A DNA stretch of 64,000 nt, taken from positions 1 to 64,000 of the forward strand of contig CANQMP010000008.1 of NCBI GenBank assembly GCA_947624975.1, read 5' to 3'. This stretch comes from Candidatus Gastranaerophilales bacterium (GTDB taxonomy: Bacteria; Cyanobacteriota; Vampirovibrionia; Gastranaerophilales; Gastranaerophilaceae). The position numbers were made by a program, and so were the translations under genes. The notes beneath the pieces were generated by a model that had not been told where the DNA came from, did no database searches, and saw only the letters and a program-made list of their open reading frames with translations. Below are positions 1-64,000 of this stretch, piece by piece; within the stretch, counting starts at the first letter, position 1; the number at the start of each line of letters is the position of its first letter.

Positions 1-13
1 GGGGGGGGGGGGG
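1..13. other. poly-G run at contig end
   Basis: Thirteen consecutive G residues open the window in an otherwise AT-rich sequence, and the following reading frame has no start codon. This looks like a sequencing or assembly artefact at a contig end (poly-G is a known two-colour Illumina error) and not genomic sequence. Confidence 0.7.
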
Positions 14-821
14 ATTCTCTTCTAGTAAGCGTTTTGAGGATATTATAGCCTTAAAACCCAGTCGTTTCGCGTTTACCCTTGCCGAAGTGTTGATAACTTT
101 AGCTGTCATCGGCGTTGTTGCCGCGATGACGATTCCGACACTTATTCAAAGTTATGAAGAAAAAGCGACAGTTACAAAAGTCAAAAAAATGTACAACACT
201 TTATTTAATGCCTATAGGCTGGCTATTTTAGATTACGGAACAGCTGGCGAGTGGGGCATAACCGGCAGAGATGAAGGCTCTCAAGATGAAGATGAAGAAA
301 CTTATAACGCAACTAACGCAATACTTGTTCGCGACAGACTCTTAAAAAATGTTAAAACCGTTAAAGTATGTGATAATGCCAAAGACCAAAAAGCTTGTGG
401 TATTGCAGATAAAATTTATAAAATAGATGGGAAAAATATAGATGAAAATATCTCCGGTTCAAAAGCTAAAACGGCATCAGCTTTACTTGCAGACGGTAGT
501 ACTGTTGTAATTATTGCAGATTATGATAATGAAGGTAATCGCGGTTTCGGGGAGCTCTCTCATGTTTATGCAAATATACATTATGATATAAACGGAATTA
601 AACCACCAAATACCTACGGAAAAGATATATTTATGTTTTATTTAACAGAAAACAGTATTATACCTTGTGGCACCACAAATGAAACAAAATTTACTTTTTC
701 TTCTGATTGTTTTAATGGTTATGGACATGCTTGTACTGCATGGGTAATCTACAACGAAAACTTGGATTATCTGCATTGCCCCGAAGAATTAGGCTGGAAC
801 GGCAAACACAAATGCGATTAA
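3..821 (+). CDS. type IV pilin-like protein, 5' truncated
   Basis: Prepilin-type N-terminal motif protein, a substrate class of the type IV pilus/type II secretion prepilin peptidase. Translated sequence around base 63 reads RFA|FTLAEVLITLA with the conserved Glu five residues after the predicted cleavage point, followed by one hydrophobic helix (VIGVVAAMTIP). The frame is open back through the poly-G run, so the true start lies off the contig; the GTG at 87 sits inside the motif and cannot be the start. The C-terminal part is variable, with several Cys (for example near ACGI, IPCG, SDCF and CTAW) that may form disulfides. It ends with a short Lys/Cys/Asp tail at a TAA, six bases before a hairpin repeat. 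Family call is firm; role of this paralogue is unknown. Confidence 0.85.
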   Translation, partial: GGGGFSSSKRFEDIIALKPSRFAFTLAEVLITLAVIGVVAAMTIPTLIQSYEEKATVTKVKKMYNTLFNAYRLAILDYGTAGEWGITGRDEGSQDEDEETYNATNAILVRDRLLKNVKTVKVCDNAKDQKACGIADKIYKIDGKNIDENISGSKAKTASALLADGSTVVIIADYDNEGNRGFGELSHVYANIHYDINGIKPPNTYGKDIFMFYLTENSIIPCGTTNETKFTFSSDCFNGYGHACTAWVIYNENLDYLHCPEELGWNGKHKCD

Positions 822-826
822 AGTAG

Positions 827-857
827 GATGGGTGAAACGATTTTCATTTCACCCATC
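827..857. repeat. hairpin repeat, 'GATGGGTG' type
   Basis: Perfect 11-bp inverted repeat (GATGGGTGAAA at 827-837, TTTCACCCATC at 847-857), six bases after the pilin-like stop. The same element, with slightly different arms, occurs at 14068-14098, 37632-37658 and 38520-38550. It could act as a transcription terminator or be a REP-like mobile palindrome. Confidence 0.75.
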
Positions 858-1600
858 AGTAATTTATTCTACTTTTCACCTTTTAAACCCACCCCATCCC
901 TCCCTTGAAAAGGCAGGGGGAAAACCGCACCCCACCCTAACCCTCCCCATTAGGGGAGGGAAAACTATCTGTCATTGTGAGCGAATGCCTCAGCCTATAA
1001 ATTTGCACGAAGTGCCGTTTAATTTAACCCCTCACCCGAATTTGTAAATTCGCTCTGCTCATTAACAAATTCTTCCCTCTCCCGCACGGGGCGAGGGGAA
1101 TTTTTATGCAAGGGATGAGGAAAAATCTCACGTTAACACCATATATTGCGTGCAGGCTCAGCCTGCCACTTTTTAAAAATTCGTTGGGGTAAAACCCCAA
1201 CTTACATTTTATTTCTAACCCCTCTAGCCCTCTCCCGCACGAAGGTCAATTCGACGGGGAGAGGGGACTAACCCACCCCTAGCCCCTCCCTTACAAAGGG
1301 AGGGGAAAACTGCACCCCATCTGTCCTTCGGACTATACCTCTCACAAAATGATACTTAATCGTTTTGCTCGGCAGAGTCCATCTGGGGAAGAAATGTTAA
1401 GACCCTTAAATATACATTTAGGGTAACAGAAAAGTTCCCTCCCCATTAGGGGAGGGAATTTATATTATTTCCGCACGAAGTGCCTTAACGAACCTCTCAC
1501 TTTTCACCCAAACATCCCGTGCAGACTCAGCCTGCCACTTTTTACCTGAAAATTTCGCGACTCAACATGACGCTTTTAAAAATTTCCGTTTGCAATTTTT
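858..1600. repeat. mosaic repeat island 1
   Basis: About 740 bases without a credible gene, GC-richer than the surroundings and made of short palindromic modules. They include CCCTCCCC/GGGGAGGG hairpins (about 943-960 and 1437-1456), GCACGAAGTGC palindromes (about 1003 and 1472), GCAGGCTCAGCCTGC at 1152-1166, GTTGGGGT/ACCCCAAC at 1183-1201, a GTCATTG.GAGCGAATGC stretch (about 970), and a 69-bp module at 1311-1379 that recurs at 34392-34460. The same modules recur, reshuffled and in both orientations, in the islands near 14.1, 34.0 and 47.3 kb. Short open frames here are chance translations of the repeats. Confidence 0.8.
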
Positions 1601-1645
1601 ATTTTTTATCGGATAATGATTATAAAATTGTGAAAGGGAAAGGTT

Positions 1646-2683
1646 ATGTTTAAAAAGATTTTTTTGTTATGTTTAGCGGTATTATTTATTATAGGAGTAC
1701 AAAATATGTCAGAATCCAAAGAGTTAAAGTTAGAAAAATCGTGGGATAAAACTTTTCCGCAAAGCGAAAATGTGGAACACAAAAAAGTTACTTTTCACAA
1801 CCGTTACGGAATTACGCTTGTTGCAGATATGTACACACCCAAAAATTACAATGGTAAATTGCCCGCTATTGCAATATCAGGGCCGTTCGGTGCGGTAAAA
1901 GAACAGTCATCAGGGCTTTATGCACAAGAATTGGCTCAAAGAGGGTTTTTAACTATCGCATTTGACCCGTCATATACGGGAGAATCAGGCGGAGAACCCC
2001 GTTACATGGCATCTCCCGACATAAATACGGAAGATTTTATGGCTGCAGTCGACTTTTTATCCGTTCAAGATAACGTTGACCCCGAAAAAATCGGTATTTT
2101 AGGTATTTGCGGCTGGGGCGGATTAGCTGTTAATGCAGCCGCACTTGACACTAGAGTTAAAGCAACCGTTGCATCGACAATGTACGATATGTCAAGGGTT
2201 AACGCTTACGGATACTTTGACAAAACCGACGAAAACGCTCGCTATGAAATGAAAAAATCGCTTAATGCACAAAGAATTGCGGACTACAAATCAGGCACGT
2301 ACAAAAGAGGCGGCGGAGTTGTCGACCCGCTTCCCGAGGATGCTCCGTTCTTCGTAAAAGATTATTACGATTACTACAAAACCAAAAGAGGCTATCACAA
2401 ACGCTCGCTTAACTCAAATGACGGATGGAACGTTACGGGAACAATGTCTTTTATAAACCAGCCGATTTTACAATTCGCGGGAGAAATTAAAAGCCCCGTT
2501 TTGTTAATCCATGGTGAAAAAGCCCACAGCAGATACTTCTCGGAAGATACTTTCAAAAAGCTGAAAGGCGATAATAAAGAATTGATGATTATTCCAAACG
2601 CAGTTCACACCGATTTATACGACAAAAAAGACGTAATCCCGTTTGATAAAATCGAAAAATTCTTTAAAGAAAATCTGAAATAA
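1646..2683 (+). CDS. secreted alpha/beta hydrolase, Cys-nucleophile type
   Basis: 345 residues. The first about 20 residues form a hydrophobic signal or anchor segment (MFKKIFLLCLAVLFIIGV), so the enzyme probably acts in the periplasm. Alpha/beta hydrolase features: a strand-turn region with AFDPSYTGESGG (oxyanion side), the nucleophile elbow LGICGWGG with Cys155 where most relatives have Ser, a late LLIHGEKAH strand, and a final NAVHTDLYD supplying the likely catalytic His. Dienelactone hydrolase also uses Cys at this place. The Gly two residues after the Cys is replaced by Trp. Start ATG follows AAAGG; a plausible promoter TTGCAA-16-GATAAT lies at 1590-1617. Transcribed alone, ending at a strong hairpin. 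Substrate not predictable. Confidence 0.82.
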   Translation: MFKKIFLLCLAVLFIIGVQNMSESKELKLEKSWDKTFPQSENVEHKKVTFHNRYGITLVADMYTPKNYNGKLPAIAISGPFGAVKEQSSGLYAQELAQRGFLTIAFDPSYTGESGGEPRYMASPDINTEDFMAAVDFLSVQDNVDPEKIGILGICGWGGLAVNAAALDTRVKATVASTMYDMSRVNAYGYFDKTDENARYEMKKSLNAQRIADYKSGTYKRGGGVVDPLPEDAPFFVKDYYDYYKTKRGYHKRSLNSNDGWNVTGTMSFINQPILQFAGEIKSPVLLIHGEKAHSRYFSEDTFKKLKGDNKELMIIPNAVHTDLYDKKDVIPFDKIEKFFKENLK

Positions 2684-2693
2684 TCAACAAAAA

Positions 2694-2722
2694 ACAGCAC
2701 TTCTTCAAGTGCTGTTTTTTTT
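2694..2722 (+). terminator. rho-independent terminator between convergent genes
   Basis: ACAGCACTT (2694-2702), loop CTTC, AAGTGCTGT (2707-2715), then a T-run to 2722. An A-run precedes the stem, so it can also terminate gyrA transcription coming from the other side. Confidence 0.85.
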
Positions 2723-2735
2723 ATATCGTCTGAAT

Positions 2736-5297
2736 TTATTCTTCTGATTTATCATCCAAAAGGCTCGTTTGGGAAGCTTTTGAAATTCCATCGGCATTTT
2801 CCATTTGCTGAACGTCCTTTTTTACCTGTTCATCTTCATCAGGGTTAACTATCTTGTTAACCGAAACTACAGTATCGTTATCGACAAGATTTTGAGCCCT
2901 TACACCCGTTGCGGGACGTCCCTGACGGGAAATCGAACCGGCATTAAGTCTTGTTACAACACCGTTTGCCGTAACCATCATTATATCGTCCGAATCCTGA
3001 ACTATTGTTAATGCAACAAGTCTTGATGAACTCGTTTTGAATTTTGTCGCTATAAGTCCGATACCGCCTCTGTTTTGGCTTCTGAATTCGGATAATTTCG
3101 TGCGTTTGCCGAAACCGTCAGATGTTACGACAAGCAAATCAGCGTCATAATCTCGAGGAACAATGTCGCAGCCGACAATTTCATCGCCCGTTCTTAATTT
3201 CATCGACGTTACACCCCTTGCACTTCTGCCCAGAGGTCTTAAATCCTGTATCGGGAAACGAATTGCCATACCGCAAGATGTTCCGATTATGATTTCATCA
3301 CGTGCAGTCGCAAGTTTTACCCAGCAAAGTTCGTCGCCTTCCTCAAGTCCGATAGCAATTATTCCGCTTTTTCTTATGTTAGTAAAGTTATCAAGCTCAA
3401 TACGTTTAATATATCCTTTTTTCGTAAGCATGATAAGATTTAATTCGTGAGAAAAACTGCTGACCGGAACTACCGCCGTAATTCTTTCATCCTGCTCTAT
3501 CGGAAGAACGTTGATAATTGGCAAGCCTTTCGCCTGACGACCGCCTTCGGGGAAGTCATAAACGTTAAGGCTGTAAACCGTGCCTTTTGACGAGAAGAAC
3601 AGAACTTTATCGTGCATCATTGCTGTGAAGAAGTGCTGAATATCATCATCCTCTTTGGTTTTAATTCCTGATTTACCTCGGGTTGCACGGTTTTGACGTT
3701 CAAACGTGTCAAGTGAAATACGTTTCAAATATCCCTGATGAGTGATAAACACAGCCATCGGTGTGTTGGGGGTTAAATCCTCTATAGTTACTTCACCCTG
3801 CTCGGGCAAAATCTGCGTTTTTCTGTCATCACCGTATTTTTCTTTATCCTCAAGCAATTCTTTTTTGATAATATCAAGAATTTTTTGACGGCTTGCAAGA
3901 ATTTCTTCGTATTCGGCAATTTTCTTAACCAATTCGTCGTATTCTGCCTTGACTTTATCCTGTTCCAAGCCTGTTAATCTTCTTAATTGCATTTCAAGGA
4001 TCGCATTTGCCTGATCGGTGTCAAGTCCGAATCTGCTCATCAAGCCTTCTCTTGCCTCATCGGTTGTTTTTGACTTTTTGATAAGTTCAATAACTTCATC
4101 AATAGAACCCAATGCAATAATCAAACCTGCCAAAATATGAGCTCTGATTTTTGCTTTTTTGAGGAAGAAAATAGTTCTTCTTGTAACGATTTCAACTCTG
4201 TGTTCAACAAATTCCGACAAAACTTCGTATAAGTTGAGAAGTCTTGGCTGTTTTCCGCACAGTGCAAGCATGTTAACACCAAATGTTGTTGCAAGTTGAG
4301 TAAATTTAAACAAATTATTTTTAACAACATCGGGTTTCGCATCACGTTTAAGCTCAATAACAATTCTCATACCGTCACGGTCTGATTCATCACGAATATC
4401 TGAGATGCCCGTAATTCTTTGGTCTTTAACGAGTTCGGCAATTTTTTCGATAAGCAGTGCCTTGTTAACCTGATACGGAATTTCCGTAACCACTATCGCC
4501 GTTCTGCCTTGACGACCCGCACCGCCTGCGATTTCTTCAAAATTCGCAACCGCCTGCATTTTTATCGAGCCTCTGCCCGTTTCGTAAGCCTGTTTGATAT
4601 CGTTCAAGCCGATAATCGTTGCCGCAGTCGGGAAATCAGGGCCTTTAATGTATTCCATAAGCTCTGATACCGTAATATTCGGATTATCAATTAAAGCTAT
4701 TGTTCCGTCAACGATTTCACCCAAATTGTGAGGCGGAATATTTGTCGCCATACCGACTGCGATACCCGATACACCGTTTAACAAAAGCATCGGAAGTCTT
4801 ACGGGCAGCACAGACGGTTCTTGCAATGAACCGTCAAAGTTAGGTTCAAATTCAACCGTTTCACAGTCTATATCGGCAAGCATGGACTGCGTAATTTTGT
4901 GCATTCTTGCTTCCGTATAACGCATAGCGGCAGCCCCGTCACCGTCAACGGAACCGAAATTTCCATGCCCGTCCACAACCAGATAACGTGTGTTAAAGTC
5001 TTGAGCAAGTCTGACTAACGCTTCATAAACCGAACTGTCACCGTGCGGGTGATATTTACCGAGAACTTCGCCGACAATACGGGCACATTTCCTGAACGGT
5101 TTGTCAGGAGTCATTCCAAGCTCGTTCATAGCGTATAAAATACGTCTGTGAACAGGTTTTAACCCGTCACGAACGTCAGGCAACGCACGACCTACAATTA
5201 CACTCATCGCATAATCAATATATGAACGTTTCATTTCTTCTCTTATATTGACGGGAACTATCTTTCCGTCTGCGAACATATTTTGTTGATTACTCAT
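2736..5297 (-). CDS. gyrA: DNA gyrase subunit A
   Basis: 853 residues. GyrA is the breakage-reunion subunit of the type IIA topoisomerase that introduces negative supercoils. The N-terminal domain has the hallmark DYAMSVIVGRALPDVRDG, and the catalytic Tyr127 in AAMRYTEARM. The quinolone-determining stretch HPHGDSSVYEAL (residues 83-94) carries Ser88 and Glu92 at the E. coli Ser83/Asp87 positions. The C-terminal half (about 500-820) shows the repeated blades of the beta-pinwheel; the GyrA-box position reads QNRGGIG, a slightly diverged QRRGGKG. An acidic/Lys-rich tail of about 35 residues ends the protein. The start has SD GAGGGG. gyrB is not in the window. Confidence 0.97.
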   Translation of the reverse strand: MSNQQNMFADGKIVPVNIREEMKRSYIDYAMSVIVGRALPDVRDGLKPVHRRILYAMNELGMTPDKPFRKCARIVGEVLGKYHPHGDSSVYEALVRLAQDFNTRYLVVDGHGNFGSVDGDGAAAMRYTEARMHKITQSMLADIDCETVEFEPNFDGSLQEPSVLPVRLPMLLLNGVSGIAVGMATNIPPHNLGEIVDGTIALIDNPNITVSELMEYIKGPDFPTAATIIGLNDIKQAYETGRGSIKMQAVANFEEIAGGAGRQGRTAIVVTEIPYQVNKALLIEKIAELVKDQRITGISDIRDESDRDGMRIVIELKRDAKPDVVKNNLFKFTQLATTFGVNMLALCGKQPRLLNLYEVLSEFVEHRVEIVTRRTIFFLKKAKIRAHILAGLIIALGSIDEVIELIKKSKTTDEAREGLMSRFGLDTDQANAILEMQLRRLTGLEQDKVKAEYDELVKKIAEYEEILASRQKILDIIKKELLEDKEKYGDDRKTQILPEQGEVTIEDLTPNTPMAVFITHQGYLKRISLDTFERQNRATRGKSGIKTKEDDDIQHFFTAMMHDKVLFFSSKGTVYSLNVYDFPEGGRQAKGLPIINVLPIEQDERITAVVPVSSFSHELNLIMLTKKGYIKRIELDNFTNIRKSGIIAIGLEEGDELCWVKLATARDEIIIGTSCGMAIRFPIQDLRPLGRSARGVTSMKLRTGDEIVGCDIVPRDYDADLLVVTSDGFGKRTKLSEFRSQNRGGIGLIATKFKTSSSRLVALTIVQDSDDIMMVTANGVVTRLNAGSISRQGRPATGVRAQNLVDNDTVVSVNKIVNPDEDEQVKKDVQQMENADGISKASQTSLLDDKSEE

Positions 5298-5352
5298 TAT
5301 TTTTCCCCTCTTTGCCCTTCTATAGGCTTAAAGTCTGCCATTTACCAATACT

Positions 5353-5361
5353 ATTATAACA
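5353..5361 (-). promoter_or_regulatory. extended -10 element of gyrA
   Basis: On the minus strand TGTTATAAT, a perfect -10 with a TGn extension, about 49 bases upstream of the gyrA start after allowing for the start point. No good -35 is seen at 17 bp, which fits an extended -10 promoter. Confidence 0.55.
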
Positions 5362-5395
5362 CAAACAAGTGTTTTATGCTAATTTTAAACTAATC

Positions 5396-5423
5396 TTTAC
5401 AAAAAATCAGATTAAGTTACAAT
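5396..5423 (+). promoter_or_regulatory. aroK promoter, predicted leaderless start
   Basis: TTTACA (5396-5401), 16-bp spacer, TACAAT (5418-5423). The -10 ends six bases before the aroK ATG, so the expected transcription start is the A of the ATG itself; there is no Shine-Dalgarno. Confidence 0.6.
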
Positions 5424-5429
5424 AATCTT

Positions 5430-5933
5430 ATGAAGAAAAAAATTATTTTAATCGGCATGATGGGATGCGGAAAGACGGCTACAGGTAAAGCTTTTGCGGA
5501 AAAAGGCTGCCGTTTTGCAGATATTGACGAAGAAATTGAAAAAAGTACGCAAAAAAAAATATCGGAAATCTTTCTCCGTCAGGGCGAACCGCTTTTCAGA
5601 CACATCGAATCGGAAAAAATTAAACAATTATGCACCAATGAAAACATTGATGTGATAAGCACAGGCGGCGGGGCTTTTGAAGATGAGAATAACCGAAACG
5701 TGATGTTTCAAAACGGGCATGTTATCTATCTGAAAACCACTCCGCAAGAGATTTACAACAGGATTAAAAACGAAACACACAGACCGCTTTTGAGAAAAGA
5801 TTTTTCGGTGGAAAAAATCGCTTCACTTTTAGAAAAAAGAGAAAAAAATTACAAAAAAGCGGATATAATAATTGACACAACGGGAAAAACGCCATATAAT
5901 GTCATGGAAGAAATTATCGGAGCTTTAAAATGA
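5430..5933 (+). CDS. aroK: shikimate kinase
   Basis: 167 residues, usual length. Phosphorylates shikimate with ATP, fifth step of the chorismate pathway, in the cytoplasm. Walker A GMMGCGKTATGKA at residues 9-21, shikimate-binding D(I)DEEIE near residue 33, and the GGGAF loop near residue 80. It overlaps the aroB start by four bases (ATGA), so the two are co-transcribed. The ATG is preceded by a -10-like TACAAT exactly six bases upstream and by no ribosome binding site. Confidence 0.95.
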   Translation: MKKKIILIGMMGCGKTATGKAFAEKGCRFADIDEEIEKSTQKKISEIFLRQGEPLFRHIESEKIKQLCTNENIDVISTGGGAFEDENNRNVMFQNGHVIYLKTTPQEIYNRIKNETHRPLLRKDFSVEKIASLLEKREKNYKKADIIIDTTGKTPYNVMEEIIGALK

Positions 5934-6973
5934 GTGAAATTGGGGTAAAATTACCGTCAGGCAGTTATTCAATTCATATAAAAAACGAAACCGTTTCGGA
6001 AACTTTTGAAAAAATAAAATCCTTTACGGACGGCAGAAATTACCTTGCCGTGATATCGGAAAAGGTTTTTAGACTTTACGGAAAATCACTCACATTTAAC
6101 AAAAATCATATTTTCATACTTAAAGACGGCGAAAAGGAAAAGAATTTTTCCAATTATCAAAAAATATTAAACAAAGCTCTGAAACTCAAATTAACCCGCA
6201 ACAGCGTAATAATAGCCGTTGGCGGAGGCGTAACGGGTGATTTGGCGGGATTTTGTGCATCAACTTATATGAGAGGAATTGATTTTGTGCAAGTTCCGAC
6301 GACTCTGCTTTCCTGCGTTGACAGCTCCGTCGGGGGGAAAACGGCGATTAACACCAAATACGGCAAAAACTTAATCGGAACATTTTATCAGCCGAAAGTT
6401 GTTTTTATTAATCCGGTTTTCCTCAAAACGCTTGATGAAAGGCAATTCAAATCAGGTTTGGGCGAAGTCGTCAAATACGCATTTATTGAAAAAAGCTGTC
6501 TGTGCGAAGAAGATTTTCACCTTATAAATCTTTTATCCGAAAAAACAACAGAAATTATTGCTCGAGATGAAAAAATTCTCTCAAAAATTATTGAAATTTG
6601 TTTAAAATTAAAAGTTTCGGTAGTTGAAAAAGACGAAAAAGAAAGTGATTTGAGAAGAATTTTGAATTTTGGTCACACTTACGGGCATGCCGTTGAAAAA
6701 ATAACGAATTACAAAAAATACACCCACGGCGAAGCGGTTATCGCAGGTATGAAATTCGCATTTGAACTTGCTCAAAACAAAAATCTTATTGATAAAAATT
6801 ACAAATTTTTTGCACTCGATGTAATAAAAAAATTCGGATTTCTTCAAATCCCGAACTTTGATATCGAAAAAATTAACAAAATTATGGAAACTGACAAAAA
6901 ATCAAACGGCAAAAACGTCATTTTTATTCTGCCGACGGATTATTCATCGGTCGATGCTTTCGATTATGAGTAA
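5930..6973 (+). CDS. aroB: 3-dehydroquinate synthase
   Basis: 347 residues. Converts DAHP to 3-dehydroquinate, second step of the shikimate pathway, NAD and divalent-metal dependent. Diagnostic motifs: GGGVTGDLAGF, the DFVQVPTTLLSCVDSSVGGK stretch (positions about 122-141), GLGEVVKYA, NFGHTYGHAVE (metal His) and THGEAVIAGM (metal His). Second gene of an aroK-aroB pair with translational coupling. Ends three bases before a convergent small gene. Confidence 0.96.
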   Translation: MSEIGVKLPSGSYSIHIKNETVSETFEKIKSFTDGRNYLAVISEKVFRLYGKSLTFNKNHIFILKDGEKEKNFSNYQKILNKALKLKLTRNSVIIAVGGGVTGDLAGFCASTYMRGIDFVQVPTTLLSCVDSSVGGKTAINTKYGKNLIGTFYQPKVVFINPVFLKTLDERQFKSGLGEVVKYAFIEKSCLCEEDFHLINLLSEKTTEIIARDEKILSKIIEICLKLKVSVVEKDEKESDLRRILNFGHTYGHAVEKITNYKKYTHGEAVIAGMKFAFELAQNKNLIDKNYKFFALDVIKKFGFLQIPNFDIEKINKIMETDKKSNGKNVIFILPTDYSSVDAFDYE

Positions 6974-6975
6974 AT

Positions 6976-7299
6976 TTAAGGTTTTTTCCCGAATAATTTG
7001 TTAACGCATTTTTTGAAAAATTTACCGACAGCTTTGAGTTTACATACTCCGTATATCAACAAAGAGGTCGAAACTACTGCAAAAAGAGCCTTTTTCCACA
7101 TCGGAGTGTGTACGAAATTAGTTTCGTCAGGCTTTTTAAATTCATCCCGTTCGGGTTGTTTAATCGGCTGCGGAACATCACCTCCAAACGGCGACGGATT
7201 ACCGTAACGGGGAGGAGTTCCCATCACAAACGACGGTGCATCAAAATCCAATACGCCGTTTTGTGCCAATAAATCTAAATTGTACGCCCAATTTGACAT
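6976..7299 (-). CDS. small membrane-anchored protein, unknown
   Basis: 107 residues from the ATG at 7299, which has AGGTG five bases upstream; a GTG two codons earlier overlaps that SD and is less likely. The N-terminal 70 residues are polar, rich in Pro, Asn and Gly. One hydrophobic helix follows (WKKALFAVVSTSLLIYGVCKL), and then a Lys-rich tail ending KKCVNKLFGKKP. This suggests a tail-anchored inner-membrane protein. I do not recognise the family. Confidence 0.65.
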   Translation of the reverse strand: MSNWAYNLDLLAQNGVLDFDAPSFVMGTPPRYGNPSPFGGDVPQPIKQPERDEFKKPDETNFVHTPMWKKALFAVVSTSLLIYGVCKLKAVGKFFKKCVNKLFGKKP

Positions 7300-7375
7300 A
7301 ATCACCTACGTATATATAAAGTTTTTTCAGGCAAAAAAATTGATAAAAAACAGTTTAATGTTAATTTTTTGTAAT

Positions 7376-7405
7376 AAAAAAGTCCTCATTTTGAGGACTT
7401 TTTTT
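7376..7405 (-). terminator. terminator of dnaG-rpoD
   Basis: AGTCCTC (7381-7387), loop ATTTT, GAGGACT (7393-7399), flanked by A5 and T7 runs. Reading on the minus strand it lies five bases after the rpoD stop and is followed by U residues. Confidence 0.85.
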
Positions 7406-7409
7406 GAAA

Positions 7410-8504
7410 TTATACTTCAACGTATTCTCTGAGTCGTTTACTTCTGTTTGGGTGGCGAAGTTTTCTCAGAGCTTTAGCTTCAATTTGTCTGATGCGTTCT
7501 CTTGTAACTCCGAAAAGTTGTCCGACTTCTTCAAGAGTTCTCTGGCGTCCGTCATCCATACCGAAACGAAGTCTTAAAACATCACGTTCACGGGGTGAGA
7601 GCGTGCATAAAACTTCCGCTAAATCCTCTCTGAGAAGTTCTGAAGCTACGGTTTTAATCGGTGCATCCGCTTCTTTGTCCTCGATAAAGTCCCCGAGGCG
7701 TGAATCTTCTTCTTTTCCTATCGGGGTTTCAAGAGAAAGCGGTTCTTGAGCGATTTTGATTATTTCACGAAGTTTCGGAATGGAAACATTCATTTCAATA
7801 GCGAGTTCATCTTCGGTCGGTTTTCTTGAAAGCTCTTGTGCCAAACGTCGTGTAACTTTTTTGAGCTTGTTTATCGTTTCAACCATGTGAACCGGAATTC
7901 TTATTGTTCTTGCCTGATCGGCAATAGCTCTTGTAATCGCCTGTCTAATCCACCATGTTGCATAAGTTGAGAACTTAAATCCTCTTTCATGGTCGAATTT
8001 TTCAGCCGCACGGATAAGACCCAAATTGCCTTCCTGTATCAAGTCCAAAAACAGCATTCCGCGTCCGACGTATTTTTTTGCGATACTTACAACCAAACGC
8101 AAATTTGCCTGAACAAGTTTTCTTTTTGCGATAGCTCCGGGAGTACCGCCTTCCAAAATTTTTCTTGCCAGTTCAATTTCTTCTTTTGCGGACAACAGTT
8201 TTATTCTGCCGATTTCTCTTAAATACAATCTGACGGGATCATCTACCGCAATGCCTTTGGGAGCTTCCAAATCCACATCTTCTTCAGGACCGCCTGTCAT
8301 GTAAATATCTTCAATACTGAGTTTTGATTCCATTTTTTCGGTAACAATATCCTCAATATTGTCGGTACTTATGTCCATGTTTATGTAATTTACGCTGTCA
8401 TCATCCTCTGAAAGACCGTTTTCACCATCAAGTTCAGGTATATCTAAACTGTCATCATCCATGATACTTACGATTGAGGATCCGGTTTGTCTTTTCTTAC
8501 TCAT
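7410..8504 (-). CDS. rpoD: RNA polymerase primary sigma factor
   Basis: 364 residues; sigma-70 family, group 1-like. Region 1.2 [21 protein letters not shown] (about 88-108), region 2 with [37 protein letters not shown] and the -10-melting [16 protein letters not shown], region 3 with IRIPVHMVE, and region 4.2 helix-turn-helix [23 protein letters not shown]. The start ATG directly follows the dnaG stop (TAAATG) with GGAG upstream, so the two are one operon. The acidic N-terminal about 85 residues stand for a short region 1.1. A second sigma-70 gene is at 31775. Confidence 0.95.
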
Positions 8505-10382
8505 TTACTTTTCTCCGATTTTTAATCTGCTATTTATTCTATCTCTAAGTTGAACCTGCATTTTTAATGCTTCTGTTTCATTATCATTAACATTTTTATA
8601 CAAATTTCTCAACTTTTCGTATTCTTTTTCTCTGTGACATTGATTAATTTTATTAACATTTTCATTTATTATTGTCATAAAATCTTTTTCGTCAAGATTT
8701 TGAAACGTTTCCGAGATACCGATTAAATCTGTAATTACGGCTTGCATTTCAGGATTTTCTGCCGTTTTAACATACAAATTTTTAATCAATTCTTTCACAT
8801 TATTTACGGTACATGTTAATTTGTCAATTGTAGATTTTACATTTATTAACGTTTCGTCCGTAAATATTGTGTCGCCGATCATTTGCTTTATTTTGTCAAA
8901 TGAAAGCGGGGTGTCACTTACCAGAAAAACGCTCAATAAATTTTTTTGCGCTTTTTCTAAAATTGGAGTATTTTTCTTTACAATTCTTTGCACTTCTCGG
9001 TCTTCAAAATCTTTTAATGCGAGAGATTTTTTTACTTCGTGAATAAGTGCATTTTCGTCAATATTAAGCGTATCGGACAACATTTTAACGTATTCCGACA
9101 GTATTATTTCATTTTTAATTTCTCTTAATATCGGAATTAATTCTTTAACCGTTTTGGTTTTTTCAACGGGTGATTTTGGTTTTTCTTTCAAAATCGTATT
9201 TAATTGATAATCGAGTAAAAGCGGGGCATGCTCGATGTATTCTCTGTATTTTTGAGCACCCGAATTGCGGATAAATTCATCGGGGTCTTTGCCTTCGGGA
9301 GGTGAAACTACCCTAATCTCGCAAGAATATTTGTCATCGGAGGTTGCCAGATAACTTTCATCAAACTGTTTAATATTTCCGAGCCCCTCAAAAGTTTCTT
9401 TTATAAGTTCCGCGTTTCTTTTAGTCGCCTTTTGACCTGCCGAATCCGTATCAAACGACAAATAAATTCTTCTTGAAGGCGTGTATCTTGAAAGCAGTTT
9501 GATATGCTCTGTCGTAAGTGCCGTTCCGCAAGCTGCAACGGCATTAGTGATACCGTGAGCCTGAGCGGAAATTACGTCAAAATAGCCTTCCATCAAAATT
9601 ACGCTGTCATTTTCTTTTATCGCTTCTTTTGCGGAATAAAGTCCGTAAAGCAGTTTGCTTTTGTTGTAGATGAGTGAATCCGCAGAATTCAGGTATTTTG
9701 GCATTTGGTCGGAATATATTGCACGAGCTCCAAACGCAACAAATTCACCGTTCTCGTTTTGAATAGGAATAATTATGCGGTTTCTAAATCTGTCTATATA
9801 CTCGTTGTCATCTCTTTTTAGAATTAAACCCGCCTGCTCCATGACATCTTCCGGAATTTCATTTTTGAATTTTTTGTAAAAATCGGTATAAGCGGTTGAG
9901 GCAACCCCGATAGAATATTTTTCTATTATTTCTTTAGAAATTCCTCTTGAATTCAAATATTCTATTACCTTTCCGACTCCTCCGGATTTATCATTTAAAA
10001 GCTTGCAGTTATAGAATTTTGCCGCTTTTGCACAAGCATCCGTCATATCTTTTTTTAAAGGAGAACTGCCTTCAAATTTTTTCCCTGACCTTGGCATTTC
10101 AAGCCCGAAACGCTCGGCATACTCTGTGATTACGTCCATGAACTCTTTGTTTTGAATTCTCATGATAAATGACAGTACATCTCCGCCTGCACCGCAGCCG
10201 AAGCATTTGTAAATCCCCAAACTCGGATTAACGGAAAATGACGGGGTTTTTTCCTTGTGAAAAGGACACAAACCCCAATACCTGTTTCCGTTTTTTTTCA
10301 AAACTACATCATGAGATATGACATCAACAATATCTAATCGGTCTTTTATCTGAGTAACTAATTCTTCAATAGAGTTTGCCAT
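8505..10382 (-). CDS. dnaG: DNA primase
   Basis: 625 residues. Makes RNA primers at the replication fork with DnaB. The N-terminal zinc finger has Cys39, His42, Cys60 and Cys63 (CPFH...CFGCG). The TOPRIM core shows VILMEGYFDVISA with the catalytic Glu and later SFDTDSAGQKA. The C-terminal about 200 residues are poorly conserved Lys/Glu-rich helices that should hold the helicase-interacting domain. dnaG-rpoD is the classical macromolecular-synthesis operon, here without rpsU upstream. Confidence 0.95.
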   Translation of the reverse strand: MANSIEELVTQIKDRLDIVDVISHDVVLKKNGNRYWGLCPFHKEKTPSFSVNPSLGIYKCFGCGAGGDVLSFIMRIQNKEFMDVITEYAERFGLEMPRSGKKFEGSSPLKKDMTDACAKAAKFYNCKLLNDKSGGVGKVIEYLNSRGISKEIIEKYSIGVASTAYTDFYKKFKNEIPEDVMEQAGLILKRDDNEYIDRFRNRIIIPIQNENGEFVAFGARAIYSDQMPKYLNSADSLIYNKSKLLYGLYSAKEAIKENDSVILMEGYFDVISAQAHGITNAVAACGTALTTEHIKLLSRYTPSRRIYLSFDTDSAGQKATKRNAELIKETFEGLGNIKQFDESYLATSDDKYSCEIRVVSPPEGKDPDEFIRNSGAQKYREYIEHAPLLLDYQLNTILKEKPKSPVEKTKTVKELIPILREIKNEIILSEYVKMLSDTLNIDENALIHEVKKSLALKDFEDREVQRIVKKNTPILEKAQKNLLSVFLVSDTPLSFDKIKQMIGDTIFTDETLINVKSTIDKLTCTVNNVKELIKNLYVKTAENPEMQAVITDLIGISETFQNLDEKDFMTIINENVNKINQCHREKEYEKLRNLYKNVNDNETEALKMQVQLRDRINSRLKIGEK

Positions 10383-10438
10383 GACAGCATGCTACCACCA
10401 AAAAAATTTTTTTCCAAAAAAATCAATTAATTGTATTA

Positions 10439-11770
10439 CTAATGTAAATATCTTACAAATAAATAAATTGAACTTAGAGTTAATGAAATAAACGTAACGA
10501 GTGCACCGTACTTCATAAATCTCATAAATGAAATCGGAAAACCTTTAGCAGTAGCTGTTTCACTGACTATAACGTTTGCTGCCGCACCGATAATTGTGAG
10601 GTTTCCGCCTAAGCATGCACCTAAAGACAATGCCCACCACAAAGGATGATGACCTGTACCCGCATAAGGCAGTGTATGCTGAACCTGAGCGATTAAAGGC
10701 GCCATCGTTGCCGTGTACGGAATATTATCAATTACACCCGATAAAATGCCCGAACCCCACAAGATAAACATCGTTGCAGCGGTCAAACTTCCGTGAGTCA
10801 AAGCTATAAGCTTATCGGCAAGAAATCCGATACCGCCGTTTGCCTCAAATCCGCCGATAATTATGAATAAACCTACAAAGAAAAATATCGTTAACCATTC
10901 AACATCTCTGTAAATTTCTTTCGGTTTTTCAAACAAAAGTAAAAACGATGCCCCCGCAACGGCAAAAGCGTAAGCGGGAATATTTGTTACATCGTGAGTT
11001 ACAAAACCCGTGATTACCAGCAACATCGTCACAACGGAACGTATCATGAGGTTTTTGTCCGTAATGGTCTTTGAATTGTCAAGATTTGCGATATGTTCCA
11101 TCTTTTCTTTCGTAGCTTTAAGACTTTTTCTGAACAAAAATACCAGAACACCAACCGATACAAGGAAAATTATCGTAATAATTAAAGTCAATTCATTTAC
11201 AAAATCCATAAAACTTAATCCTGCTTTCGCACCGATAATGATGTTTGGCGGGTCGCCGATAAGAGTAGCCGTTCCGCCGATGTTAGATGCCAAAACTTCC
11301 GTAATTAAAAACGGCACGGGGTCGCACTCAAATTCTTTTGCAATAACAAATGTTACGGGCATAATTAAAACAACGGTCGTAACATTATCCAAAAATGCCG
11401 AAGCAACAGCCGTAAACGCCGCAAGTGCAAACAAAACAAGTTTCGGATGCCCTTTTGTAGCCTTCAAAAGCTCTAACGCAAGCCATTTAAAAACACCGCT
11501 TCGGCTTGCAATATGAACTATTATCATCATGCCGATAAGTAAAAATATTACCGAAAATTCAACATAATCAAACACTCCGCGAATATATTTCGATAACTCC
11601 TGGCTGTAATGCCCCTGAAAAGGCAAAAGTCCGAGAAGTAAAGTTAAAGACGCTCCGGCAAGCGCCACAACGGATTTTTGAATTTTTTCCGAAGCTATAA
11701 ATACGTATGCTATTACCAAAATCGCTCCAGAAATTACCATTCCGTAATTCGATACAATGTTATGTAACAT
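10439..11770 (-). CDS. ArsB/NhaD-superfamily ion transporter
   Basis: 443 residues, about 11 hydrophobic segments, inner membrane. Signature SAFLDNVTTVVLIMPV near residue 130 and ASNIGGTATLIGDPPNIIIG near 163-182, plus the second half-repeat with SGVIDNIPYTATMAPL and LGACLGGNLTIIGAAANV. These are the inverted-repeat hairpin motifs of the ion transporter superfamily that includes ArsB, NhaD and the melanosomal P protein. No arsR/arsC lies nearby, so an arsenite role is not supported; Na+/H+ exchange or an organic anion are alternatives. Start ATG follows AGGGAGAGAG. Confidence 0.85.
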   Translation of the reverse strand: MLHNIVSNYGMVISGAILVIAYVFIASEKIQKSVVALAGASLTLLLGLLPFQGHYSQELSKYIRGVFDYVEFSVIFLLIGMMIIVHIASRSGVFKWLALELLKATKGHPKLVLFALAAFTAVASAFLDNVTTVVLIMPVTFVIAKEFECDPVPFLITEVLASNIGGTATLIGDPPNIIIGAKAGLSFMDFVNELTLIITIIFLVSVGVLVFLFRKSLKATKEKMEHIANLDNSKTITDKNLMIRSVVTMLLVITGFVTHDVTNIPAYAFAVAGASFLLLFEKPKEIYRDVEWLTIFFFVGLFIIIGGFEANGGIGFLADKLIALTHGSLTAATMFILWGSGILSGVIDNIPYTATMAPLIAQVQHTLPYAGTGHHPLWWALSLGACLGGNLTIIGAAANVIVSETATAKGFPISFMRFMKYGALVTFISLTLSSIYLFVRYLH

Positions 11771-11835
11771 AAATCTCTCTCCCTTAAAATATTTATCGGA
11801 ACTAATATAACATAAAAAAAAAATTTTTACACATA

Positions 11836-11864
11836 TTGTATGATTTTTACAAATTTGCTATAAT
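11836..11864 (+). promoter_or_regulatory. promoter of the TonB-C-like gene
   Basis: TTGTAT (11836-11841), 17-bp spacer, TATAAT (11859-11864) with a TGC extension directly before it. About 34 bases remain to the ATG at 11905, which has a GAGAGGG ribosome site. Confidence 0.65.
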
Positions 11865-11904
11865 TGTATATTATTTACTATAATATTTTTGAGAGGGTAA
11901 AAAT

Positions 11905-12708
11905 ATGAAAAAGATTTTATTATTAACACTAATTTTATTTTCTGCAAATATTGCGGGAGCAGTGAACTGGCAGTACGTTGACACGGGAAATCCGAACATA
12001 AACATGTTTATCGACAAAGATTCTATCAGACCTGCTGGCGAAAAAATATTTTTATACGCCGTCAGATATCAGGTCGGAAAAGAACCGGAAAAAGTCGTTT
12101 ATCTCAAATCCGATTACACAAAAAATTATTTGGGCGTAATTAATGCTGAAGATTATTCCGATGAAACATACAGACCTAATGCAAATCTTGCATCTCCGCA
12201 TGTTTTTATGAAACCGCTTAAAGATGATTCTTTTTTGAGTTACGCACATAAACTTGCGTTCTCGGATACAAAATCACCTGAACAAAAAATTGTTACAAAA
12301 CAAACCGCAGATTACGTGGAAAATAATCCGTCAGAAAAACCCGTTGCATTCAAAAAATATAATTCATCAAAAGATGACGTGGCACTCCATGCCCGTCCTC
12401 AGGTTTACACGGAACTTGTTGACAACTACGTGAGAAGTGTCAGAACTAAGCTTGAACAAAACTGGCAGCCGCCAAAATCAGGCAAAAACACTCTGGCAAA
12501 AATTACTCTTGTAATCTCACCTGACGGCGAACTTTTGGGCTACAGGTTTACAAAACTGTCAGGCAACAAAGAAAACGATATTTCTATCGTCCAAACACTC
12601 AAAAATTCCGCTCCGTTCGACGCTTTCCCGAAACTTGATAAAAAAGTTAACAATATTAACCTGAGGCTTGAATTCAGCAGAGGCTTAATAAGTAAAGTAG
12701 TTAAATAA
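11905..12708 (+). CDS. exported protein with TonB C-terminal-like domain
   Basis: 267 residues with a clear signal peptide (MKKILLLTLILFSANIAGA|V). Residues 20-100 (WQYVDTGNPNINMFIDKDSIR, KIFLYAVRYQ) resemble the short beta-rich domain found in many secreted Gram-negative proteins with a 'D..S' strand pattern. Residues about 180-262 (YVRSVRTKLEQNWQPPKSGK, ITLVISPDGELLGYRFTKLSG) match the TonB/TolA C-terminal fold: helix, NW.PP turn, then strands. Without a transmembrane anchor or a Pro-rich spanner it is not a classical TonB; a periplasmic scaffold or lipoprotein-partner role is inference. Monocistronic, between its own promoter and a terminator. Confidence 0.7.
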   Translation: MKKILLLTLILFSANIAGAVNWQYVDTGNPNINMFIDKDSIRPAGEKIFLYAVRYQVGKEPEKVVYLKSDYTKNYLGVINAEDYSDETYRPNANLASPHVFMKPLKDDSFLSYAHKLAFSDTKSPEQKIVTKQTADYVENNPSEKPVAFKKYNSSKDDVALHARPQVYTELVDNYVRSVRTKLEQNWQPPKSGKNTLAKITLVISPDGELLGYRFTKLSGNKENDISIVQTLKNSAPFDAFPKLDKKVNNINLRLEFSRGLISKVVK

Positions 12709-12711
12709 AAC

Positions 12712-12748
12712 AAAAAAAGAGAATCTCAAAAGATTCTCTTTTTTTTTG
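12712..12748 (+). terminator. bidirectional terminator
   Basis: AGAGAATCT (12718-12726), loop CAAA, AGATTCTCT (12731-12739), preceded by A7 and followed by a T-run. It lies between two convergent genes and can serve both. Confidence 0.85.
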
Positions 12749-12764
12749 AGTTAAGATAAAAATT

Positions 12765-12956
12765 CTACACAGCTTTTTGAACTTTGCCCGCTCTCAAACA
12801 AGAAGTACAAACTCTTATTCTCTTAACGGTTCCGTTAACATTAACTTTAACGGACTGCAAGTTAGGTTCTTGTGTATGAACAATTTGTTTATGCGAGAAT
12901 GTAAGCTTTGCCGCTTTAATCGGGGCTTTTCCGCATATTTCACATTTTTTTGCCAT
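12765..12956 (-). CDS. rpmB: 50S ribosomal protein L28
   Basis: 63 residues, normal length. Begins MAKKCEICGKAP, with a CxxC pair, then AKLTFSHKQ and the C-terminal IRVCTSCLRAGKV with the second CxxC, so this is the zinc-binding form of L28. Stands alone between a terminator and its own promoter. Confidence 0.96.
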   Translation of the reverse strand: MAKKCEICGKAPIKAAKLTFSHKQIVHTQEPNLQSVKVNVNGTVKRIRVCTSCLRAGKVQKAV

Positions 12957-12986
12957 AATTATTTCCCTTTCGGTTTGTGTAACTCT

Positions 12987-13014
12987 ATGATATATTAAAA
13001 ATTTGAAAAATCAA
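12987..13014 (-). promoter_or_regulatory. rpmB promoter
   Basis: Minus strand TTGATT (13014-13009), 16-bp spacer, TATCAT (12992-12987), about 25 bases before the rpmB start after the expected start point. Confidence 0.5.
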
Positions 13015-13050
13015 GAAGCATGTTAAAATTTATAAAGCAGATGTAAAACT

Positions 13051-13263
13051 TTATTTATTTAAATCAATAAAATTCAGTTGATAATTAAGTATTTCCGCAA
13101 TAATGAAAGCTTCTTTAAGTGAAAGACTTTCCCTGTTGAGCTTGCCTAAAAGGCTGTTGTAGGAATATTTTTCTTGGGTAATTTCGCTGAGTTTTTCTGC
13201 GAGTTTTTTTAACGTCATGCCTCTTGAAACGGCGAGCATTTTAATACGATTTTTAATATTCAT
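13051..13263 (-). CDS. small HTH protein divergent to pilin-like gene
   Basis: 70 residues from the ATG at 13263 (a GTG two codons upstream is also possible). Pattern MTLKKLAEKLSEITQEKYSYNSLLGKLNRESL fits a compact Cro/CI-type helix-turn-helix, with a short C-terminal strand YQLNFIDL. It is clearly related to the product at 59318-59524: both share (M)TL..LA........KY(S/T)..SL..KLN..S(L/M)...E....A..L.YQ(L/I).F. Both lie head-to-head with a pilin-like gene. No Shine-Dalgarno is evident. A transcriptional repressor of the neighbour and itself is inferred. Confidence 0.65.
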   Translation of the reverse strand: MNIKNRIKMLAVSRGMTLKKLAEKLSEITQEKYSYNSLLGKLNRESLSLKEAFIIAEILNYQLNFIDLNK

Positions 13264-13285
13264 ATACACACAATTATATAGTATA

Positions 13286-13314
13286 TTGACATTTTATATA
13301 AAATAATTTATAAT
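13286..13314 (+). promoter_or_regulatory. consensus promoter of pilin-like gene with embedded palindrome
   Basis: TTGACA (13286-13291), 17-bp spacer, TATAAT (13309-13314): both hexamers match the sigma-70 consensus exactly. The spacer contains the perfect 14-bp palindrome ATTTTATATAAAAT (13291-13304), placed where a repressor would block polymerase. About 47 bases of leader follow before the ATG. Confidence 0.75.
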
Positions 13315-13367
13315 AGTATTTGAATAAGATTATTAATAGTCATATACGAATATTATTTGGAGGATTT

Positions 13368-14051
13368 ATGAAAAAAAGTTTAAAATTCGGTTTTACGTTA
13401 GCAGAGATTCTTATTACGCTTGCGATAATCGGTGTTGTGGCTGCATTGACTTTGCCGACACTTGTACAAAATTATAAGAAAAAAGAATATTCAACAAAGT
13501 TGAAAAAATTTTATTCCACAATGCAGCAGGCAATACAGTTATCGGAAATTGATAACGGGCCGGCATCGGAGTGGATACCTGTTGCAACTGAGAACGATGA
13601 AGAAGGTTTACAAAAATATTGGGACACTTATTTTGCCCAATATCTTAAAAATCCCCAAAAAGTGTATTCTTATGTTAATAAGTGGAATCAAGCATGTATT
13701 TGTTATGTTCTGTCAGATGGGATAAAATATAGTATATACAGACCGAAATTAGTGTCTCCTTTTCAGTTTGGAGTAACTGTATACATGAAAAATAATTTCG
13801 ATGAATCTACCTCGGGTGTAGATTCTTTTGGTTTTCTATTGACAGACAAGGGAAAACTTATTCCTTATTCATGGGACAGTCAGGCATTAGGTGTGAATTC
13901 CGGTTTAGAGGAGGGTGAAGAAAAATTTACAGCAGACTTTACCGACAGAAAAAATGTGCTAAGGCTTTGTGAAAAAAATCCAGCTTTTTGCACGCAATTA
14001 TTGTATCTTGACGGTTGGGAGTTCAAGGACGATTACCCATATAAATTGTAG
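13368..14051 (+). CDS. type IV pilin-like protein
   Basis: 227 residues. Start ATG at 13368 chosen for the GGAGG five bases upstream and for the short prepilin leader MKKSLKFG|FTLAEILITLA; an in-frame TTG at 13320 would give an improbably long leader. One hydrophobic N-terminal helix, then a variable globular part with Cys pairs (ACICYV, RLCEKNPAFC). It ends YLDGWEFKDDYPYKL, similar to the end of the pilin-like protein at 34506 (RNGWKIPKDYPRKL), so these two form a subfamily. Head-to-head with a small HTH gene and followed at once by a repeat island. Confidence 0.88.
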   Translation: MKKSLKFGFTLAEILITLAIIGVVAALTLPTLVQNYKKKEYSTKLKKFYSTMQQAIQLSEIDNGPASEWIPVATENDEEGLQKYWDTYFAQYLKNPQKVYSYVNKWNQACICYVLSDGIKYSIYRPKLVSPFQFGVTVYMKNNFDESTSGVDSFGFLLTDKGKLIPYSWDSQALGVNSGLEEGEEKFTADFTDRKNVLRLCEKNPAFCTQLLYLDGWEFKDDYPYKL

Positions 14052-14067
14052 ATTTGTAGATTTGTAG

Positions 14068-14098
14068 GATGGGTGGAACAATTATCATTCCACCCATC
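14068..14098. repeat. 31-bp hairpin repeat
   Basis: Inverted repeat GATGGGTGGAA (14068-14078) and TTCCACCCATC (14088-14098), 16 bases after the pilin-like stop. All 31 bases, including the loop, are identical to 38520-38550. No T-run follows directly, so it is not a textbook terminator. Confidence 0.8.
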
Positions 14099-14780
14099 AA
14101 TAATTTATTCTTTTTAAAAATTTGTTGGGGTAGAAACCCCCAACTTACATTTTAATTCTCAACATGAAAAATCAAAATCCGACGTCATTGCGAGCGAATG
14201 CGAAGCAATCCAGCTTTTAAATTTGCACGAAGTGCCGAATTATTTGCCCCCTCACCCTAGCCCTCTCCCGCACGAAGGTCAATTCGTCGGGGGAGAGGGA
14301 ACAAACCCACCCCTAGCCCCTCCCTTATAAATGGAGGGGAAAAAGTGAAAAGTGAAAGGTGAGAAGTGAAAAGACCTTATCGGGTGCTAAAGCACTGGAA
14401 TTATTGCACCCCACCCTAACCCTCCCCATAATGGGAGGGAACTACCCCTCACCCGAATTTCTAAGTTCACTGCGTTTACTAAGAAATTCTTCCCTCTCCC
14501 GCAGGGGGCGAGGGGATTATATTATCTGCACGAAGTGCCGATATGGTCTGCTTGGTTGCTCGCATTTAACGGGTCTGCGGTTGAGTGTTTCAAGAACTTC
14601 ATTCTTTCAACACTCAAGCCTTCGCCCTCAGCTCGCAATCCGCTTCTCACTTTTCACTTCTCACTTAAAGTTTGCGTGCAAGCTGAGCCTGCCACTTTTC
14701 ACCTTTTCCTAAGAAACATACAAACCCTCTCCGAAAGTCAATTCGACAGGGAAAGGGCAATTTCCGCATTATTGCGGACA
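14099..14780. repeat. mosaic repeat island 2
   Basis: Gene-free stretch of about 680 bases built from the same modules as the other islands: TTGTTGGGGTAGAAACCCCC palindrome (about 14121-14140), GCGAGCGAATGCGAAGCAAT (about 14190), GCACGAAGTGC palindromes (about 14225 and 14528), CTAGCCCTCTCCCGCA blocks (about 14260), a tandem GTGAAAAGTGAAAGGTGAGA run (about 14345), and a module of about 100 bp at roughly 14548-14650 present in inverted orientation near 47366-47455. Open frames here are shadows. Confidence 0.8.
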
Positions 14781-14784
14781 AATA

Positions 14785-15024
14785 TTATCTCTGAGCACGG
14801 GTGCGGGTGTATCTCGCCGTCCGTGCATTTATAGCATAACAAGCTATGTTTAATCTCTGTTTTAAATTCATCATGTTACGGTACATGCTCGCATAATCGT
14901 TCATCGCATCCATCATCTTTTCAGGTGCTACCATTGATTCCATACTTTCATGGTTGTCGACCTTTTCATCGGCATATTTCTTTACTAATAACTGATCAAT
15001 ATAGTCCTCTGCGCCTATCGCCAT
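14785..15024 (-). CDS. small helical protein, unknown
   Basis: 79 residues, begins MAIGAEDYIDQLLVKKYADE. The start has a strong GGGAGGA site six bases upstream, the main reason to call it a gene. Met-rich middle (SMESMVAPEKMMDAMNDYAS, residues 27-46), then an Arg-rich C-terminus (NARTARYTRTRAQR), which could bind nucleic acid or acidic lipid. No signal peptide or membrane segment. I do not recognise the family. Confidence 0.65.
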   Translation of the reverse strand: MAIGAEDYIDQLLVKKYADEKVDNHESMESMVAPEKMMDAMNDYASMYRNMMNLKQRLNIACYAINARTARYTRTRAQR

Positions 15025-15128
15025 GAGAGATCCTCCCTTTGTTATCCTATATATTCCTTATATATTTATTAAGTATTTCTTTCCCGAAAAATTGCCTTTT
15101 TTTGCATGTAAAGTTAACATATCTTTAC

Positions 15129-15165
15129 AAAACTAAAAGGACACCCCAAAATTTGAGTGTCCTTT
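15129..15165 (-). terminator. terminator of the 94-residue gene
   Basis: Minus strand AAAGGACAC (15165-15157), 12-base loop, GTGTCCTTT (15144-15136), followed by TTAGTTTTG. It lies 23 bases after the stop at 15188. Confidence 0.75.
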
Positions 15166-15187
15166 CAGAAATTTCTAATACAAGCCG

Positions 15188-15472
15188 TTACGCTAAATAC
15201 ATAAGATGTTTGGTATTCGGGCGTTTGCTTTCGTAATTGGGTGAAAAAAGTATATCATAAGTCTTGCGAAGTTTTGCTCCGATCGCCGAAAACATGTTCG
15301 ACTGAACCATATCAGCTTTCTTTGAGCGAATTAAATCGTTTTCAAAATTGATTTTCGCATTGGGGTTTTGCAGCGACAAAATCGCTATGCTCGGGGTAAG
15401 ATTGTTGAGATTGCCTTCTCCGAAAACAATCGGCTTTATATTATTAAATTTTACAGGATTTATTGTAATCAT
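15188..15472 (-). CDS. small protein, unknown
   Basis: 94 residues from the ATG at 15472, chosen because AAAGGAGGT lies eight bases upstream; an in-frame start 13 codons earlier would place that site inside the gene. Begins MITINPVKFNNIKPIVFGE; short N-termini of the form 'I.P..F..I.P..FG' recur in proteins I associate with this lineage. No membrane segment. Has its own consensus promoter and terminator, so it is a real single-gene unit. Function unknown. Confidence 0.7.
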   Translation of the reverse strand: MITINPVKFNNIKPIVFGEGNLNNLTPSIAILSLQNPNAKINFENDLIRSKKADMVQSNMFSAIGAKLRKTYDILFSPNYESKRPNTKHLMYLA

Positions 15473-15494
15473 TTTTTTTACCTCCTTTGGTATT

Positions 15495-15556
15495 AAGTGT
15501 TTTTTTAACACTTCATTTTATATTTTTACTATATACTATATAGTTTTATTTGTCAA
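15495..15556 (-). promoter_or_regulatory. promoter and leader hairpin
   Basis: Minus strand TTGACA (15556-15551), 17-bp spacer, TATAGT (15533-15528). The roughly 49-base leader contains the inverted repeat AAGTGTT-AAAAA-AACACTT (15513-15495), just before the ribosome site. Confidence 0.7.
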
Positions 15557-15860
15557 CCCCTCATGTTAAATTTTGTTAAGTTAGGTTAAAATCTTCTTAA
15601 TAAGCAGGTTTTAGCATAAAGTGACAAGTTTACACTTATTATTCAAATACCGCTACTTTGCGTCTAGCCCGCTATTTTTTCCATGCCTGTTTCATATAAT
15701 TTTTTAAATGCTACATGGGTAATTTTTTAAATTACCCATTTGGGTAATTGTAATAATAACACTTATTGCATTTAATATAATTACTAAATCTTTTTCATAC
15801 TTCCAGCTATTCTTAATTCCAACAGGAGCTTTATGCTCCTTTTTTTTATGGAAATTTCGC
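15557..15860. promoter_or_regulatory. gene-free interval with competing hairpins and a + strand terminator
   Basis: No convincing gene. At 15715-15748 three segments can pair two ways: ATGGGTAATTT (15715-15725) with AAATTACCCAT (15729-15739), or ATTACCCA (15731-15738) with TGGGTAAT (15741-15748). At 15824-15847 AGGAGC-TTTAT-GCTCCT plus eight T forms a terminator that can only end a + strand transcript, although no + strand gene precedes it; a small RNA is possible. On the minus strand the translated stretch EKDLVIILNAIS (about 15800-15765) faintly resembles the hydrophobic peptides at 44.1 and 58.7 kb but has no start codon. Confidence 0.45.
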
Positions 15861-17129
15861 CTACAGGTTCGGCAAATCACCGCGAACATCGGCTTTTTCG
15901 TCACATCCGAGTTCAAATACATCGTGAAGTGCCTTTACAGCCTTTTTCGCATCCGATTTTTCCACCAAACAGCTTATCTTGATTTCACTTGTCGAAATCA
16001 TTTTGATGTTTACGCCCTCGTTTGCGAGTGCCTCAAACATTGTCGATGCAACCCCCGGACGGTCTATCATGCCCGCACCGATTATGGAAACCTTTGCTAT
16101 ATCATTGTTTACCTGAATATCACCGCTGTAACCCAATTCATTACGCAAACTCTCCAATGCCTCCGAAGTCTTTGCTACATCGCCTAAATCAACCGTGAAA
16201 GCTATGTCGTTCGTGTTTGAAATCTTTCTTGCATAAGACTGGATAATCATGTCAACGGAAATATTTTCGCTCGCAAGTTTTGAAAATATCTTCGCCGCAA
16301 CACCGGGTTTATCCGGAACATCACAAACTACAATTCTTGCCTGCGAACTATCTTCCGCAACACCTGTTACAGGTTTGTAAATTTCCATTTTTTCAACTCC
16401 TAATATTAAAGTACCTTTGTTTTCGTGCTTAAAACTGCTCCTTACGCGCATCGGAACATTGTATTGCTTTGCCGTTTCGACACTTCTGGGATGTAAAACA
16501 TTCGCTCCCGCATGTGCAAGTTCAAGCATTTCATCATACGAAATCTCTTTCAACCGTGAAGCGTTCGGAACAACACGCGGGTCGGTGGTATAAACACCCT
16601 CCACATCCGTGTAAATGTCGCATCTTTCAGCATTCAGAGCCGCCGCAAGCGAAACTGCCGAAGTATCCGAGCCGCCTCTGCCAAGCGTTGTAATCTCGCC
16701 GTCATCAGTTACTCCCTGAAAACCCGCAACAACAACAATTTTACCCTCGTTCAAGCTTTTTTTAATCTTATCTGTTTTTATGTCGATAATTCTTGCTTTG
16801 GAATGAACGTTTTCGGTAATTATGCCTATCTGCATTGCGTTGTAACTTACCGCATCAAACCCTTGCGTCTGAATTGCCATCGCCAAAAGTGCTATCGAAA
16901 CACCTTCTCCCGTCGACAAAAGCATGTCCATCTCTCTGCCCGACGGTGACTGACTAAGCTCTTTTGCCATTTTTACAAGATAATCCGTCGTATGACCCAT
17001 CGCAGAAACCACCACGACAACGTCATTGCCGTTCTTTTTCTCCATTACGGCAAGTTTTGCGGCATTTTTTATCTTTTCTGTATCGGCAACCGATGTTCCG
17101 CCGAATTTTTGCACAATTAATTTTTTCAA
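15861..17129 (-). CDS. lysC: aspartate kinase
   Basis: 422 residues. Phosphorylates aspartate, the first step toward lysine, threonine and methionine. Kinase domain about 1-245 with KFGGTSVAD, LLSTGEGVSIALLAMAIQ, TTLGRGGSDTSAVSLAAAL and DIYTDVEGVYTTDPR; two ACT domains about 265-420 give feedback control by amino acids. The start is TTG at 17129, with GGAAAT upstream and only four bases after the TPR gene stop, so it belongs to the kdsC-like/TPR/lysC transcription unit. No lysine riboswitch is seen upstream. The C-terminal CDEKADVRGDLPNL end is ordinary. Confidence 0.95.
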   Translation of the reverse strand: MKKLIVQKFGGTSVADTEKIKNAAKLAVMEKKNGNDVVVVVSAMGHTTDYLVKMAKELSQSPSGREMDMLLSTGEGVSIALLAMAIQTQGFDAVSYNAMQIGIITENVHSKARIIDIKTDKIKKSLNEGKIVVVAGFQGVTDDGEITTLGRGGSDTSAVSLAAALNAERCDIYTDVEGVYTTDPRVVPNASRLKEISYDEMLELAHAGANVLHPRSVETAKQYNVPMRVRSSFKHENKGTLILGVEKMEIYKPVTGVAEDSSQARIVVCDVPDKPGVAAKIFSKLASENISVDMIIQSYARKISNTNDIAFTVDLGDVAKTSEALESLRNELGYSGDIQVNNDIAKVSIIGAGMIDRPGVASTMFEALANEGVNIKMISTSEIKISCLVEKSDAKKAVKALHDVFELGCDEKADVRGDLPNL

Positions 17130-17133
17130 TTTC

Positions 17134-18612
17134 TTATTTCCGTTTCGCCAAAAATTCCGTCAACTTCTGTTTTTCAGCGGGGTAATTAAACTTGCTTGCA
17201 TCTTTTTTTTCGATTTCTTCAACTACCGATAACGCTTCTCTAATATTATATTCGGAAACATCTTTATTTACAAGTTTGTAACTGACAAAAAACAAAAGAT
17301 TTAAAAACTCGATATCATCCTTATAATTTCTTAAAGCCTTACGAAGCTTCAAACGTGCGCCGTCGTAGTCCTCACGTGATATTAAATAATTCACGTAATC
17401 CAAATACACATTCCTGTATTTCGGATTAAGCCTTAACGAACTTTCATAATATTCACGCGGTTTTCTGTCATTTTTTAACGCTTCGTAACATTTCGCAAGA
17501 TAGTAACAATTTAGAGCATCATCATCATTTACCCTTAAAAACTTTATTGCGTCTTTATAATCACCTTTTTTATAACATAAAAGCCCTTGAATTTTTTTGA
17601 CCTCAACGCATTCAGGATTATTTTTCAAAATTTCATCGACGTAACGCTGTCCTTCGTCAAGTTCATCTATCATAACGCAGCTCAAAGCAAGCTCCAAAGG
17701 CAAACTCTCGGGATTAATTTCGCGGGCAAGCTTTAATTCATCATACGCCTGTCTGTGCATTCCGAAAAGATTCAATGCAAAACCTTTGCTGTGGTAATAA
17801 TCATAATTGTCCGCCCCGTTTTGCTTTGCTATATCAAAATTTTTCAGAGAGTTTTCAATATCGTAAACATGCGCGTAAGAAGAACCCAAAAGCACGTAAG
17901 CAGGTATCATTAACGAATTGTATTTGAGTGATTTTTGAGCGTACATTATCGCAAATTCGTAATCTTTCTTAATAAACTTTAGACGTGCATATTCAAGAAC
18001 ATTCGCAGCATTCGGCGCAACGCTCACCAATAATGCAAGTTTGGTTTCCGCCATATCATATGTTTCAAGCTCAATATCACACATTGCAGACAAAAATAAC
18101 GCCCAAAAATTGTACTTATCAGCCCCCAATGCCTCCTGAAGCTTACTTCTTGCCTCATTCAATTTTTTTTGCCGCAAAAGTGCCATTCCCCAGCCCGTAT
18201 ATGTATCAGTACTGCCAAAAGAAATTTTATCCGCATTCTCAAAAGATTTTATAGCCCGCTCATACTCTTTTATCGCTACAAGTGAAAAACCCAGCCGCTG
18301 CCAAATTACTTTGTCCTGCGGATTCAAATCCGCCGAACGCTGATAATTTTCAACGGCAAGAGCATGCTCGGATTTCCGCTCGTAAACCGTACCCAAATAT
18401 TTGTAAACAAGTGCATTATTAGGATTTATGTCCAGTGCGTGTTTCAATATATTTTCGGCCCTGTCCAAATCGCCTGACTCAATATACCTTTTTGCCCTGT
18501 ACACTTGTCCCAATACAGGCAAAGACTGTATAACAGTATCTTTTTGATACTCCGTTACGGAAATATTTAACTCTTTTATTCTTTTAAAAATCTTTTTTAT
18601 TCCGTCAAACAA
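17134..18612 (-). CDS. TPR-repeat protein
   Basis: 492 residues from a TTG at 18612. This start has GAGGT six bases upstream and gives MFDGIKKIFKRIKELNIS; longer upstream frames run through the preceding gene in another phase. It overlaps the HAD gene by 16 bases. About ten 34-residue TPR motifs (for example NALVYKYLGTVYERKSEHAL, residues about 70-90) fill the protein; no signal peptide or membrane segment. TPR proteins are protein-binding scaffolds; the partner is not indicated by context. Middle gene of a three-gene operon with a KdsC-like phosphatase and aspartate kinase. Confidence 0.8.
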   Translation of the reverse strand: MFDGIKKIFKRIKELNISVTEYQKDTVIQSLPVLGQVYRAKRYIESGDLDRAENILKHALDINPNNALVYKYLGTVYERKSEHALAVENYQRSADLNPQDKVIWQRLGFSLVAIKEYERAIKSFENADKISFGSTDTYTGWGMALLRQKKLNEARSKLQEALGADKYNFWALFLSAMCDIELETYDMAETKLALLVSVAPNAANVLEYARLKFIKKDYEFAIMYAQKSLKYNSLMIPAYVLLGSSYAHVYDIENSLKNFDIAKQNGADNYDYYHSKGFALNLFGMHRQAYDELKLAREINPESLPLELALSCVMIDELDEGQRYVDEILKNNPECVEVKKIQGLLCYKKGDYKDAIKFLRVNDDDALNCYYLAKCYEALKNDRKPREYYESSLRLNPKYRNVYLDYVNYLISREDYDGARLKLRKALRNYKDDIEFLNLLFFVSYKLVNKDVSEYNIREALSVVEEIEKKDASKFNYPAEKQKLTEFLAKRK

Positions 18613-19073
18613 TCCGCTACCTCTCTGAATGCACCGTCGCCCGCTTTGTTTTCGGTTATCTGAATTCCTTTTACGGACTTGACTTTTGACACGGCATGCG
18701 GAACTGTTATTTTGTAATCCGCATACTCTAAACACGCAATATCATTGATATCATCGCCAATGTAAACGTATTCATCCTGCGAAAGATTATACTTTTGTAC
18801 AATACTTTTCAGAACATCAATTTTCACTCTGATGTTCTGATGAACTTCATCAACATTGAATTTTTTAGCCATGGTTTCAATAGCGGCATTTTTTTCGCCC
18901 GAAATTATGCCGATTTTGTATCCGTTTCTTTTTAAAGTAGCAAAAGCCATAATGTCTTTGAAATTAAGTCGTCTTGACATAGTGAAATCATCCGCGATAT
19001 AAACACAATTATCGGTAATTACTCCGTCAAAGTCAGTTATAATCATTTTTATGGTTTTTGGTAATTTCAGCAT
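18597..19073 (-). CDS. kdsC: KdsC-type HAD phosphatase
   Basis: 158 residues from the ATG at 19073; an ATG at 19109 would add 12 residues that the family lacks. HAD motif I ITDFDGVITDN, motif II ISGEK, and motif III/IV IGDDINDIACL. The cap-less short form matches 3-deoxy-D-manno-octulosonate 8-phosphate phosphatase, which finishes Kdo for LPS. The related N-acylneuraminate phosphatases look similar, so the substrate is likely but not certain. BamA and Skp nearby support a diderm envelope. Start of an operon with the TPR protein and lysC. Confidence 0.8.
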   Translation of the reverse strand: MLKLPKTIKMIITDFDGVITDNCVYIADDFTMSRRLNFKDIMAFATLKRNGYKIGIISGEKNAAIETMAKKFNVDEVHQNIRVKIDVLKSIVQKYNLSQDEYVYIGDDINDIACLEYADYKITVPHAVSKVKSVKGIQITENKAGDGAFREVADCLTE

Positions 19074-19129
19074 ATACAAAAATTCCGTTATCTGATATAA
19101 TTTTATCATAAAAAGAGAGGTGGCGCCAA

Positions 19130-20401
19130 ATGCTTTGGTTTATTTTTAACTTTGGGATTTTACTGGTATTTATTCTGTTATTTTTGGTTACAAGACAGAC
19201 GAACAAGCGTTGGTTAAAGGTTAACGATTATCTCGGCATGGTTACAAACACCGTTAATTCCGTCCGCTACGGTAATTTAACCACAAAACTCGACGAAATT
19301 AATTACCTGCCTTACAAAAATTTGACCGAAAGTATTAACAGAATGGTAGAAACATTGAACGACAGAGAAAAAATGATAGACGAGTACCAAACGGAATTGA
19401 TGCGTCAGAACAAATTACTTGAATCGGTCATAAATTCGCTTTCCGACGGGATTTTGATTATAAATGATAAAAACATAATTCTTAGGGTCACTCCGCAGGT
19501 TTCCGATTGGTTCGGGGTTAAAGGACGTGAACTTACGGGAAAAAATATTTTTGATTACATCCAAATAGTCGACGATATTCCGATTGAAAAAGTGAAAAAT
19601 CAGGAAATATTCATTAAACACACCCCTACAAATAATTTTTTGATGAACAGTATAAAACTTTCACTCGACGATGACAAAAAAAGGTATGTAATTCTTATAA
19701 AAGACATTACGACGGAAAAAGAGGTGGAAACATTAAAAGAAGATTTTGTCGCAACTCTTACGCATGACCTTAAAGTTCCTATTGTCGCCGAATCAAATAT
19801 AATTAATTTTCTTCTTGAAGGTAAATTCGGCAAAATAAATGAAAAACAGCAGGTTGCACTTCTTAATATGAAAAATTCAAATCAGGAGCTGGTTGAACTT
19901 GTGCAAATTATCCTTGAAACTTACAAAATACAGGAAAAAGGTGTCAGACTGTACAAGGAAAACATTATGCTGAATAAGTTTTTGTCCGATATAGCCGAGC
20001 AAACCCGTCCTATTGCAAGTAATTCGGGTATAGATATTGTTTTCACACCCTCCCGTGACATAAAAGTTACGGCTGACCCGATGCAGCTTGAAAGAGTTGT
20101 CAAAAACCTTATCTCAAATGCGATATTACACAGCAATACAAAAGATAAAATCGACATAACAACGGGTGAAATACCGGGATTTACTACAATATCGGTAATT
20201 GATTACGGTCAGGGGATTTCTCCGAAAGATATAAAACTTATTTTTAACAAATATTATTCCGCCTCAAAAAAATTCCGCAAAATCGGAACAGGTTTGGGAC
20301 TTTATCTTTCCGAACAGATAATCAAGTCCCACGGGGGCGAAATTACGGTCGAAAGTGAAGAAAATAAAAGAACGGAATTTTGCATTAAACTGCCTTTGTA
20401 A
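19130..20401 (+). CDS. membrane sensor histidine kinase, orphan
   Basis: 423 residues. One N-terminal transmembrane helix (residues 2-20), almost no periplasmic part, a HAMP-like linker (30-95), a PAS domain (about 96-195, SLSDGILIINDKNII), HisKA with phosphoacceptor His212 in FVATLTHDLKVPI, and the ATPase domain with N box NLISNAILHS, G1 DYGQGI and G2 GTGLGLYLSEQI. With no extracellular loop, the signal is probably sensed by the PAS domain or in the membrane. No response regulator gene is adjacent. A TATAAT at 19096 and GAGAGG before the ATG support this start. Confidence 0.9.
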   Translation: MLWFIFNFGILLVFILLFLVTRQTNKRWLKVNDYLGMVTNTVNSVRYGNLTTKLDEINYLPYKNLTESINRMVETLNDREKMIDEYQTELMRQNKLLESVINSLSDGILIINDKNIILRVTPQVSDWFGVKGRELTGKNIFDYIQIVDDIPIEKVKNQEIFIKHTPTNNFLMNSIKLSLDDDKKRYVILIKDITTEKEVETLKEDFVATLTHDLKVPIVAESNIINFLLEGKFGKINEKQQVALLNMKNSNQELVELVQIILETYKIQEKGVRLYKENIMLNKFLSDIAEQTRPIASNSGIDIVFTPSRDIKVTADPMQLERVVKNLISNAILHSNTKDKIDITTGEIPGFTTISVIDYGQGISPKDIKLIFNKYYSASKKFRKIGTGLGLYLSEQIIKSHGGEITVESEENKRTEFCIKLPL

Positions 20402-20430
20402 TACAAAAAGCTGATTATTGTAAAAATCTG

Positions 20431-20458
20431 TTTTCATTTTTTTAATTTATGCTATAAT
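20431..20458 (+). promoter_or_regulatory. promoter of the bamA operon
   Basis: TTTTCA (20431-20436), 16-bp spacer, TGC-TATAAT (-10 at 20453-20458). The extended TGCTATAAT form is shared with promoters at 11857, 58854 and, as TGCTATATT, at 59573. Confidence 0.55.
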
Positions 20459-20491
20459 ATTTTTGGAGAAAAGATTTAAGGTAGAGATTTT

Positions 20492-22381
20492 TTGAGTTTG
20501 ACAAACAAAATATACGTATATATAATATCCCTTTTGCTGGTAATCTCAAATCCGGCGTTGGTTATGGCAGAAGATGAGTTTTTTGAAGGCGGCATGACAC
20601 CTTCCGCTTCGGCATCTGTCAGCACAGAGGAAAAAACGCTAAAAGAAATTCAAATTGTAGGGAATAACGTTATTGATACCTCTCTTATTTTAGAGCAAAT
20701 GCACATCAAAAGCGGAGATGTATATAATCGTGACGCCGTTCAGCAGGATTTGAAAGCTATATATCAGATGGGTTACTTTACCGATCAAATGAAAGCTGTT
20801 CCGATGAATAATTCCGACGGAACGGTTACGCTGAAAATTGTCCTTGAAGAAAACGCACCAATAACGGATTTTACCGTAGAAGGAAATACCGTTGTTTCAA
20901 CAGATGAAATTTTAACTCATCTTCTTCCGATGAAAGGTAAACCTCAAAACATCGGGCAAATAAACGATGCTATTGCAAAAATTCAGGACGGATACAGCTC
21001 AAAAGGCTACATTCTCGCAAGAATTGAATCAGTATCAGATGACCCCGACGGAACGGTTAACGTAAGTATTAAAGAAGGTACAATTAACAGAATAATGATT
21101 TCAGGTAACGAAAAAACCAAAGATTTCGTTATAGAAAGAAATATTCTGACAGAACCCGGTACGGTTTATAACGAAAACCTTTTAAAAGAAGATTTGGTAA
21201 GGTTATATGCAACTCAGGCGTTTAAAGATGTCACAAGAGAAATTGAGCCGACGGATGAACCCGATGTTTACGATATTACAATAAATGTTGAAGAACAGAG
21301 AACCGCAAATATCTCAATAGGCGGCGGTATTGATACCGTAACCGGTGTATTCGGGTCAATGGGAATTGCGGATAATAACTTTTTGGGCAGAGGAGAAAGA
21401 GTATCACTCAACGGCTTGGCAGGTACAGGTGTAATCCTGAATGACTCCTCAATTAAAAGACGCATGAATTTACAGGCTGAATTGAGCTACTTTAAACCTT
21501 ATTTTTACAATGCGGATACTTCCTTGATGAGCAAGATTTTTTATCGTGACTTCGGCAGCTATCAAGTACCGCTTGCAATAGAAAGACGACTCGGAGCGGA
21601 AGCAACCGTCGCTCACAGAATGAAGCATAACAAAAATGTCACGGGGACTTTCTCGCTCGGCGTAGAAAATATCGACGTATCGGAAGGCGACAGACACAAT
21701 ATTTACAATTTGTATTCAAGATATAATATTCCTATCGCCCAACGTGCAAAACAACTGGACGGCGGTTTGTTCTTATCTTTAAGCCCCGCACTTTTGTATG
21801 ATACACGCGACAGCAACGCCGTTACAAGAAAAGGAACAATGGCAAGTTTAAGATTTGACGAAGAATTCGGACTTAATGATTTCGATAAAACCCACGGTAA
21901 ATTAACAGGTATGGTAAAACAATACATACCTATTGCAAAGAAATCATCTTTATCGTTCACTGCTAAAGGCGGAGGCAAAATTCACGGTGATAACATGCCG
22001 GAAGTTATGGCATACCGTTTAGGCGGCCCTTATACTATCAGAGGTTTCAAGATGAGCGGTGTAGGTACGGGTGACGCTTTTGTAATGGGAAGTGCGGAAT
22101 TTGCAACACCTATTCCGTTTTTGGACAGAACAAGGATAAACTTCCTGAACAATTTAAGATTTACGGCTTGGGTTGATGCAGGTAAAATTTTCAACTCATC
22201 AATTACGGATAAAATATATGACAGACCGCTCTATGCAGTATCTGCCGGTGTCGGTTTGAAATTTTATATTCCCGGAATGGGTCCGTTGTCAATCGATTAC
22301 GGTATTCCGCTTACAAATCCGGGTGACAACGGTAATCCGCACGGATACTTTACTTTTGGTGTAGGCGATATAATGTATTAA
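20492..22381 (+). CDS. bamA: outer membrane assembly factor BamA/Omp85
   Basis: 629 residues. Inserts beta-barrel proteins in the outer membrane. Starts at TTG with AAGGTAGAG upstream; signal peptide to about residue 28 (IISLLLVISNPALVMA). Three POTRA domains follow (about 50-280: IQIVGNNVIDTSLIL, FTVEGNTVVSTDEIL, IMISGNEKTKDFVI), then the 16-strand barrel with the lid-lock motif region AYRLGGPYTIRGFK near residue 510. The last residues FTFGVGDIMY end on an aromatic, as expected of a barrel signal, though Tyr replaces Phe. It is shorter than proteobacterial BamA (five POTRA) and agrees with the three-POTRA cyanobacterial form. First gene of an operon with skp, udp and the FlhA-like gene. Confidence 0.93.
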   Translation: MSLTNKIYVYIISLLLVISNPALVMAEDEFFEGGMTPSASASVSTEEKTLKEIQIVGNNVIDTSLILEQMHIKSGDVYNRDAVQQDLKAIYQMGYFTDQMKAVPMNNSDGTVTLKIVLEENAPITDFTVEGNTVVSTDEILTHLLPMKGKPQNIGQINDAIAKIQDGYSSKGYILARIESVSDDPDGTVNVSIKEGTINRIMISGNEKTKDFVIERNILTEPGTVYNENLLKEDLVRLYATQAFKDVTREIEPTDEPDVYDITINVEEQRTANISIGGGIDTVTGVFGSMGIADNNFLGRGERVSLNGLAGTGVILNDSSIKRRMNLQAELSYFKPYFYNADTSLMSKIFYRDFGSYQVPLAIERRLGAEATVAHRMKHNKNVTGTFSLGVENIDVSEGDRHNIYNLYSRYNIPIAQRAKQLDGGLFLSLSPALLYDTRDSNAVTRKGTMASLRFDEEFGLNDFDKTHGKLTGMVKQYIPIAKKSSLSFTAKGGGKIHGDNMPEVMAYRLGGPYTIRGFKMSGVGTGDAFVMGSAEFATPIPFLDRTRINFLNNLRFTAWVDAGKIFNSSITDKIYDRPLYAVSAGVGLKFYIPGMGPLSIDYGIPLTNPGDNGNPHGYFTFGVGDIMY

Positions 22382-22395
22382 CGGAGGTATAAATA

Positions 22396-22845
22396 ATGAA
22401 AAAAATTACTTTATCGACACTTTTAACTTTAACGGTTCTTTTGTTTGCCGCTAAAGCTCAGGCAGGTGTAGGCTACATTGACTATATGAAAGTTCAGGAC
22501 AACTTTCCTTTCGCTCAACAGGCGGTAAAAGAAGTTGATGCAAAAGCTTTGGAAATGCAGCAGTTCATGGTTGACAAAGAAAAACAATACAAATCTTTGG
22601 ATACACCGCTTAAAAAACAAAACTTTGAAGAACAAACAGCTCGCGAATTTAAACTTAAAGAAGATGCTTACATGAAATTGAAAGCCCAAAAAGAAGAACA
22701 AATTTACAACAAAATTCAAGCTGCGACAAAACAGGTTCTTGTTGAACAGAAACTCGACGCGATTCTTGATTACCGTGTAATTTTTGTCGGCGGGGTTGAT
22801 ATTTCGGATTTGGTAATCCAAAAATTAAAAAGCGGTCAGTTTTAA
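22396..22845 (+). CDS. skp: Skp/OmpH-family periplasmic chaperone
   Basis: 149 residues with signal peptide (MKKITLSTLLTLTVLLFAAKAQA). Mature start VGYIDYMKVQDNFP is the typical OmpH opening, followed by a long Lys/Glu/Gln-rich helical pair (residues 45-120, the chaperone arms) and a C-terminal strand region LDAILDYRVIFVGGVDISD. Holds unfolded outer membrane proteins on their way to BamA. Fifteen bases behind bamA with GGAGG, the common bamA-skp order. Confidence 0.88.
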   Translation: MKKITLSTLLTLTVLLFAAKAQAGVGYIDYMKVQDNFPFAQQAVKEVDAKALEMQQFMVDKEKQYKSLDTPLKKQNFEEQTAREFKLKEDAYMKLKAQKEEQIYNKIQAATKQVLVEQKLDAILDYRVIFVGGVDISDLVIQKLKSGQF

Positions 22846-22857
22846 TAAGGAGCTGAG

Positions 22858-23619
22858 ATGAAGTATTGCGAAAACGGCAGTCAATACCATATCGGGCTAA
22901 AAGCAGGCGATGTCGGCGAATATGTTATTTTGCCCGGCGATCCGAAACGTTGTGTAAAAATTGCCAAATACTTTGATGATGCGAAATTAATCGCTGACAG
23001 CAGAGAATTTGTTACATATACCGGTTATTTAAACGGCAAAAAGGTTAGCGTAACTTCAACCGGTATCGGCGGTGCATCAGCATCTATCGCCTTAGAAGAA
23101 CTTGTTAATGTCGGTGCAAAAACTTTTATCCGCACAGGTACATGTGGAGGTATGGACATTAACGTTAAAGGCGGCGATATTGTTATTGCAACAGGTGCTA
23201 TCAGAATGGAAGGAACTTCCAAGGAATACGCTCCGATAGAATTTCCCGCCGTCGCAAACCTCGATGTGACAAATGCACTCGTGAAAGCTTCCAAAATGCT
23301 TAATTTCACGGCTCATACAGGTATCGTTCAGTGTAAAGATTCGTTTTACGGTCAACATGAACCCGAACGTATGCCCGTCAGCTACGAACTTCTGAATAAA
23401 TGGGAAGCATGGAAAAAACTCGGCTGTCTTGCATCTGAAATGGAGTCTGCCGCACTGTTTGTGGTCGCAAGTTTTTTAAAAGTAAGAATAGGCTCTGTTT
23501 TTCTGACTGTTGCAAATCAGGAAAGAGAAAAACTGGGACTTGAAAATCCTGTCGTGCATGACACTGACAAGGCAATTAAAACAGCAATAGAAGCCGTTAA
23601 AATTCTCATGGAGGAATAA
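22858..23619 (+). CDS. udp: uridine phosphorylase-family nucleoside phosphorylase
   Basis: 253 residues, cytoplasmic. Phosphorolysis of uridine (or a related nucleoside) for base salvage. NP-I family: [13 protein letters not shown] near residue 23 with the phosphate-binding Gly-Asp-Pro, [26 protein letters not shown] and the ribose-binding [14 protein letters not shown]. It is co-oriented with bamA-skp, 12 bases behind skp with AAGGAG. Purine or purine/uridine specificity cannot be excluded from sequence alone. Confidence 0.85.
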
Positions 23620-23622
23620 TCA

Positions 23623-25074
23623 ATGAAAAAAATGCAGTATGTTATAAAAACCTGCTCAAGCGAAAATACTCAGGAACTTCAAAACCTTCTGAACGAAATG
23701 TCAATGAAAGACTGGGAACTGTACAGCATGCAGGAAACCGAAAGCGAAAATGGAGAAATCTTTTGTCATTGCATTTTTATGAAAGAGGTTGAAACGCCTA
23801 ACGCTGATGGAAATTCTGATGTTATGAATATCTCCTCGTTTAAATCCAGAATGGAAAAAATGATTTCTCCGCAAATGACACCGTACGAAACTTGTTTGGA
23901 AATTCAACGTAAAATTCGTGAGCGTAACGCAGAGATTTCAAAAATTAAAAAAGAACTTGAAGGCGAAGCACCCGCATCGGTCAACAGAAAAAAACTTAAT
24001 GATAAGATTTCCGCCGGCTTAAAAGAGCTTGAGGAGTTGAAAAAGAAACTTGCTGAAGCGACTTCTCCCGATTCTATTTTTTCACTTTTGAATGAAAAAA
24101 AACTTTCAATAATGCTTAGCGAAGAAATTTTAGCCGAACAGGAAGCATTTGAAGAAGAACTCGTTGCAGAAACCGTAAAACTCAGGATGAAATTGGCTAA
24201 TGAGCTGGGTTACGTAATTCCTAAGATAGTTTTCAGCGATGATGAAAATCTTAATCCGTATGAGTTCAGTATAAAAATCAGAGGCATGGAAATTTTCAAG
24301 GCGTCGGTTTACCCGAATCATCTCATGTTTTTTGCAGATGAACTTCATCTTGATTCAAAGTACAAAAACATTGAAGAAGATATTGATGAAATCACGGGCA
24401 AAGATATAATCTGGGTGGAAAAATCTCAGGCAAAAGATTTTTGGCAAAAAGGGATTTCATGCTCTGAATTTATCTCACGAGCTTTGAAATTTTGCGCTGT
24501 AAAATACGTGGATGACCTTTTGAGCTACGATGAGCTTGAAAAATATATTGATGTCGTGGCTAAAGCGAATGAATTTTTAGTCACAAATATAATTCCCGAG
24601 TATATTTCAATGTCAGATTTAAAATATATTCTCACAAGCCTTATCAAAGAACGTGTTTCAATAAAAGACATAACTTTTATATTTGAAAAAATTAATGATT
24701 ATGCGAACGAAAATACAAAAGAGGATTTAGTCAAAAAAATCAGACTTTCCCTTTCAAGTCATATTTATAGAAAATATCAGGTTGACGGAGTAATCAATGC
24801 TTTTGAGATTTCAAGAAAAACTCTTGATAAATTCATGCTCCATCAGGACGAGGACGCAATTATAAGAATTGATGCGGAAATGGCTGAAGCTTTAGCGGAA
24901 AATCTTTCGGATAAAATTGCCAAATCCGGAATCGAAACCCCGATTTTGATAGCTCCGTTGGAGTTCAGACATATAATATTTACGCTTTTGAGCAATTATT
25001 TGAACGATATAACGGTTCTTTCACGGGAAGAAATCGGATGCCATACAGATATTAAGATTATTTCAGAGATATAA
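23623..25074 (+). CDS. soluble FlhA/SctV C-domain-like protein with DUF4177-like N-terminus
   Basis: 483 residues, no membrane segment. Residues 4-55 (MQYVIKTCSSENTQELQNLL, MKDWELYSMQE) look like the small DUF4177 fold. Residues about 85-180 are coiled coil. Residues about 185-483 follow the cytoplasmic domain of the type III export gate FlhA/SctV (FHIPEP family) block by block: LANELGYVIPKIVFSDD, PYEFSIKIRGMEIFKASVYP, IIWVEKSQAKDFWQKGI, DLKYILTSLIKERVSIKDI, SSHIYRK and ILIAPLEFRHIIFTLLSNYL ending TVLSREEI. The eight-helix membrane half of FlhA is missing. Last gene of the bamA-skp-udp run, three bases after udp. No other export component is in the window. Homology call rests on recalled family sequence; function unknown. 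Confidence 0.7.
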   Translation: MKKMQYVIKTCSSENTQELQNLLNEMSMKDWELYSMQETESENGEIFCHCIFMKEVETPNADGNSDVMNISSFKSRMEKMISPQMTPYETCLEIQRKIRERNAEISKIKKELEGEAPASVNRKKLNDKISAGLKELEELKKKLAEATSPDSIFSLLNEKKLSIMLSEEILAEQEAFEEELVAETVKLRMKLANELGYVIPKIVFSDDENLNPYEFSIKIRGMEIFKASVYPNHLMFFADELHLDSKYKNIEEDIDEITGKDIIWVEKSQAKDFWQKGISCSEFISRALKFCAVKYVDDLLSYDELEKYIDVVAKANEFLVTNIIPEYISMSDLKYILTSLIKERVSIKDITFIFEKINDYANENTKEDLVKKIRLSLSSHIYRKYQVDGVINAFEISRKTLDKFMLHQDEDAIIRIDAEMAEALAENLSDKIAKSGIETPILIAPLEFRHIIFTLLSNYLNDITVLSREEIGCHTDIKIISEI

Positions 25075-25110
25075 AAAAAAAGACCTTGTAACCAAGGTCT
25101 TTCTCTTTTA
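25073..25110 (+). terminator. terminator of the bamA operon
   Basis: AGACCTTG (25081-25088), loop TAAC, CAAGGTCT (25093-25100), then TTCTCTTTT; an A8 run precedes the stem. Confidence 0.8.
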
Positions 25111-25179
25111 GCCCATTTCAGAGCCATTGTTCCCTTTGTACCTTTCGGCACTACTCTTACCATTATGAGGAATCAATTA

Positions 25180-26568
25180 TTATGCAACTGCGCTAAGTCT
25201 TTGTTTTTTCAAATACTTTTCAGCATCGTAGCTTGCGTTTTCAATGTTCTTTTTCAATTCTCTGAAATCTTCACCGAAGAAATTTCTGCCTTCAATTCTT
25301 ACGGTGAATTGACCGTCAACATATTTTACATCATCGGAAATTTCAGCTTCCTGATCGTGGTATATATCACGCATATCTTTAAGGAATTGATTTTGAGCTT
25401 CTTCAGCTTTCATGGCTTCTTTCATTTCTTTTTCGTCTTGAGCTTGTTTTGCTTCTGCTGCTTTTTTATCTTTTGCAGCTTGAACTTTTGCTTCTCTGTC
25501 AGTCATTTCAGCTTTTACTTTTGTATAAAGATTGTTCATTAATTCTTTAATTTTTCCTTCGTCCGTATTCCAAGTCGCATTCAACTCAACTTTTATTTTA
25601 ATAAGGTCTTGTGCAACTTTTGAATAAATTCCGAGTTCTCTTGCTTTTGCTTCAAAACATTCGGTTATTTTTGCGATATATTTATTACCGCCGTCATACC
25701 AGAAATGATCATCGTAAATATAATCCGTTAATGCGCCTTCTTTGTCTTCATAGTTAGCTTTCCAATCATCGAATATTGCAACAATTGTATCTTTGTTAAC
25801 TAATTCGCTATTATTGAATAAATCTTCTAATTGATTATTCTTAGTTCCGGGACCATCAATAGAATCATAGATTAAAGATGTAACCGTTGCTGCCAAATCT
25901 TTTAATGCAGTTTCCGATGATGTTGCTGCTGTGGGATTTTCCTGAGATGCTTCTTCTTCCTGATTCGGATTAGTACCGTCCTCAGCTGCTTCTGCTGCTG
26001 CAGCCGCCTGTGAAGCGACATCTTGTGAAATACCTTGAACAAGTTTGCCGATAGAATCCGCTAATTCTGAAAGTTCTGATTTCAATTTCAAGAGTTCAGT
26101 ATCAGGAGCGCATTTGCTTATTGCATTGTTTATTTTAGCTTTTAAATCTTCAACGGCTTCAAGTTTTGCTTTAAGTTGTGCCTTTTGATTTTCGTTTAAA
26201 TCTTCCAACTCAATAACTGATTTCAAGTTTGTTTCAAGTCCTGCGATATCTTTTGCAAACTTGTCAGCATAAACCTGTATATAAATCGGTACTTCTTCAT
26301 TACTGTTATTCAAACTCAAAAGCATGGGATCTTTCTGCATTAATTGGGGATTATGTGCAAGATAGTAAGTCATAGGATCATATCCGCCATCATAAATGTT
26401 ATATTGAGTTTGTCCGCCATAATTGGAATTCCAAGCTCTGTTTCCTAAAGCTGACCAAGCCCAAATATCCGTCGGAATAGTCATCTCATAACCGACAGGT
26501 GCCGGATAATTAATTAATTTAGTTCCTCCTCCGTATAATGCTGATAATGAATCTAAATATCCTGCCAT
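25180..26568 (-). CDS. coiled-coil protein, unknown
   Basis: 462 residues. Start ATG has AGGGGA upstream. The N-terminal 80 residues are rich in Tyr, Gly, Asn and Trp (MAGYLDSLSALYGGG, WAWSALGNRAWNSN). Residues about 95-200 form coiled coil, then comes a low-complexity Ala/Glu/Gln/Asn stretch (about 185-225: AAAAAEAAEDGTNPN). A folded-looking middle with Trp/Tyr (YDDHFWYDGGNKY) and a second charged coiled coil (about 365-415) follow. No signal peptide. The general look (polar start, two coiled coils, variable middle) recalls the ASQAR-type proteins at 48101 and 63022, but the N-terminal motif is absent. Family not recognised. Confidence 0.7.
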   Translation of the reverse strand: MAGYLDSLSALYGGGTKLINYPAPVGYEMTIPTDIWAWSALGNRAWNSNYGGQTQYNIYDGGYDPMTYYLAHNPQLMQKDPMLLSLNNSNEEVPIYIQVYADKFAKDIAGLETNLKSVIELEDLNENQKAQLKAKLEAVEDLKAKINNAISKCAPDTELLKLKSELSELADSIGKLVQGISQDVASQAAAAAEAAEDGTNPNQEEEASQENPTAATSSETALKDLAATVTSLIYDSIDGPGTKNNQLEDLFNNSELVNKDTIVAIFDDWKANYEDKEGALTDYIYDDHFWYDGGNKYIAKITECFEAKARELGIYSKVAQDLIKIKVELNATWNTDEGKIKELMNNLYTKVKAEMTDREAKVQAAKDKKAAEAKQAQDEKEMKEAMKAEEAQNQFLKDMRDIYHDQEAEISDDVKYVDGQFTVRIEGRNFFGEDFRELKKNIENASYDAEKYLKKQRLSAVA

Positions 26569-26789
26569 AATAATATCCCCTAGTTTTCCCTTGTATTTAT
26601 ATAAAGTATTTTTTTGTATAAAAATTGCATGACAAATATATTTTTTTATCTAAGATGTGTTTACAATTCAATAAAATCAACCATTTCAGCTAAGTTTACA
26701 ATTCTTAATAATCTTATTCCCCTATCGGTTAATTTTATTTTGTTATTAAAGTTTTAGAATTTTTTTATAGAAAAAAAGGAGATAAAAAG

Positions 26790-27641
26790 ATGACAAGTAG
26801 TATTTTTCAAACACCGGTATGCAATTTAAAAGATTTTCAAAATTTATTTATAGAATTAACGGCTAAAAACTGTAATCAGCACTGCAAAAACTGTTATATA
26901 AATTTTCCGTTAAGTAAAAATATAAAAGATTTTATTCCGCTTGAAACGGTAAAGCAGGCTTTAAGCGATACTGCGGGCGAAAATATCAAATGTATTTATC
27001 TTACGGGTGCAGAACCCATGACTCACCCCGATTTTAATCATATTTTGCGAGCATGCCTGAAATATTCAAACGTCTGCATTTTTACAAACGGAACATTCAT
27101 AAACGAAAAGAAAGTCCGCTTTCTGAAACGTGTCCAAGATGAAAGCAATTACGAAATAATTTTCAAACTAAGCATTGACCATTACGACGAGATAAAAAAT
27201 GATGATGTAAGAAGCAGAGGCTCTTACAGAACTTCGGTTCATGCAATAAAAAGCCTTGCAAAATACGGTTTCAACCCGATAATCTGCATAACGAATTATT
27301 ACAATGAAGACAAAAGAGTGCTTTTGGATGAGTTTAAAAAATTGTGTGAAAAAGCCGGTTTTGAAGCACAAGAGAGTAACTTTACGATAAATGAACCGTT
27401 TAAAAATAATTCGGACGAAATATATGATTTCTCTGAATGTAATTTAGACTGCGAATACGGCAGAATATTAACCGAAAAAGGCGTTTACAGTTGTCCGTTT
27501 CTTGCAAACGACCACAGAGGAAGATGCGGGTCGGATTTTCAGGATTTTGCAAAACACAACACGCTAGAAACCGAGTTTTGCGCAACTTGCATTAAAAACA
27601 AAGAAAGAATGTTTTCAATAGATTTCAAATTGTTTGAATAA
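26790..27641 (+). CDS. radical SAM protein
   Basis: 283 residues. The 4Fe-4S motif CNQHCKNCY (CX3CX2C) is at residues 31-39, followed by the GGE-like TGAEPMTHPDF. The C-terminal 70 residues carry a second Cys cluster (CNLDCEYG, SCPF, GRCG, CATC) that may bind an auxiliary cluster as in SPASM-type peptide-modifying enzymes. No obvious precursor peptide gene sits beside it; the nearest genes are a coiled-coil protein and pilO. Start has AAGGAG eight bases upstream. Substrate unknown. Confidence 0.85.
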   Translation: MTSSIFQTPVCNLKDFQNLFIELTAKNCNQHCKNCYINFPLSKNIKDFIPLETVKQALSDTAGENIKCIYLTGAEPMTHPDFNHILRACLKYSNVCIFTNGTFINEKKVRFLKRVQDESNYEIIFKLSIDHYDEIKNDDVRSRGSYRTSVHAIKSLAKYGFNPIICITNYYNEDKRVLLDEFKKLCEKAGFEAQESNFTINEPFKNNSDEIYDFSECNLDCEYGRILTEKGVYSCPFLANDHRGRCGSDFQDFAKHNTLETEFCATCIKNKERMFSIDFKLFE

Positions 27642-27642
27642 T

Positions 27643-28245
27643 CTATTTTTCTGCTTGTTTAAGAGCGTAAAGTTTAATCTGAAAACTTATTAACAAAATA
27701 CGTTTATTTTTTTGATAAGGAACGATTTCGATTTTTGAAATATCAAGGAAATGTTCATGTTTATACAAATTTCTCAAAAAGTTTTCAAACTCTGCGTAAG
27801 TACCAATCATTTCGGCTGATATACGGCAGACATGATATTGAGTTGCCGCATTTTTAACAAAATTATCATCCTGCGGATCGTAATCATAAATGACTGAACG
27901 GGCTTTAATCTTGTTATCGCGCATAACCTGCAAAATTTCACCAAACTCGTCCGATATAGCGGATTCTGTATCAATCGCCGAAGAAACGGGTTTAAAAATC
28001 GCTTTTATTGTAGATTTGCTTTCTGCAGCTCTCTTTGCAGCATCTTCTTTCAAAGTTTCTATTTTTCGTTGATTATCTTCAAGAGAAGCTGTTTTTGTTC
28101 TGAATTCACTTTGAATTGTGATAATTCTTTTAAGCTGCGGAATAATTTTTGAAAAAAGCACCACAAACACCAACAATGATAATCCGATTATAATCAAAGC
28201 TGTTTTGAATTTTTTAATATAATAGTTGTAATTATTATCTTCCAT
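27643..28245 (-). CDS. pilO: type IV pilus assembly protein PilO-like
   Basis: 200 residues. Short cytoplasmic start, one transmembrane helix (about 15-35, ALIIIGLSLLVFVVLFSKII), a coiled coil (about 40-75), then a ferredoxin-like periplasmic domain with YAEFENFLRNLYKHEHFLDI, the usual PilO signature region. Together with PilN it forms the inner-membrane alignment complex of the pilus machine. Eleven bases behind the pilMN fusion gene. Neither pilP nor pilQ follows here; the next gene is convergent. Confidence 0.8.
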   Translation of the reverse strand: MEDNNYNYYIKKFKTALIIIGLSLLVFVVLFSKIIPQLKRIITIQSEFRTKTASLEDNQRKIETLKEDAAKRAAESKSTIKAIFKPVSSAIDTESAISDEFGEILQVMRDNKIKARSVIYDYDPQDDNFVKNAATQYHVCRISAEMIGTYAEFENFLRNLYKHEHFLDISKIEIVPYQKNKRILLISFQIKLYALKQAEK

Positions 28246-28256
28246 AGTTCCATCCC

Positions 28257-29996
28257 TTACTCGGCATCAAAAACATCTTCCGCAGGCGGTAAGTCTTGCG
28301 GCAACTTTTTTGAACCGGCAGTATTCTTGTTATCTGTATTATTATTTTTGTCCGAATTATCTTTTGCTTGAACATCGGCATTTTTCGGAGATTTTTCATC
28401 CCCTTCGCCCTCTTGAACGGGTGATAATTCCGCATCCGTCATATTTGTGAGTTCAAACGTATAATCGCCCTGCATATCCGAAATTACAGCGACATCAACA
28501 TCGTCATTTTTCATTTCAAGTTTGTGAATACGCAGTTGAGTGTTAATCAACGAATCTTTCAGGTTTCTGTAAAAAGCGTAAATGTCCTCCACATTGGAAG
28601 CTTCACCCTTAATATCAATTTTTCCGTCATCTTTTACCGAAAAATATGTCAACCAGAGCTTTTTGGGAACTGATTCTCCCAAAGCCGTGTAGGTAATGAG
28701 TTTTATTCTGTTATTGGAAAGAACTCTGCTTATTTCCGAATTTGCGTTGAAAGTAATACTATCGGAATCCGCTTGTAAACTCTTAACCTTAGCCTCAACC
28801 TGCGAAAGTGTATTACTCAACTCATCAAGCTGTGCCTGCTTTTTATTTGCCAAAACAGGCAAAATCAAAAACAACAGTAACGAAGGAATAATTATAATTC
28901 CCGCAATCACAAAAGCAATATTTTTCGCATTGTTGGGAGAAATGTAAAAATCCACCGTCCCGATTTCAACGTGAACAGGTTCGTTGGGGTCTTCCATTTC
29001 CAAACTTGTATTCAGAAAATCAAAATACATCGGCAATTTCGCATTAGATGCCAAACCGATTATTTCAAGAGAAATTCTGCGTGCATTATCCTCCAAAACC
29101 TCCAAATCAACAGGAATAAGACTTTGTTTCTTTAAATCGTTGTCTTCCCAAAAACTTATGCTGACAGGTGTATCAATTTTTGCACTCAAAAGCTCCGCAC
29201 TAACCAATTCAGTTTCCGAAATGATGAAAAGATAATTTGCTGGATAGCTCATCAAGGTAATTTCTGCCGAAGATCTAATCGCATTATAGATTTCATCACC
29301 TTCAAAAGATTTTATTGCAAGCGGTTCTTCATAATAATCGACAATATTCTTTCCTATCATTGAATAAATAGAGTATCCGCTCGACCTGACGACCATAAGA
29401 TTCCAGGTCACATTGTCTTTCATCTGTTCTTCGGTCAATTTTGAGAATACGAGAGCCTTTAAAAGCGAAGTCATGGACATCTGAACACTTATGACTTTTG
29501 CTCCGATATCGCTCACTGCTTCAATTATTTCATCAACAATGTTCTTTTGAATTGCGGTATAAAACAGTTTTCTCGAATCTCCCGACTGATTAATCGTTGA
29601 ATCAGCCCAGCTTACCAACGGTTCAAACCGTTTAAATATATAAGCCTGTTCGACTTCAGAGGTCAAAGCCTCCGTAATCGCATCATCCGCAAGCAGTAAA
29701 GGTAATTCTCTGTTCCCGAAATATACCATAGGCAAGTTTAACACAACATTACAAATCTTCGGGTTAATATTCATTTCGGACAAAATATCAATTAAAGCAT
29801 TTTTGAACAACAATACATCATCAATTTGCCTTAATGATTCGTTATACCCCAACGGACGGAATGTATAATTTTTAACCGTTTTTGTACTTATATCCAAATC
29901 AATATATTCAAGCCCTACACTCGGTGTTATCGACAAATATATCGTCTTTCGGCTTCCGCTTGTATGTAATAATGATAATAAATTACTTAAATCCAT
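28257..29996 (-). CDS. PilM-PilN fusion, type IV pilus assembly
   Basis: 579 residues. Residues 1-340 have the length and layout of PilM (actin-like, cytoplasmic: IYLSITPSVGLEYIDLD start, CNVVLNLPMVYF), but no clear nucleotide-binding phosphate loops. One transmembrane helix (about 362-386, NIAFVIAGIIIIPSLLLFLI), a coiled coil (LDELSNTLSQVEAKVKSLQ) and a PilN-type domain with LWLTYFSVKDDGKIDIKGEA follow. The last 65 residues are low complexity, rich in Asp, Asn, Lys and Pro. In most bacteria PilM and PilN are separate proteins that bind through the PilN N-terminus, so a fusion makes mechanical sense. Followed by pilO. Confidence 0.75.
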   Translation of the reverse strand: MDLSNLLSLLHTSGSRKTIYLSITPSVGLEYIDLDISTKTVKNYTFRPLGYNESLRQIDDVLLFKNALIDILSEMNINPKICNVVLNLPMVYFGNRELPLLLADDAITEALTSEVEQAYIFKRFEPLVSWADSTINQSGDSRKLFYTAIQKNIVDEIIEAVSDIGAKVISVQMSMTSLLKALVFSKLTEEQMKDNVTWNLMVVRSSGYSIYSMIGKNIVDYYEEPLAIKSFEGDEIYNAIRSSAEITLMSYPANYLFIISETELVSAELLSAKIDTPVSISFWEDNDLKKQSLIPVDLEVLEDNARRISLEIIGLASNAKLPMYFDFLNTSLEMEDPNEPVHVEIGTVDFYISPNNAKNIAFVIAGIIIIPSLLLFLILPVLANKKQAQLDELSNTLSQVEAKVKSLQADSDSITFNANSEISRVLSNNRIKLITYTALGESVPKKLWLTYFSVKDDGKIDIKGEASNVEDIYAFYRNLKDSLINTQLRIHKLEMKNDDVDVAVISDMQGDYTFELTNMTDAELSPVQEGEGDEKSPKNADVQAKDNSDKNNNTDNKNTAGSKKLPQDLPPAEDVFDAE

Positions 29997-30095
29997 AATA
30001 TTTGTTTACTCTCTCTCTTTTTTATTATACAATATATTTTGTGAAGTATGCAAACTTTACATAAATTTACACTAATCGTAGGAGAGTTTACCCGA

Positions 30096-31016
30096 ATGCA
30101 AGAATTAACAGAGGAAATAAAAAGACTCAAAAAGCAGAAAAATGCGGTTATTTTGGCACATTGTTATCAGAATGTTGAAATTGACACCGTTGCTGACTAT
30201 GTGGGTGACTCGCTTTATTTAAGTCAAATGGCTTCAAAAACCGATGCGGATATAATACTTTTTGCGGGAGTTTATTTTATGGCACAAACCGCAAAAATTC
30301 TTAATCCGGGCAAAAAAGTTTTACTTCCCCGCCTTGAATCAGGCTGCCGAATGGCTGATATGATTTCCGTGAAACAATTAAGAGATTTTAAAAATCAACA
30401 CCCTGATATTCCGACAATTTGTTATATAAATTCCACGGCGGAAGTGAAAGCCGAATGCGATATTTGCTGTACAAGCTCAAATGCGGTAAAAATTACGGAA
30501 AGTTTACATGCCGATGAAGTTTTATTTTTACCCGATACTTACCTTGGCAAATGGGTTGAAAACAAACTCAAAACGACAAAAGTAATCACTTACCCCGGAT
30601 TTTGCCCGACACATCTGCAAATCAGACCCGAAGATATTATCGAAATGAAAAACAAATACCCTGATGCAAAAGTTTTGGCACACCCCGAATGCCATCAGTC
30701 GGTCACTGCACTGGCAGATTACACGGGTTCAACTACTGGTATTATGAAATATGCAGCCGAAAGCACTAATAAACAGTTTATTATTGCGACCGAAAAAGGC
30801 GTTGTTGAAAGACTTGAAAGAGATTACCCCGAAAAAGAATTTATACTTGTTAAAGAAAATATTATTTGCCCGAATATGAAATGGCATACACTGACAGATA
30901 TTTATAACTCGTTAAAAAATGAAGAACATGAAATTAATGTTGATGAAGAAATTGCATCAAAAGCTTTGAAATGTATCGACAGAATGCTTGATGTATCAGC
31001 CTCCGGAGTGAAATAA
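30096..31016 (+). CDS. nadA: quinolinate synthase
   Basis: 306 residues from the ATG at 30096, which has GGAGAG eight bases upstream; an ATG at 30048 adds 16 residues unlike the family. Condenses iminoaspartate with dihydroxyacetone phosphate to quinolinate for NAD. Motifs: VILAHCYQNVEID, cluster Cys in LESGCRMADM, PGFCPTHLQIRPEDI, HPECHQSV and CPNMKWHTL; these supply the three cluster ligands. nadB and nadC are not here. The stop overlaps the next start by one base (TAATG). Confidence 0.95.
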   Translation: MQELTEEIKRLKKQKNAVILAHCYQNVEIDTVADYVGDSLYLSQMASKTDADIILFAGVYFMAQTAKILNPGKKVLLPRLESGCRMADMISVKQLRDFKNQHPDIPTICYINSTAEVKAECDICCTSSNAVKITESLHADEVLFLPDTYLGKWVENKLKTTKVITYPGFCPTHLQIRPEDIIEMKNKYPDAKVLAHPECHQSVTALADYTGSTTGIMKYAAESTNKQFIIATEKGVVERLERDYPEKEFILVKENIICPNMKWHTLTDIYNSLKNEEHEINVDEEIASKALKCIDRMLDVSASGVK

Positions 31017-31756
31017 TGGAAGATATAATTTTCGGTAAAAATTCGGTAACAGAGGCTTTAATTTCGGGAGAAAGAGAAATAAACAAAATTCTCATCTCAA
31101 AAAATATTCACGGCGATTCAAAGTTGAACAAAATTAAAGAACTCGCTCAGGAAAGAGGAATCGTTTTCCAATTTGTGGCGAAAGAAAAATTTTTACCGTA
31201 CGCAAAATATAATCATCAAGGCGTAATTGCACAGATTTCTCCCATAAAATACAAAGATTTGGACGAGTTTTTGGAAGAAGTTCCGCCGAATTCTTCGCTT
31301 GTAATTCTTGACGGGGTAGAAGATTCGCATAATCTCGGAGCTATAATCAGAACATGCGTTTGTGCGGGAGTTTCGGGGATAATAATTCCGTCACGCAGAA
31401 ATGTTCAGGTTAATGCGATAGTCGAAAAAACGAGTGCGGGTGCTATTAATCATATTCCGATAATAAAAGTCAACAGCCTTGTCAGTGCGGTTCAAAGGCT
31501 AAAAAATTCGGACTGGTGGGTAGTTGCATCTGACGCAAGTGCAAAAGATAATTATTATGATATAAAATACAACGATATGAATTTCGCACTGATTATGGGG
31601 GCAGAGCATGCCGGCGTTTCAAAATCACTGTTAAAACTTTCGGATTTTGTCGTAAAAATCCCGATGTTAAAAGAATTCAATTCGTTAAATGTTTCAAATG
31701 CACTTAGTGTAATAATTTTTGAATCTGTTAGACAAAAATTAAAAAATCAATTATAA
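31016..31756 (+). CDS. rlmB: TrmH/SpoU-family 23S rRNA 2'-O-methyltransferase
   Basis: 246 residues. The N-terminal substrate-binding domain (1-75) is followed by the SPOUT knot: LDGVEDSHNLGAIIRTCVCA (motif 1 with Asn/Arg), MGAEHAGVSKSLL (motif 2) and IPMLKEFNSLNVSNALSVIIFE (motif 3). Matches RlmB, which methylates G2251 of 23S rRNA; the mitochondrial and TrmH-group relatives are close. Overlaps nadA by one base and is followed 18 bases on by a sigma factor gene with AGGAGAG. Confidence 0.88.
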   Translation: MEDIIFGKNSVTEALISGEREINKILISKNIHGDSKLNKIKELAQERGIVFQFVAKEKFLPYAKYNHQGVIAQISPIKYKDLDEFLEEVPPNSSLVILDGVEDSHNLGAIIRTCVCAGVSGIIIPSRRNVQVNAIVEKTSAGAINHIPIIKVNSLVSAVQRLKNSDWWVVASDASAKDNYYDIKYNDMNFALIMGAEHAGVSKSLLKLSDFVVKIPMLKEFNSLNVSNALSVIIFESVRQKLKNQL

Positions 31757-31774
31757 TTATAACAGGAGAGAGAA

Positions 31775-32767
31775 ATGAAGAAAGAACTTGAAAAATACGG
31801 TTTTTTAACCGAAGAAATTTCTGATGAAAATATAAATTTCCACGAACTTGAAGATGACGAGGATGTTTTGGAGTCGGTTGAAGATCCGAAAGTTCAGGAA
31901 AATCTTGCAAGCGTAAATTCTGATGACAGTGTAAGAATATATTTACAACAAATCGGAAAAATTCCGCTTTTATCGCACGAACAGGAATTGGATTTGGCAA
32001 AAAAGATTTACGAAGAACACGATGAATTTTCAAAAGACCTGCTTGTTAACGCGAATTTGCGTCTTGTTGTAAGCATTGCGAAAAAATATATAGGACGCGG
32101 ACTTTCATTTCTTGATTTAATCCAGGAAGGTAACATGGGCTTGATGAAAGCTGCGGGAAGATTTGATTATACCAAGGGTTACAAATTTTCGACTTATGCA
32201 ACATGGTGGATACAACAGTCCATATCCCGTGCGATAGCTGATAAAGCGAGAATAATAAGACTTCCTATACACATGATAGAATCTTTGGGAAAAATTCGCC
32301 GTGCAACGATAGATTTAACGACGGAACTCGGGCATGCGCCGTCTAAACAAGAGATAGCTTACCGTTTGGGCGTCCCCGTAGGTAAACTTTCCGCAATAGT
32401 TAAAGCGGCACAAACTACTATAAGTATGGAAACTCCGGCGACATCAGCGGAAGATTCCTCAAAAATTGCGGATTTTCTTGTTGATGAGGTAACAATAGCG
32501 CCCGAAAGCAGGGTTACACAAGAAAATTTATTTGATGATATAAGAAAAATACTTAATCAATTAAGCCCGAAAGAGCGAGATGTTTTAATTTTGCGTTACG
32601 GTTTGGACAATAACGGCACAAAAAAGACGCTTGACGAAATAGGTTCGCAGTACGGTGTATCCCGTGAACGTATACGGCAGATAGAAAACCGTGCGATAGC
32701 GAAGTTAAAGAAGCTTTGTAAGAACAAAAAACTTGCAGTCGGACTAAAGAATTACTTTGGGGAATAG
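31775..32767 (+). CDS. group 2 sigma-70 factor
   Basis: 330 residues. Region 1.2 [21 protein letters not shown], region 2 [55 protein letters not shown], region 3 [14 protein letters not shown] and region 4.2 [23 protein letters not shown]. Very close to the primary factor at 7410 in regions 2 and 4, so it should recognise similar promoters. Acidic N-terminus of about 50 residues instead of region 1.1. Cyanobacterial genomes carry several such group 2 factors for stress and nutrient responses. Co-transcribed with nadA-rlmB by spacing. Confidence 0.92.
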
Positions 32768-32895
32768 CTTCCGCTCGGAATTTTCACATTTCACTTTTTA
32801 AAAATTTGTTCGGGTAGAAACCTCCAACTTACATTTTTACATTTTTGTCATTGCGAACGAATGCATCAGCCTATAATTTTGGCACGGTGTGCGGA
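32768..32895. repeat. short repeat cluster
   Basis: After the sigma gene stop: TTTGTTCGGGTAGAAACCTC, a degenerate copy of the GTTGGGGT..ACCCCAAC palindrome, then ATTGCGAACGAATGCATCAG and GGCACGGTGTGCGG, a decayed GGCACTTCGTGC palindrome. Same families as the large islands, but with more mismatches. Confidence 0.6.
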
Positions 32896-32952
32896 ATAAT
32901 AGGCTTAATTGCTTGTGTAAAAATACTGTCAAAACCTAACATTTCACTAATT

Positions 32953-33555
32953 TTACAAACTATTTGCTTTAATATATACAATAGAAGCTGTATATGCTGT
33001 TTTAGTTGTTCCTGCAGGTACTTTAGCATCGTCACCCCTCATAAGTAAGAATAAAGGACAAACCAATACACCTAAACAAATTGATAACACCATCTTATCG
33101 TCGGGATTTTGGGAAACTGTTCCGGAAAGAGGAACATATGTACCATCAACAGCAGTAGTATGAAAATCACTAACAGTTAACTGTCCCGAACCTCCTATTC
33201 TGCCGCGTTTTTTAGCAAAAGCGATTTGGGCAGTAACAGGTTCACCTGCTCTTATGACTACAATACCTGCATCATTTTTTACATCTTGTAAAACAGAAAA
33301 TTTTACCGTTGAACCACTTACAACATCGTTGGTAGTTATAGTTTCATCACATTTAATCATTATTGGTGTATTTGCATTCAATTTTACTCCGCTTGTAGAA
33401 TTTGTTGCAAGTCTTTGCATAGAAGGATATTCCATTTTTGCTTCTATCTTATCAGTTGTTTTTAAAAATTCCTTTAATGATAAATCGCTTGCACTGATAG
33501 GTGATAAAGATAATAATGTTCCAATAAGTAAAAGTGAAAATAATTTCTTCAACAT
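32953..33555 (-). CDS. exported beta-rich protein, unknown
   Basis: 200 residues with signal peptide (MLKKLFSLLLIGTLLSLSPISA). The core (about 60-150) reads TVKFSVLQDVKNDAGIVVIR, AGEPVTAQIAFAKKRGRIGG, then LTVSDFHTTAVDGTYVPLSG. This strand pattern (a Lys/Arg-Gly loop between strands, then 'AVDG..VPL.G') recurs in small exported proteins of many diderms, none with a function I can name. A hydrophobic stretch MVLSICLGVLVCPLFLLM near 155 could be a membrane anchor. The upstream DUF2085 gene overlaps it by seven bases, so they share a transcript. Confidence 0.65.
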   Translation of the reverse strand: MLKKLFSLLLIGTLLSLSPISASDLSLKEFLKTTDKIEAKMEYPSMQRLATNSTSGVKLNANTPIMIKCDETITTNDVVSGSTVKFSVLQDVKNDAGIVVIRAGEPVTAQIAFAKKRGRIGGSGQLTVSDFHTTAVDGTYVPLSGTVSQNPDDKMVLSICLGVLVCPLFLLMRGDDAKVPAGTTKTAYTASIVYIKANSL

Positions 33556-33986
33556 GTTTTTTCTCTCCTTTTCATATTAATTACTACTACAAATAAAATA
33601 CCCATTAATAAACCTGCGATAAATCTTAAATAAATTCCCGTTGAATGTTTCAGTATATAATTAACGAAAATATCTGTTAAAATAAATATTAATATTATAT
33701 ATAAGACTTTAACAGGTATAATAAATTTATTCATAATTGCAAAAACAGAAGATATAGCTACACCCCAATAAAACCCGTAACATCTGCAACATAAAGCTAT
33801 AGGATAACCCATAATCCAAAATGATTTATTAGGTTGTTGGTGACATGAAAAAAGATATAAAGAAGTCAGTTTCCCTGAAAGGTCGTAAAAACCGAAATGT
33901 GCAGTAATTGGAGCCAATGTGCTTCCTATAATAAAGAATAAACTATATAGGCAAAATATTAATATTATTATTTTCCTTAATTCCAC
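33549..33986 (-). CDS. DUF2085 membrane protein
   Basis: 145 residues, four hydrophobic segments. Contains the DUF2085 signature YLFSCHQQPNKSFWIMGYP followed by ALCCRCYGFYWGV, with conserved His and Cys residues that look like a metal- or thiol-based site. Biological role of the family is not established to my knowledge. Its last codons overlap the start of the exported protein downstream. Confidence 0.8.
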   Translation of the reverse strand: MELRKIIILIFCLYSLFFIIGSTLAPITAHFGFYDLSGKLTSLYLFSCHQQPNKSFWIMGYPIALCCRCYGFYWGVAISSVFAIMNKFIIPVKVLYIILIFILTDIFVNYILKHSTGIYLRFIAGLLMGILFVVVINMKRREKTC

Positions 33987-34033
33987 AAAATAATTGTACC
34001 ATAAAAATAAATTAATATTTTCATAAAGAAATT

Positions 34034-34480
34034 GTAAAGTGTAAGTTGGGGGTTTCTACCCCAACAAATTTTTTTAAAGTGGCAGACTGAGTCTGCACGT
34101 TATTCTTTTGGTGAAAGGTGAGAAGTGAGAAGTGAGAAGTGAGAAGACCTTTTCGGGTGCTAAAGCACCGAAATTATTGCACCCCACCCCAGCCCTCCCC
34201 GTTAGGGGATGGGGAAAAATAAGTCCCTTCCCTTTTTAAGGGAAGGTTAGGATGGGTTAATATTTTTTTGTACAAAGTGTCGATATAATTGACCCCTCAC
34301 CCTAGCCCTCTCCCGCAAGGGGAGAGGGAAATATTACGGCACTTCGTGCGAAATAATTAGCTGAGGCATTCGCTCGCAATAACGGACTGCATGCACCCCA
34401 TCTGTCCATCGGACTATCCCTCTCGCAAAACGATACTTAATCGTTTTGCTCGGCAGAGTCTTACAAAGGGAGGGGAAAAA
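34034..34480. repeat. mosaic repeat island 3
   Basis: Gene-free stretch immediately 3' of the pilin-like gene at 34506. Contains GTTGGGGG..ACCCCAAC (about 34045-34066), GGCAGACTGAGTCTGC (34082-34097), a tandem run of GTGAGAA units (34113-34146), the CTAGCCCTCTCCCGCAAGGG block (about 34302), GGCACTTCGTGCG (about 34335), and at 34392-34460 a 69-bp module identical at 65 positions to 1311-1379. Confidence 0.8.
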
Positions 34481-34505
34481 GTCCGTTTTTCTATTGCAAT
34501 TCTTA

Positions 34506-35270
34506 TTACAACTTTCTCGGGTAATCCTTAGGGATTTTCCAGCCGTTACGTTGTATTACTGCCGTACAATATTGTCCTGTACCGTTTTTACAACCATACG
34601 ATGTATCATTCATCAAGCTATCATCGTTTCCGTCCCATTTATATAAATTTGTCTGCAAACCATTGCCACACATGTTTTGAAAGTCGGAACATCCATTGGG
34701 ACTATAGGGAATAAATGCAAATGGAAATAAACATGAACCTATTCTATTTGGTTTAGAGTTACATTTTCTAATATTATTACCGAACGGATAGTAACGTAAG
34801 TCCCTATTTTCGGTCAAGAGAAATCCAAATGCACTACCGTCTGCTAAGTAATAAACTTTTATACCGTAACCCAGAATATCATCCATCACTTCTTCAGAAC
34901 CCGTTATTTTTATATACGGTGCAAAATATTTGTTTATATGTTCATCATACTTATCACCTAACGTAGGTTCACCATGACTATCTTCCCAATAATCCGTCCA
35001 AGTATTTTGCGGGCCGTAATCAACTTCCGCCATTTTTATTGCCTGATTCATCATGCTGTAAAACTTCGCAAGACGGGTTTCTACAACCGATTTTTTGTAA
35101 CCTTGAATTAATGGCGGAATTGTCAATGCGGCGACAACGCCGATGATGGCGAGGGTGATTAGAACCTCTGCCAAAGTAAATGCTATCTTACGGTAATTGT
35201 GTTTCCGGGCTACGTGCGTAGAACCCTCTGCCAAAGTAAAATCCAATTTTTCCTTTAATATAAATCTCAT
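34506..35270 (-). CDS. type IV pilin-like protein with duplicated leader motif
   Basis: 254 residues. ATG at 35270 has GGAGGTG eight bases upstream. The genuine prepilin motif KIA|FTLAEVLITLA starts at about residue 30, but an extra KLDFTLAEG copy occurs at about residues 9-16, exactly 60 bases (20 codons) upstream, with one inserted G after the shared ACTTTGGCAGAGG. The leader is therefore unusually long and has a decoy motif. One N-terminal hydrophobic helix, then a variable Cys-rich part (IRKCNSK, IGSCLF, GCSDFQNMCGN). It ends NGWKIPKDYPRKL like the protein at 13368. HTH gene head-to-head upstream, repeat island downstream. Confidence 0.85.
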   Translation of the reverse strand: MRFILKEKLDFTLAEGSTHVARKHNYRKIAFTLAEVLITLAIIGVVAALTIPPLIQGYKKSVVETRLAKFYSMMNQAIKMAEVDYGPQNTWTDYWEDSHGEPTLGDKYDEHINKYFAPYIKITGSEEVMDDILGYGIKVYYLADGSAFGFLLTENRDLRYYPFGNNIRKCNSKPNRIGSCLFPFAFIPYSPNGCSDFQNMCGNGLQTNLYKWDGNDDSLMNDTSYGCKNGTGQYCTAVIQRNGWKIPKDYPRKL

Positions 35271-35300
35271 TTTAAATTCACCTCCATAATTATAAATAAC

Positions 35301-35358
35301 ATACTTATATTATATAAGTATTATTTATATTTTTCAAGACTTTATATAAATAATACTT
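35301..35358. promoter_or_regulatory. inverted-repeat operator cluster between HTH and pilin-like genes
   Basis: AAGTATTATTTATAT (35316-35330) and ATATAAATAATACTT (35344-35358) form a perfect 15-bp inverted repeat around a 13-bp centre. ATACTTATA (35301-35309) and TATAAGTAT (35313-35321) form a second, nested 9-bp inverted repeat. The core AAGTAT/ATACTT therefore occurs three times, bracketing the -10 and the -35 of the pilin promoter. Likely binding sites for the XRE protein encoded at 35413. Confidence 0.65.
35309..35337 (-). promoter_or_regulatory. promoter of the pilin-like gene
   Basis: Minus strand TTGAAA (35337-35332), 17-bp spacer, TATAAT (35314-35309), about 32 bases upstream of the ATG after the expected start point. 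Confidence 0.7.
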
Positions 35359-35412
35359 AATTTATTTTAACAAATAATATACGAAAATTGTGTCAGGAGG
35401 TTTTATAAAAAA

Positions 35413-35739
35413 ATGGATTTAAAAAAGAAACTCGGATACAACATAAAAAAATACCGAAAAATCAAAAATATTACACAGGAAAAACTTGCGGAATTAATCG
35501 GAGTCGAAGTTATCAGCATAAGTTATATTGAAACAGGCAGGTGCTTTCCGTCGCCCGATAATCTTGAAAAAATCTCAAAAGCTTTAAACGTAAGCGTTTC
35601 CGATTTGTTTAATTTTCAAGAAACTCTTTCCTGTGAATTTTATCTTAATGAAATTTCCAAAAATATTGAGCTGATTAAGGCGGACGAAACAAAACTCGCA
35701 GCCGTTAATTCGTTCATAAAATCTACGATATTGCTCTAA
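35413..35739 (+). CDS. XRE-family transcriptional regulator
   Basis: 108 residues. Classical Cro/CI HTH in residues 5-62: LGYNIKKYRKIKNITQEKLA, then ELIGVEVISISYIETGRCFP and LEKISKALNVSVSDLF. The C-terminal 40 residues are helical and probably dimerise. Start ATG with AGGAGG upstream. It diverges from the pilin-like gene at 34506, and its 3' end overlaps the convergent TPR gene by 17 bases. Likely regulates the shared intergenic region. Confidence 0.85.
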   Translation: MDLKKKLGYNIKKYRKIKNITQEKLAELIGVEVISISYIETGRCFPSPDNLEKISKALNVSVSDLFNFQETLSCEFYLNEISKNIELIKADETKLAAVNSFIKSTILL

Positions 35740-37480
35740 TCATTTCTTGAGCTTCTTCGCATTCGGGGAAGGTTTCAACTATTTTTTCAAGTGCGTTTAA
35801 AGCGGACTCTTTGTTGTCAAGTTTTTCGTAACATTTTGCACTATAAAGCAATAAATTTATATTCAACGGACTTTCATTCAGCAGGTGGTTAAAGATTTCG
35901 TTTGCCTGAGCGTAATTCCCGAGTTCGTAATAGCACATTGCAAGCATATTTTCCGTATCGTTATTTTTTTCAAGCTCGTAAGATTTCACGAAATACATTT
36001 TTGCATCTTCGTATTGTTCCTGTAAAAACTTAATCTTTCCGGCAACAAAGCACATAAACCCGTCATTTGAAGATTTTTGAAGCGATTTTTCCATAAGTTC
36101 CCATGCTTTATCCAAGTCTTTCAATAGCATTTTATTCAACGCAGTAAAGCCCAAAACCTCCGAATCATCAGGTTTAAGTTCAAGAGCTTTGAGGTAATAT
36201 TCGTCAGCTTGTTTGAAATCCGTTGTGGCATGCAGATAATTCGCATATTCAAAAAGAATTTCATAATCATCGGGAGAATATTTCAAAGCCTGTTGAAATT
36301 CATCTTTTGCGTAATCAAAAAGGCGTTTGCTCATATAAATTACGCCTAAATCTTTGTGAGCGTGAGCATGCTCACTGTCGAGTTCGACGACTTTTTTAAG
36401 AATTTTTTCCGCTTTATCGGAGTCATTTGTACGCATACAAAGGTTTGCAAACTCGTAATAAATATCAACGGAAACATTTCCCTGCATAATGATTTTTTCA
36501 TAAAGATTTTTAGCATTGGGGTATTGGCGAATTTTTATATAAATACTAGCGAGTTTTCTTGCCATAGTGACGGATTTCGGGTTAAGCAATACAAGGTGTG
36601 CCAAAATCGCAACGGCGTTTGCGTATTCTCCTGTCGCATCAAAACAGCATGCAAGATTATATTGAAAATTCGGTTTTTCGGGGTGATGTGAAACTAGGAT
36701 TTTATAATGTTCTATTGCCTTGTCAAACTGCTCGGATTTAACCTCGGAAATCGCAAGCGAAACCAAATAATTGTCCTGAGGCTCGATGGAATAAGCTTTT
36801 TCAAAGTATTCGCAAGCCTCTTTATGCTTGTTTTGAAGTTGATAAACAGACGCGATATTAAAATAAGTTATGGAATTATTTTCATCGTGTTTGCTTGCGT
36901 TAAGGAAATTTTCAACAGCTTTGTCTAAATTGCCCGTCGTAACGTAGCAAGTTCCGATATTATTGTATAATTGCGAATGCTCGGGGTTAAGTTCGAGTGC
37001 TTTTTCCAAATATTTAACGGCTTGTTCAAAATCTTTAACCGCCATACAAGCAGTTCCCGCAATGTAATATATCGTGTAATCTTCTTTTTCGTATTCCAAA
37101 GCTTTAAGAATAGTGTCAACGGCTTTTTGGGGTTCTTTATTTTTCACATAAACCACGGCGAGATTTTTGTACGCATCGACGTAACTGCTCCGCATCCGCA
37201 AAACTTCCTCATAAGCCGCTATCGCATGAAGATAATCATCCTGATTATCATAGCAATTTGCCAAATAAAACCAGCTCACAGCATCGTCTTTGTATTTAAC
37301 GACAGTTTCAAAAGTCTGCTGTCCAGCTTTGAATTCACCGAGATTTATCTGACATAAGCCCAAAAGTTTTAATAATTCGGGGTTATTTTCATCCTCTTTC
37401 AAAAGATTAGAAATTTCTGATTTAGCTTTTTCAAAATCTTTATTCGCAATAAACTCGTTAATCTTTTCCAAATTATCCAT
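35723..37480 (-). CDS. large TPR-repeat protein
   Basis: 585 residues from the ATG at 37480. At least 14 tandem TPR motifs from end to end (for example AVKYLEKALELNPEHSQLYN near 160, HAHKDLGVIYMSKRLFDYAK near 375). No signal peptide or membrane segment, so a cytoplasmic solenoid scaffold. The -10 TATAAT ends six bases before this ATG and no ribosome site is present, which predicts a leaderless transcript; an in-frame TTG at 37498 would lie upstream of the transcription start. Partner unknown. Confidence 0.82.
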   Translation of the reverse strand: MDNLEKINEFIANKDFEKAKSEISNLLKEDENNPELLKLLGLCQINLGEFKAGQQTFETVVKYKDDAVSWFYLANCYDNQDDYLHAIAAYEEVLRMRSSYVDAYKNLAVVYVKNKEPQKAVDTILKALEYEKEDYTIYYIAGTACMAVKDFEQAVKYLEKALELNPEHSQLYNNIGTCYVTTGNLDKAVENFLNASKHDENNSITYFNIASVYQLQNKHKEACEYFEKAYSIEPQDNYLVSLAISEVKSEQFDKAIEHYKILVSHHPEKPNFQYNLACCFDATGEYANAVAILAHLVLLNPKSVTMARKLASIYIKIRQYPNAKNLYEKIIMQGNVSVDIYYEFANLCMRTNDSDKAEKILKKVVELDSEHAHAHKDLGVIYMSKRLFDYAKDEFQQALKYSPDDYEILFEYANYLHATTDFKQADEYYLKALELKPDDSEVLGFTALNKMLLKDLDKAWELMEKSLQKSSNDGFMCFVAGKIKFLQEQYEDAKMYFVKSYELEKNNDTENMLAMCYYELGNYAQANEIFNHLLNESPLNINLLLYSAKCYEKLDNKESALNALEKIVETFPECEEAQEMIRAIS

Positions 37481-37486
37481 AGCAAA

Positions 37487-37515
37487 ATTATAACTCAAAC
37501 AAAATGTATTTTAAA
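37487..37515 (-). promoter_or_regulatory. TPR gene promoter, predicted leaderless
   Basis: Minus strand TTTAAA (37515-37510), 17-bp spacer, TATAAT (37492-37487), then exactly six bases to the ATG at 37480. Confidence 0.55.
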
Positions 37516-37554
37516 GTCCGTTTTGGCGGGAAGTTGATGGATTAAATGCAATTA

Positions 37555-37670
37555 TGGTGTTGGGGTAGAACCCCCCCAACTTACATTTTAATGATGCTCC
37601 GCAGGCTAATTCCTGCTCATGAATTTGTTGGTGGGTGAAATGATAAATGTTTCACCCATCCTACCCAATC
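37555..37670. repeat. short repeat cluster
   Basis: GTTGGGGTAGAACCCCCCCA palindrome and its ACTTACATTTTA tail (about 37559-37589), then the hairpin TGGGTGAAA...TTTCACCCA at 37632-37658, both families known from the larger islands. Confidence 0.7.
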
Positions 37671-37696
37671 TTACAGTTCTTTTAAACCGTTAATTA

Positions 37697-37954
37697 TCAC
37701 TCATCTAAAAGAGAGAAATCATTACCTAATTTTTCTTTTAAGATTTTTGCGAAATCACAAAAATCTATGTCTAATGCTTCACAAAACTTCCATGCTGTAG
37801 CTAACCTGCAGTTGATTATTCCTCTTTCAACTTTGCTTAAATTTCCTCTGTCAAAATCATATTCACAAGCAAACTTACTTATTGAGCTATATTTTTTACT
37901 CCTTAGCTCTTTGAAAATCTCTCCTACAACTTTTTTGAATTTGTCCTGTTGCAT
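37697..37954 (-). CDS. HTH protein, Cro/CI-like
   Basis: 85 residues. HTH region about 20-65: SSISKFACEYDFDRGNLSKV then RLATAWKFCEALDIDFCDFA. The start has no strong ribosome site. It is divergent from the small HAD gene at 38054 with about 100 bases between. Unlike the other HTH genes here, it has no pilin-like neighbour. Confidence 0.7.
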   Translation of the reverse strand: MQQDKFKKVVGEIFKELRSKKYSSISKFACEYDFDRGNLSKVERGIINCRLATAWKFCEALDIDFCDFAKILKEKLGNDFSLLDE

Positions 37955-38053
37955 ATTTCAATAATATTTAGTAATATATTTAGTGTGATGTAAAAAACCT
38001 ACAATAATATATAAAAGATTGTATTGGTTAAGGCATCAGTATATGGGGTAAAT

Positions 38054-38389
38054 ATGCAAAAAAGAAAAACAATAATGATAGACCTTGATGGGGTTTTGAA
38101 TATGTATGACGGAAAGTATGTTGAAAACAAGTTGCCCGAAATGAGGCTTGGTGCAAGGGAATTTGTGCAAAAAATATATAAAGACTATGACTTAGTATTA
38201 TTCACAACCCGAAACAACCTTGAGGCAACAAAATGGCTTATTGATAATAAAATGGATAAATATTTTAAAGATGTATCAAGTGTTAAAATCCCTGCATACA
38301 TATATCTTGATGATAGGGCAATAGGATTTGACGGAAATTACGAAAAGGCAATAGCAGAAATTGAAAAATTTCAGGTTTATTGGAAATAA
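38054..38389 (+). CDS. small HAD-superfamily protein
   Basis: 111 residues from the ATG at 38054, with GGGGT four to five bases upstream; an in-frame start ten codons earlier lacks such a site. HAD motif I MIDLDGVLNMYDGK, motif II FTTRNN, motif IV YLDDRAIGF. It is cap-less and among the shortest HAD proteins, resembling phage- or plasmid-type 5'-nucleotidase/phosphatase domains. Set between repeat clusters and an HTH gene, so it may be part of an acquired segment. Substrate unknown. Confidence 0.75.
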   Translation: MQKRKTIMIDLDGVLNMYDGKYVENKLPEMRLGAREFVQKIYKDYDLVLFTTRNNLEATKWLIDNKMDKYFKDVSSVKIPAYIYLDDRAIGFDGNYEKAIAEIEKFQVYWK

Positions 38390-38404
38390 AATGCTAATTG
38401 ATGG

Positions 38405-38550
38405 GTTAAATGAAATTATGGTGTTGGGGTAGAAACCCCCAACTTATGATTTAAAAAATTGCAAAATTCTAATTACTAATTTGTTTTTTTGAAATAGCTG
38501 CTATTACCGCAGTAAAGTAGATGGGTGGAACAATTATCATTCCACCCATC
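38405..38550. repeat. short repeat cluster
   Basis: Contains GTTGGGGTAGAAACCCCCAA (about 38424) and, at 38520-38550, the 31-bp hairpin identical to 14068-14098. A phrase of about 30 bases around 38399-38425 (starting TTGATGGGTTAAATG) also recurs with few changes at 37534. Confidence 0.75.
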
Positions 38551-38648
38551 ACATTTTCTACAAAATTACTTTACAGATTTTCAACTGATATGATATAATA
38601 TAAATGCCTTTAAAAATTCATTAAATTTTGTTCCGGAAAGGAGCAATT

Positions 38649-39284
38649 ATGGGAAAATCATCCAAAGCATCTTTTTCTTCCGGCACAGTGAACGTAAACG
38701 GACAAACCAAAGCTTCGACTTACAAACGGGGCAAAAATGTCGTGACCGATTATTATATGTCACCGGATGAAAAAAGGGCTTATGAATATGCACAAAAATC
38801 TTTTGCAGATAACTTGCCTCAGTTGAATGTTTTTGATGAAAATACTCAAAAAAATCTTCAAAATCAGCTTAATGCCTACACCGCACAGGGTCAAAAAGCA
38901 ATTAACAATATGTATAAACCGATGCTTGAAAACTTGAAAACCGATATAGCTTCACGTTTCGGCAATTTTGATAACTCGGTATTTATGGACAACTTGAACA
39001 ACATTGAATCCAAACGTTCGGATTCAATGAGTACGCTTGCGGAAGGGATTATGGCAAAACAATCGGAACTGGTTAACGATGAATTGAGCAGAAGATACAA
39101 TTATATGAATTTTCTTCAGGATATTCAAAATCAGGCTAATTCCAATATCTTTAACTTTGGCGGAATGTCGCAGGCTAACAGCAGTGCGGGAACTTCCTTC
39201 AGCAATGCCAACACTTCACGTAAATCCACGGATTACATGGACGAAATCCTGCGGGCGGCAAGTATTGCAAGTGCATTTATGTAA
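38649..39284 (+). CDS. Asn/Gln/Ser-rich protein, unknown
   Basis: 211 residues. ATG at 38649 has AAAGGAG five bases upstream. Polar, begins MGKSSKASFSSGTVNVNGQT. The helical middle (about 40-140) includes MYKPMLENLKTDIASRFGNF and DNSVFMDNLNNIESKRSDSM. The C-terminal part is Asn/Ser-rich and the end DYMDEILRAASIASAFM is helical. The 'RFGN.DNS.F.D.L..IE..R..S...L' run reminds me of small structural proteins encoded by podovirus-like phages, but I cannot confirm this and no other phage gene is present. Confidence 0.65.
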   Translation: MGKSSKASFSSGTVNVNGQTKASTYKRGKNVVTDYYMSPDEKRAYEYAQKSFADNLPQLNVFDENTQKNLQNQLNAYTAQGQKAINNMYKPMLENLKTDIASRFGNFDNSVFMDNLNNIESKRSDSMSTLAEGIMAKQSELVNDELSRRYNYMNFLQDIQNQANSNIFNFGGMSQANSSAGTSFSNANTSRKSTDYMDEILRAASIASAFM

Positions 39285-39289
39285 ATTGA

Positions 39290-39317
39290 AAACGGGCTTA
39301 ATTGCCCGTTTATTTTT
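39290..39317 (+). terminator. terminator
   Basis: AAACGGGC (39290-39297), loop TTAATT, GCCCGTTT (39304-39311), then ATTTTTAT. It separates the preceding gene from mnmE. Confidence 0.8.
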
Positions 39318-39320
39318 ATG

Positions 39321-39326
39321 TATAAT
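39321..39326 (+). promoter_or_regulatory. mnmE -10, predicted leaderless
   Basis: TATAAT ends six bases before the ATG at 39333. No convincing -35 is visible (the position overlaps the terminator above) and there is no ribosome binding site. Confidence 0.45.
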
Positions 39327-39332
39327 TATATT

Positions 39333-40661
39333 ATGAATATTTTGCAAGAATTTGATACAATAGCCGCCGTTGCAACTCCATTCGGAACGGGAGGTGTCGG
39401 AGTTATAAGAATTTCCGGCGAAAAAAGCTTTGAAATTATCGGTAAAATTTTCTCCAAACAAAATCTTGAAGCGGGAAAAATTTACCACGGAGAAATTTTG
39501 TTTGAAAATAAAGTTCTCGATGAAGTTATTGTTCTTCCTTTCAAAGCCCCGAAAAGCTATACGGGCGAAGATGTTATCGAAATTCACTGTCACGGAGGAA
39601 TAAATGTTATCAGAAATGTTCTTGATGCAGTGTTGAAAAACGGTGCAAGATTAGCAGAAAAAGGCGAATTTACAAAACGCGCCTTCTTGAATAAAAAAAT
39701 GGATTTATCACAAGCTGAAGCCGTTGCGGATTTAATTCACTCAAAAACAAGAAATTTCGCCTCCAAGTCGACGAAAAATCTGTCGGGAACTTTGGGAAAT
39801 GAAGTTAAATTTATCAGAAAAAATATTTTTGACGTGCTTTCAAAAATCGTTGCGGGAATTGATTTTCCCGATGAAGTCGCAGAACCCGAATACGAATATT
39901 TAACAACGGAATTTAAAAAAATAATCAATGAAATTAATCGCGTTTTGTCGTTTGCGAACTCCTCAAACCTTATGAGGCAAGGGGTGAAAATAGCGCTCGT
40001 CGGCAAACCCAATGTCGGCAAATCGTCACTTTTTAACACTCTGCTTAATATCGAACGTGCGATCGTTACCGATATCGCAGGCACTACCCGTGACGTTTTA
40101 ACCGAAACTCTTGACTGGGACATCGCAATTACGCTTATTGACACGGCAGGTATCAGAGATAAGGCGGGAAAAATTGAAGAAATCGGTATAGAATATTCAA
40201 TTCAGTCGGCAAAAAATGCTGATTTGGTACTGTTTTTGTACGACGCCTCAACAGGCATGAATGAAGATGATTACGCTATTCTCGACATGATTAAGGATAA
40301 AAAACATATTATAGTCGCAAATAAATGCGACCTTACACAAAAAAGAAACGATAACGCAATATACATCTCAACCGAAACAAAAGAAGGTTTGGATAATCTG
40401 AAATCGAAAATTAAAAATAAAGTCTATGATTTTACGCCCGAAGATACTGAATTCGTGACTAATCAACGCCAGCAGGACTGTTTGATGAAATGCAAAGAGA
40501 GCATGACTCAAGCCCTCCAAGCCGCAAATCGTAAAGAATTACAAGATTTAATCTCAATAGATTTGAAATCCGCACTTCTGTTTCTTGATGAAATTACAGG
40601 CGAAGTGATTACCGATGAAATTCTAAACAACATATTTGACAATTTCTGCATCGGCAAATAA
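39333..40661 (+). CDS. mnmE: tRNA uridine-5-carboxymethylaminomethyl GTPase MnmE
   Basis: 442 residues. With MnmG it modifies U34 of several tRNAs. N-terminal tetrahydrofolate-binding domain begins DTIAAVATPFGTGGVGVIR; GTPase domain with G1 GKPNVGKSS, G2 region TDIAGTTRD, G3 DTAG and G4 NKCD; the C-terminal hallmark FCIGK is intact. The ATG at 39333 fits the family start; an ATG at 39318 would lie upstream of the -10. Convergent with fabH, nine bases apart. mnmG is not in the window. Confidence 0.95.
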   Translation: MNILQEFDTIAAVATPFGTGGVGVIRISGEKSFEIIGKIFSKQNLEAGKIYHGEILFENKVLDEVIVLPFKAPKSYTGEDVIEIHCHGGINVIRNVLDAVLKNGARLAEKGEFTKRAFLNKKMDLSQAEAVADLIHSKTRNFASKSTKNLSGTLGNEVKFIRKNIFDVLSKIVAGIDFPDEVAEPEYEYLTTEFKKIINEINRVLSFANSSNLMRQGVKIALVGKPNVGKSSLFNTLLNIERAIVTDIAGTTRDVLTETLDWDIAITLIDTAGIRDKAGKIEEIGIEYSIQSAKNADLVLFLYDASTGMNEDDYAILDMIKDKKHIIVANKCDLTQKRNDNAIYISTETKEGLDNLKSKIKNKVYDFTPEDTEFVTNQRQQDCLMKCKESMTQALQAANRKELQDLISIDLKSALLFLDEITGEVITDEILNNIFDNFCIGK

Positions 40662-40670
40662 ATTTGCTAA

Positions 40671-41681
40671 TCAGCAAATACCTTCACGAAGCCTTACTAT
40701 TGCACCGCCCCAAGTCATGCCCGCGCCAAATCCGCACAAAACAGCCGTTGTGCCAAGTTTGACGTTTCCTTTTTCAACGCTTTCCGCAAGTGCAATAGGA
40801 ATAGACGCAGCAGAAGTGTTTCCGTAATATTTAATATTTGTTACAACCTTGTCATCGCTGTATCCCAAACGTTCCTGAACAGCTTGAATAATCCTGATAT
40901 TCGCCTGATGAGGGATAAGATAATCAATATCTTCCGCCTTTAAACCCGCATTTGAAATAAGTTCATCAACATAGTGAGGCAAAATTTTCGCAACAAATGT
41001 GTAAACTCCTCTGCCGTTCATCTTTATAACTTGTTTTTCGGGTTCGTACTGCTCAACAAGCGGGCAATTCTGACCGTCAAGGTGTAATTCGATTAAATCT
41101 CCGTAATTTCCGTCAGCTTTAATATCTATCGCAATAACATCGTCAATTCCGTCATCGGATTCGGTCACAACCATAGCACCGGCACCGTCGCCGAAAAGAA
41201 TTGAAGTTCCTCTGTCTTTCCAGTCCACAAGCCTTGAATTGTTGTCAGTCGCAACTATCAAGATGTTTTTGTACATGCCTGAAGCTATATAACCTTTTGC
41301 AATACTTAATCCGTAAATCAACCCCGAGCATGCCGCCGTAATATCAAAGGCAGGAACAGGTTTTGATATCCCCAAACCCTTATGGATTAGACATGCAATA
41401 GCAGGATAAAGCTTGGGAGGTGCTGAGGACGCGGAAATTATCAAATCAATATCATCAGGTTCGATTTTTGCCCTTGATAGAGCTTTTTTTGCTGCCTCTA
41501 ATCCTAAATCCGCAGCATCCTGATTACCTGAAACTACACGTCTTTCCTTAATTCCTGTACGTGTATATATCCATTCGTCCGATGTTTCGTATAATTTGGT
41601 TAAATCATCATTTGTTATAACCGTTTCGGGTAAACTGTATCCTACACCCGCTATTTTGAGTGGTATTAATTTATCTGTCAT
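40671..41681 (-). CDS. fabH: beta-ketoacyl-ACP synthase III
   Basis: 336 residues. Starts fatty acid synthesis by condensing acetyl-CoA with malonyl-ACP. Catalytic Cys118 in DITAACSGLIYG, His in LIPHQANIRII and Asn in YYGNTSAASIP make the complete triad. The start follows the plsX stop directly (TAAATG) with GAGG upstream. Last gene of the yceD-rpmF-plsX-fabH operon, the standard arrangement linking ribosome and lipid synthesis. Confidence 0.96.
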   Translation of the reverse strand: MTDKLIPLKIAGVGYSLPETVITNDDLTKLYETSDEWIYTRTGIKERRVVSGNQDAADLGLEAAKKALSRAKIEPDDIDLIISASSAPPKLYPAIACLIHKGLGISKPVPAFDITAACSGLIYGLSIAKGYIASGMYKNILIVATDNNSRLVDWKDRGTSILFGDGAGAMVVTESDDGIDDVIAIDIKADGNYGDLIELHLDGQNCPLVEQYEPEKQVIKMNGRGVYTFVAKILPHYVDELISNAGLKAEDIDYLIPHQANIRIIQAVQERLGYSDDKVVTNIKYYGNTSAASIPIALAESVEKGNVKLGTTAVLCGFGAGMTWGGAIVRLREGIC

Positions 41682-42740
41682 TTATTCCTCGTAAAATTGT
41701 GCGATTTTGTCGTTAACACAGGTTTCCACCGCATATTTTGCGACTTTAACCGCATTTTTTATCGCATAAGCCTTACTTCTTCCGTGTGAAATTACCGTAA
41801 TTCCTTTAACACCGAGAAGTAACGCTCCACCGAATTCTTCGTAATTAATCTTTGTATAAATTCTTCTCATAAACGGTTTTGCAAGAAGTCCGATAACTTT
41901 GCCCAAAATGTCAGCTTTGAACTCCTGTTTCAGCATTCTGAACAACATTGATGAAGTTCCTTCGGTAACTTTTAACGCAACGTTACCGACAAAACCGTCA
42001 CAAACAACAACATCGCAAATGTTCAGGAAAATTTCTTTACCTTCAATATTGCCGACAAAATTAATCTTGTCATGCTGTTCTTCAAGCAATTTGTAAATAG
42101 CCTGAGCGAGTTCGTTACCTTTTCCCGCTTCTTCGCCGATGTTTAAAACACCGACTCTGGGATGTTCAATTCCCAAAACGTTTTTAGAAAAAGTTGCACC
42201 CATAATTGCAAATTGATGAAGCATTTCTGGCGTACAATTACTGTTTGCACCGCCGTCAATAACTACTATAGGCTTTTTAATCGTAGGAAGCGTAACTGCA
42301 ATAGCGGGTCTGTCAATTCCCGGAATTCTTCCCAAACCGAAAAGGCTTGATGCCATAGCCGCACCCGTTGAACCCGCAGCCACAACAGCGTCGGAACTTC
42401 CTTTTGCTACCGCATCAACCGCCAATACTATTGAAGATTTTTTCTTTTTACGAATAGCCTGTCCCGGAGCTTCGCCCATTTCAATAACTTCCGAGGCATG
42501 AGTAATTTTTATGTCGAGTTTTGAAGTATCAATTTTAATTCTGTATCTTGCGGGGCCGCCCTTGCCTAAATCGGTCATAAAGCCTTCCGTGGATATTTTA
42601 TCAAGCTCTTGCTCGATTTTATCCTGTTTGCCGACCAATTCGATAGGCACATTGTATTCTTTTGCTGCCCAAACCGCTCCCGCTACTATTTCGTGCGGGG
42701 CATGATCTCCACCCATTGCATCTATTGCTATTCTCGTCAT
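41682..42740 (-). CDS. plsX: phosphate acyltransferase PlsX
   Basis: 352 residues. Makes acyl-phosphate from acyl-ACP for the first step of phospholipid synthesis. Begins RIAIDAMGGDHAPHEIVAGA, the family hallmark; SSIVLAVDAV, VAAGSTGA and VVIDGGANSNCTPEML follow. GAGAGGG ribosome site. Between rpmF and fabH. Confidence 0.96.
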   Translation of the reverse strand: MTRIAIDAMGGDHAPHEIVAGAVWAAKEYNVPIELVGKQDKIEQELDKISTEGFMTDLGKGGPARYRIKIDTSKLDIKITHASEVIEMGEAPGQAIRKKKKSSIVLAVDAVAKGSSDAVVAAGSTGAAMASSLFGLGRIPGIDRPAIAVTLPTIKKPIVVIDGGANSNCTPEMLHQFAIMGATFSKNVLGIEHPRVGVLNIGEEAGKGNELAQAIYKLLEEQHDKINFVGNIEGKEIFLNICDVVVCDGFVGNVALKVTEGTSSMLFRMLKQEFKADILGKVIGLLAKPFMRRIYTKINYEEFGGALLLGVKGITVISHGRSKAYAIKNAVKVAKYAVETCVNDKIAQFYEE

Positions 42741-42815
42741 TTTTCCCTCTCCAAATAATTGAACGGTTTTTGAAAACTTGAATGGTTGAATTTATTCAAC
42801 CATTCAATATTTCTC

Positions 42816-43181
42816 TTATTCTTCGGAAGTTTCCGATTTTTCATCGACAGAAGTTTCTTCAACGACTGTTTCTTCGGCTTTTACTTCTTCAACTTTTTCT
42901 TCTGTTTTCTTTTTGGAAGTTGATTTTTTTGCCTCGGATTTTTCGGAAGTTGATTTAGAAGTCTTTGTTTTCTTGGTTTTCTTTTCTTCAACGACTTCTT
43001 CAACTCTGTCTTTAAGTCTTACGGGTTTGCCCTTGTAAGTTCCGCATGCCGTGCATACTGTGTGTGCTAACACTGTTTCTCCGCAATTCGGGCATTTTGT
43101 AGTTTCGGGTTTAACTGCTTTCCAGTTACTTCTTCTGTGTCCCTGTGCGGAATGTCCTGTTCTTTTCTTAGGTACTGCCAT
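42816..43181 (-). CDS. rpmF: 50S ribosomal protein L32 with long charged tail
   Basis: 121 residues from the ATG at 43181 (MAVPKKRTGHSAQGHRRSNW); the ribosome site is AAGGA. Residues 1-58 are an ordinary L32, with the zinc ribbon CPNCG...CTACG. Residues about 60-121 are an extra tail of Lys, Glu, Ser, Thr and Val (TSKSTSEKSEAKKSTSKKK, ending acidic), roughly doubling the usual length of 55-60. The reading frame continues without break, so the tail is not a frameshift artefact. Confidence 0.93.
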   Translation of the reverse strand: MAVPKKRTGHSAQGHRRSNWKAVKPETTKCPNCGETVLAHTVCTACGTYKGKPVRLKDRVEEVVEEKKTKKTKTSKSTSEKSEAKKSTSKKKTEEKVEEVKAEETVVEETSVDEKSETSEE

Positions 43182-43209
43182 TTTTCTTTTTCCTTTTTTA
43201 TTCTTTCTA

Positions 43210-43704
43210 CTATTTATCTTTCGGTTGTATTTGAATGTTTTTAAATACATCCATTCTCGGGTCGGTCAAATTTTCTTCTTTTTGAAATTTGTCCCCATTA
43301 CAATTTATACCACAAACTTTCTTATTTGGTAAATTTAATATTACAGATTGATACAATAAGTCATAAATATCTATTTCATCATTTCCCTGAAGGTCCTCAA
43401 CGAACTGTCCTTCCTTGATTTCGGTTTCCTGTGAATAATTCTCCATTAATGAATTTTTTGCGAACATTTCATCAATATCAAAATCCAAATCGTAATCAAA
43501 TTCTTTCAAACACAGGTCGCATTCAAGTTTAACTTTTCCCTTAACCCGACCTTTAACCTCGACGAAATCACCTAAAGAGGTAACTTCCAAATCTGCCGTA
43601 ATCGGTTCTGCACAGTTTATTCCGTCAATTTTTTCTTCAAAATTAATATTGGCGGTTTTTGTCGGGGTATTTTCAAGTTCTTGAACAGATATTTTATAAT
43701 CCAT
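43210..43704 (-). CDS. yceD: YceD/DUF177 family protein
   Basis: 164 residues. The region VKGKVKLECDLCLKEFDYDL (about 57-76) with CxxC and the later CGINCNG match YceD, a protein associated with 23S rRNA processing and large-subunit assembly. It sits immediately before rpmF, as in most bacteria. Confidence 0.85.
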   Translation of the reverse strand: MDYKISVQELENTPTKTANINFEEKIDGINCAEPITADLEVTSLGDFVEVKGRVKGKVKLECDLCLKEFDYDLDFDIDEMFAKNSLMENYSQETEIKEGQFVEDLQGNDEIDIYDLLYQSVILNLPNKKVCGINCNGDKFQKEENLTDPRMDVFKNIQIQPKDK

Positions 43705-43705
43705 T

Positions 43706-43957
43706 TTATCCTACGTATTGTTCTTCCTGAATTGCTACTGCAGCAACCTGATTAGAAATAAATGAAACTTTTTTCAAAGGTCCTTGGGTTTCTTTTTCGA
43801 TAACCGAAGCCGCAGCCGATTTCAAACACTGCTGTAATTCCGCATACAATTCTTCCGAATTTTCAACATACAAAACCAGCGGAGCGGTTGAACCTTTCAG
43901 AAAAACAAGAACTGACGTTCTTTTTTTGATGTTTTGTGCGTTAAATTGTTGTGCCAT
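43706..43957 (-). CDS. small cytoplasmic protein, unknown
   Basis: 83 residues, AAAAGGAG upstream of the ATG. Sequence suggests an alternating beta/alpha fold: RTSVLVFLKGSTAPLVLYVE, a helix EELYAELQQCLKSAAA, then strands KVSFISNQVAAVAIQEEQYV. Its last base pair lies one base from the yceD start, so it leads the yceD-rpmF-plsX-fabH operon. Not a family I can name. Confidence 0.7.
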   Translation of the reverse strand: MAQQFNAQNIKKRTSVLVFLKGSTAPLVLYVENSEELYAELQQCLKSAAASVIEKETQGPLKKVSFISNQVAAVAIQEEQYVG

Positions 43958-44025
43958 TTCTCACTCCTTTTGAGATAATTATAAAATAAAAAAATCATCG
44001 GGTCAATTATTTGAAACACTTTCAC

Positions 44026-44053
44026 TTGATTTTTTTTATAAACGGGTTATAAT
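44026..44053 (+). promoter_or_regulatory. promoter of antisense RNA, locus 1
   Basis: TTGATT (44026-44031), 16-bp spacer, TATAAT (44048-44053). It drives transcription toward the hydrophobic peptide gene on the opposite strand. Confidence 0.6.
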
Positions 44054-44059
44054 GTAATC

Positions 44060-44153
44060 AAAGGGCATGTGGATGCATTCCGCACTTTAAAAAGCCCTAT
44101 TTGTTGATTTTAAGAGTTAATACAATTAGTAATAAGAGTATTAACTCTTTTTC
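44060..44153 (+). ncRNA. predicted antisense RNA antitoxin, locus 1
   Basis: Roughly 94-nt RNA. The 5' part is GGGC - a GC-richer hairpin (around 44070-44085) - CTTTAAAAA - GCCC, the same layout as the RNAs at 58427 and 58590. It ends with a terminator: AAGAGTTAATAC (44112-44123) and GTATTAACTCTT (44138-44149), a perfect 12-bp stem followed by T residues. The 3' half is antisense to the peptide gene at 44097-44171. This pattern is what type I antitoxins look like; it has not been shown to be transcribed. Confidence 0.6.
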
Positions 44154-44171
44154 ACATATCGTGAAAATCAA
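44097..44171 (-). CDS. small hydrophobic peptide, type I toxin-like, locus 1
   Basis: 24 residues, TTG start at 44171 preceded at seven to eight bases by AAAGGGGGTG. Sequence begins MIFTICEKELILLLL and ends with a Lys/Asn tail (TLKINK). It is the same length as the peptide at 58629-58703, with matching M-I-F-x-I-x-E-K-x-L-I. Coding is supported by the paired leader, the ribosome site and the homologue, not by length. One transmembrane helix is predicted; such peptides depolarise or disrupt the inner membrane when released from antisense control. Confidence 0.6.
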   Translation of the reverse strand: MIFTICEKELILLLLIVLTLKINK

Positions 44172-44198
44172 TTTTATCACCCCCTTTCTCTAAGCTTT

Positions 44199-44252
44199 AC
44201 GATTTACAGTCGTTCTCAATGGAAGGCGGGATTTTTTTTTAGGGCTTACCCT
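44199..44252 (-). promoter_or_regulatory. toxin mRNA 5' leader, locus 1
   Basis: Minus strand leader starts GGGTAAGCCCTA. Its AAGCCCTA can pair perfectly with TAGGGCTT, which begins at the peptide stop codon (44099-44092), closing the mRNA 5' to 3'. Further on is the hairpin ACGACTGTAAATCGT (44213-44199), 15 bases identical to 58746-58732 in locus 2. No strong promoter is recognisable upstream of it here. Confidence 0.55.
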
Positions 44253-44418
44253 TCAAAACAACCTTAACATAAATTTTGCTTTTCTGTAAATATATTTTAA
44301 TAATAATTCCTATATTTGACTTATTAAAATTGAGCGTTAAATATAAAATGCAGAATTCATACGTTAGTATGAGCCTTAAAAACAGGTTTTAGTATATAGT
44401 ATATCTGAGGTCAGACTT

Positions 44419-45876
44419 GTGTTAAACGGTATATTTCAACGCCCATACCCGAATAATAACGCTAATCTTGTTAAACGCAGACAAGATGAAGATAAAGACA
44501 CGTCCGCAAAACGTGAACAGCAGACTGACGAAAATTCAAGGAGCAAAGGGCTTCAATACACGGATAGTCGTGCAATTCCGCATGACGAAAAACAGGTTGA
44601 CTGGCGTCAAATGCGTTCTCAAATTCAGGCACAGGCGAAAGCAAAATCCACAGAAACCGCCGAAACAATAAATAAAAGCCCCGTTATAAATATTGCACAA
44701 ATCATTAAGGATTTCAGAAACACAGCTTCCGCCATCGGAACTCCCGAAAACTTGAAAGAAGAAGTTAACGGCTATCTTTCACTTGTCGAAACTCAGGTAA
44801 AAAAAGAAAATCCAAACACAAAACTCGTTAAATCGAACCTGAAAAACGCATCATCAATACTTGATACGTACATATCGGAAACCCTTAACAAGGATTCAAA
44901 AGTCGTTGAAAATTGGATAGATGCACTTTTTTTACAGCAAATAGATTTCAAATACGATGAAAATAACATAAATCCGCAGTTTCTTGTAAAATTTCCCGAA
45001 GGAAGCACTCAAGACAATACCGCACAAGAGCAGGTACAGCAAGAACCGCAAGTTCAGCCCGAAGTACAAACGATAGAACATACAGAACCCGCTCCCGCCG
45101 TCGTTGTTCCACAAGATAAGGAATTAAAATCGTTATTTATCCAGTCAAAAAAACTTGCTTATGCAAATAAACCCGAAAAAGCGATAGAAACTTTCCAAAA
45201 AGCCATTTCACGTGCGGATGAAGTCGGCGATACGGAAACAAAATCAAAAATTTTCTACGAAGTCGGCAGAATTTATGATGACCACTCATATTACGCACAA
45301 GCTCTGAAAAGTTACGACCAGTCAATAAAAACGACCTCTGACAACAACGTAAAAACCAAAGCACACTATTCAATGGCACAAATATACGATGATATAAACG
45401 AAATTAAACCTGCACTTGACCATTATTTCAATTCAATTTCATTTGCGGGAGAGGCGGAAAACCTTGCCGCACAGTCAACCTCTTTAACCAAAATGGGCAA
45501 TATTTTTACGGGCATGTACGATAATCAAAGTCTGCAATATTACTCCGTGGCTGATGATTTAGCGGTTCAAACGGATAATGCAAGGGTCAAAGGTTTTGTT
45601 GCATCAAGCTTGGGTAACGCTCAGGAAGCCTTTGGCAACTCACAAGGTGCATTAAAGGCTTATTCAAATGCCGTAAAGCATTACAGTGAAGCCGATTCAC
45701 CCGCTAAAGCCGCACAGAATTATACCAAAGCCGCAGATATTATGGTTGAATACTCAAACGTCGATAAAGCGATAGGGCTTTTAACAAAGGCTCAAAACTT
45801 TGCACAGCGTACCGATGACGTTGAGCTTATAAACGAAATCAGCGAAAAATTGAACAGCCTCGGATTATTGGGATAA
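44419..45876 (+). CDS. TPR protein with disordered N-terminus
   Basis: 485 residues, GTG start with GAGG eight bases upstream. Residues 1-90 are polar and Arg/Gln/Lys-rich (LNGIFQRPYPNNNANLVKR at the start), 95-190 helical, 195-235 a Gln/Glu/Pro linker (EQVQQEPQVQPEVQTIEH), and 240-485 about six TPRs with the ALKSYDQSIKTT, GALKAYSNAVKHYS pattern of the TPR-12 kind. No signal peptide. Separate transcription unit between toxin-antitoxin locus 1 and ctpA. Confidence 0.8.
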   Translation: MLNGIFQRPYPNNNANLVKRRQDEDKDTSAKREQQTDENSRSKGLQYTDSRAIPHDEKQVDWRQMRSQIQAQAKAKSTETAETINKSPVINIAQIIKDFRNTASAIGTPENLKEEVNGYLSLVETQVKKENPNTKLVKSNLKNASSILDTYISETLNKDSKVVENWIDALFLQQIDFKYDENNINPQFLVKFPEGSTQDNTAQEQVQQEPQVQPEVQTIEHTEPAPAVVVPQDKELKSLFIQSKKLAYANKPEKAIETFQKAISRADEVGDTETKSKIFYEVGRIYDDHSYYAQALKSYDQSIKTTSDNNVKTKAHYSMAQIYDDINEIKPALDHYFNSISFAGEAENLAAQSTSLTKMGNIFTGMYDNQSLQYYSVADDLAVQTDNARVKGFVASSLGNAQEAFGNSQGALKAYSNAVKHYSEADSPAKAAQNYTKAADIMVEYSNVDKAIGLLTKAQNFAQRTDDVELINEISEKLNSLGLLG

Positions 45877-46064
45877 AGAATTTTGTTTTAATTTTTTATT
45901 TTTCAGTGCGATTTAAGGCGGATTAATTTTTTAAAGGATTTTATTTTTTTTCAAATTATGATATTATATTTTCAGAAAATATCATCAGCATGGAAACTTT
46001 TTCGTAAAAAAAACATCTATGTAAATAAGTTAACAGTGTTGAGGATATTTGGAGGTAAAGAACA

Positions 46065-47288
46065 GTGAGAAACATTATGAGAAAAAGCGTTATATTTTTT
46101 GGAGCATTTGTTATCCTTTCGGGCTGGGTTATCAAGAACAACGTAATGGCGGCATACACACCCGTTGACTTGTACGACAATGTATGGAGATTAATTAACA
46201 ACAAGTTTGTAGATCAGACAAACAACTCTCAGGACTGGGCAAAATGGCGTCACAAATACGACAGCAAAATTCATTCAAACGAGGATGCCTATGTTGCAAT
46301 TAACACAATGGTTGCGAGTTTAAACGACCCTTACACAAAATTTTTAGACCCGAAAGAATTTGCGGATGAAACGAGTTCTATCAAGGGTTCATTGAAAGGT
46401 ATCGGTATTCAAATCGGTGTAAAGGACGGTAAATTAATGGTTATCGCCCCGATAGAGGATACACCTGCCGAGAAAGCGGGCTTACTTGCCGATGATGAAA
46501 TTCTTGAAATTGACGGAGAAAGCACAAAAGGGATTACGGTTGACAAAGCAGCCGATAAAATCAGGGGTAAAGAAGGCACTCAGGTAACTTTGCTTATAAA
46601 ACGCAAAGATACCGAACCGAAAACTTACACTATCACCCGTGCGGAAATCGAAATTAAGTCAATTTCGCAGAAACTTCCGACGGACATGGAATTTCCGGAT
46701 GACATTTGCTATATAAGACTAAGTTCATTTATCAGCAGAAACGCAGCGGAAGAATTTGGTGCAATACTTAACAAAAACAGAAATAAAAAAGGATTTATCG
46801 TTGACTTACGTTCAAATCCAGGCGGGCTTTTAACTAATGCAATATACATATCCGACATGTTTCTTGACGGCGGAACGATCGTAAGCACGGTTGACAGGGA
46901 CGGTTACAAGGAAACACAAAAGGCAACAATGAGTACTTTTACAAAAAAACCTGTTGTGGTATTGATTAATAAAGGTTCGGCATCAGCATCGGAGATTTTC
47001 TCGGGAGCGATGAAAGATAATCACAGAGCGGTAATTGTCGGAGAACAGTCTTTCGGTAAGGGTTTGGTGCAGGAAATCAACAGACTTCCGAACGAATCGG
47101 GAATAAATATTACAATTCAAAAATACCTGACCCCGAACGGAACGGACATCAATAAAAAGGGAATTACTCCTGATATTGAGGTTAAGTTGACGGAAGAAGA
47201 CGTTAAAAACAAGAATGATGTACAGTTAAAGAAAGCAATAGAAGTATTAACGAAACTGACAAACGGCGAATCCATAGCGGTACATTAA
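46065..47288 (+). CDS. ctpA: carboxyl-terminal processing protease (S41)
   Basis: 407 residues, GTG start with GGAGG upstream (ATG at 46077 also possible). Signal/anchor helix about 7-30, so periplasmic. Domains: N-terminal helical part with LNDPYTKFLDPKEF, PDZ domain (about 105-185; IEDTPAEKAGLLADDEILEI), and the protease core with catalytic Ser in NKGSASASEIFSGAMKD and Lys in GEQSFGKGLVQ. Complete Ser/Lys dyad. Trims or degrades periplasmic proteins; in photosynthetic relatives CtpA matures D1, which cannot apply here. Ends at a terminator. Confidence 0.93.
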   Translation: MRNIMRKSVIFFGAFVILSGWVIKNNVMAAYTPVDLYDNVWRLINNKFVDQTNNSQDWAKWRHKYDSKIHSNEDAYVAINTMVASLNDPYTKFLDPKEFADETSSIKGSLKGIGIQIGVKDGKLMVIAPIEDTPAEKAGLLADDEILEIDGESTKGITVDKAADKIRGKEGTQVTLLIKRKDTEPKTYTITRAEIEIKSISQKLPTDMEFPDDICYIRLSSFISRNAAEEFGAILNKNRNKKGFIVDLRSNPGGLLTNAIYISDMFLDGGTIVSTVDRDGYKETQKATMSTFTKKPVVVLINKGSASASEIFSGAMKDNHRAVIVGEQSFGKGLVQEINRLPNESGINITIQKYLTPNGTDINKKGITPDIEVKLTEEDVKNKNDVQLKKAIEVLTKLTNGESIAVH

Positions 47289-47310
47289 AACATTAAAATA
47301 CATACACATA

Positions 47311-47336
47311 AAAAAGGGCTTAAAAGCCCTTTTTTT
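47311..47336 (+). terminator. ctpA terminator
   Basis: AAGGGCTT and AAGCCCTT (47314-47331) with a minimal A-rich loop, A5 before and T7 after. Confidence 0.75.
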
Positions 47337-47344
47337 ATTGTTTT

Positions 47345-47980
47345 TTTTTAAGAATTGGGTGAAAAGTGAAAAGCGGATTGCGAGCTGAGGACGAAGGCTT
47401 GAGTGTTGAAAGAATGAAATTCTTGAAACACTCAACCAAACGCGAGCAACCAAGCAGTTCGTTACGGCACTTCGTGCGGATAATATAGTTCCCTCTCCCC
47501 CTGCGGGAGAGGGCTAGGGTGAGAGGTCTAAAATGTAAGTTGGGGGTTTCTACCCAACAAGTTTTTAAAAAGTGAGAGGTGAAAAGTGGCAGACTGAGTC
47601 TGCACGCAATATATGGTGTTAACGTGAGATTTTTCCTCATCCCTTGCTTAAAAATCCCCCTCGCCCCTTGCGGGAGAGGGAAGAATTTCTTAGTGAACAT
47701 AGTGAACTTAGAAATTCGGGTGAGGGGTTAATTTTATATCGGCACTTCGTGCGGATTAAAGGCTGGATTGCTTCGCATTCGCTCACAATGACGTCGAATT
47801 TTAAGGTTCCATGCTGAGAATTGAACCCATCCCCTGCCCCCTCACTTACAAAGGGAGGGGAATACCGCAGCCCTCCCTTAAAAAGGGAGGGAGCTATTAT
47901 CCATACGTAGTGCCGTAACGAACCTTTCACCTCTCACCTTTCACTTTTTACCCATTTCACCCCAGCCCCATTTCTCATTA
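47345..47980. repeat. mosaic repeat island 4
   Basis: Gene-free, about 640 bases. Modules run mostly opposite to island 2: the block of about 100 bp at 47366-47455 is the reverse complement of 14548-14650 with few changes. Others are GGCACTTCGTGCGGATAATA (about 47465 and 47741), GCGGGAGAGGGCTAGGGTGA (about 47502), GTTGGGGGTTTCTACCCAAC (about 47538), GTGGCAGACTGAGTCTGCAC (47585-47604), and GGATTGCTTCGCATTCGCTC (about 47764). Short frames here are shadows. Confidence 0.8.
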
Positions 47981-48100
47981 GAAATTTTTATACATGTTAA
48001 CTTTTGTAAAATTCATGTTTTTATTCCTAAAGTTTCACACAAAATATGCCGTCAATACGAACAGAATACATGTTACTAAGATGAAAGGACTTTCCGAAAA

Positions 48101-49738
48101 ATGGGATTGGCAGCGTCACAAGCGAGATTTTTAGCCATAACCGCAAGAAAAATGAATTGCGAGTTTCAGTCCATGCAAATTGCACAGGAAAAACTTTCTG
48201 TTACACGGGATATGGAAAAAGCATCACAGGATTATCAAAAAGCTCTCGATGCTTCTAAACTCGTTTGGGAAACCCCCGACGGTGATGTCTATGACGTTAC
48301 ATACGCTATGATGATGACTCCGTCTAACTTTAACGATTACAACGCTTATCTCATAACCGATAACAAGGGTAAAATAGTTCTTTCTCCGCCAATGTTTGAT
48401 GCAGCACTCGCTGCCGGAATGATCGATGAAAACGGCGAACCTATCGGTGCATTCAGCGAAAGCGGACGTAACTCATTCCTTAATGAATTGGCAGCAAGAG
48501 GACAGGTGTCCAAAACTGTTTCAGAACAAATTCAAGCCCTCGGAAGCCTCGGATATTCAAAATCAGGCGTCGGTGGTGAAATCCTCGATAAAACTATCGC
48601 TAATATTATGCAGACTAAATCTTTTATAGATTATTTGAAAACTGCAACCGATAAAGACGGTAATCTTGTTTATAAAGCTTTTGACGGATTTGACGATATC
48701 CTCAAAGATAAAAACGGCAAAAGTCTTAGCAGCGAGTTGACCTACTCTGAATCGAAGCTGTTCGACAAAAATTTTCTCGGTAAAGGTAAAAATTACGCGA
48801 TTTCTAAGGGAAAAAATGCCGAAAATATTTTAGCAGAAACAGAACTCGATAAACTCACGCTCGGCTCTATACTGTCCGGAAATTATACATTTACCGTGAA
48901 CATGAAGGGGTTAAGTGGTGATAAAAATGATACAATTAATGCTATTTTGAGGAACATGGTAAACCACTTTGCAGGAGTTTTTGGATACAGCGACAGCGCT
49001 ATAGAAAGTGGTAAAGGTATGAGCCTCGATCCGAAACTTAATGAAGCTCTCGGAATTGCAATCGAACTTACGTTTAACGACTTCAAGAGAGTTATGGACG
49101 GTAAGAATCGCAAAACCTCAGACCGATACAACGCTACCACTAAAGACGGAGATTGCTATTCTATCAATCTTTCTAATTTGCTGAAATCTTATTTGACAAA
49201 CTTCACCAATGCATTAGACGGTTTCAGTAACGGATACGGCGTCAACAAAGAATCCGCAAAGAGCGTTTATGTAACCGATGATTTGGCACATTATTTCACA
49301 ATTAAAAACGAAGAAAGCGTATCTCAACAAGACCAGCTTAACGCAGATTTTTATAACCAGATGTACAACGTAATTTGTATGTACGGTGCTTGTACCGACA
49401 CCGTTAAACAAGAAATGGTAACGGATCAGGCTTATTTGAATAACGCATTGAAAAACGGTCAATTATTTATATCTTCACTTAATACAGACGGTTATTTCTA
49501 TGCGGGTCATTATACCCTTAACGGTCATGTCGGAGAAGTAGCCGATGAGGACGCTATTGCCCGTGCGGAACTTGATTATGAAGTTACAAAAAGTAAACTG
49601 AACAGCAAAGAAGAAACTCTTGAACTAAAAATGAAAAACCTCGATATGGAGATTTCCGCTCTCTCAACGGAATTTGAAACCGTGAAAAGTATGATTAGCA
49701 AAAACGTTGAGAAAGTATTTACAATGTTTAGTTCATAA
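48101..49738 (+). CDS. ASQAR-type coiled-coil protein
   Basis: 545 residues. N-terminus MGLAASQARFLAITARKMN is followed by a helix (to about 50) with EKASQDYQKALDASKL. A long variable middle (60-470) is rich in Asn, Lys and Asp, and a C-terminal coiled coil (about 485-540) reads ELDYEVTKSKLNSKEETLEL. Conserved terminal helices with a variable centre is the plan of self-assembling secreted filament proteins such as flagellins and type III substrates, but no such identity is proven. No classical signal peptide. The protein at 63022 has the same N-terminal block. It lies downstream of a repeat island, with AAAGGA unusually far (about 14 bases) from the ATG. Confidence 0.75.
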   Translation: MGLAASQARFLAITARKMNCEFQSMQIAQEKLSVTRDMEKASQDYQKALDASKLVWETPDGDVYDVTYAMMMTPSNFNDYNAYLITDNKGKIVLSPPMFDAALAAGMIDENGEPIGAFSESGRNSFLNELAARGQVSKTVSEQIQALGSLGYSKSGVGGEILDKTIANIMQTKSFIDYLKTATDKDGNLVYKAFDGFDDILKDKNGKSLSSELTYSESKLFDKNFLGKGKNYAISKGKNAENILAETELDKLTLGSILSGNYTFTVNMKGLSGDKNDTINAILRNMVNHFAGVFGYSDSAIESGKGMSLDPKLNEALGIAIELTFNDFKRVMDGKNRKTSDRYNATTKDGDCYSINLSNLLKSYLTNFTNALDGFSNGYGVNKESAKSVYVTDDLAHYFTIKNEESVSQQDQLNADFYNQMYNVICMYGACTDTVKQEMVTDQAYLNNALKNGQLFISSLNTDGYFYAGHYTLNGHVGEVADEDAIARAELDYEVTKSKLNSKEETLELKMKNLDMEISALSTEFETVKSMISKNVEKVFTMFSS

Positions 49739-49824
49739 AAAAATAAATTTTTTCTTAACTTTTTATGGAATTTTCCTATATCCATGATAGTATAGAATTG
49801 TACCTGAATTGGAGAGGAAAATTA

Positions 49825-52455
49825 ATGATTAGTTTTTTACTGAAACTTTTGGGCGACCCGAATGAACGAAAAATCAAAAATATTATGGGTATAATAGACC
49901 ATATTAACGCTTTAGAGCCGCAATTTGAAAAGATGACGGACGAAGAATTACGTGCAAAAACCGATGAATTTAAGGAAATTCTTTCAAAACGCCCGACATC
50001 AAAAGATTTTAAAACGGATTTGAAACTTGAAAAAGAAGCTCTGGATAAACTTTTACCTGAAGCGTTTGCAACCGTGCGTGAAGCCGGAAAACGTGTTTTG
50101 AATATGAGGCACTTTGACGTTCAGCTTGTGGGCGGTTATTTTCTCCATAACGGTCATATTGCGGAAATGAGAACAGGTGAAGGTAAAACCCTTGTCGCAA
50201 CTCTGCCTGCGTATCTGAATGCTTTGACGGGTAAAGGTGTTCACGTCATAACTGTTAACGATTACCTTGCAAAACGCGACAGCGAATGGATGGGAAAAAT
50301 TTATAAGTTTTTGGGGCTTTCCGTCGGAGTAATTCTCTCGGGCGGAAGAACCGCCGAAGATTTTGCTGCTAAAAAAGCTGCTTACGACTGCGATATAACT
50401 TACGGTACAAACAACGAATTCGGATTTGATTACTTGCGTGATAACATGGCGGGGAATCTCGGAATGCTCGTTCAAAGACCGTTTAATTATGCTATCGTCG
50501 ATGAAGTCGACAGCATTTTGATAGATGAGGCGAGAACTCCTTTGATTATCAGCGGGCGTTTGGATAAATCGGCAGAAACCTACAAAATGATGGCAAAAGT
50601 CGCACCTAAACTCGAAAAAGTTAAGGATTATGAGGTTGACGAGAAGAACAAAAATATTATTTTAACCGAGGACGGCATAGACAAAGCTCAAGAGATTATC
50701 GGTGTTAAAGATTTGTTCGATATCAATACGCAATACGCTCACCATCTTTTGCAAGCGTTGAAAGCAAAAGAACTTTTTGTAAGAGATACCGATTACGTTG
50801 TCAAAGACGGCGAAGTAATGATTGTTGATGAGTTTACTGGAAGAATTATGGAGGGCAGACGTTGGTCTGACGGGTTACATCAGGCTATTGAGGCAAAAGA
50901 AGGCGTTCAAATTCAGGATGAAACCCAAACTCTTGCAAGTATTACGTTCCAAAATCTTTTCAGGCTCTATCCGAAATTATCCGGTATGACAGGTACGGCG
51001 ATGACCGAAGAAGCAGAATTCGGAAAGATATATAACCTTGAAGTTACATCAATTCCGACAAACAAACCCGATATAAGAATTAATTACCCCGATGTTATTT
51101 ATAAAACCGAAAGAGCAAAATATAATGCAGTTGTCGACGATATTATAAAGATGCATGCAGCGGGCAGACCTGTTCTTGTGGGTACTATCAGTATCGAAAA
51201 ATCGGAATACGTTTCCGCACTTTTGAAAGAGCGGGGTATTGCACACCATGTACTTAATGCAAAGCACCACGAAAAAGAGGCTTACATAATCGCTCAGGCA
51301 GGACGTGTCGGAGCGGTTACGATAGCTACCAATATGGCTGGACGCGGAACGGATATTCTGCTCGGCGGTAATGCGGAATTTCTTGCGAAAGAAATGCTTG
51401 ATGAAAAAGGAATAACTCCGGAATCCGCAAACTATGAAACCGAAAAAGCAAAAGCACTTGAGCAGGCAAGGGCGGTTACGGAGGCTGAGCATGCGGAAGT
51501 TGTTCAAGCGGGCGGTTTGCACGTAATCGGAACGGAACGCCACGAATCAAGACGTATTGATAACCAGCTTAGAGGTCGTGCGGCAAGACAGGGCGACCCG
51601 GGTTCAACAAGATTTTTCCTTTCGCTTGAAGATAACCTTATGAGAATATTCGGCGGTGAAAAAATTACGGCTCTTATGAATATGTTAAATGTGGAAGAAA
51701 ATATCGCCATTGAAAATACTCTCATCACAAAACAAATTCAGTCGGCACAGAAAAAAGTGGAAACTTACCACTTTGACATAAGAAAGAGCGTCCTTGAATA
51801 CGACGATGTTATGAATATTCAGCGTGAAAAATTCTATGCACAAAGAAGAAAAGTTCTCGCAGGAAAGAATTTGTCCGAAGATATTAATTTTATGATAGAA
51901 AAAGAAATTGACAGATTATTAAGAAGTTATATCGCACCGGATTTGCATCCCGAAGAATACATCTTTGAGGATTTGCAAACACTGATTAAGGAACTTCATT
52001 CAATAATTCCGCAGTTATCGGCAATTCAGGTATCCGATATTCAGGGCTTGAGGTTTGAGCCGATGTATGACAAACTCAAAACACTTGCACTTGATGCATA
52101 CAGACAGCACGAACTTGAAGTTATAAACTTCTATAATGAAGTAATTTCGCAATACGATTCGGAAGCTCCCAAACAAGAGGCATTTTCCGATGATAACGTC
52201 ATAAGAAATCTTGAAAAAGATATATTATTAAGAGTTGTTGATAACAAATGGATTGACCACCTTCACAATATTGATATGTTGAGGGACGGCATCGGATTAC
52301 GTGCTTACGGGCAAAAAGACCCGCTTATCGAATACAAGCGTGAGGCTTATGACCTGTTTAACAAAATGATGTACGAAATTCAGGGTGACACAGTAAAACA
52401 CCTGTTCAGAACCAAATTCGGCATACAAATTATAGGCCCTGAACAAACTGCTTAA
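49825..52455 (+). CDS. secA: protein translocase ATPase SecA
   Basis: 876 residues from the ATG at 49825, which has GGAGAGGA upstream; an ATG at 49765 would add 20 unrelated residues. Drives preproteins through SecYEG. Walker [25 protein letters not shown]-like [19 protein letters not shown], preprotein cross-linking domain, second RecA domain with [16 protein letters not shown] and [20 protein letters not shown], then the helical scaffold [20 protein letters not shown]. It ends without the Cys-rich zinc/SecB tail, as in many non-proteobacterial SecA. Confidence 0.97.
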
Positions 52456-52510
52456 TAACTTGACTTATTCGTAAAAAAATATTATTGTTGTAAAACAAGG
52501 GGTATGATTT

Positions 52511-54181
52511 ATGGAATCTAAGAAACACATATTAACACTATTACAAGAGAGAACAGACAAATACTCGGACAGAGTTGCACTCGGAATAAAAAACCAGTAC
52601 GGATGGAAAGAGCTTACCTACAGCGGAATAAGCTTTTTGACCAGAAAACTTGCCTGCTATCTTATAAACGAAATTAAAGTTGAAAAGGGCGACAGGCTTG
52701 CAATACTGTCAGAATCAAAACCCGAATACGGAGCATGCGTTTTTGCATCAATAATTTCGGGCATGATAACAGTACCGTTAGATGTTAAACTTACCAAATA
52801 CGAACTCAAATCTATTTTATCCGACTGTCAGCCAAAAGTAATCCTTGTTTCACGCAAACATCTTGAGATGGCAAAATTCCTGAGAGATGAAATAGAATCT
52901 CTTGAACATATCCTTGTTATGGATGAGGCTTATCACAATATTGAATACACAAGTATTTATCAGCTCCCCGACAATTACGAAACAAAATGGAGAGTCAGAA
53001 GTTCCAAATCAACTTGTTTCTATATTTATACATCAGGCACAACGGGAAAACCAAAAGGTGTCGAAACAACTTTTTCAAATATGCTTTCACAGCTTGACGA
53101 TTTGAAGTTTGCACTTGATAAAATTTTACCGTTTAAAAACATCAACCTTTTATCAATTCTGCCTATGAACCATTTGTTCGAAATGACGGTCGGATTTGCA
53201 ACATTTTTGAACTTCGGATGTTCGATATATTATACCCAAAGTCTTAAACCGAAAGACATTTTGAGCATAATGAGAGAAAAACGGGTTCATTTTATGATTG
53301 TTGTTCCCGCATTTCTTAAATTGCTGAAAACAACTATTGAGTCTGATATGAACAGTTGGTCACATCGGGAAAAATTATGGTTCGATTTTAAATTTAAACT
53401 TGCGAAATTCGTACCTTCATACAGATTAAAAAAATGGATGTTCAGAAAAGTTCACGCAAAATTCGGCGGAAGATTTATGGGTTGTATTTCAGGCGGAGCT
53501 CCGCTTGATTTGGCAGTCGGTGAATTCTTTGAAAGAATAGGTATTCACGTATATCAAGGTTACGGTCTGTCCGAAGTCAGCCCCGTTGCATCAATTAACG
53601 TTGACCGACCCGGAGATATCGCATCTGTCGGACACGCACTTAAAAGTTATGAATACAAAACCGACCCCGAAACAGGTGAATTAATGCTTAAAGGCCCTGC
53701 AGTTATGAAAGGCTATCATAACCAGCCCGAATTAACATCCGATGTTATTGAACCTGACGGCTGGCTGCACACGGGCGATATTGCGGAAATCAAAAACGGC
53801 GGTCATATTTATATTACGGGAAGAATTAAAAATATGATAGTTCTTTCGGGCGGTAAAAAAGTATTCCCCGAAGAAGTCGAATCCGTTTTGGAAAAGAGTT
53901 CGTATTTTGCGGAAGTTTGTGTACTCGGTACATCAAGAACTTTCGGGTCAAAAGACGGTACGGAAGAAATTACCGCGGTAATCGTTCCGACAGAAGAAAT
54001 CTGCACAAAATACGATTGGGATACCGTTGAAAAACTCGTTAAAGATGAAGTTAAAAAGCTTTCACAACGTCTGACAGCTTACAAACGACCGATAAACATA
54101 ATCGTGAGAAAAGACGCACTCCCGAGAACCGCAACAAATAAAGTTAAGAGAAAAGAAGTAAAACAACTCGTTTCAGTATAA
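52511..54181 (+). CDS. long-chain acyl-CoA synthetase family (AMP-forming)
   Basis: 556 residues. ANL superfamily: P-loop YIYTSGTTGKPKGVETT (about 170-186), motif YQGYGLSEVSPVASIN, the hinge region GDIAEIKNGGHIYITGRIKN with Asp/Arg for AMP, and the C-terminal Lys in PRTATNKVKR. Activates fatty acids to acyl-AMP and then acyl-CoA or acyl-ACP; which acceptor cannot be told. An internal basic stretch near 300 (KFVPSYRLKKWMFRKVHAKF) suggests membrane contact. Short gap behind secA. Confidence 0.88.
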   Translation: MESKKHILTLLQERTDKYSDRVALGIKNQYGWKELTYSGISFLTRKLACYLINEIKVEKGDRLAILSESKPEYGACVFASIISGMITVPLDVKLTKYELKSILSDCQPKVILVSRKHLEMAKFLRDEIESLEHILVMDEAYHNIEYTSIYQLPDNYETKWRVRSSKSTCFYIYTSGTTGKPKGVETTFSNMLSQLDDLKFALDKILPFKNINLLSILPMNHLFEMTVGFATFLNFGCSIYYTQSLKPKDILSIMREKRVHFMIVVPAFLKLLKTTIESDMNSWSHREKLWFDFKFKLAKFVPSYRLKKWMFRKVHAKFGGRFMGCISGGAPLDLAVGEFFERIGIHVYQGYGLSEVSPVASINVDRPGDIASVGHALKSYEYKTDPETGELMLKGPAVMKGYHNQPELTSDVIEPDGWLHTGDIAEIKNGGHIYITGRIKNMIVLSGGKKVFPEEVESVLEKSSYFAEVCVLGTSRTFGSKDGTEEITAVIVPTEEICTKYDWDTVEKLVKDEVKKLSQRLTAYKRPINIIVRKDALPRTATNKVKRKEVKQLVSV

Positions 54182-54191
54182 GGAGAAATTT

Positions 54192-54572
54192 ATGAAAAAA
54201 CTTATCCTATTTTTGCTTTCTTTTGTTTGTATTTCCGCATTGGCAGATGAAGTCAAACCGCTTAATTATACCAAAGCACCCGAGTGGACTGACTTTTGCG
54301 AAACAGGTTATGAAAATGCCGTTTACAAACAGAGCAGCGATTTATTTAACATTTTCAGTTTCGTTAAAGCCGAACGTGCAAAGAAAAATTACTGGGCTCA
54401 AAGACGGGAAAGTTTTGAAAAATACCTCAAAACCTGCAACGAATTATCCGACAATGCAAAATCCGCATGTTATGATGATTTGAAACGTATTGAAAACGAA
54501 AAAAATTCCGTATATAAAATTCAGCGTGAACATCTTCTGTATGAAACAAATATGGAAAGACACAAATATTAA
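54192..54572 (+). CDS. small exported protein, unknown
   Basis: 126 residues with signal peptide (MKKLILFLLSFVCISALA|D). The mature part is Lys/Glu/Asn-rich and helical, with four Cys (FCETGYENA, TCNELSDNAKSACYDD) that can form two disulfides in the periplasm. Ten bases after the acyl-CoA synthetase stop with AAGGAG, so co-transcribed. Family not recognised. Confidence 0.7.
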   Translation: MKKLILFLLSFVCISALADEVKPLNYTKAPEWTDFCETGYENAVYKQSSDLFNIFSFVKAERAKKNYWAQRRESFEKYLKTCNELSDNAKSACYDDLKRIENEKNSVYKIQREHLLYETNMERHKY

Positions 54573-54651
54573 TCATAAATTATTAAAAAATAATAAATTT
54601 TTCTTGTTTAAAAGGGTTGATAAACTATAATAGAATTATAGAGGTAGTGAT

Positions 54652-55212
54652 ATGTCAAAAAAACATAATAATAATCCTTTCAAAAATCCGGAAAATCTTG
54701 ATGAACCGGTTGATGAAAAACTTGAAGAAAACCACGAGGAAATTAAAGAGAAAGTTGAAGAAAACAGTGAACTTCAACAAAAGTATGATACTCTTAATCA
54801 GCAGTATATCAGACTTGCCGCCGACTTCGACAATTTCCGCAAACGTCAGGAACACGAACGTGAAGAACTGTTGAAATTCGGAACGGAAAGCACGCTTAAA
54901 AAAATGATAGAAGTTCTCGACAATTTTGAACGGGGCAAAAAAGCGTTAGAAAATGTTGATGACTGTGAAAAGGTTAAGGAAAGTTTTGATTTAGTGCATA
55001 AACAGGTTATAGATGCACTTACAAAGCTCGGACTTGAAGAAATACAAACCGAAGGCAAAGAATTCGACCCAAATTTTCATGACGCCGTTATGCAGACGCC
55101 GTCGGCGGATTATCCCGAACATACAATAATTAACGAACTGCAAAAAGGCTACAAAATGGGCGATAAAGTTTTACGTCCCGCACTTGTTAATGTTGCAACA
55201 GGCGAAAATTAA
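54652..55212 (+). CDS. grpE: nucleotide exchange factor GrpE
   Basis: 186 residues. Acidic N-terminus, long coiled coil (about 35-70), then the signature FDNFRKRQEHEREELLKFGT and the beta-wing domain with GKEFDPNFHDAVMQTPSADY and LRPALVNVATGE. Releases ADP from DnaK. Lies 52 bases before dnaJ; dnaK is not between or beside them. Confidence 0.94.
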   Translation: MSKKHNNNPFKNPENLDEPVDEKLEENHEEIKEKVEENSELQQKYDTLNQQYIRLAADFDNFRKRQEHEREELLKFGTESTLKKMIEVLDNFERGKKALENVDDCEKVKESFDLVHKQVIDALTKLGLEEIQTEGKEFDPNFHDAVMQTPSADYPEHTIINELQKGYKMGDKVLRPALVNVATGEN

Positions 55213-55264
55213 ACTTTGCTATCCGTAAATTTATGTGATAAAATGTATCACAGGAAAGATTTAG

Positions 55265-56395
55265 ATGACAGACTATTACGAGATACTGGGCGTTTCAAAA
55301 GACGCGTCAAAAGATGAAATAAAATCGGCTTTCAGAAAGAAAGCCCGTGAATTACACCCCGATGTAAACAAAGCCTCTGATGCAGAGGAAAAATTCAAGG
55401 AGCTTGGGAAAGCGTACGAAACATTATCTGACGATAACAAACGTGCTACATACGACAGGTATGGCGAGGACGGGTTGAAAAATGCCGGTTTCGATACGGG
55501 AGGCCCGTTTGCGGGAGGTTTTGGCGACTTAAACGATATATTCAACTCTTTCTTCGGCGGAATGGCAGGTTTTGGCTTCGGCGGAAGACCCGACCCTAAC
55601 GCACCGATGGAAGGTGATGATTTAAGACTTGATATTGAAATAGATTTTGAACAGGCTGTTTTCGGATGTGAGAAAGAAATTAAATATGACCACCTTGAAT
55701 TGTGTGAAGAATGCGGCGGAACAGGTGCAGAAAAAGGTACAAAACCCGTTATATGCCCCACATGCCACGGCACGGGTCAAGTTCAGCAGGTTATGAGAAC
55801 TCCGCTTGGGTCTATTTCTCAAATTGTTACCTGTCCCGACTGTCATGGTTCGGGGAAAAAGATTACCAAACCCTGCAAAGCCTGCTCAGGTCACGGAAAA
55901 ATTCAAAAAGAGAAAAAACTCAAGATAAAAATTCCCGCAGGCGTTGACAATATGTCTAAAATAAGGGTTTCAAACGAAGGTGATGCAGGTACAAACGGCG
56001 GCCCCGCAGGAGATTTGTTTGTAGTGCTTCACGTAAAACCGTCCGAATACTTTAAACGTGAAGGCAACGATGTTTACACAAGACTCGATTTAACGCCCTC
56101 ACAAGCAGCCTTAGGCGATGAAATTATGATAAAAACACTCAACGGTGAACAGAAAATCACGGTTCAAGCAGGCATTCAAAGCGGAAACTCCATAAAAATT
56201 AAGGGTGCAGGCATACCCTTTATTACAAGACCATCTCAAAGAGGCGACCATATTGTCGTGGCTTCCGTGAAAACACCCACAAAATTAACCGAAGAAGAAA
56301 GAATATTATATAAAAAATTGTACGAAATCCAAAACGGTAAAAAGGCCGAAGACTCAATAATGGATAAAGTTAAGGGAGTATTTAACAATGTTTAA
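55265..56395 (+). CDS. dnaJ: chaperone DnaJ
   Basis: 376 residues, full type I. J domain [20 protein letters not shown] with HPDVNK, Gly/Phe region (about 75-118), four zinc motifs [32 protein letters not shown] (about 145-210), and the C-terminal substrate domains. Works with DnaK and the adjacent GrpE. AGGAAAGA ribosome site. Its last eight bases overlap the next gene. Confidence 0.96.
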
Positions 56396-57827
56396 AAAGA
56401 TTTTTAGAACACTTGTGATTTTTTCAATACTTTTCATGCCTGTATGTTTTGCGGCAAAAATTCCCGACAACGTCCAAACATTTGTCAAAAAAGATTTTCC
56501 CGATACAAATTTCCGATTTGACGGTGTGATTATTTTACCCGATAACACGGTTTATCTGCCTCTTTTCCCCGCAAATTTGGGCGATGATACGGAACTTCAA
56601 ATCGAAAAAACTTATCCCGAAGGTAAAACGCTTTCGGCTAAACCAAACGTTGTTATCTTCAACAATGATTTCGTATTATTAAAAGTAATTACCGATAAAA
56701 ACGGCAAAAAAACCGTATTTACAATGGTAAATCCGCCGATAGAAATGCGTACGGGACTTCTTCCGCAGGAAATGCTTGTGCCGAAAGGACTTGTTATCCC
56801 CGAAAATCTTAAATCTATCGTCGGAAACCTTCACATACCGACAGTTGATGACCCCGGTATCCGTATCGAAAACGTAAAACCTATTGTGGAAAAACTGTCA
56901 GGTTCTACCTTGAATACACTTTCTCAAATTCCGCAGTTAAAAAATAAGAATTTTTACGTATCATCACCGTATTCAAAAAATATTCATGTGCTGAATTCGG
57001 ATGCAAAAACTCCAGAATATTCCCTAAAACAAAACAATGTGCCTATCTCAATGAAGATTTATAACAACGAATTTTTGCTTGTAACTTCTTACGACAAACC
57101 GTCCGTCGACGTAATTTCACTCGCTGACGATGAAATCATTAAACAAATTTACACAAAAACTCAACCCGATGAAATTATAATTGATAAAGACAAAAAAACG
57201 GCATACATCTCAAGTTCGGTTGATTCAAGCATTTTTACGGTAAATCTTGAAACCATGACTTTGGCAAAACAAATTAAAATCACAGGCATGTGCGAAAAAT
57301 TAACACTGTCCGATGACGGCACAAAACTTTTTTACTACGACAAGAAAAACAGCGATGTTTGGGCAATAGAACTTGATAACAATTACCTGCTTAAAGAAAT
57401 CGGAAAATTCCCAAATGTTTCAAAAATTCTTTATTCTAACGGCAAAATTTATCTGATTAGCAGAACAAAAAATCGCTTAGCAGTTATAGATTACGAGAAT
57501 GTGAAACTTCTGGAAGAAATCGAAATTTGCGAAAAACCTGTTGATATGACAGCTTATAACGACAAAATATACATTCTCGGTGCGGGAGATAATTCAATTC
57601 AAATTTTAAACGCAAAAGACGATACCGTTACCGATTCAATATACTTAAATACGGGCGGATTTTCCACAAGAATTAATCAAATCGGAAATATCGCACTTAT
57701 AACCGATACAAAAGCATCACTGTATACGATTTTTGATTTGGACACAAATAAAGTCATTAAATCAATTCCGATAGATATTCCCGCAAATTCAATTTTAGTA
57801 ACGGATAAAGTTAAAAAATTAAGATGA
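56388..57827 (+). CDS. exported beta-propeller (YVTN-like) protein
   Basis: 479 residues with signal peptide ([22 protein letters not shown]). N-terminal domain about 25-175. Then repeated blades of about 40 residues (about 185-475), each with the pattern '[16 protein letters not shown]', '[20 protein letters not shown]', typical of surface-layer or YVTN propellers that bind proteins or polymers. Overlaps dnaJ by eight bases and the methyltransferase by four (ATGA), so the three are co-transcribed. Confidence 0.75.
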
Positions 57828-58396
57828 TAGAAAAATTCGACACTCAAACACAAGAAATTTTATTCGAGCTGGAAAAAACTCAAAAACAGTTTTGGAATAT
57901 CTCACGGGTTACGGCAGAATTTTTGTACACAATAATCAGAACAAAAAATGCCAAAAATGTGCTTGAAATCGGCACTTCAAACGGATACTCGGGGATTTGG
58001 CTTGCAAAAGCACTTAAAGAAACGGGTGGACACCTTACGACTATTGAGTTTTACGACAAACGACTGGATATCGCAAAAGAAAATTTCAAAATTTGCAAAG
58101 TTGATGATATTATAACGCCTTTGCAGGGTTCTGCCCTAATGCATTTGGAATATTTGCCTGACTATGCAAAATTTGATTTTGTATTTATTGACGCAAACAA
58201 ATCCGAATATATCAAATATTTTGAGCTACTGGATAAGCATATTGAAATCGACGGACTTATTGCATGTGACAATGTTTTATCGCATGAAGAAAAATGCAGA
58301 CCTTATATTGAGGCCGTAAATTCAAATCCAAATTATGAAAATGTTGTTCTTGCACTCCCCGCAGGTTTATCGCTTGCGAAAAAAATCAGAAGTTGA
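57824..58396 (+). CDS. class I SAM-dependent O-methyltransferase
   Basis: 190 residues, the short caffeoyl-CoA/catechol O-methyltransferase-like family. SAM-binding VLEIGTSNGYSGIWLAKAL (about 46-64), acidic loop TTIEFYDKRL, metal-binding FVFIDANKSEYIKYF and IACDNVLSHEE. Small-molecule substrate unknown; bacterial members often act on catechols. Its stop codon overlaps the -35 of antisense RNA 2A. Confidence 0.85.
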   Translation: MIEKFDTQTQEILFELEKTQKQFWNISRVTAEFLYTIIRTKNAKNVLEIGTSNGYSGIWLAKALKETGGHLTTIEFYDKRLDIAKENFKICKVDDIITPLQGSALMHLEYLPDYAKFDFVFIDANKSEYIKYFELLDKHIEIDGLIACDNVLSHEEKCRPYIEAVNSNPNYENVVLALPAGLSLAKKIRS

Positions 58397-58420
58397 AATT
58401 TTTTTAAAAAGAGTTATAAT
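58393..58420 (+). promoter_or_regulatory. promoter of antisense RNA, locus 2A
   Basis: TTGAAA (58393-58398), 16-bp spacer, TATAAT (58415-58420). Nearly identical in sequence to the promoter at 58555-58583. Confidence 0.65.
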
Positions 58421-58426
58421 AAAAAT

Positions 58427-58524
58427 ATGGGCGGAGCAAATTGACGATTGCTCCTTTAAAAGCCCGAATAGGTTATTCTAGAACTAGTAATATCAGTAAG
58501 AGTATTGCTAGTTCTTCTGTTTTT
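58427..58524 (+). ncRNA. predicted antisense RNA, locus 2A (orphaned copy)
   Basis: Begins ATGGGCGGAGCAAA with the stem GGAGCAA/TTGCTCC, then CTTTAAAAGCCC, the layout shared with 44060 and 58590. Terminator: AGAACTAGTAATA (58480-58492) with TATTGCTAGTTCT (58503-58515), one G-U pair, then TCTGTTTTT. The toxin opposite it is broken, so this RNA may be a leftover or may act in trans on locus 2B. Confidence 0.55.
58473..58523 (-). pseudogene. remnant of hydrophobic toxin peptide, locus 2A
   Basis: Minus strand codons read K-T-E-E-L-A-I-L-L-L-I-L-L-V-L-E-stop, closely like the middle of the intact peptides (E-K-x-L-I...). There is no start codon in frame and the ribosome site and 5' leader are missing; the sequence runs instead into the promoter of copy 2B. 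Best read as a toxin gene whose 5' part was lost in a tandem duplication. Confidence 0.5.
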
Positions 58525-58554
58525 GATGAATGATTTACAAAAAATCATAGGGGG

Positions 58555-58583
58555 TTGAAATTTTTTTAAAAAGGAGTTATAAT
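58555..58583 (+). promoter_or_regulatory. promoter of antisense RNA, locus 2B
   Basis: TTGAAA (58555-58560), 17-bp spacer, TATAAT (58578-58583). Confidence 0.7.
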
Positions 58584-58589
58584 GAAAAT

Positions 58590-58684
58590 AATGGGCGGAG
58601 CAAGTTGGTCCTTGCCCCTTTAAAAGCCCTATAATATGATAGAAAGCACTATTATAATTATCAAGATTATAATTAGTGCTTTTT
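58590..58684 (+). ncRNA. predicted antisense RNA antitoxin, locus 2B
   Basis: Starts near AATGGGCGGAGCAAG, has the GGGC - hairpin - CTTTAAAA - GCCC layout, and ends in a long terminator: AGCACTA plus TTATAAT (58645-58658), loop TATCAAG, ATTATAA, one bulged base, TAGTGCT (to 58680), then T residues. The terminator stem is read from the opposite strand of the toxin's hydrophobic codons. About 95 nt. Confidence 0.65.
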
Positions 58685-58703
58685 CGCTTATCGCGAAAAT
58701 CAT
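58629..58703 (-). CDS. small hydrophobic peptide, type I toxin-like, locus 2B
   Basis: 24 residues, ATG at 58703 with the very strong AAAGGAGGTGG five bases upstream. Sequence MIFAISEKALIIIL, then Ile/Val/Leu to the end, so nearly the whole peptide is one transmembrane helix. Same length and same M-I-F-x-I-x-E-K-x-L-I start as locus 1. Its own promoter and leader, a full-length antisense RNA on the other strand and the second genomic copy together support a type I toxin. Confidence 0.65.
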   Translation of the reverse strand: MIFAISEKALIIILIIIIVLSIIL

Positions 58704-58731
58704 ACTTACCACCTCCTTTCATCTAAACTTC

Positions 58732-58780
58732 ACGATTTACAGTCGTTTTCAGTGAACAGGATTCGGTAATGGGCCTACCC
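58732..58780 (-). promoter_or_regulatory. toxin mRNA 5' leader, locus 2B
   Basis: Minus strand starts GGGTAGGCCCATTACC; GGCCC can pair with GGGCT just after the peptide stop. The hairpin ACGACTGTAAATCGT lies at 58746-58732, identical to locus 1, and flanking bases (AAG.TTAGA..AAAGG.GGTG) are conserved too. Confidence 0.55.
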
Positions 58781-58786
58781 GAAATC

Positions 58787-58815
58787 ATAATACCATATTA
58801 TCAAAAAATTGTAAA
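58787..58815 (-). promoter_or_regulatory. toxin promoter, locus 2B
   Basis: Minus strand TTTACA (58815-58810), 17-bp spacer, TATTAT (58792-58787), then six bases to GGGTA, the predicted 5' end at 58780. Confidence 0.6.
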
Positions 58816-58853
58816 TATTATTAATATTTTTTCATTTATTTATATTAAAACTA

Positions 58854-58862
58854 TGCTATAAT
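58854..58862 (+). promoter_or_regulatory. ruvC extended -10, predicted leaderless
   Basis: TGC-TATAAT, with TATAAT at 58857-58862 ending exactly six bases before the ruvC ATG. No ribosome binding site and no clear -35; the extended -10 can compensate. Confidence 0.6.
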
Positions 58863-58868
58863 TATTTT

Positions 58869-59342
58869 ATGAAGATATTAGGAATCGATCCCGGGTTAGG
58901 AATTGTAGGGTACTGTGTTATTGAATTTGACGGTGAAAATCCGCAATTAATTCATTCCGGTTCAATACAAACATCCAAAGAAAAATCCGAATCTGCAAGG
59001 CTATTGGAGATTTTTGAGGATATGACGACTATTGTCAATAAATACAAACCCGATGCTTGTGCGATAGAAAAACTGTTTTTCTTCCGAAACCGAACAACTG
59101 TTATGCCTGTAGCCCATGCCAGAGGCGTAATTCTTACCGTGCTTGAAAAATTCAATGTTCCTATTTATGAATACACTCCTATTGAGGTTAAACAGGTTTT
59201 GACGGGGTATGGCAGAGCGGACAAAAAAGAAGTTGAAAGAATGGTTAAACTTGCGTTAAATAAAGATAATTTGCCTAAACTTGATGATACGGTTGATTCA
59301 ATAGCGATAGCCATTTGTCATACCCGTTCAAACTTAATTTGA
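58869..59342 (+). CDS. ruvC: Holliday junction resolvase RuvC
   Basis: 157 residues. Cuts Holliday junctions as a dimer with RuvAB. Acidic catalytic residues Asp7 (LGIDPGLGIVGY), Glu67 (CAIEKLFFFRN), Asp140 and Asp143 (LDDTVDSIAIAICH) are all present. ATG directly after a perfect -10, so probably translated from a leaderless mRNA. Its 3' end overlaps the convergent HTH gene by 25 bases. ruvA and ruvB are elsewhere. Confidence 0.95.
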   Translation: MKILGIDPGLGIVGYCVIEFDGENPQLIHSGSIQTSKEKSESARLLEIFEDMTTIVNKYKPDACAIEKLFFFRNRTTVMPVAHARGVILTVLEKFNVPIYEYTPIEVKQVLTGYGRADKKEVERMVKLALNKDNLPKLDDTVDSIAIAICHTRSNLI

Positions 59343-59524
59343 TAGCCTAAAACTCCGGCAAGAAACTTCATTTCATCGTATTTCATCGAACTGTTGTTTA
59401 GTTTTTGAGAAAGGCTGTAAACTGTATATTTTTTGCCTGAAACATTTTGAGCTTCTCTGGCAAGTTCTGTCAATGTCATTTTTTCTTTTAACAATAAAAT
59501 TTTTAAATCTTCGTTAACGCTCAT
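59318..59524 (-). CDS. small HTH protein divergent to pilin-like gene
   Basis: 68 residues: KEKMTLTELAREAQNVSGKK, then YTVYSLSQKLNNSSMKYDEM, ending GYQIKFERV. Same small family as 13051-13263, in the same head-to-head position relative to a pilin-like gene. The start ATG at 59524 lies right next to the 20-bp palindrome at 59526-59545, so the protein may repress its own gene. Confidence 0.65.
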   Translation of the reverse strand: MSVNEDLKILLLKEKMTLTELAREAQNVSGKKYTVYSLSQKLNNSSMKYDEMKFLAGVLGYQIKFERV

Positions 59525-59525
59525 A

Positions 59526-59545
59526 TTAAAATTATATAATTTTAA
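59526..59545. promoter_or_regulatory. 20-bp palindrome at HTH gene start
   Basis: TTAAAATTATATAATTTTAA is a perfect palindrome immediately upstream of the HTH start. AT-only palindromes arise by chance more readily in this genome, so operator function is inference. Confidence 0.45.
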
Positions 59546-59552
59546 ATAAGTA

Positions 59553-59581
59553 TTGACATTATTTAATAAAAATGCTATATT
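59553..59581 (+). promoter_or_regulatory. promoter of pilin-like gene
   Basis: TTGACA (59553-59558), 17-bp spacer, TGC-TATATT (-10 at 59576-59581). Small inverted repeats TTATTTAATAA (59559-59569) and TTATTGAATAA (59580-59590) flank the -10. Confidence 0.7.
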
Positions 59582-59655
59582 ATTGAATAAAAATATATAA
59601 ATTTAATTAAAATTATCTAAAATTTAGTAATATTAGTTTACAAGCGAGGTAATAT

Positions 59656-60348
59656 ATGAAAAAGTTTTCAAAAGGTTTCACGTTGGCAGAAGTTTTAATA
59701 ACACTTGCTGTCATAGGTGTTGTGGCAGCATTAACTATGCCTGTGATTTATGCAAAAATCGAACGTCATATATTAAATAACCGGTTTAAAAAAATGTATT
59801 CCACCTTATCACAAGTCCTTGAAAAAACACTGTTTGATAAGGGGTATAATATGGGTTGTTATGTAAAATATCCTGCTGGAGGAGGAGATGGACTGACGAC
59901 TGAAAAACACGATACTTCGGGCTGTAAATCATTTTTTATAAATGATTTTCCGGAGAATTTGAGAGTTTTAAAATTATGTGAAAATAATGCTTATACCAAC
60001 GGCTGTTTACCGAATTACGATTGGGGTTTCGCAGGTAGTAGCGGTTGTTCAGGATTTGACTCCGATAACATAAAAACAAAATCAATAGCTATAGTATTAA
60101 GCGATGGCAGTATAATTTTTACTTACGGTATTGATAATCCTATTACTACGTTTGGAATAGATATAAACGGTAAAAAAGGCCCGAATAAGTCAGGATATGA
60201 TATATATTCATTAAATTTAGTGATGAATGATAATGGTAACAGTATCAAATTATCAGGTCAGCCTTTCAAGGGAAGACCAGTTATAACAAATTGTCTGCCT
60301 GCAACTGATGACGGAGGCGTAAAATATCTTGACGAAATTATGAAATAA
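59656..60348 (+). CDS. type IV pilin-like protein
   Basis: 230 residues, ATG with GAGGT upstream. Leader MKKFSKG|FTLAEVLITLA has the classic Gly at -1 and Glu at +5. One hydrophobic helix, then a variable Gly/Ser/Asn-rich domain with Cys (GCYVK, GCKSF, LCENN, GCLPN, GCSGF, NCLPA). Differs in its C-terminus from the DYP.KL subfamily. Divergent HTH gene upstream; unlike the other pilin-like genes, no repeat island follows, the next gene starting 25 bases on. Confidence 0.87.
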   Translation: MKKFSKGFTLAEVLITLAVIGVVAALTMPVIYAKIERHILNNRFKKMYSTLSQVLEKTLFDKGYNMGCYVKYPAGGGDGLTTEKHDTSGCKSFFINDFPENLRVLKLCENNAYTNGCLPNYDWGFAGSSGCSGFDSDNIKTKSIAIVLSDGSIIFTYGIDNPITTFGIDINGKKGPNKSGYDIYSLNLVMNDNGNSIKLSGQPFKGRPVITNCLPATDDGGVKYLDEIMK

Positions 60349-60373
60349 ATTTGTTTGTGTTAAAATAAATTTG

Positions 60374-60817
60374 ATGAATTTTGATTTAACTTTACTCAGG
60401 CAAATTTCCATATTAAGCGTATTTTTTGGTGTAATTCTGGGATTTGTAACCCTTATTCCGTTTATCGGAACATTTTCACTGACTTTTTTAATATGTTTTA
60501 TCGCACCGTTAGTTATATGGATTTTGATTAAATACGGCTGTATGTCTTTAAGTTCAATAAAGGACAGCATCATAACGGGGGCTTTAGCAGGATTTATTTC
60601 GTATTTGGGATTTTCCTTAATTTTCATTCCCGTAACGGTTCTTTTATACAAGTTTTTCGGAATTTCTTCGAATCAAGGAATTGCGATGACTTTAAATAAT
60701 GCAAGCTTTTTTATACTGGCGGTTTTGTCGGTTTTTATGGGAGTTTTAAGTGCCACGGTTAACGCATTTACGGGATTTTTAACTTTTTATGTATTAGATT
60801 TTATGAGGAAACAATAG
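60374..60817 (+). CDS. small membrane protein, unknown
   Basis: 147 residues from the ATG at 60374 (a TTG precedes it by one codon). Four hydrophobic segments at about 10-32, 33-52, 65-92 and 108-140, with short charged ends. A TAAAAT seven bases before the ATG again suggests a very short or absent leader. Stop TAG is directly followed by the mtnA ATG, so translation is coupled. Family not recognised. Confidence 0.7.
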   Translation: MNFDLTLLRQISILSVFFGVILGFVTLIPFIGTFSLTFLICFIAPLVIWILIKYGCMSLSSIKDSIITGALAGFISYLGFSLIFIPVTVLLYKFFGISSNQGIAMTLNNASFFILAVLSVFMGVLSATVNAFTGFLTFYVLDFMRKQ

Positions 60818-61873
60818 ATGACAGAATTCAAATCAAAAATAAAAACTATTGAATGGACGGGAAACAGTTCAAGAATGGTTAATCAGACGATTTTGCCCGA
60901 ACATTTTGAATATGTTGAGATAAAAACAGGCGACGAGATGTTTGAGGCTATAAAGACCATGATAGTGAGAGGAGCACCGGCAATCGGCGTTGCGGGAGCA
61001 CACGGGGTAGCACTTTACGCACAAGAACTTGAAAAAGAGAATTTAAGCCGTGATGAATTTGTCGGGAAACTTCTTGAAAAAGCTGATTATATGGCGACTT
61101 CACGTCCTACGGCGGTAAATTTAATGTGGGCGGTTAAAAAGCAAAAAGATGTCATTATAAATTCAAAATCCGATATTAAAGGAATTGTTTATGAACTCAA
61201 AGAAAACGGTATCAGGCTTGAGAATGAGGATATTGAGATAAACAAAAAAATCGGTGATTACGGGGCAGAAGTTGTTCCCAAAGGCGGAACGATACTGACT
61301 CACTGTAATGCGGGAGCATTGGCAACCGTAGGTTACGGTACTGCATTGGGCGTGGTTCGTTCGGCTTTTGCAAATGACCCGACAGTAAAAGTTTTTGCCG
61401 ATGAAACCCGCCCAAGACAGCAAGGAGCAAGGATTACGACGTTGGAATTAACTATGGACGGTATTCCGACGACTTTAATCACTGACGGCATGTGTTCGTA
61501 TTTTATGAAAAAGGGAATGATAGATTTGGTTGTTGTCGGTGCGGACAGAATAGCCGCAAACGGTGATACTGCAAATAAAATCGGAACTTACACCGTTGCG
61601 ATAGCTGCAAAATATCATAACATACCGTTTTACATCGCAGCACCTCTGTCAACCATTGATACATCAATAAAAACAGGAGATGAAATAGTTATCGAGGAAC
61701 GTTCAAGAGAAGAAGTTACGCATATTAACGGAAAAATCATCTGTGCTCCGCAGGTAAACATTATTAATCCGGGATTTGACGTAACCCCTCATGAACTTAT
61801 CGCAGGGATAATCACGGAAAAAGGTATTTTACGTCCCGATTACAAAAAATCCATCAAACAAGCTTTTAACTAA
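60818..61873 (+). CDS. mtnA: S-methyl-5-thioribose-1-phosphate isomerase
   Basis: 351 residues. Converts methylthioribose-1-phosphate to the ribulose form in methionine salvage. VRGAPAIGVAGAHGVAL, Cys163 in THCNAGALATVGYG, RPRQQGARITTLEL and Asp in VVGADRIAANGDTANKIGTY are the family's catalytic residues. Resemblance to eIF2B-alpha is expected. No other mtn gene is present, so a complete pathway cannot be claimed. Confidence 0.94.
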   Translation: MTEFKSKIKTIEWTGNSSRMVNQTILPEHFEYVEIKTGDEMFEAIKTMIVRGAPAIGVAGAHGVALYAQELEKENLSRDEFVGKLLEKADYMATSRPTAVNLMWAVKKQKDVIINSKSDIKGIVYELKENGIRLENEDIEINKKIGDYGAEVVPKGGTILTHCNAGALATVGYGTALGVVRSAFANDPTVKVFADETRPRQQGARITTLELTMDGIPTTLITDGMCSYFMKKGMIDLVVVGADRIAANGDTANKIGTYTVAIAAKYHNIPFYIAAPLSTIDTSIKTGDEIVIEERSREEVTHINGKIICAPQVNIINPGFDVTPHELIAGIITEKGILRPDYKKSIKQAFN

Positions 61874-61943
61874 AAAACGGATTTAATATTAATAAATGAT
61901 GTTTTTAGAATAATTCATGATACTTATAAGATGGAGGGTAAAA

Positions 61944-62091
61944 AAAGTCCCTTCACATATCACATCCATATCGGTTAGGACTCTAAATTTGTCAAACTAA
62001 CGGAAAGGAGGTGGTAGAGGCTCAGCATATCTGAGAATGTTGCGTATCTTGCTGATAATAACAGCGCTAAAACACAAATAATAGGGACTTT
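61944..62091 (+). other. structured intergenic element, possible third toxin-antitoxin locus
   Basis: AAAGTCCCT (61944-61952) can pair over nine bases with AGGGACTTT (62083-62091), the same 5' to 3' closure as locus 1. Between them is AAAGGAGGTGGTA (62005-62017), identical over 13 bases to the locus 2B ribosome site. The 15-base leader hairpin of loci 1 and 2 is not conserved here. A -10 TATAAG (61925-61930) lies six bases before the GGGTA-like start of the element. Confidence 0.45.
62037..62081 (+). CDS. putative 14-residue hydrophobic peptide
   Basis: MLRILLIITALKHK. The strong ribosome site is 22 bases upstream, but a CTCAG-CATAT-CTGAG hairpin (62021-62035) between them could bring it into range. 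It lacks the MIF.I.EK motif, so membership in the family rests on layout only. Confidence 0.3.
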   Translation: MLRILLIITALKHK

Positions 62092-62121
62092 ATCAGGTGT
62101 TAACCCACCCGTAACCTTTTT

Positions 62122-62150
62122 AATATAAACCATGTTTTAATATTTTTCAA
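62122..62150 (-). promoter_or_regulatory. antisense promoter, locus 3
   Basis: Minus strand TTGAAA (62150-62145), 17-bp spacer, TATATT (62127-62122). The RNA would begin near GGTTACGGGTGGG and show GGG - stem GGTG/CACC - AAAG - TCCC, parallel to the antisense RNAs of loci 1 and 2. No clear terminator stem is seen. Confidence 0.5.
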
Positions 62151-62163
62151 GCCATGATTAAAA

Positions 62164-62910
62164 TTATTTAAACATTTCTTTTCTTATTTTTTTGAGTTCG
62201 GAAATCATTTCTGGATAATTGCCGTTTGTAAGTTCTCCGACGGATTTATAAAGCTTTAAGATAGCCTGTTCAATGTTTTCGTGGTTCATGGATACCATAT
62301 CGCAAGCCATTTCTTCGTTTGAGAGTGCAAGCCTTGTCATATCACGAAAACCGCTTGATGCAATTTCCATTGCCAAAGGGTTGTCTTTTGCCGTAAGCAT
62401 AAGAGCTTGTGCAATAACCATTGGCATGTGAGATATCAAAGCGGCCGCCCTGTCGTGTTCTTCAGCCGTTGTGTAAACGGGTTTTGCACCGAGATAATTT
62501 ATAACTTCTTCCAAAATCGCATTTTTTTCATTCCCGATTACAATCCATTTTGCACCCTTGAAAAGTCCTTCCAAAGAATTTTCAAATCCCTTATGCTCCG
62601 TGCCTGCCATCGGATGTGAAGGAATAAAATTGTACGGACGGCGTTTTTCGCAAACAAATTTTTTCAAACTGCAAACATCCGTGACAACCGTATCCACAGG
62701 AACAATTTCTTCCAATTTATCAAGAATAGCAAGGGTTTTGTTCATCGGCGAACACACAAAAATCAAATCTCTGTCTTTTAAAATCTCATAATTTTTGTAA
62801 ATCTTATCACCGCTTTGCGAGTTTGAAACGGCAATTACATCGTATTTTTTTCTTAAATCTTTAAAAAGTGACCCGCCGATTAATCCGAGTCCGATAATTC
62901 CTATTTTCAT
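62164..62910 (-). CDS. tyrA: prephenate/arogenate dehydrogenase
   Basis: 248 residues from the ATG at 62910. Oxidative decarboxylation for tyrosine synthesis, NAD(P) dependent. Rossmann motif KIGIIGLGLIGGSLFKDLR, VTDVCSLKK, FIPSHPMAGTEHKGF with the catalytic His, and ALISHMPMVIA. Prephenate versus arogenate cannot be told from sequence. An in-frame start six codons earlier would lie upstream of the transcription start implied by the -10. With aroK and aroB it is one of three aromatic pathway genes in the window, all unlinked to a full operon. Confidence 0.92.
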   Translation of the reverse strand: MKIGIIGLGLIGGSLFKDLRKKYDVIAVSNSQSGDKIYKNYEILKDRDLIFVCSPMNKTLAILDKLEEIVPVDTVVTDVCSLKKFVCEKRRPYNFIPSHPMAGTEHKGFENSLEGLFKGAKWIVIGNEKNAILEEVINYLGAKPVYTTAEEHDRAAALISHMPMVIAQALMLTAKDNPLAMEIASSGFRDMTRLALSNEEMACDMVSMNHENIEQAILKLYKSVGELTNGNYPEMISELKKIRKEMFK

Positions 62911-62916
62911 AAAAAA

Positions 62917-62946
62917 ATTGTAACACAAATTGTAACATAATGTAAA
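62917..62946 (-). promoter_or_regulatory. tyrA promoter, predicted leaderless
   Basis: Minus strand TTTACA (62946-62941), 18-bp spacer, TACAAT (62922-62917), then exactly six T residues to the ATG. The hexamers are the same as at aroK. Confidence 0.6.
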
Positions 62947-63021
62947 GAATAAGGCGGAAACTTAAAGTTTTACTGAATTTTAGCCGATATAAAAGGTAGC
63001 TAAAACTAAAGGAATAACTAT

Positions 63022-64000
63022 ATGGGAATGTCCGCTTCACAAGCACGGCTGCTTAGTATTACGGCAAGACTGACCAATAACGAGTTCCGTGCGCAGACAA
63101 TTACAGACCGAAAATTGAGGCTTGCAGATGATTCATCATACGCAAGCCAAGAGTACATGGAGGCTCTTAATTCCCAAAAACTCGTATTTGGCGATTATTC
63201 ATCAGGCTCTATTCAGTATAATCCTTTAACCGCAGGGCTTTTGTTTACTTACGCTCCCTTGAAAAACCAATACGCACTTCGTGATGCCTCAGGAAAAGCC
63301 CTCGTTACCGCTCTTGACGCCAAAAACTTTGAAGAAACAAATTCATTGTCAGAATTTTTGGACAGATACGGACTTGTCGATACTTATGTTGATTACGAAG
63401 AATACAACCGTCAAATGGAAGTTTACGAGAAGAACTTAGCTGAATACGCGCGTAGTAAAAATAATTATGATCAAGACATGCTGGAATATCAGAAAAAATT
63501 ACAGCAATATAATACTGAATCAGCTCAATACGCGGCAGATAAAGCAAAATATGATGCCGATTATGAAAAATATATGGAAGAATACCTTGAATGGGTTAAA
63601 AATAAACAGGATACGGGACTTTATGACCTTTTCAGCGGTGCTGTCGGAACCTGGGATACTGCAACCGGAACCGGTGCATCATTTTGTTATTATCATGCTT
63701 TACGGGGTGATACAGGATGTTATCTGCACTTATTAAACTACATATTGGATTATAGCGGTTCAGGAAGTCCGCAGCAGCATACATATACAACCTCCGCTAA
63801 TAAAGAAGTTACCACAAACGGATCTACAGGTGGTATGAGCGGATATGCAGATGATATTATGGGACAAGTTTCAGAGGCTATGAATGAACCAACCAGATTT
63901 TGCGATGGAGATGATGATTTGAATGTTGAAGGCAAACAAAATCTGCTGGAACAGGCAGTAAATAATGGGCGTGAGCCGTCTGAATTGGAAATTTTAAGAA
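63022..64000 (+). CDS. ASQAR-type coiled-coil protein, 3' truncated by window end
   Basis: At least 326 residues; the frame is open to base 64000. ATG at 63022 with AAAGGA about eight bases upstream. N-terminus MGMSASQARLLSITARLTNN is followed by ASQEYMEALNSQKL, colinear with MGLAASQARFLAITARKMN and ASQDYQKALDASKL in the protein at 48101. Residues about 130-195 form a Tyr-rich coiled coil with Tyr roughly every seven residues (VYEKNLAEYARSKNNYDQDM). A Gly/Ser/Thr-rich stretch and a polar region follow. Function unknown. Confidence 0.8.
   Translation, partial: MGMSASQARLLSITARLTNNEFRAQTITDRKLRLADDSSYASQEYMEALNSQKLVFGDYSSGSIQYNPLTAGLLFTYAPLKNQYALRDASGKALVTALDAKNFEETNSLSEFLDRYGLVDTYVDYEEYNRQMEVYEKNLAEYARSKNNYDQDMLEYQKKLQQYNTESAQYAADKAKYDADYEKYMEEYLEWVKNKQDTGLYDLFSGAVGTWDTATGTGASFCYYHALRGDTGCYLHLLNYILDYSGSGSPQQHTYTTSANKEVTTNGSTGGMSGYADDIMGQVSEAMNEPTRFCDGDDDLNVEGKQNLLEQAVNNGREPSELEILR

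Follow-up and report, generated by a model that had tools for sequence, protein, structure and literature searches.

A soluble paralogue of the FlhA cytoplasmic domain accompanies a second export apparatus of flagellar type in Gastranaerophilales

The locus and its genes

The window, by which is meant the whole 64,000-nucleotide stretch of DNA that was analysed, carries on its + strand a tight run of four genes: bamA (Omp85; 20492-22381, recognised by profile matches), a skp/ompH-like gene (22396-22845, by a Pfam match), udp, encoding a uridine phosphorylase (22858-23619, by an NCBIfam match), and a 483-amino-acid reading frame with an ATG start (23623-25074), identified by ORF calling, Pfam and a structure model as a soluble paralogue of the FlhA cytoplasmic domain (FlhA-C). 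The end of udp lies 4 bases before the start of the soluble FlhA-C gene, and a terminator-like hairpin of 10 pairs (25079-25102, +; from a hairpin scan) lies directly 3' of it; hairpins of this kind are no more numerous in the region than in shuffled sequences, and it is the position of this one that stands out. On the - strand, positions 25180-26568 encode a 462-aa coiled-coil protein for which a Pfam scan returned no relative. A similar protein adjoins the soluble FlhA-C gene in genome G005 (L076); the neighbour is a putative substrate.

Fold, N-terminal parts and the missing membrane half

That the C-terminal ~330 residues of the protein are a FlhA/SctV cytoplasmic domain with all four subdomains is beyond doubt. 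Residues 135-472 match positions 307-653 of the 657-position FHIPEP profile (PF00771) at E 1.3e-47, far above the cut-off, while the NCBIfam models of FlhA (TIGR01398, E 2.5e-45) and SctV (TIGR01399, E 8e-26) match the same region below their full-length cut-offs, and solved FlhA-C chains are found by phmmer, with 3mix the best (E 1.5e-23). An AlphaFold2 model based on 22 homologues (mean pLDDT 79.8) contains subdomains D1-D4; its VIA comparison with CdsV, FlhA, MxiA and SctV subunits yields Z scores of 22-29 over about 290-326 residues, including 29.1 to CdsV 6wa6 and 28.9 to FlhA 7amy over 322-326 residues, and Foldseek E values against solved FlhA/SctV-type structures go down to 4e-21. An earlier, sequence-only reading of the locus had placed a FlhA C-domain at residues about 185-483 and had named a FHIPEP profile search as a test of it; the strong profile match and the fold uphold the domain, but its start is near residue 154, not 185. 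Linker and domain together occupy residues 148-483 (24064-25071), as assigned from Pfam, phmmer, Foldseek and VIA. The same reading was right that the membrane half is missing: no 19-residue window of the protein exceeds 1.6 on the Kyte-Doolittle scale, as against 7-8 segments in full FlhA, the FHIPEP match begins at profile position 307, and because the upstream gene stops at 23619 there is no room for a membrane half.

Two further elements, both anticipated by that reading, precede the FlhA-C domain. Residues 1-58 (23623-23796) form a DUF4177-like domain, supported by Pfam and by structure prediction, though below the curated cut-off: DUF4177 (PF13783) is the best Pfam match in 8/8 homologues tested (E 0.001-0.11), scoring 13-20 bits where the cut-off is 25, and the domain predicted alone adopts a beta-alpha-beta-beta fold with pLDDT 89. 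Its residues L23, N24, M26, W31, Y34, C50 and F52 are invariant. A Foldseek search with the domain model found no match under E 0.001, and a resemblance to the C-terminal domain of KCTD5, for which the best VIA Z was 6.5, falls below the level of kinship and was rejected. Residues 84-147 (23872-24063) are predicted, from AlphaFold2 helices at 87-113 and 119-146 and from the alignment, to form a helical hairpin or coiled coil that replaces the membrane-to-cytoplasm linker of FlhA; a weak match of the FliJ model to residues 122-178 (E 0.078) was set aside as coiled coil. The identity and architecture of the soluble protein are firm.

Surfaces kept and surfaces lost

In Salmonella FlhA, the chaperone dimple consists of D456, F459 and T490, and the linker around W354 packs against the adjacent subunit; that linker is also bound by FliJ, as is the cleft between two D4 subdomains (PMC8166844). 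The CdsV ring depends on D1 and D3 to hold it together and has SctO in the D4-D4 cleft (PMC7584215). Across 29 soluble homologues D456 is kept, F459 has mostly become S or T, T490 is mostly replaced by charged residues, and the GYXLI motif of FlhA reads SEE(L/I). As judged from these aligned residues, the hydrophobic chaperone dimple is not present in the soluble family. Subdomain D2 (24316-24459, by residue comparison), which held the former dimple, is variable in all FlhA groups compared.

The hairpin is followed by a FlhA-linker-like SPxxM motif (residues 148-152, 24064-24078; SPDSI in the window protein), which corresponds to E351-D356 of Salmonella FlhA, the part of the linker that stabilises the ring there. 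Its P is found in 29/29 soluble proteins and in 6/6 FlhA proteins of the second export system described below, and its M in 26/29 and 6/6, where canonical FlhA has R/K/E and V/W, respectively; equivalents of P351 and M354 are common to the soluble family and second-system FlhA. Subdomain D3 (24520-24756), delimited by alignment and the best-conserved part of the protein, carries a FIFEKIND motif at residues 352-359, and in D1 and D3 the conservation between soluble proteins and second-system FlhA equals that between second-system and canonical FlhA, which is compatible with ring formation. Subdomain D4 (24757-25071), the FliJ/SctO-binding side in FlhA/SctV, has diverged, being significantly less conserved in the soluble family by the same comparison (difference -0.14, 95% range -0.21 to -0.07). 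With D1 and D3 kept, the dimple lost and D4 diverged, the pattern fits a subunit that would still meet FlhA-type neighbours through D1/D3 and would no longer handle chaperones and FliJ in the classical manner.

Distribution, selection and gene neighbourhood

The source genome is a Gastranaerophilales MAG; loci related to it likewise come from MAGs, and those that bear a label are assigned to this order. The soluble protein is present in 85/87 Gastranaerophilales genomes searched, a sample made up of order members (55/57 with the protein) and another 30 genomes from the window's family; the two genomes without it, G034 and G054, are 98% and 83% complete. It was not seen in 35 other members of the class having FHIPEP proteins, where FlhA is of the longer, membrane type and unrelated partial FHIPEP forms occur in family f11 alone; beyond the class, the search reached close relatives only. 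All soluble proteins fall into one orthologous clade (tree support 100/100). In the genomes searched the reading frame is open and its length steady at about 480-520 aa, and the alignment contains invariant motifs in all three parts of the protein. The gene is under strong purifying selection, with dN/dS of 0.03-0.06 in the closest pairs within the genus, where synonymous sites are near saturation. The paralogue is old, widespread and specialised, not a simple copy.

The tight bamA-skp-udp-flhA-C arrangement of the window recurs in its closest relatives (L003, L005, L076), and in L006 bamA-skp is kept upstream with a different gene replacing udp. In other genera the soluble gene follows infC-rplT, precedes fliJ-fliK-flgD-flgE or lies among unrelated genes; a canonical-type fliJ-fliK-flgD-flgE run follows it in G040 and G045, which belong to one genus. 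The BamA operon setting put forward from the sequence is thus real in the window but does not extend past the genus and its near relatives. No function was read from conserved neighbourhoods, since each of them (BamA-Skp-Udp, InfC-RplT, fliJ-fliK-flgD-flgE) is restricted to small clades, and no linkage of the soluble gene to second-system genes was found in any genome examined. Tandem genes of ~230 and ~320 aa near the soluble gene (L005, L007) were also considered as substrates and rejected as mostly pilin-like or housekeeping; one protein with a FliG-like domain occurs among them in L005.

A second flagellar-type export system

A search with PF00669 detected flagellin in 48/145 genomes of the order, with no match in the source genome (G000) or in the listed genomes of its genus, g1, in keeping with the suggestion that this soluble FlhA-C protein resides in a non-flagellated cell. 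The source genome encodes one full-length FlhA (697 aa), FliF, FliE, FliH and a FliG-like protein on contig C16; FlhB with FlgE-like and FliK-like genes on C12; an SctQ-like FliMN protein, FliP, FliQ and FliR on C3, together with a small FliO-like gene assigned by position and size only; FliI on C36; and FlgF-, FlgG-, FlgB- and FlgC-like proteins on C22 (loci L073, L145, L075, L163 and L164). FlhA, FlhB and FliF are present once each. By gene content, the flagellar-type export apparatus (FlhA, FlhB, FliP/Q/R, FliF, FliH/FliI) is complete and is accompanied by predicted rod and hook-like axial proteins (FlgB, FlgC, and FlgF-, FlgG- and FlgE-like). The fliF, fliI and flhB homologues for which a genome search had been proposed are thus all there, and the idea of a platform domesticated away from any export machine is not supported: with full-length FlhA, FlhB, FliF, FliP/Q/R, FliI and rod proteins in the same genome, the soluble protein is a paralogue that exists alongside an export apparatus with all its parts. 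The converse prospect, of a complete flagellar set and a simple paralogue, holds for the export set but not for the rest, as flagellin is absent and the paralogue is old and specialised.

In flagellated members of the order FlhA, FlhB, FliF, FliP and FliI are each encoded twice, and the genes described above are the second set beside those of a canonical flagellum. In G040 the second set forms one cluster (L079; G040:C1:565001-585000) in the order fliI-flhA-fliH-fliG-like-187aa-fliF-fliE-transglycosylase-flgC-flgB-flgG-flgF, in which the transglycosylase is lytic; the canonical fliI-fliH-fliG-fliF-fliE-flgC-flgB and fliP-Q-R-flhB-flhA genes lie on another contig, clearly separate. This comparison suggests that the set encodes a separate, complete export system instead of an incomplete flagellum.

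The second system is kept throughout Gastranaerophilales, including genomes without flagellin, and related systems occur in further families of the class. In genomes with the second set only, one SctQ-like FliMN protein encoded before fliP-Q-R is the sole FliM/FliN-type protein found. The FliG-like protein (L073:3069-4082) and the 187-aa protein (L079:8842-9405) have in common an N-terminal domain of ~150 residues, which recurs in a 226-aa stand-alone protein encoded close to the soluble FlhA-C gene (L005:13045-13725) and apparently also in the third FHIPEP protein described below; no Pfam model recognised this domain in the proteins scanned.

Kinship and origin

In pairwise comparison the soluble proteins have their better match in second-system FlhA (E about 1e-37, 28%) and a poorer one in canonical FlhA (about 1e-20, 25%), and in the tree they group with second-system FlhA (support 96/92). 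Second-system and canonical FlhA are told apart by 54 alignment columns; the soluble family shows the second-system state in 15 of these and the canonical state in 4. AU tests reject neither a grouping with canonical FlhA (p 0.22) nor, within a range of p 0.22-0.24, the alternatives that include FlhA-type proteins of families f10-f12. Since no alternative is rejected, an origin of the soluble protein as a duplicate of second-system FlhA is likely but not proven.

Other FlhA-C proteins occur in the lineage. One, the third FHIPEP protein (about 595 aa; L122:5632-7410 in G131 and L123:6041-7822 in G117, with matches in G139, G158, G030 and G017), combines a FliG-like domain at its N terminus with two or three membrane segments and with an FlhA-C that has no subdomain D2, and its genes adjoin those of a histidine kinase and a response regulator. 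In family f11, a 553-aa protein (L124:5295-6956 in G081) joins one N-terminal membrane helix to FlhA-C, the membrane half of the export gate being absent. These proteins show that the FlhA docking domain has been reused more than once in this lineage.

A possible role in the second system

The soluble FlhA-C protein co-occurs with a complete second export apparatus. Together with kinship and residue patterns, this co-occurrence points to an accessory cytosolic subunit, an adaptor or gatekeeper, of the second type III system, a reading that is given about an even chance of being correct. Under it, the FlhA of a non-motility, flagellar-type second system would have been duplicated as Gastranaerophilales arose, before the order diversified, and the duplicate would have lost its membrane half and gained the DUF4177-like domain and the helical hairpin. 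The protein might then use D1/D3 and the SPxxM segment to join, stack on or cap the ring of second-system FlhA, or alternatively build a cytosolic ring of its own, while the rewritten D2 and D4 surfaces and the new N-terminal domain would bind a private partner or substrate; as adaptor or gatekeeper it would alter what the export gate accepts. Physical association with the second apparatus, ring formation and the adaptor role are features that we infer. Because almost the whole order has kept it, the soluble protein probably helps to choose the exports of the second machine. Against this stands G034, of the same family, which has the export apparatus without the soluble protein, so the protein is not essential to that machine. 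Also counting against it are the lack of linkage to second-system genes, the position before canonical-type fliJ-fliK-flgD-flgE in G040 and G045, and the AU test, in which a grouping with canonical FlhA is not rejected (p 0.22). A broader claim is offered tentatively, as one that may well prove too strong: that the whole order carries a hitherto unrecognised second type III system, with a rod, no filament and two kinds of docking ring, in which an order-specific cytosolic FlhA-C sorting subunit sits in a mixed or stacked ring.

Chief among the other explanations, though on balance doubtful, is a cytosolic decoy or regulator that would engage chaperones, FliJ/FliI or substrates at a distance from the membrane, restraining the second system or coupling its state to gene expression and never entering the gate ring. 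The protein's solubility, its additional N-terminal domain, the divergence of D4 and D2 and its dispensability in G034 would all suit such a role, as would the histidine kinase and response regulator genes beside another FlhA-C protein of the lineage; yet loss of the aromatic residue of the dimple argues against titration of classical chaperones, and a monomeric decoy would not need the ring subdomains D1/D3, which are the best kept. It is unlikely that the protein belongs to the ordinary flagellum as an accessory part, acting in hook or rod export switching and retained by chance in non-flagellated relatives. The gene does precede canonical fliJ-fliK-flgD-flgE in G040 and G045, and the AU test leaves a grouping with canonical FlhA standing, but that linkage is not seen in the other flagellated families examined. 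This explanation is already weakened by retention in non-flagellated genera, the gene being intact with dN/dS of 0.03-0.06 throughout genus g1, where none of the listed genomes has flagellin.

Still less probable is a role in envelope biogenesis alongside BamA and Skp that has nothing to do with type III export; an envelope role was one alternative that the sequence-only reading had drawn from the context. The tight gene order of the window, L003, L005 and L076, with bamA-skp in L006, is what speaks for it; this arrangement is absent from more distant members of the order, where the protein has unrelated neighbours, and the partner uridine phosphorylase has no envelope role. Since the BamA/Skp context is lineage-restricted and the protein occurs order-wide, context lends the envelope role no support. 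That the gene is a functionless, decaying remnant of FlhA can be given almost no credence: rapid evolution relative to FlhA in the tree (a stem of 1.36 changes per column) and the missing membrane half might suggest decay, but steady length, invariant motifs, dN/dS of 0.03-0.06 and a complete, well-predicted fold speak otherwise, and purifying selection over the whole order already refutes it.

Relation to known export systems

FlhA and SctV are the docking platforms that choose type III exports, and in well-studied systems they are anchored in the membrane. An order-wide soluble FlhA-C beside an anchored FlhA offers a natural experiment in which docking and gating come apart, and the second flagellar-type apparatus may serve for secretion in gut bacteria that are common but uncultured. 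Gene sets of this type in non-flagellated Gastranaerophilales appear in the available text of Di Rienzi et al. (PMC3787301), whose gene list includes two flhA genes in ACD20, and of Soo et al. (PMC4040986), where they are interpreted as genome reduction or non-functional flagella; that text makes no mention of a soluble FlhA-C. The set of the source genome resembles those sets, as far as they are described there, in being without a filament, and differs in being an orthologous second system, extra to the flagellum in flagellated relatives. In the literature searched, which leaves out most subscription journals, neither a soluble FlhA-C paralogue nor a second system has been described in Gastranaerophilales.

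Like FlhA, the soluble protein has a complete D1-D4 fold, D456, a mostly basic position 548 and a conserved D3; unlike it, it has 0 membrane segments instead of 7-8, an extra N-terminal domain and hairpin, and neither the F459/T490 part of the dimple nor GYXLI, and it coexists with full-length FlhA. Its cytoplasmic fold is equally that of SctV (Z 29.1 to CdsV), but it matches the SctV model less well than the FlhA model, and the membrane half of SctV is absent. A comparable case is FlhX of Campylobacterota, a soluble protein related to the cytoplasmic domain of FlhB. FlhX is counted among the flagellar secretion proteins (PMC9321776). Both are free-standing cytoplasmic domains of an export-gate protein found beside the full-length protein; FlhX, however, is derived from FlhB and not from FlhA, is much smaller, and is part of the flagellum.

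What the first reader, a model, noticed from the sequence alone, without database searches (positions are those of the whole stretch)
44026..44252. Candidate type I toxin-antitoxin locus with a 24-residue MIF.I.EK peptide
Seen: a 24-codon hydrophobic frame (TTG start) after AAAGGGGGTG, a promoter and 12-bp-stem terminator on the opposite strand bounding a roughly 94-nt antisense RNA, and a 5' leader whose AAGCCCTA pairs with TAGGGCTT at the peptide stop. Known: Fst/par, TxpA and Ibs systems combine a short membrane peptide with an antisense RNA and mRNA end pairing. Inferred: the antisense RNA carries the same AAGCCCTA as the mRNA 5' end and would compete for the 3' target. The peptide motif is not one I know from described families.
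Basis: partly seen in the sequence, partly recalled or inferred. Interest (0 to 1): 0.88.

Follow-up and report, generated by a model that had tools for sequence, protein, structure and literature searches.

The report
Toxin gene hiding its antidote's terminator
A tiny gene pair in uncultured gut relatives of cyanobacteria looks like a self-poisoning peptide kept in check by an RNA copied from the opposite DNA strand, and the signal that ends that protective RNA is written inside the peptide's own code.

Summary
The locus at 44026-44252 is one copy of a repeated family in what is probably a Candidatus Gastranaerophilales (Melainabacteria) genome. The window holds four copies: two with intact peptides, one decayed, one keeping only the antisense gene. 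A covariance model matches 24 of 33 same-genus genomes and 146 of 383 sampled genomes of the order. Every matched genome in the class and phylum samples belongs to that order.

The frame is coding: loop-codon differences are 63 synonymous to 34 not, 24% synonymous expected. The antisense terminator lies inside the toxin codons, covaries, and carries G-U pairs mainly on the antisense strand (28 against 4). Leader stem and 5'-3' mRNA pairing are locus-specific on average (0 of 5000 permutations each). Related loci keep the RNA layout but encode other short peptides.

Best reading: a new family of convergent type I toxin-antitoxin modules, closest in plan to par/Fst and TxpA/RatA. Expression, toxicity and antisense control are untested. 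This copy's sense promoter is weak, and its ribosome site is not predicted to be unusually hidden.

The parts
44026..44053 (+). Promoter of the antisense RNA: TTGATT, 16 nt, TATAAT
   Evidence: Sequence; 79 of 79 family loci score at least 9/12, TTGAAA at -35 in 62 of 79 (the -10 was part of how loci were parsed)
44060..44153 (+). Predicted antisense (antitoxin) RNA, about 94 nt
   Evidence: Promoter and terminator positions; start and end inferred, no transcript data
44112..44152 (+). Intrinsic terminator of the antisense RNA (12-bp stem plus TTTTT), lying inside the peptide reading frame (H2)
   Evidence: covariation, G-U strand test, synonymous-codon shuffle test
44097..44171 (-). Peptide CDS, TTG start, MIFTICEKELILLLLIVLTLKINK, predicted toxin
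   Evidence: coding signature in relatives
44178..44187 (-). Shine-Dalgarno AAAGGGGGTG; with the following AT complementary over 12 nt (one G-U) to the 16S 3' end
   Evidence: 16S end GGATCACCTCCTTT in relatives
44188..44251 (-). 5' leader with covarying stem-loop
44240..44251 (-). mRNA 5' end GGGTAAGCCCTA; pairs with the 3' segment 44099-44092
   Evidence: fold; cognate-versus-swapped test
44060..44099 (-). mRNA 3' region: TAGGGCTT, hairpin H3, GCCCTT; predicted 3' end/terminator of the toxin mRNA and 5' hairpin of the antisense RNA
   Evidence: fold; in 79 loci more stable on the mRNA strand in 57 and on the antisense strand in 13
44261..44290 (-). Poor match to a sense promoter (TTTACA, 18 nt, TAAGGT)
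   Evidence: Read by eye, letters checked; the scan scored this copy 8 of 12 with other hexamers
58585..58815 (-). Second copy: promoter TTTACA N17 TATTAT, mRNA from 58780, CDS 58703-58629 MIFAISEKALIIILIIIIVLSIIL, antisense RNA about 58590-58685 (+) from TTGAAA 58555 / TATAAT 58578
   Evidence: (130.8 bits)
58415..58548 (-). Third copy: lacks SD and start, keeps antisense promoter, H3 and in-frame terminator (antisense-only remnant)
   Evidence: 63.3 bits
62004..62127 (+). Fourth copy: decayed (SD kept, no start codon in place)
   Evidence: 57.5 bits

Best explanation
This is a chromosomal type I toxin-antitoxin module of the convergent, 3'-overlapping plan. A short mRNA (about 197 nt) encodes a 24-residue hydrophobic, probably membrane-inserting peptide behind a near-perfect ribosome-binding site. 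Its 5' end pairs with a segment just past the stop codon, and its leader folds into a stem-loop next to the ribosome site; together these may hold the full-length mRNA in a poorly translated state. From the opposite strand a better promoter makes an RNA of about 94 nt that is complementary to the frame from about the seventh codon on (57 of 75 nt) and to the 3' segment, but not to the ribosome site. It should pair with the mRNA at the 3' hairpin, displace the 5'-3' clasp, and lead to duplex cleavage or a refolded, silent mRNA. The antisense RNA ends at a terminator whose two arms and U-tract are encoded by the peptide's own codons (EK-[AE]-L ... [AVT]-L-K), so toxin sequence and antitoxin terminator evolve together. 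Shown by sequence statistics: coding, overlapping covarying hairpins, locus-specific pairings, conserved antisense promoter, multi-copy patchy distribution. Inferred: expression, toxicity, repression and its route.
For: Coding: second codon position T in 63 of 63 rows at four loop codons; loop entropy 0.86/0.11/1.20 bits for positions 1/2/3; 63 synonymous to 34 non-synonymous nearest-neighbour differences (24% synonymous expected), 92 of 97 synonymous or hydrophobic-to-hydrophobic (66% expected). In-frame hairpins: 93.3% of cells paired against 80.2% after shuffling, 114 double-change cells against 36, slid controls at most 16. H2 G-U cells 28 on the antisense strand, 4 on the mRNA strand. In-frame structure beyond what the peptide requires: 81 of 84 main ORFs and 34 of 34 variant ORFs below the 5% level of 60 synonymous shuffles each on the antisense strand. 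Antisense promoter 79 of 79 at 9/12 or better against 22% of shuffles (-10 partly preselected), TTGAAA in 62 of 79. Leader stem -10.4 cognate against -7.2 swapped, n = 35; 5'-3' pairing -12.5 against -10.7, n = 41; 0 of 5000 permutations each. Distribution, tandem copies and patchy occupancy. An antisense-only remnant beside an intact copy.
Against: No expression or toxicity data. At this copy the sense promoter is poor and the SD core is predicted more open (0.31-0.33) than with shuffled leaders (0.24); the second copy likewise (0.34 against 0.25); family-wide the effect is small (median 0.20 against 0.27; 58 of 78 lower). The sense promoter is only moderately conserved (49 of 79 at 9/12 or better, 24% of shuffles). 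The pairing tests are averages: the own leader partner is the best of its row in only 10 of 56 (median rank 3.5), and the own 3' segment has median rank 22 of 78. 9 of 33 same-genus genomes have no R1 match. Both strands fold well inside the ORF; folding energy favours the antisense strand for H2 in only 42 of 67, the mRNA strand in 24. About half of the G-U asymmetry (13 of 28, at pairs 45-76 and 46-75) could come from synonymous third-position changes. SD, K[AE]L, part of the FxxxxEK motif and a -10-like motif were used to collect or parse loci, so their own conservation is partly built in. The loci are related, so shuffle counts are not probabilities.
Confidence: 0.75

Rival explanations
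1. A small regulatory or stress membrane peptide controlled by an antisense RNA, but not a toxin: the module tunes a membrane function rather than poisoning the cell.
For: Same sequence evidence as the best explanation; toxicity cannot be read from sequence, and the peptides are short and hydrophobic.
Against: Multi-copy, patchy, tandem, decaying copies and an antisense-only remnant fit toxin-antitoxin turnover better than a housekeeping regulator; the variant peptides on the same RNA layout differ widely.
Confidence: 0.15
2. A pair of structured non-coding RNAs; the open frame is a by-product of palindromes and is not translated.
For: Much of the frame is palindromic, and conserved residues such as EK and L lie in or next to the hairpin arms.
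Against: The codons of the H2 loop are outside the arms and still show NTN codons with mostly synonymous change; the SD is complementary over 12 nt to the 16S end and lies 3-8 nt from an ATG, GTG or TTG in 86 of 86 parsed loci (a start nearby was required when parsing).
Confidence: 0.04
3. A dispersed repeat element (MITE- or REP-like) spread by transposition, with no gene function.
For: Several copies per genome, patchy sites, degenerate copies.
Against: The two intact window copies are only 71% identical over the matched stretch, unlike recent transposition; function-like constraint as above; no blastn match of this copy in the phage and plasmid collections and only two pattern hits in viral contigs.
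Confidence: 0.04

Closest known systems
par/Fst (RNA I - RNA II; Fst/Ldr superfamily)
   Same: Convergent promoters, short hydrophobic peptide, antisense RNA overlapping the 3' part of the toxin mRNA, mRNA 5' helix and leader stem-loop at the SD, GTG start (plan from passages of PMC7472228).
   Different: Fst RNAs share one bidirectional terminator and use direct repeats DRa/DRb at the initiation site; here each RNA seems to have its own terminator, the antisense one lies inside the ORF, and the PXXXG motif is absent in 74 of 74 distinct peptides.
TxpA/RatA, BsrG/SR4, BsrE/SR5, YonT/SR6 of Bacillus subtilis
   Same: Antisense RNA binds the 3' part of the toxin mRNA over 100-140 bp; TxpA and YonT have SDs with more than 11 bp of complementarity to 16S rRNA (passages of PMC6562991), as here.
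   Different: Those toxins are longer (recalled; YonT 58 residues in the abstract start of PMC5848175). Their peptides were not compared directly. Whether their antitoxin terminators lie inside the toxin frame was not established here.
Ibs/Sib of Escherichia coli
   Same: Multi-copy chromosomal repeat of about 140 nt, antisense RNA that covers the coding region (passages of PMC4147584); very short hydrophobic peptide (recalled).
   Different: Sib covers the whole frame and the ribosome site; here the predicted antisense RNA stops inside the frame, 24 nt short of the SD.
MsoT1/MsoA1 of Microcystis aeruginosa
   Same: Candidate type I system in the wider cyanobacterial lineage (passages of PMC12390103).
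   Different: MsoT1 is predicted to have two membrane helices (about 8.8 kDa, His-tagged); its sequence was not compared here. R1 matched no genome outside the window's order in the phylum sample.

Membership tests
Type I toxin-antitoxin (general) | Short hydrophobic peptide with its own ribosome site | tested here: met
Type I toxin-antitoxin (general) | Small antisense RNA with its own promoter and terminator, complementary to the toxin mRNA | tested here: met
   As predicted sequence features only; no transcript shown
Type I toxin-antitoxin (general) | Peptide toxic when overproduced; antisense RNA neutralises it | not testable with these tools
   Needs expression experiments
Type I toxin-antitoxin (general) | Toxin mRNA held inactive by intramolecular structure | tested here: inconclusive
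   Locus-specific leader and 5'-3' pairing on average, but SD openness barely below shuffles and not at the window copies
par/Fst (Fst/Ldr) | PXXXG motif in the peptide | tested here: not met
   0 of 74 distinct peptides
par/Fst (Fst/Ldr) | Shared bidirectional terminator | tested here: not met
   H2 (antisense, in ORF) and H3 (3' of stop) are separate hairpins; no transcript ends mapped
par/Fst (Fst/Ldr) | Direct repeats DRa/DRb at the initiation site crossed by the antisense RNA | tested here: not met
   The only direct repeat of 8 nt or more in 44026-44260 is a 10-nt T-rich pair outside the initiation site, and the predicted antisense RNA ends before the start codon; the second copy has two chance-like 8-nt direct repeats, one of which touches its start codon
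Ibs/Sib | Antisense RNA covers the entire frame and ribosome site | tested here: not met
   Predicted antisense RNA 44060-44153; start codon 44169-44171, SD 44178-44187
TxpA/RatA-like | 3'-overlap of about 100 nt and an extended SD | tested here: met
   94-96 nt predicted overlap; 12-nt SD complementarity
TxpA/RatA-like | Homologous toxin peptide | not tested
   No direct comparison with TxpA-type sequences; profile libraries gave no convincing match, but such short peptides give profiles little power

The most novel reading that the evidence does not exclude
The unit of inheritance is an RNA chassis, not a toxin: a promoter pair, a leader, an extended SD, an antisense terminator written in the toxin's codons and a 3' hairpin, on which quite different short peptides are carried (EKAL-, KKALLVIELLIKLIL-, KKELVDILTLL- and IIKxALxxxGHILQIIS-types). 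Because the terminator and the antisense target are made of the peptide's codons, every change in the peptide also changes the antidote, so paralogues become mutually immune pairs and amino-acid positions covary through RNA rather than through protein contacts.
Probability: 0.5. Interest if true: 0.78.

Novelty: new variant of a known kind. Interest (0 to 1): 0.64.

Why it matters
One paper (passages seen) calls its Microcystis locus the first type I system outside Proteobacteria, Firmicutes and Tenericutes; this family would add the uncultured gut Melainabacteria, with up to eight model matches per genome. It offers a clean natural case in which one stretch of DNA must be both a membrane peptide and, read backwards, a transcription terminator, so that coupled amino-acid changes are explained by RNA pairing. 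The layout also gives a searchable signature for finding further peptide toxins that share little sequence.

Tried and rejected
Known structured RNA (6S, SRP, tmRNA and the like): no Rfam match at gathering score in the window, only weak hits far below gathering score at the locus; no tRNA or tmRNA. Phage or plasmid origin: no blastn match of this copy in the phage and plasmid collections; two pattern hits in viral contigs, one of them (L214) with a weak model score of 26.4 bits. Peptide family search: no Pfam family for 16 peptides; weak TatA-like NCBIfam hits (best E 0.046, 3 of 16 members) and one PHROG hit at E 4.5 were taken as generic membrane-helix matches; for 9 variant peptides plus the window's, one TatA_B_E hit below its cut-off and one hit at E 0.87. 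Shared bidirectional terminator as in Fst: rejected, because H2 and H3 are separate hairpins with strand preferences in opposite directions. Strong SD hiding as the main lock: not supported at the window copies.

Rows dropped before counts: parsing required K[AE]L in the peptide, so diverged copies such as the one in L015 are not counted; A3 holds 63 of 80 parsed loci (no -10-like motif or over 93% alike dropped); one locus (L039) was dropped because its 5' end was misplaced, and 6 of 86 loci lacked a placed 5' end or -10; A4 holds 48 of 65 thinned leaders, the 17 left out mostly having another apical loop; one search used 34 of the 39 variant places, the five left out (L217, L220, L224, L227 twice) having no intact frame; A5 holds 26 of those 39. 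A5 is gappy and gave no consensus base pair, so R2 is a sequence-only model.

Literature searches: 'type I toxin-antitoxin' with 'Melainabacteria' gave 0 papers, Gastranaerophilales with small RNA 2 unrelated ones, cyanobacteria with small hydrophobic and antisense 2 unrelated ones; other searches.

Full report
WHAT IS THERE. Minus strand of the window, 44251 to about 44055: an mRNA-like unit starting GGGTAAGCCCTA, a leader, the ribosome site AAAGGGGGTG (44187-44178), a TTG start (44171) and MIFTICEKELILLLLIVLTLKINK, ending at 44097; then TAGGGCTT, a hairpin and GCCCTT. Plus strand: promoter TTGATT-16-TATAAT (44026-44053), predicted RNA of 94 nt from 44060, terminator stem 44112-44123/44138-44149 with TTTTT. 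Both strands fold far better than shuffles (z -6.1 and -5.2).

IT IS A FAMILY. A DNA search of 58 related genomes returned a second copy in the window and homologous loci in many same-genus genomes (the tally of 58 of 58 at E up to 1 is not informative, most of those matches looking like AT-rich chance; I used the rows below about 1e-5). Aligned, 17 loci share promoter, 5' end, leader, SD, frame, 3' segment and antisense promoter (for the two window copies). Titles were shown for L021-L100; of the 48 family records among these, 26 are named Candidatus Gastranaerophilales, 4 Candidatus Melainabacteria, 1 Cyanobacteria bacterium, 14 carry no taxon name and 3 bear other names (Fusobacterium sp. 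CAG:439, Heliobacteriaceae bacterium, Candidatus Scatousia, which NCBI places in Bacteria incertae sedis). Equal contig lengths tie three titled records (36077, 190147 and 39020 bases, the last being the Fusobacterium-named one) to genomes G020, G011 and G003 of the window's genus. That the window's genome is Candidatus Gastranaerophilales is inferred from this.

DISTRIBUTION. Model R1 (63 loci, SD to antisense -10): 24 of 33 same-genus genomes, 19 of 27 of high quality; 146 of 383 in the order sample, 33 of 52 genera, 137 of the 146 in the window's family and 9 with weak matches in three other families; 77 of 386 in the phylum sample, 20 of 142 genera, every matched genome being in the window's order. 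How many sampled genomes lie outside the order is not stated by the tool; the rise from 52 to 142 genera suggests about 90 genera. Up to eight matches per genome (G028, G080), some in tandem about 300 bases apart (G080 contig 34). The 83-aa gene next to the window copy is present in 29 of 33 genus genomes. Of 30 loci around it, 29 were parsed; the SD motif lies within 620 bases upstream (or as much as the locus holds) only in the window's own locus (1 of 29). The model finds strong copies farther off in five of the other loci and a weak one (22.6 bits) in the locus that was not parsed. I infer that sites are gained and lost.

THE WINDOW'S OTHER COPIES. 58578-58780 intact (MIFAISEKALIIILIIIIVLSIIL); 58415-58548 lacks SD and start but keeps the antisense promoter, H3 and the terminator; 62004-62127 is decayed. 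A fifth locus on another contig (C11:16553-16691, 42.2 bits) has the same layout and the peptide MDRLILKKALLGVRLFIDFLVYII.

THE FRAME IS CODING. Of the codons in the H2 loop, four have T at position 2 in 63 of 63 rows. Entropies are 0.86, 0.11 and 1.20 bits for codon positions 1, 2, 3. Single-base codon differences to the nearest neighbour: 63 synonymous, 34 not, 29 of the 34 hydrophobic to hydrophobic; expected fractions 0.24 synonymous, 0.66 synonymous or hydrophobic. Starts are GTG 48, ATG 24, TTG 14 of 86 parsed loci, 3-8 nt behind the SD. The SD AAAGGRGGTGAT is complementary over 12 nt to the 16S end ATCACCTCCTTT, read from three 16S genes of relatives. The window genome lacks the 14-base pattern of that end and only 4 of 33 genus genomes hold its first 13 bases, probably because rRNA is often missing from such assemblies.

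THE ANTISENSE TERMINATOR IS IN THE FRAME. Helix H2 (A3 columns 43-51 with 70-78, codons 8-20) and helix H1 (26-30 with 36-40, codons 3-7): 93.3% of cells paired (shuffled 80.2), 114 double-change cells (shuffled 36; slid versions at most 16), covariation 0.335 (shuffled 0.117, slid at most 0.071); the count of pairs with a double change (7, shuffled 6.4) and of further pair types (16, shuffled 17.6) do not stand out. Rows are related, so the shuffle figures are not probabilities, and the outer H1 pairs and the first H2 pairs overlap the search pattern. H2 has 28 A-C cells in mRNA orientation, which are G-U on the antisense strand, against 4 G-U on the mRNA strand; H1 has 3 against 7. At pairs 47-74 and 50-71, where synonymous change does not favour the antisense reading, it is 10 to 0. 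As a result codons 9 and 19 change together (GCA-GTG 18, GCG-GCG 16, GAA-GTT 5, GAG-ACT 3 of 63; wobble combinations GCG-GCA 10, GCG-ACG 7, GCA-GCG 3, GAG-GCT 1). Against 60 shuffles each that keep the peptide, 81 of 84 distinct main ORFs and 34 of 34 variant ORFs fold better on the antisense strand at the 5% level; on the mRNA strand 79 of 84 and 32 of 34, so this test shows selected palindromes but not the strand. Folding energy of H2 is lower on the antisense strand in 42 of 67 and on the mRNA strand in 24; the 3' hairpin region H3 is more stable on the mRNA strand in 57 of 79 and on the antisense in 13, with 106 G-U of 987 predicted pairs on the mRNA strand and 74 of 966 on the antisense.

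LEADER AND CLASP. Left and right leader arms pair better with their own partner than with those of other loci: -11.15 against -7.47 (56 of 79 loci had the core used to place the arms and a distinct pair of arms), thinned n = 35: -10.41 against -7.18; 0 of 5000 permutations. The own partner is the best of its row in 10 of 56. The mRNA 5' end and the segment past the stop: -12.05 against -10.77 (n = 78; median rank of the own partner 22 of 78), thinned n = 41: -12.54 against -10.66; 0 of 5000. Different loci keep the pairing with different letters (GCCC/GGGC, CTTCC/GGAAG, ATGCCC/GGGCAT). SD openness is only slightly reduced family-wide and not at the window copies, so translational locking by the leader alone is not shown.

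SAME LAYOUT, OTHER PEPTIDES. The weak R1 matches in other families and in the genus itself mostly have the same order of SD, in-frame palindrome, G-rich 3' segment, hairpin and antisense -10, but other peptides, for example MKVKFAVSERELLILVIVILLLYGKKDLVEILSLLLH, MKLRAIKKALLVIELLIKLILVVIN, MSKRMIKTVITVIITVLEIILKRM and MKTDIIKRVLNAVGLFLQIISLFI. A first script found no short peptide in 17 of 37 loci; with looser criteria 34 of 39 places have an intact-looking frame (two with CTG as the only start), five do not. A model built from 26 of these variants (R2; three of them, L216, L218 and L241, with an EK[EG]L-like peptide) finds loci that R1 scores as main family, down to E 4e-16 (G097), and matches 132 of 382 genomes of the class sample, 30 of 97 genera, every matched genome listed being in the same order. 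I take this as common descent of the chassis; convergence of parts cannot be excluded.

MECHANISM AND RANKING. Convergent type I toxin-antitoxin module is the best fit. The predicted antisense RNA covers the frame from about the seventh codon and the 3' region but leaves the ribosome site free, so control should go through duplex cleavage or refolding as described for RatA and SR4 (passages of PMC6562991), rather than through direct blocking as for Sib (passages of PMC4147584). Structural parallels with par/Fst are strong (passages of PMC7472228), but PXXXG, the shared terminator and direct repeats crossed by the antisense RNA at the start site are missing. Not shown: transcription, toxicity, antisense action, termination at H2.

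LITERATURE. Seen: passages of PMC12390103, PMC7472228, PMC4147584, PMC6562991; listings and abstract starts only for the rest. No paper on type I systems in Melainabacteria turned up; the library lacks most subscription journals. Names such as hok/sok and Ldr beyond those passages are recalled.

Noticed in passing
window 58415-58548 (-): Antisense-only remnant directly beside an intact copy: antitoxin promoter, RNA and terminator kept, toxin SD and start gone; could be a resident orphan antidote.
   Followed up: partly
A3 columns 26-40; window 44151-44165: A second covarying hairpin over codons 3-7 (TTCAGTataACTGAA and variants) whose strand and role are undecided; some variant peptides seem to lack it by eye.
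   Followed up: partly
leader of the family, A4; window 44202-44210: The apical leader core AC...AAAT is nearly invariant in the 48 rows of A4, but A4 leaves out 17 of 65 leaders, most with another loop. A contact site is possible in that subset.
   Followed up: no
window 44164-44171 and 44104-44111: In this copy the start-codon stretch TTGATTTT is perfectly complementary to AAAATCAA near the end of the frame (inverted repeat I3), which could close the start codon in the mRNA; not checked in relatives.
   Followed up: no
L217 201-449; L220 201-329: Copies whose toxin part is interrupted or replaced by other sequence while the antisense end looks intact.
   Followed up: no
L252 1100-2029: Three tandem copies in another family (f2) with long peptides and the same 3' hairpin stretch GGGTGTTAGCGCACCCC.
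   Followed up: no
L021, L022, L024 and other loci: The SD-plus-FxxxxEK pattern also matches 34 short pilin-like genes (EKGQGLVEYALILVLVAIVV), in titled records mostly Chloroflexi/Anaerolineae, an apparent chance overlap.
   Followed up: partly
window 59656-60348 (+): Open frame of 230 aa beginning MKKFSKGFTLAEVLITLAVIGVVAALTMP, which looks like a type IV pilin or pseudopilin (recalled motif).
   Followed up: no
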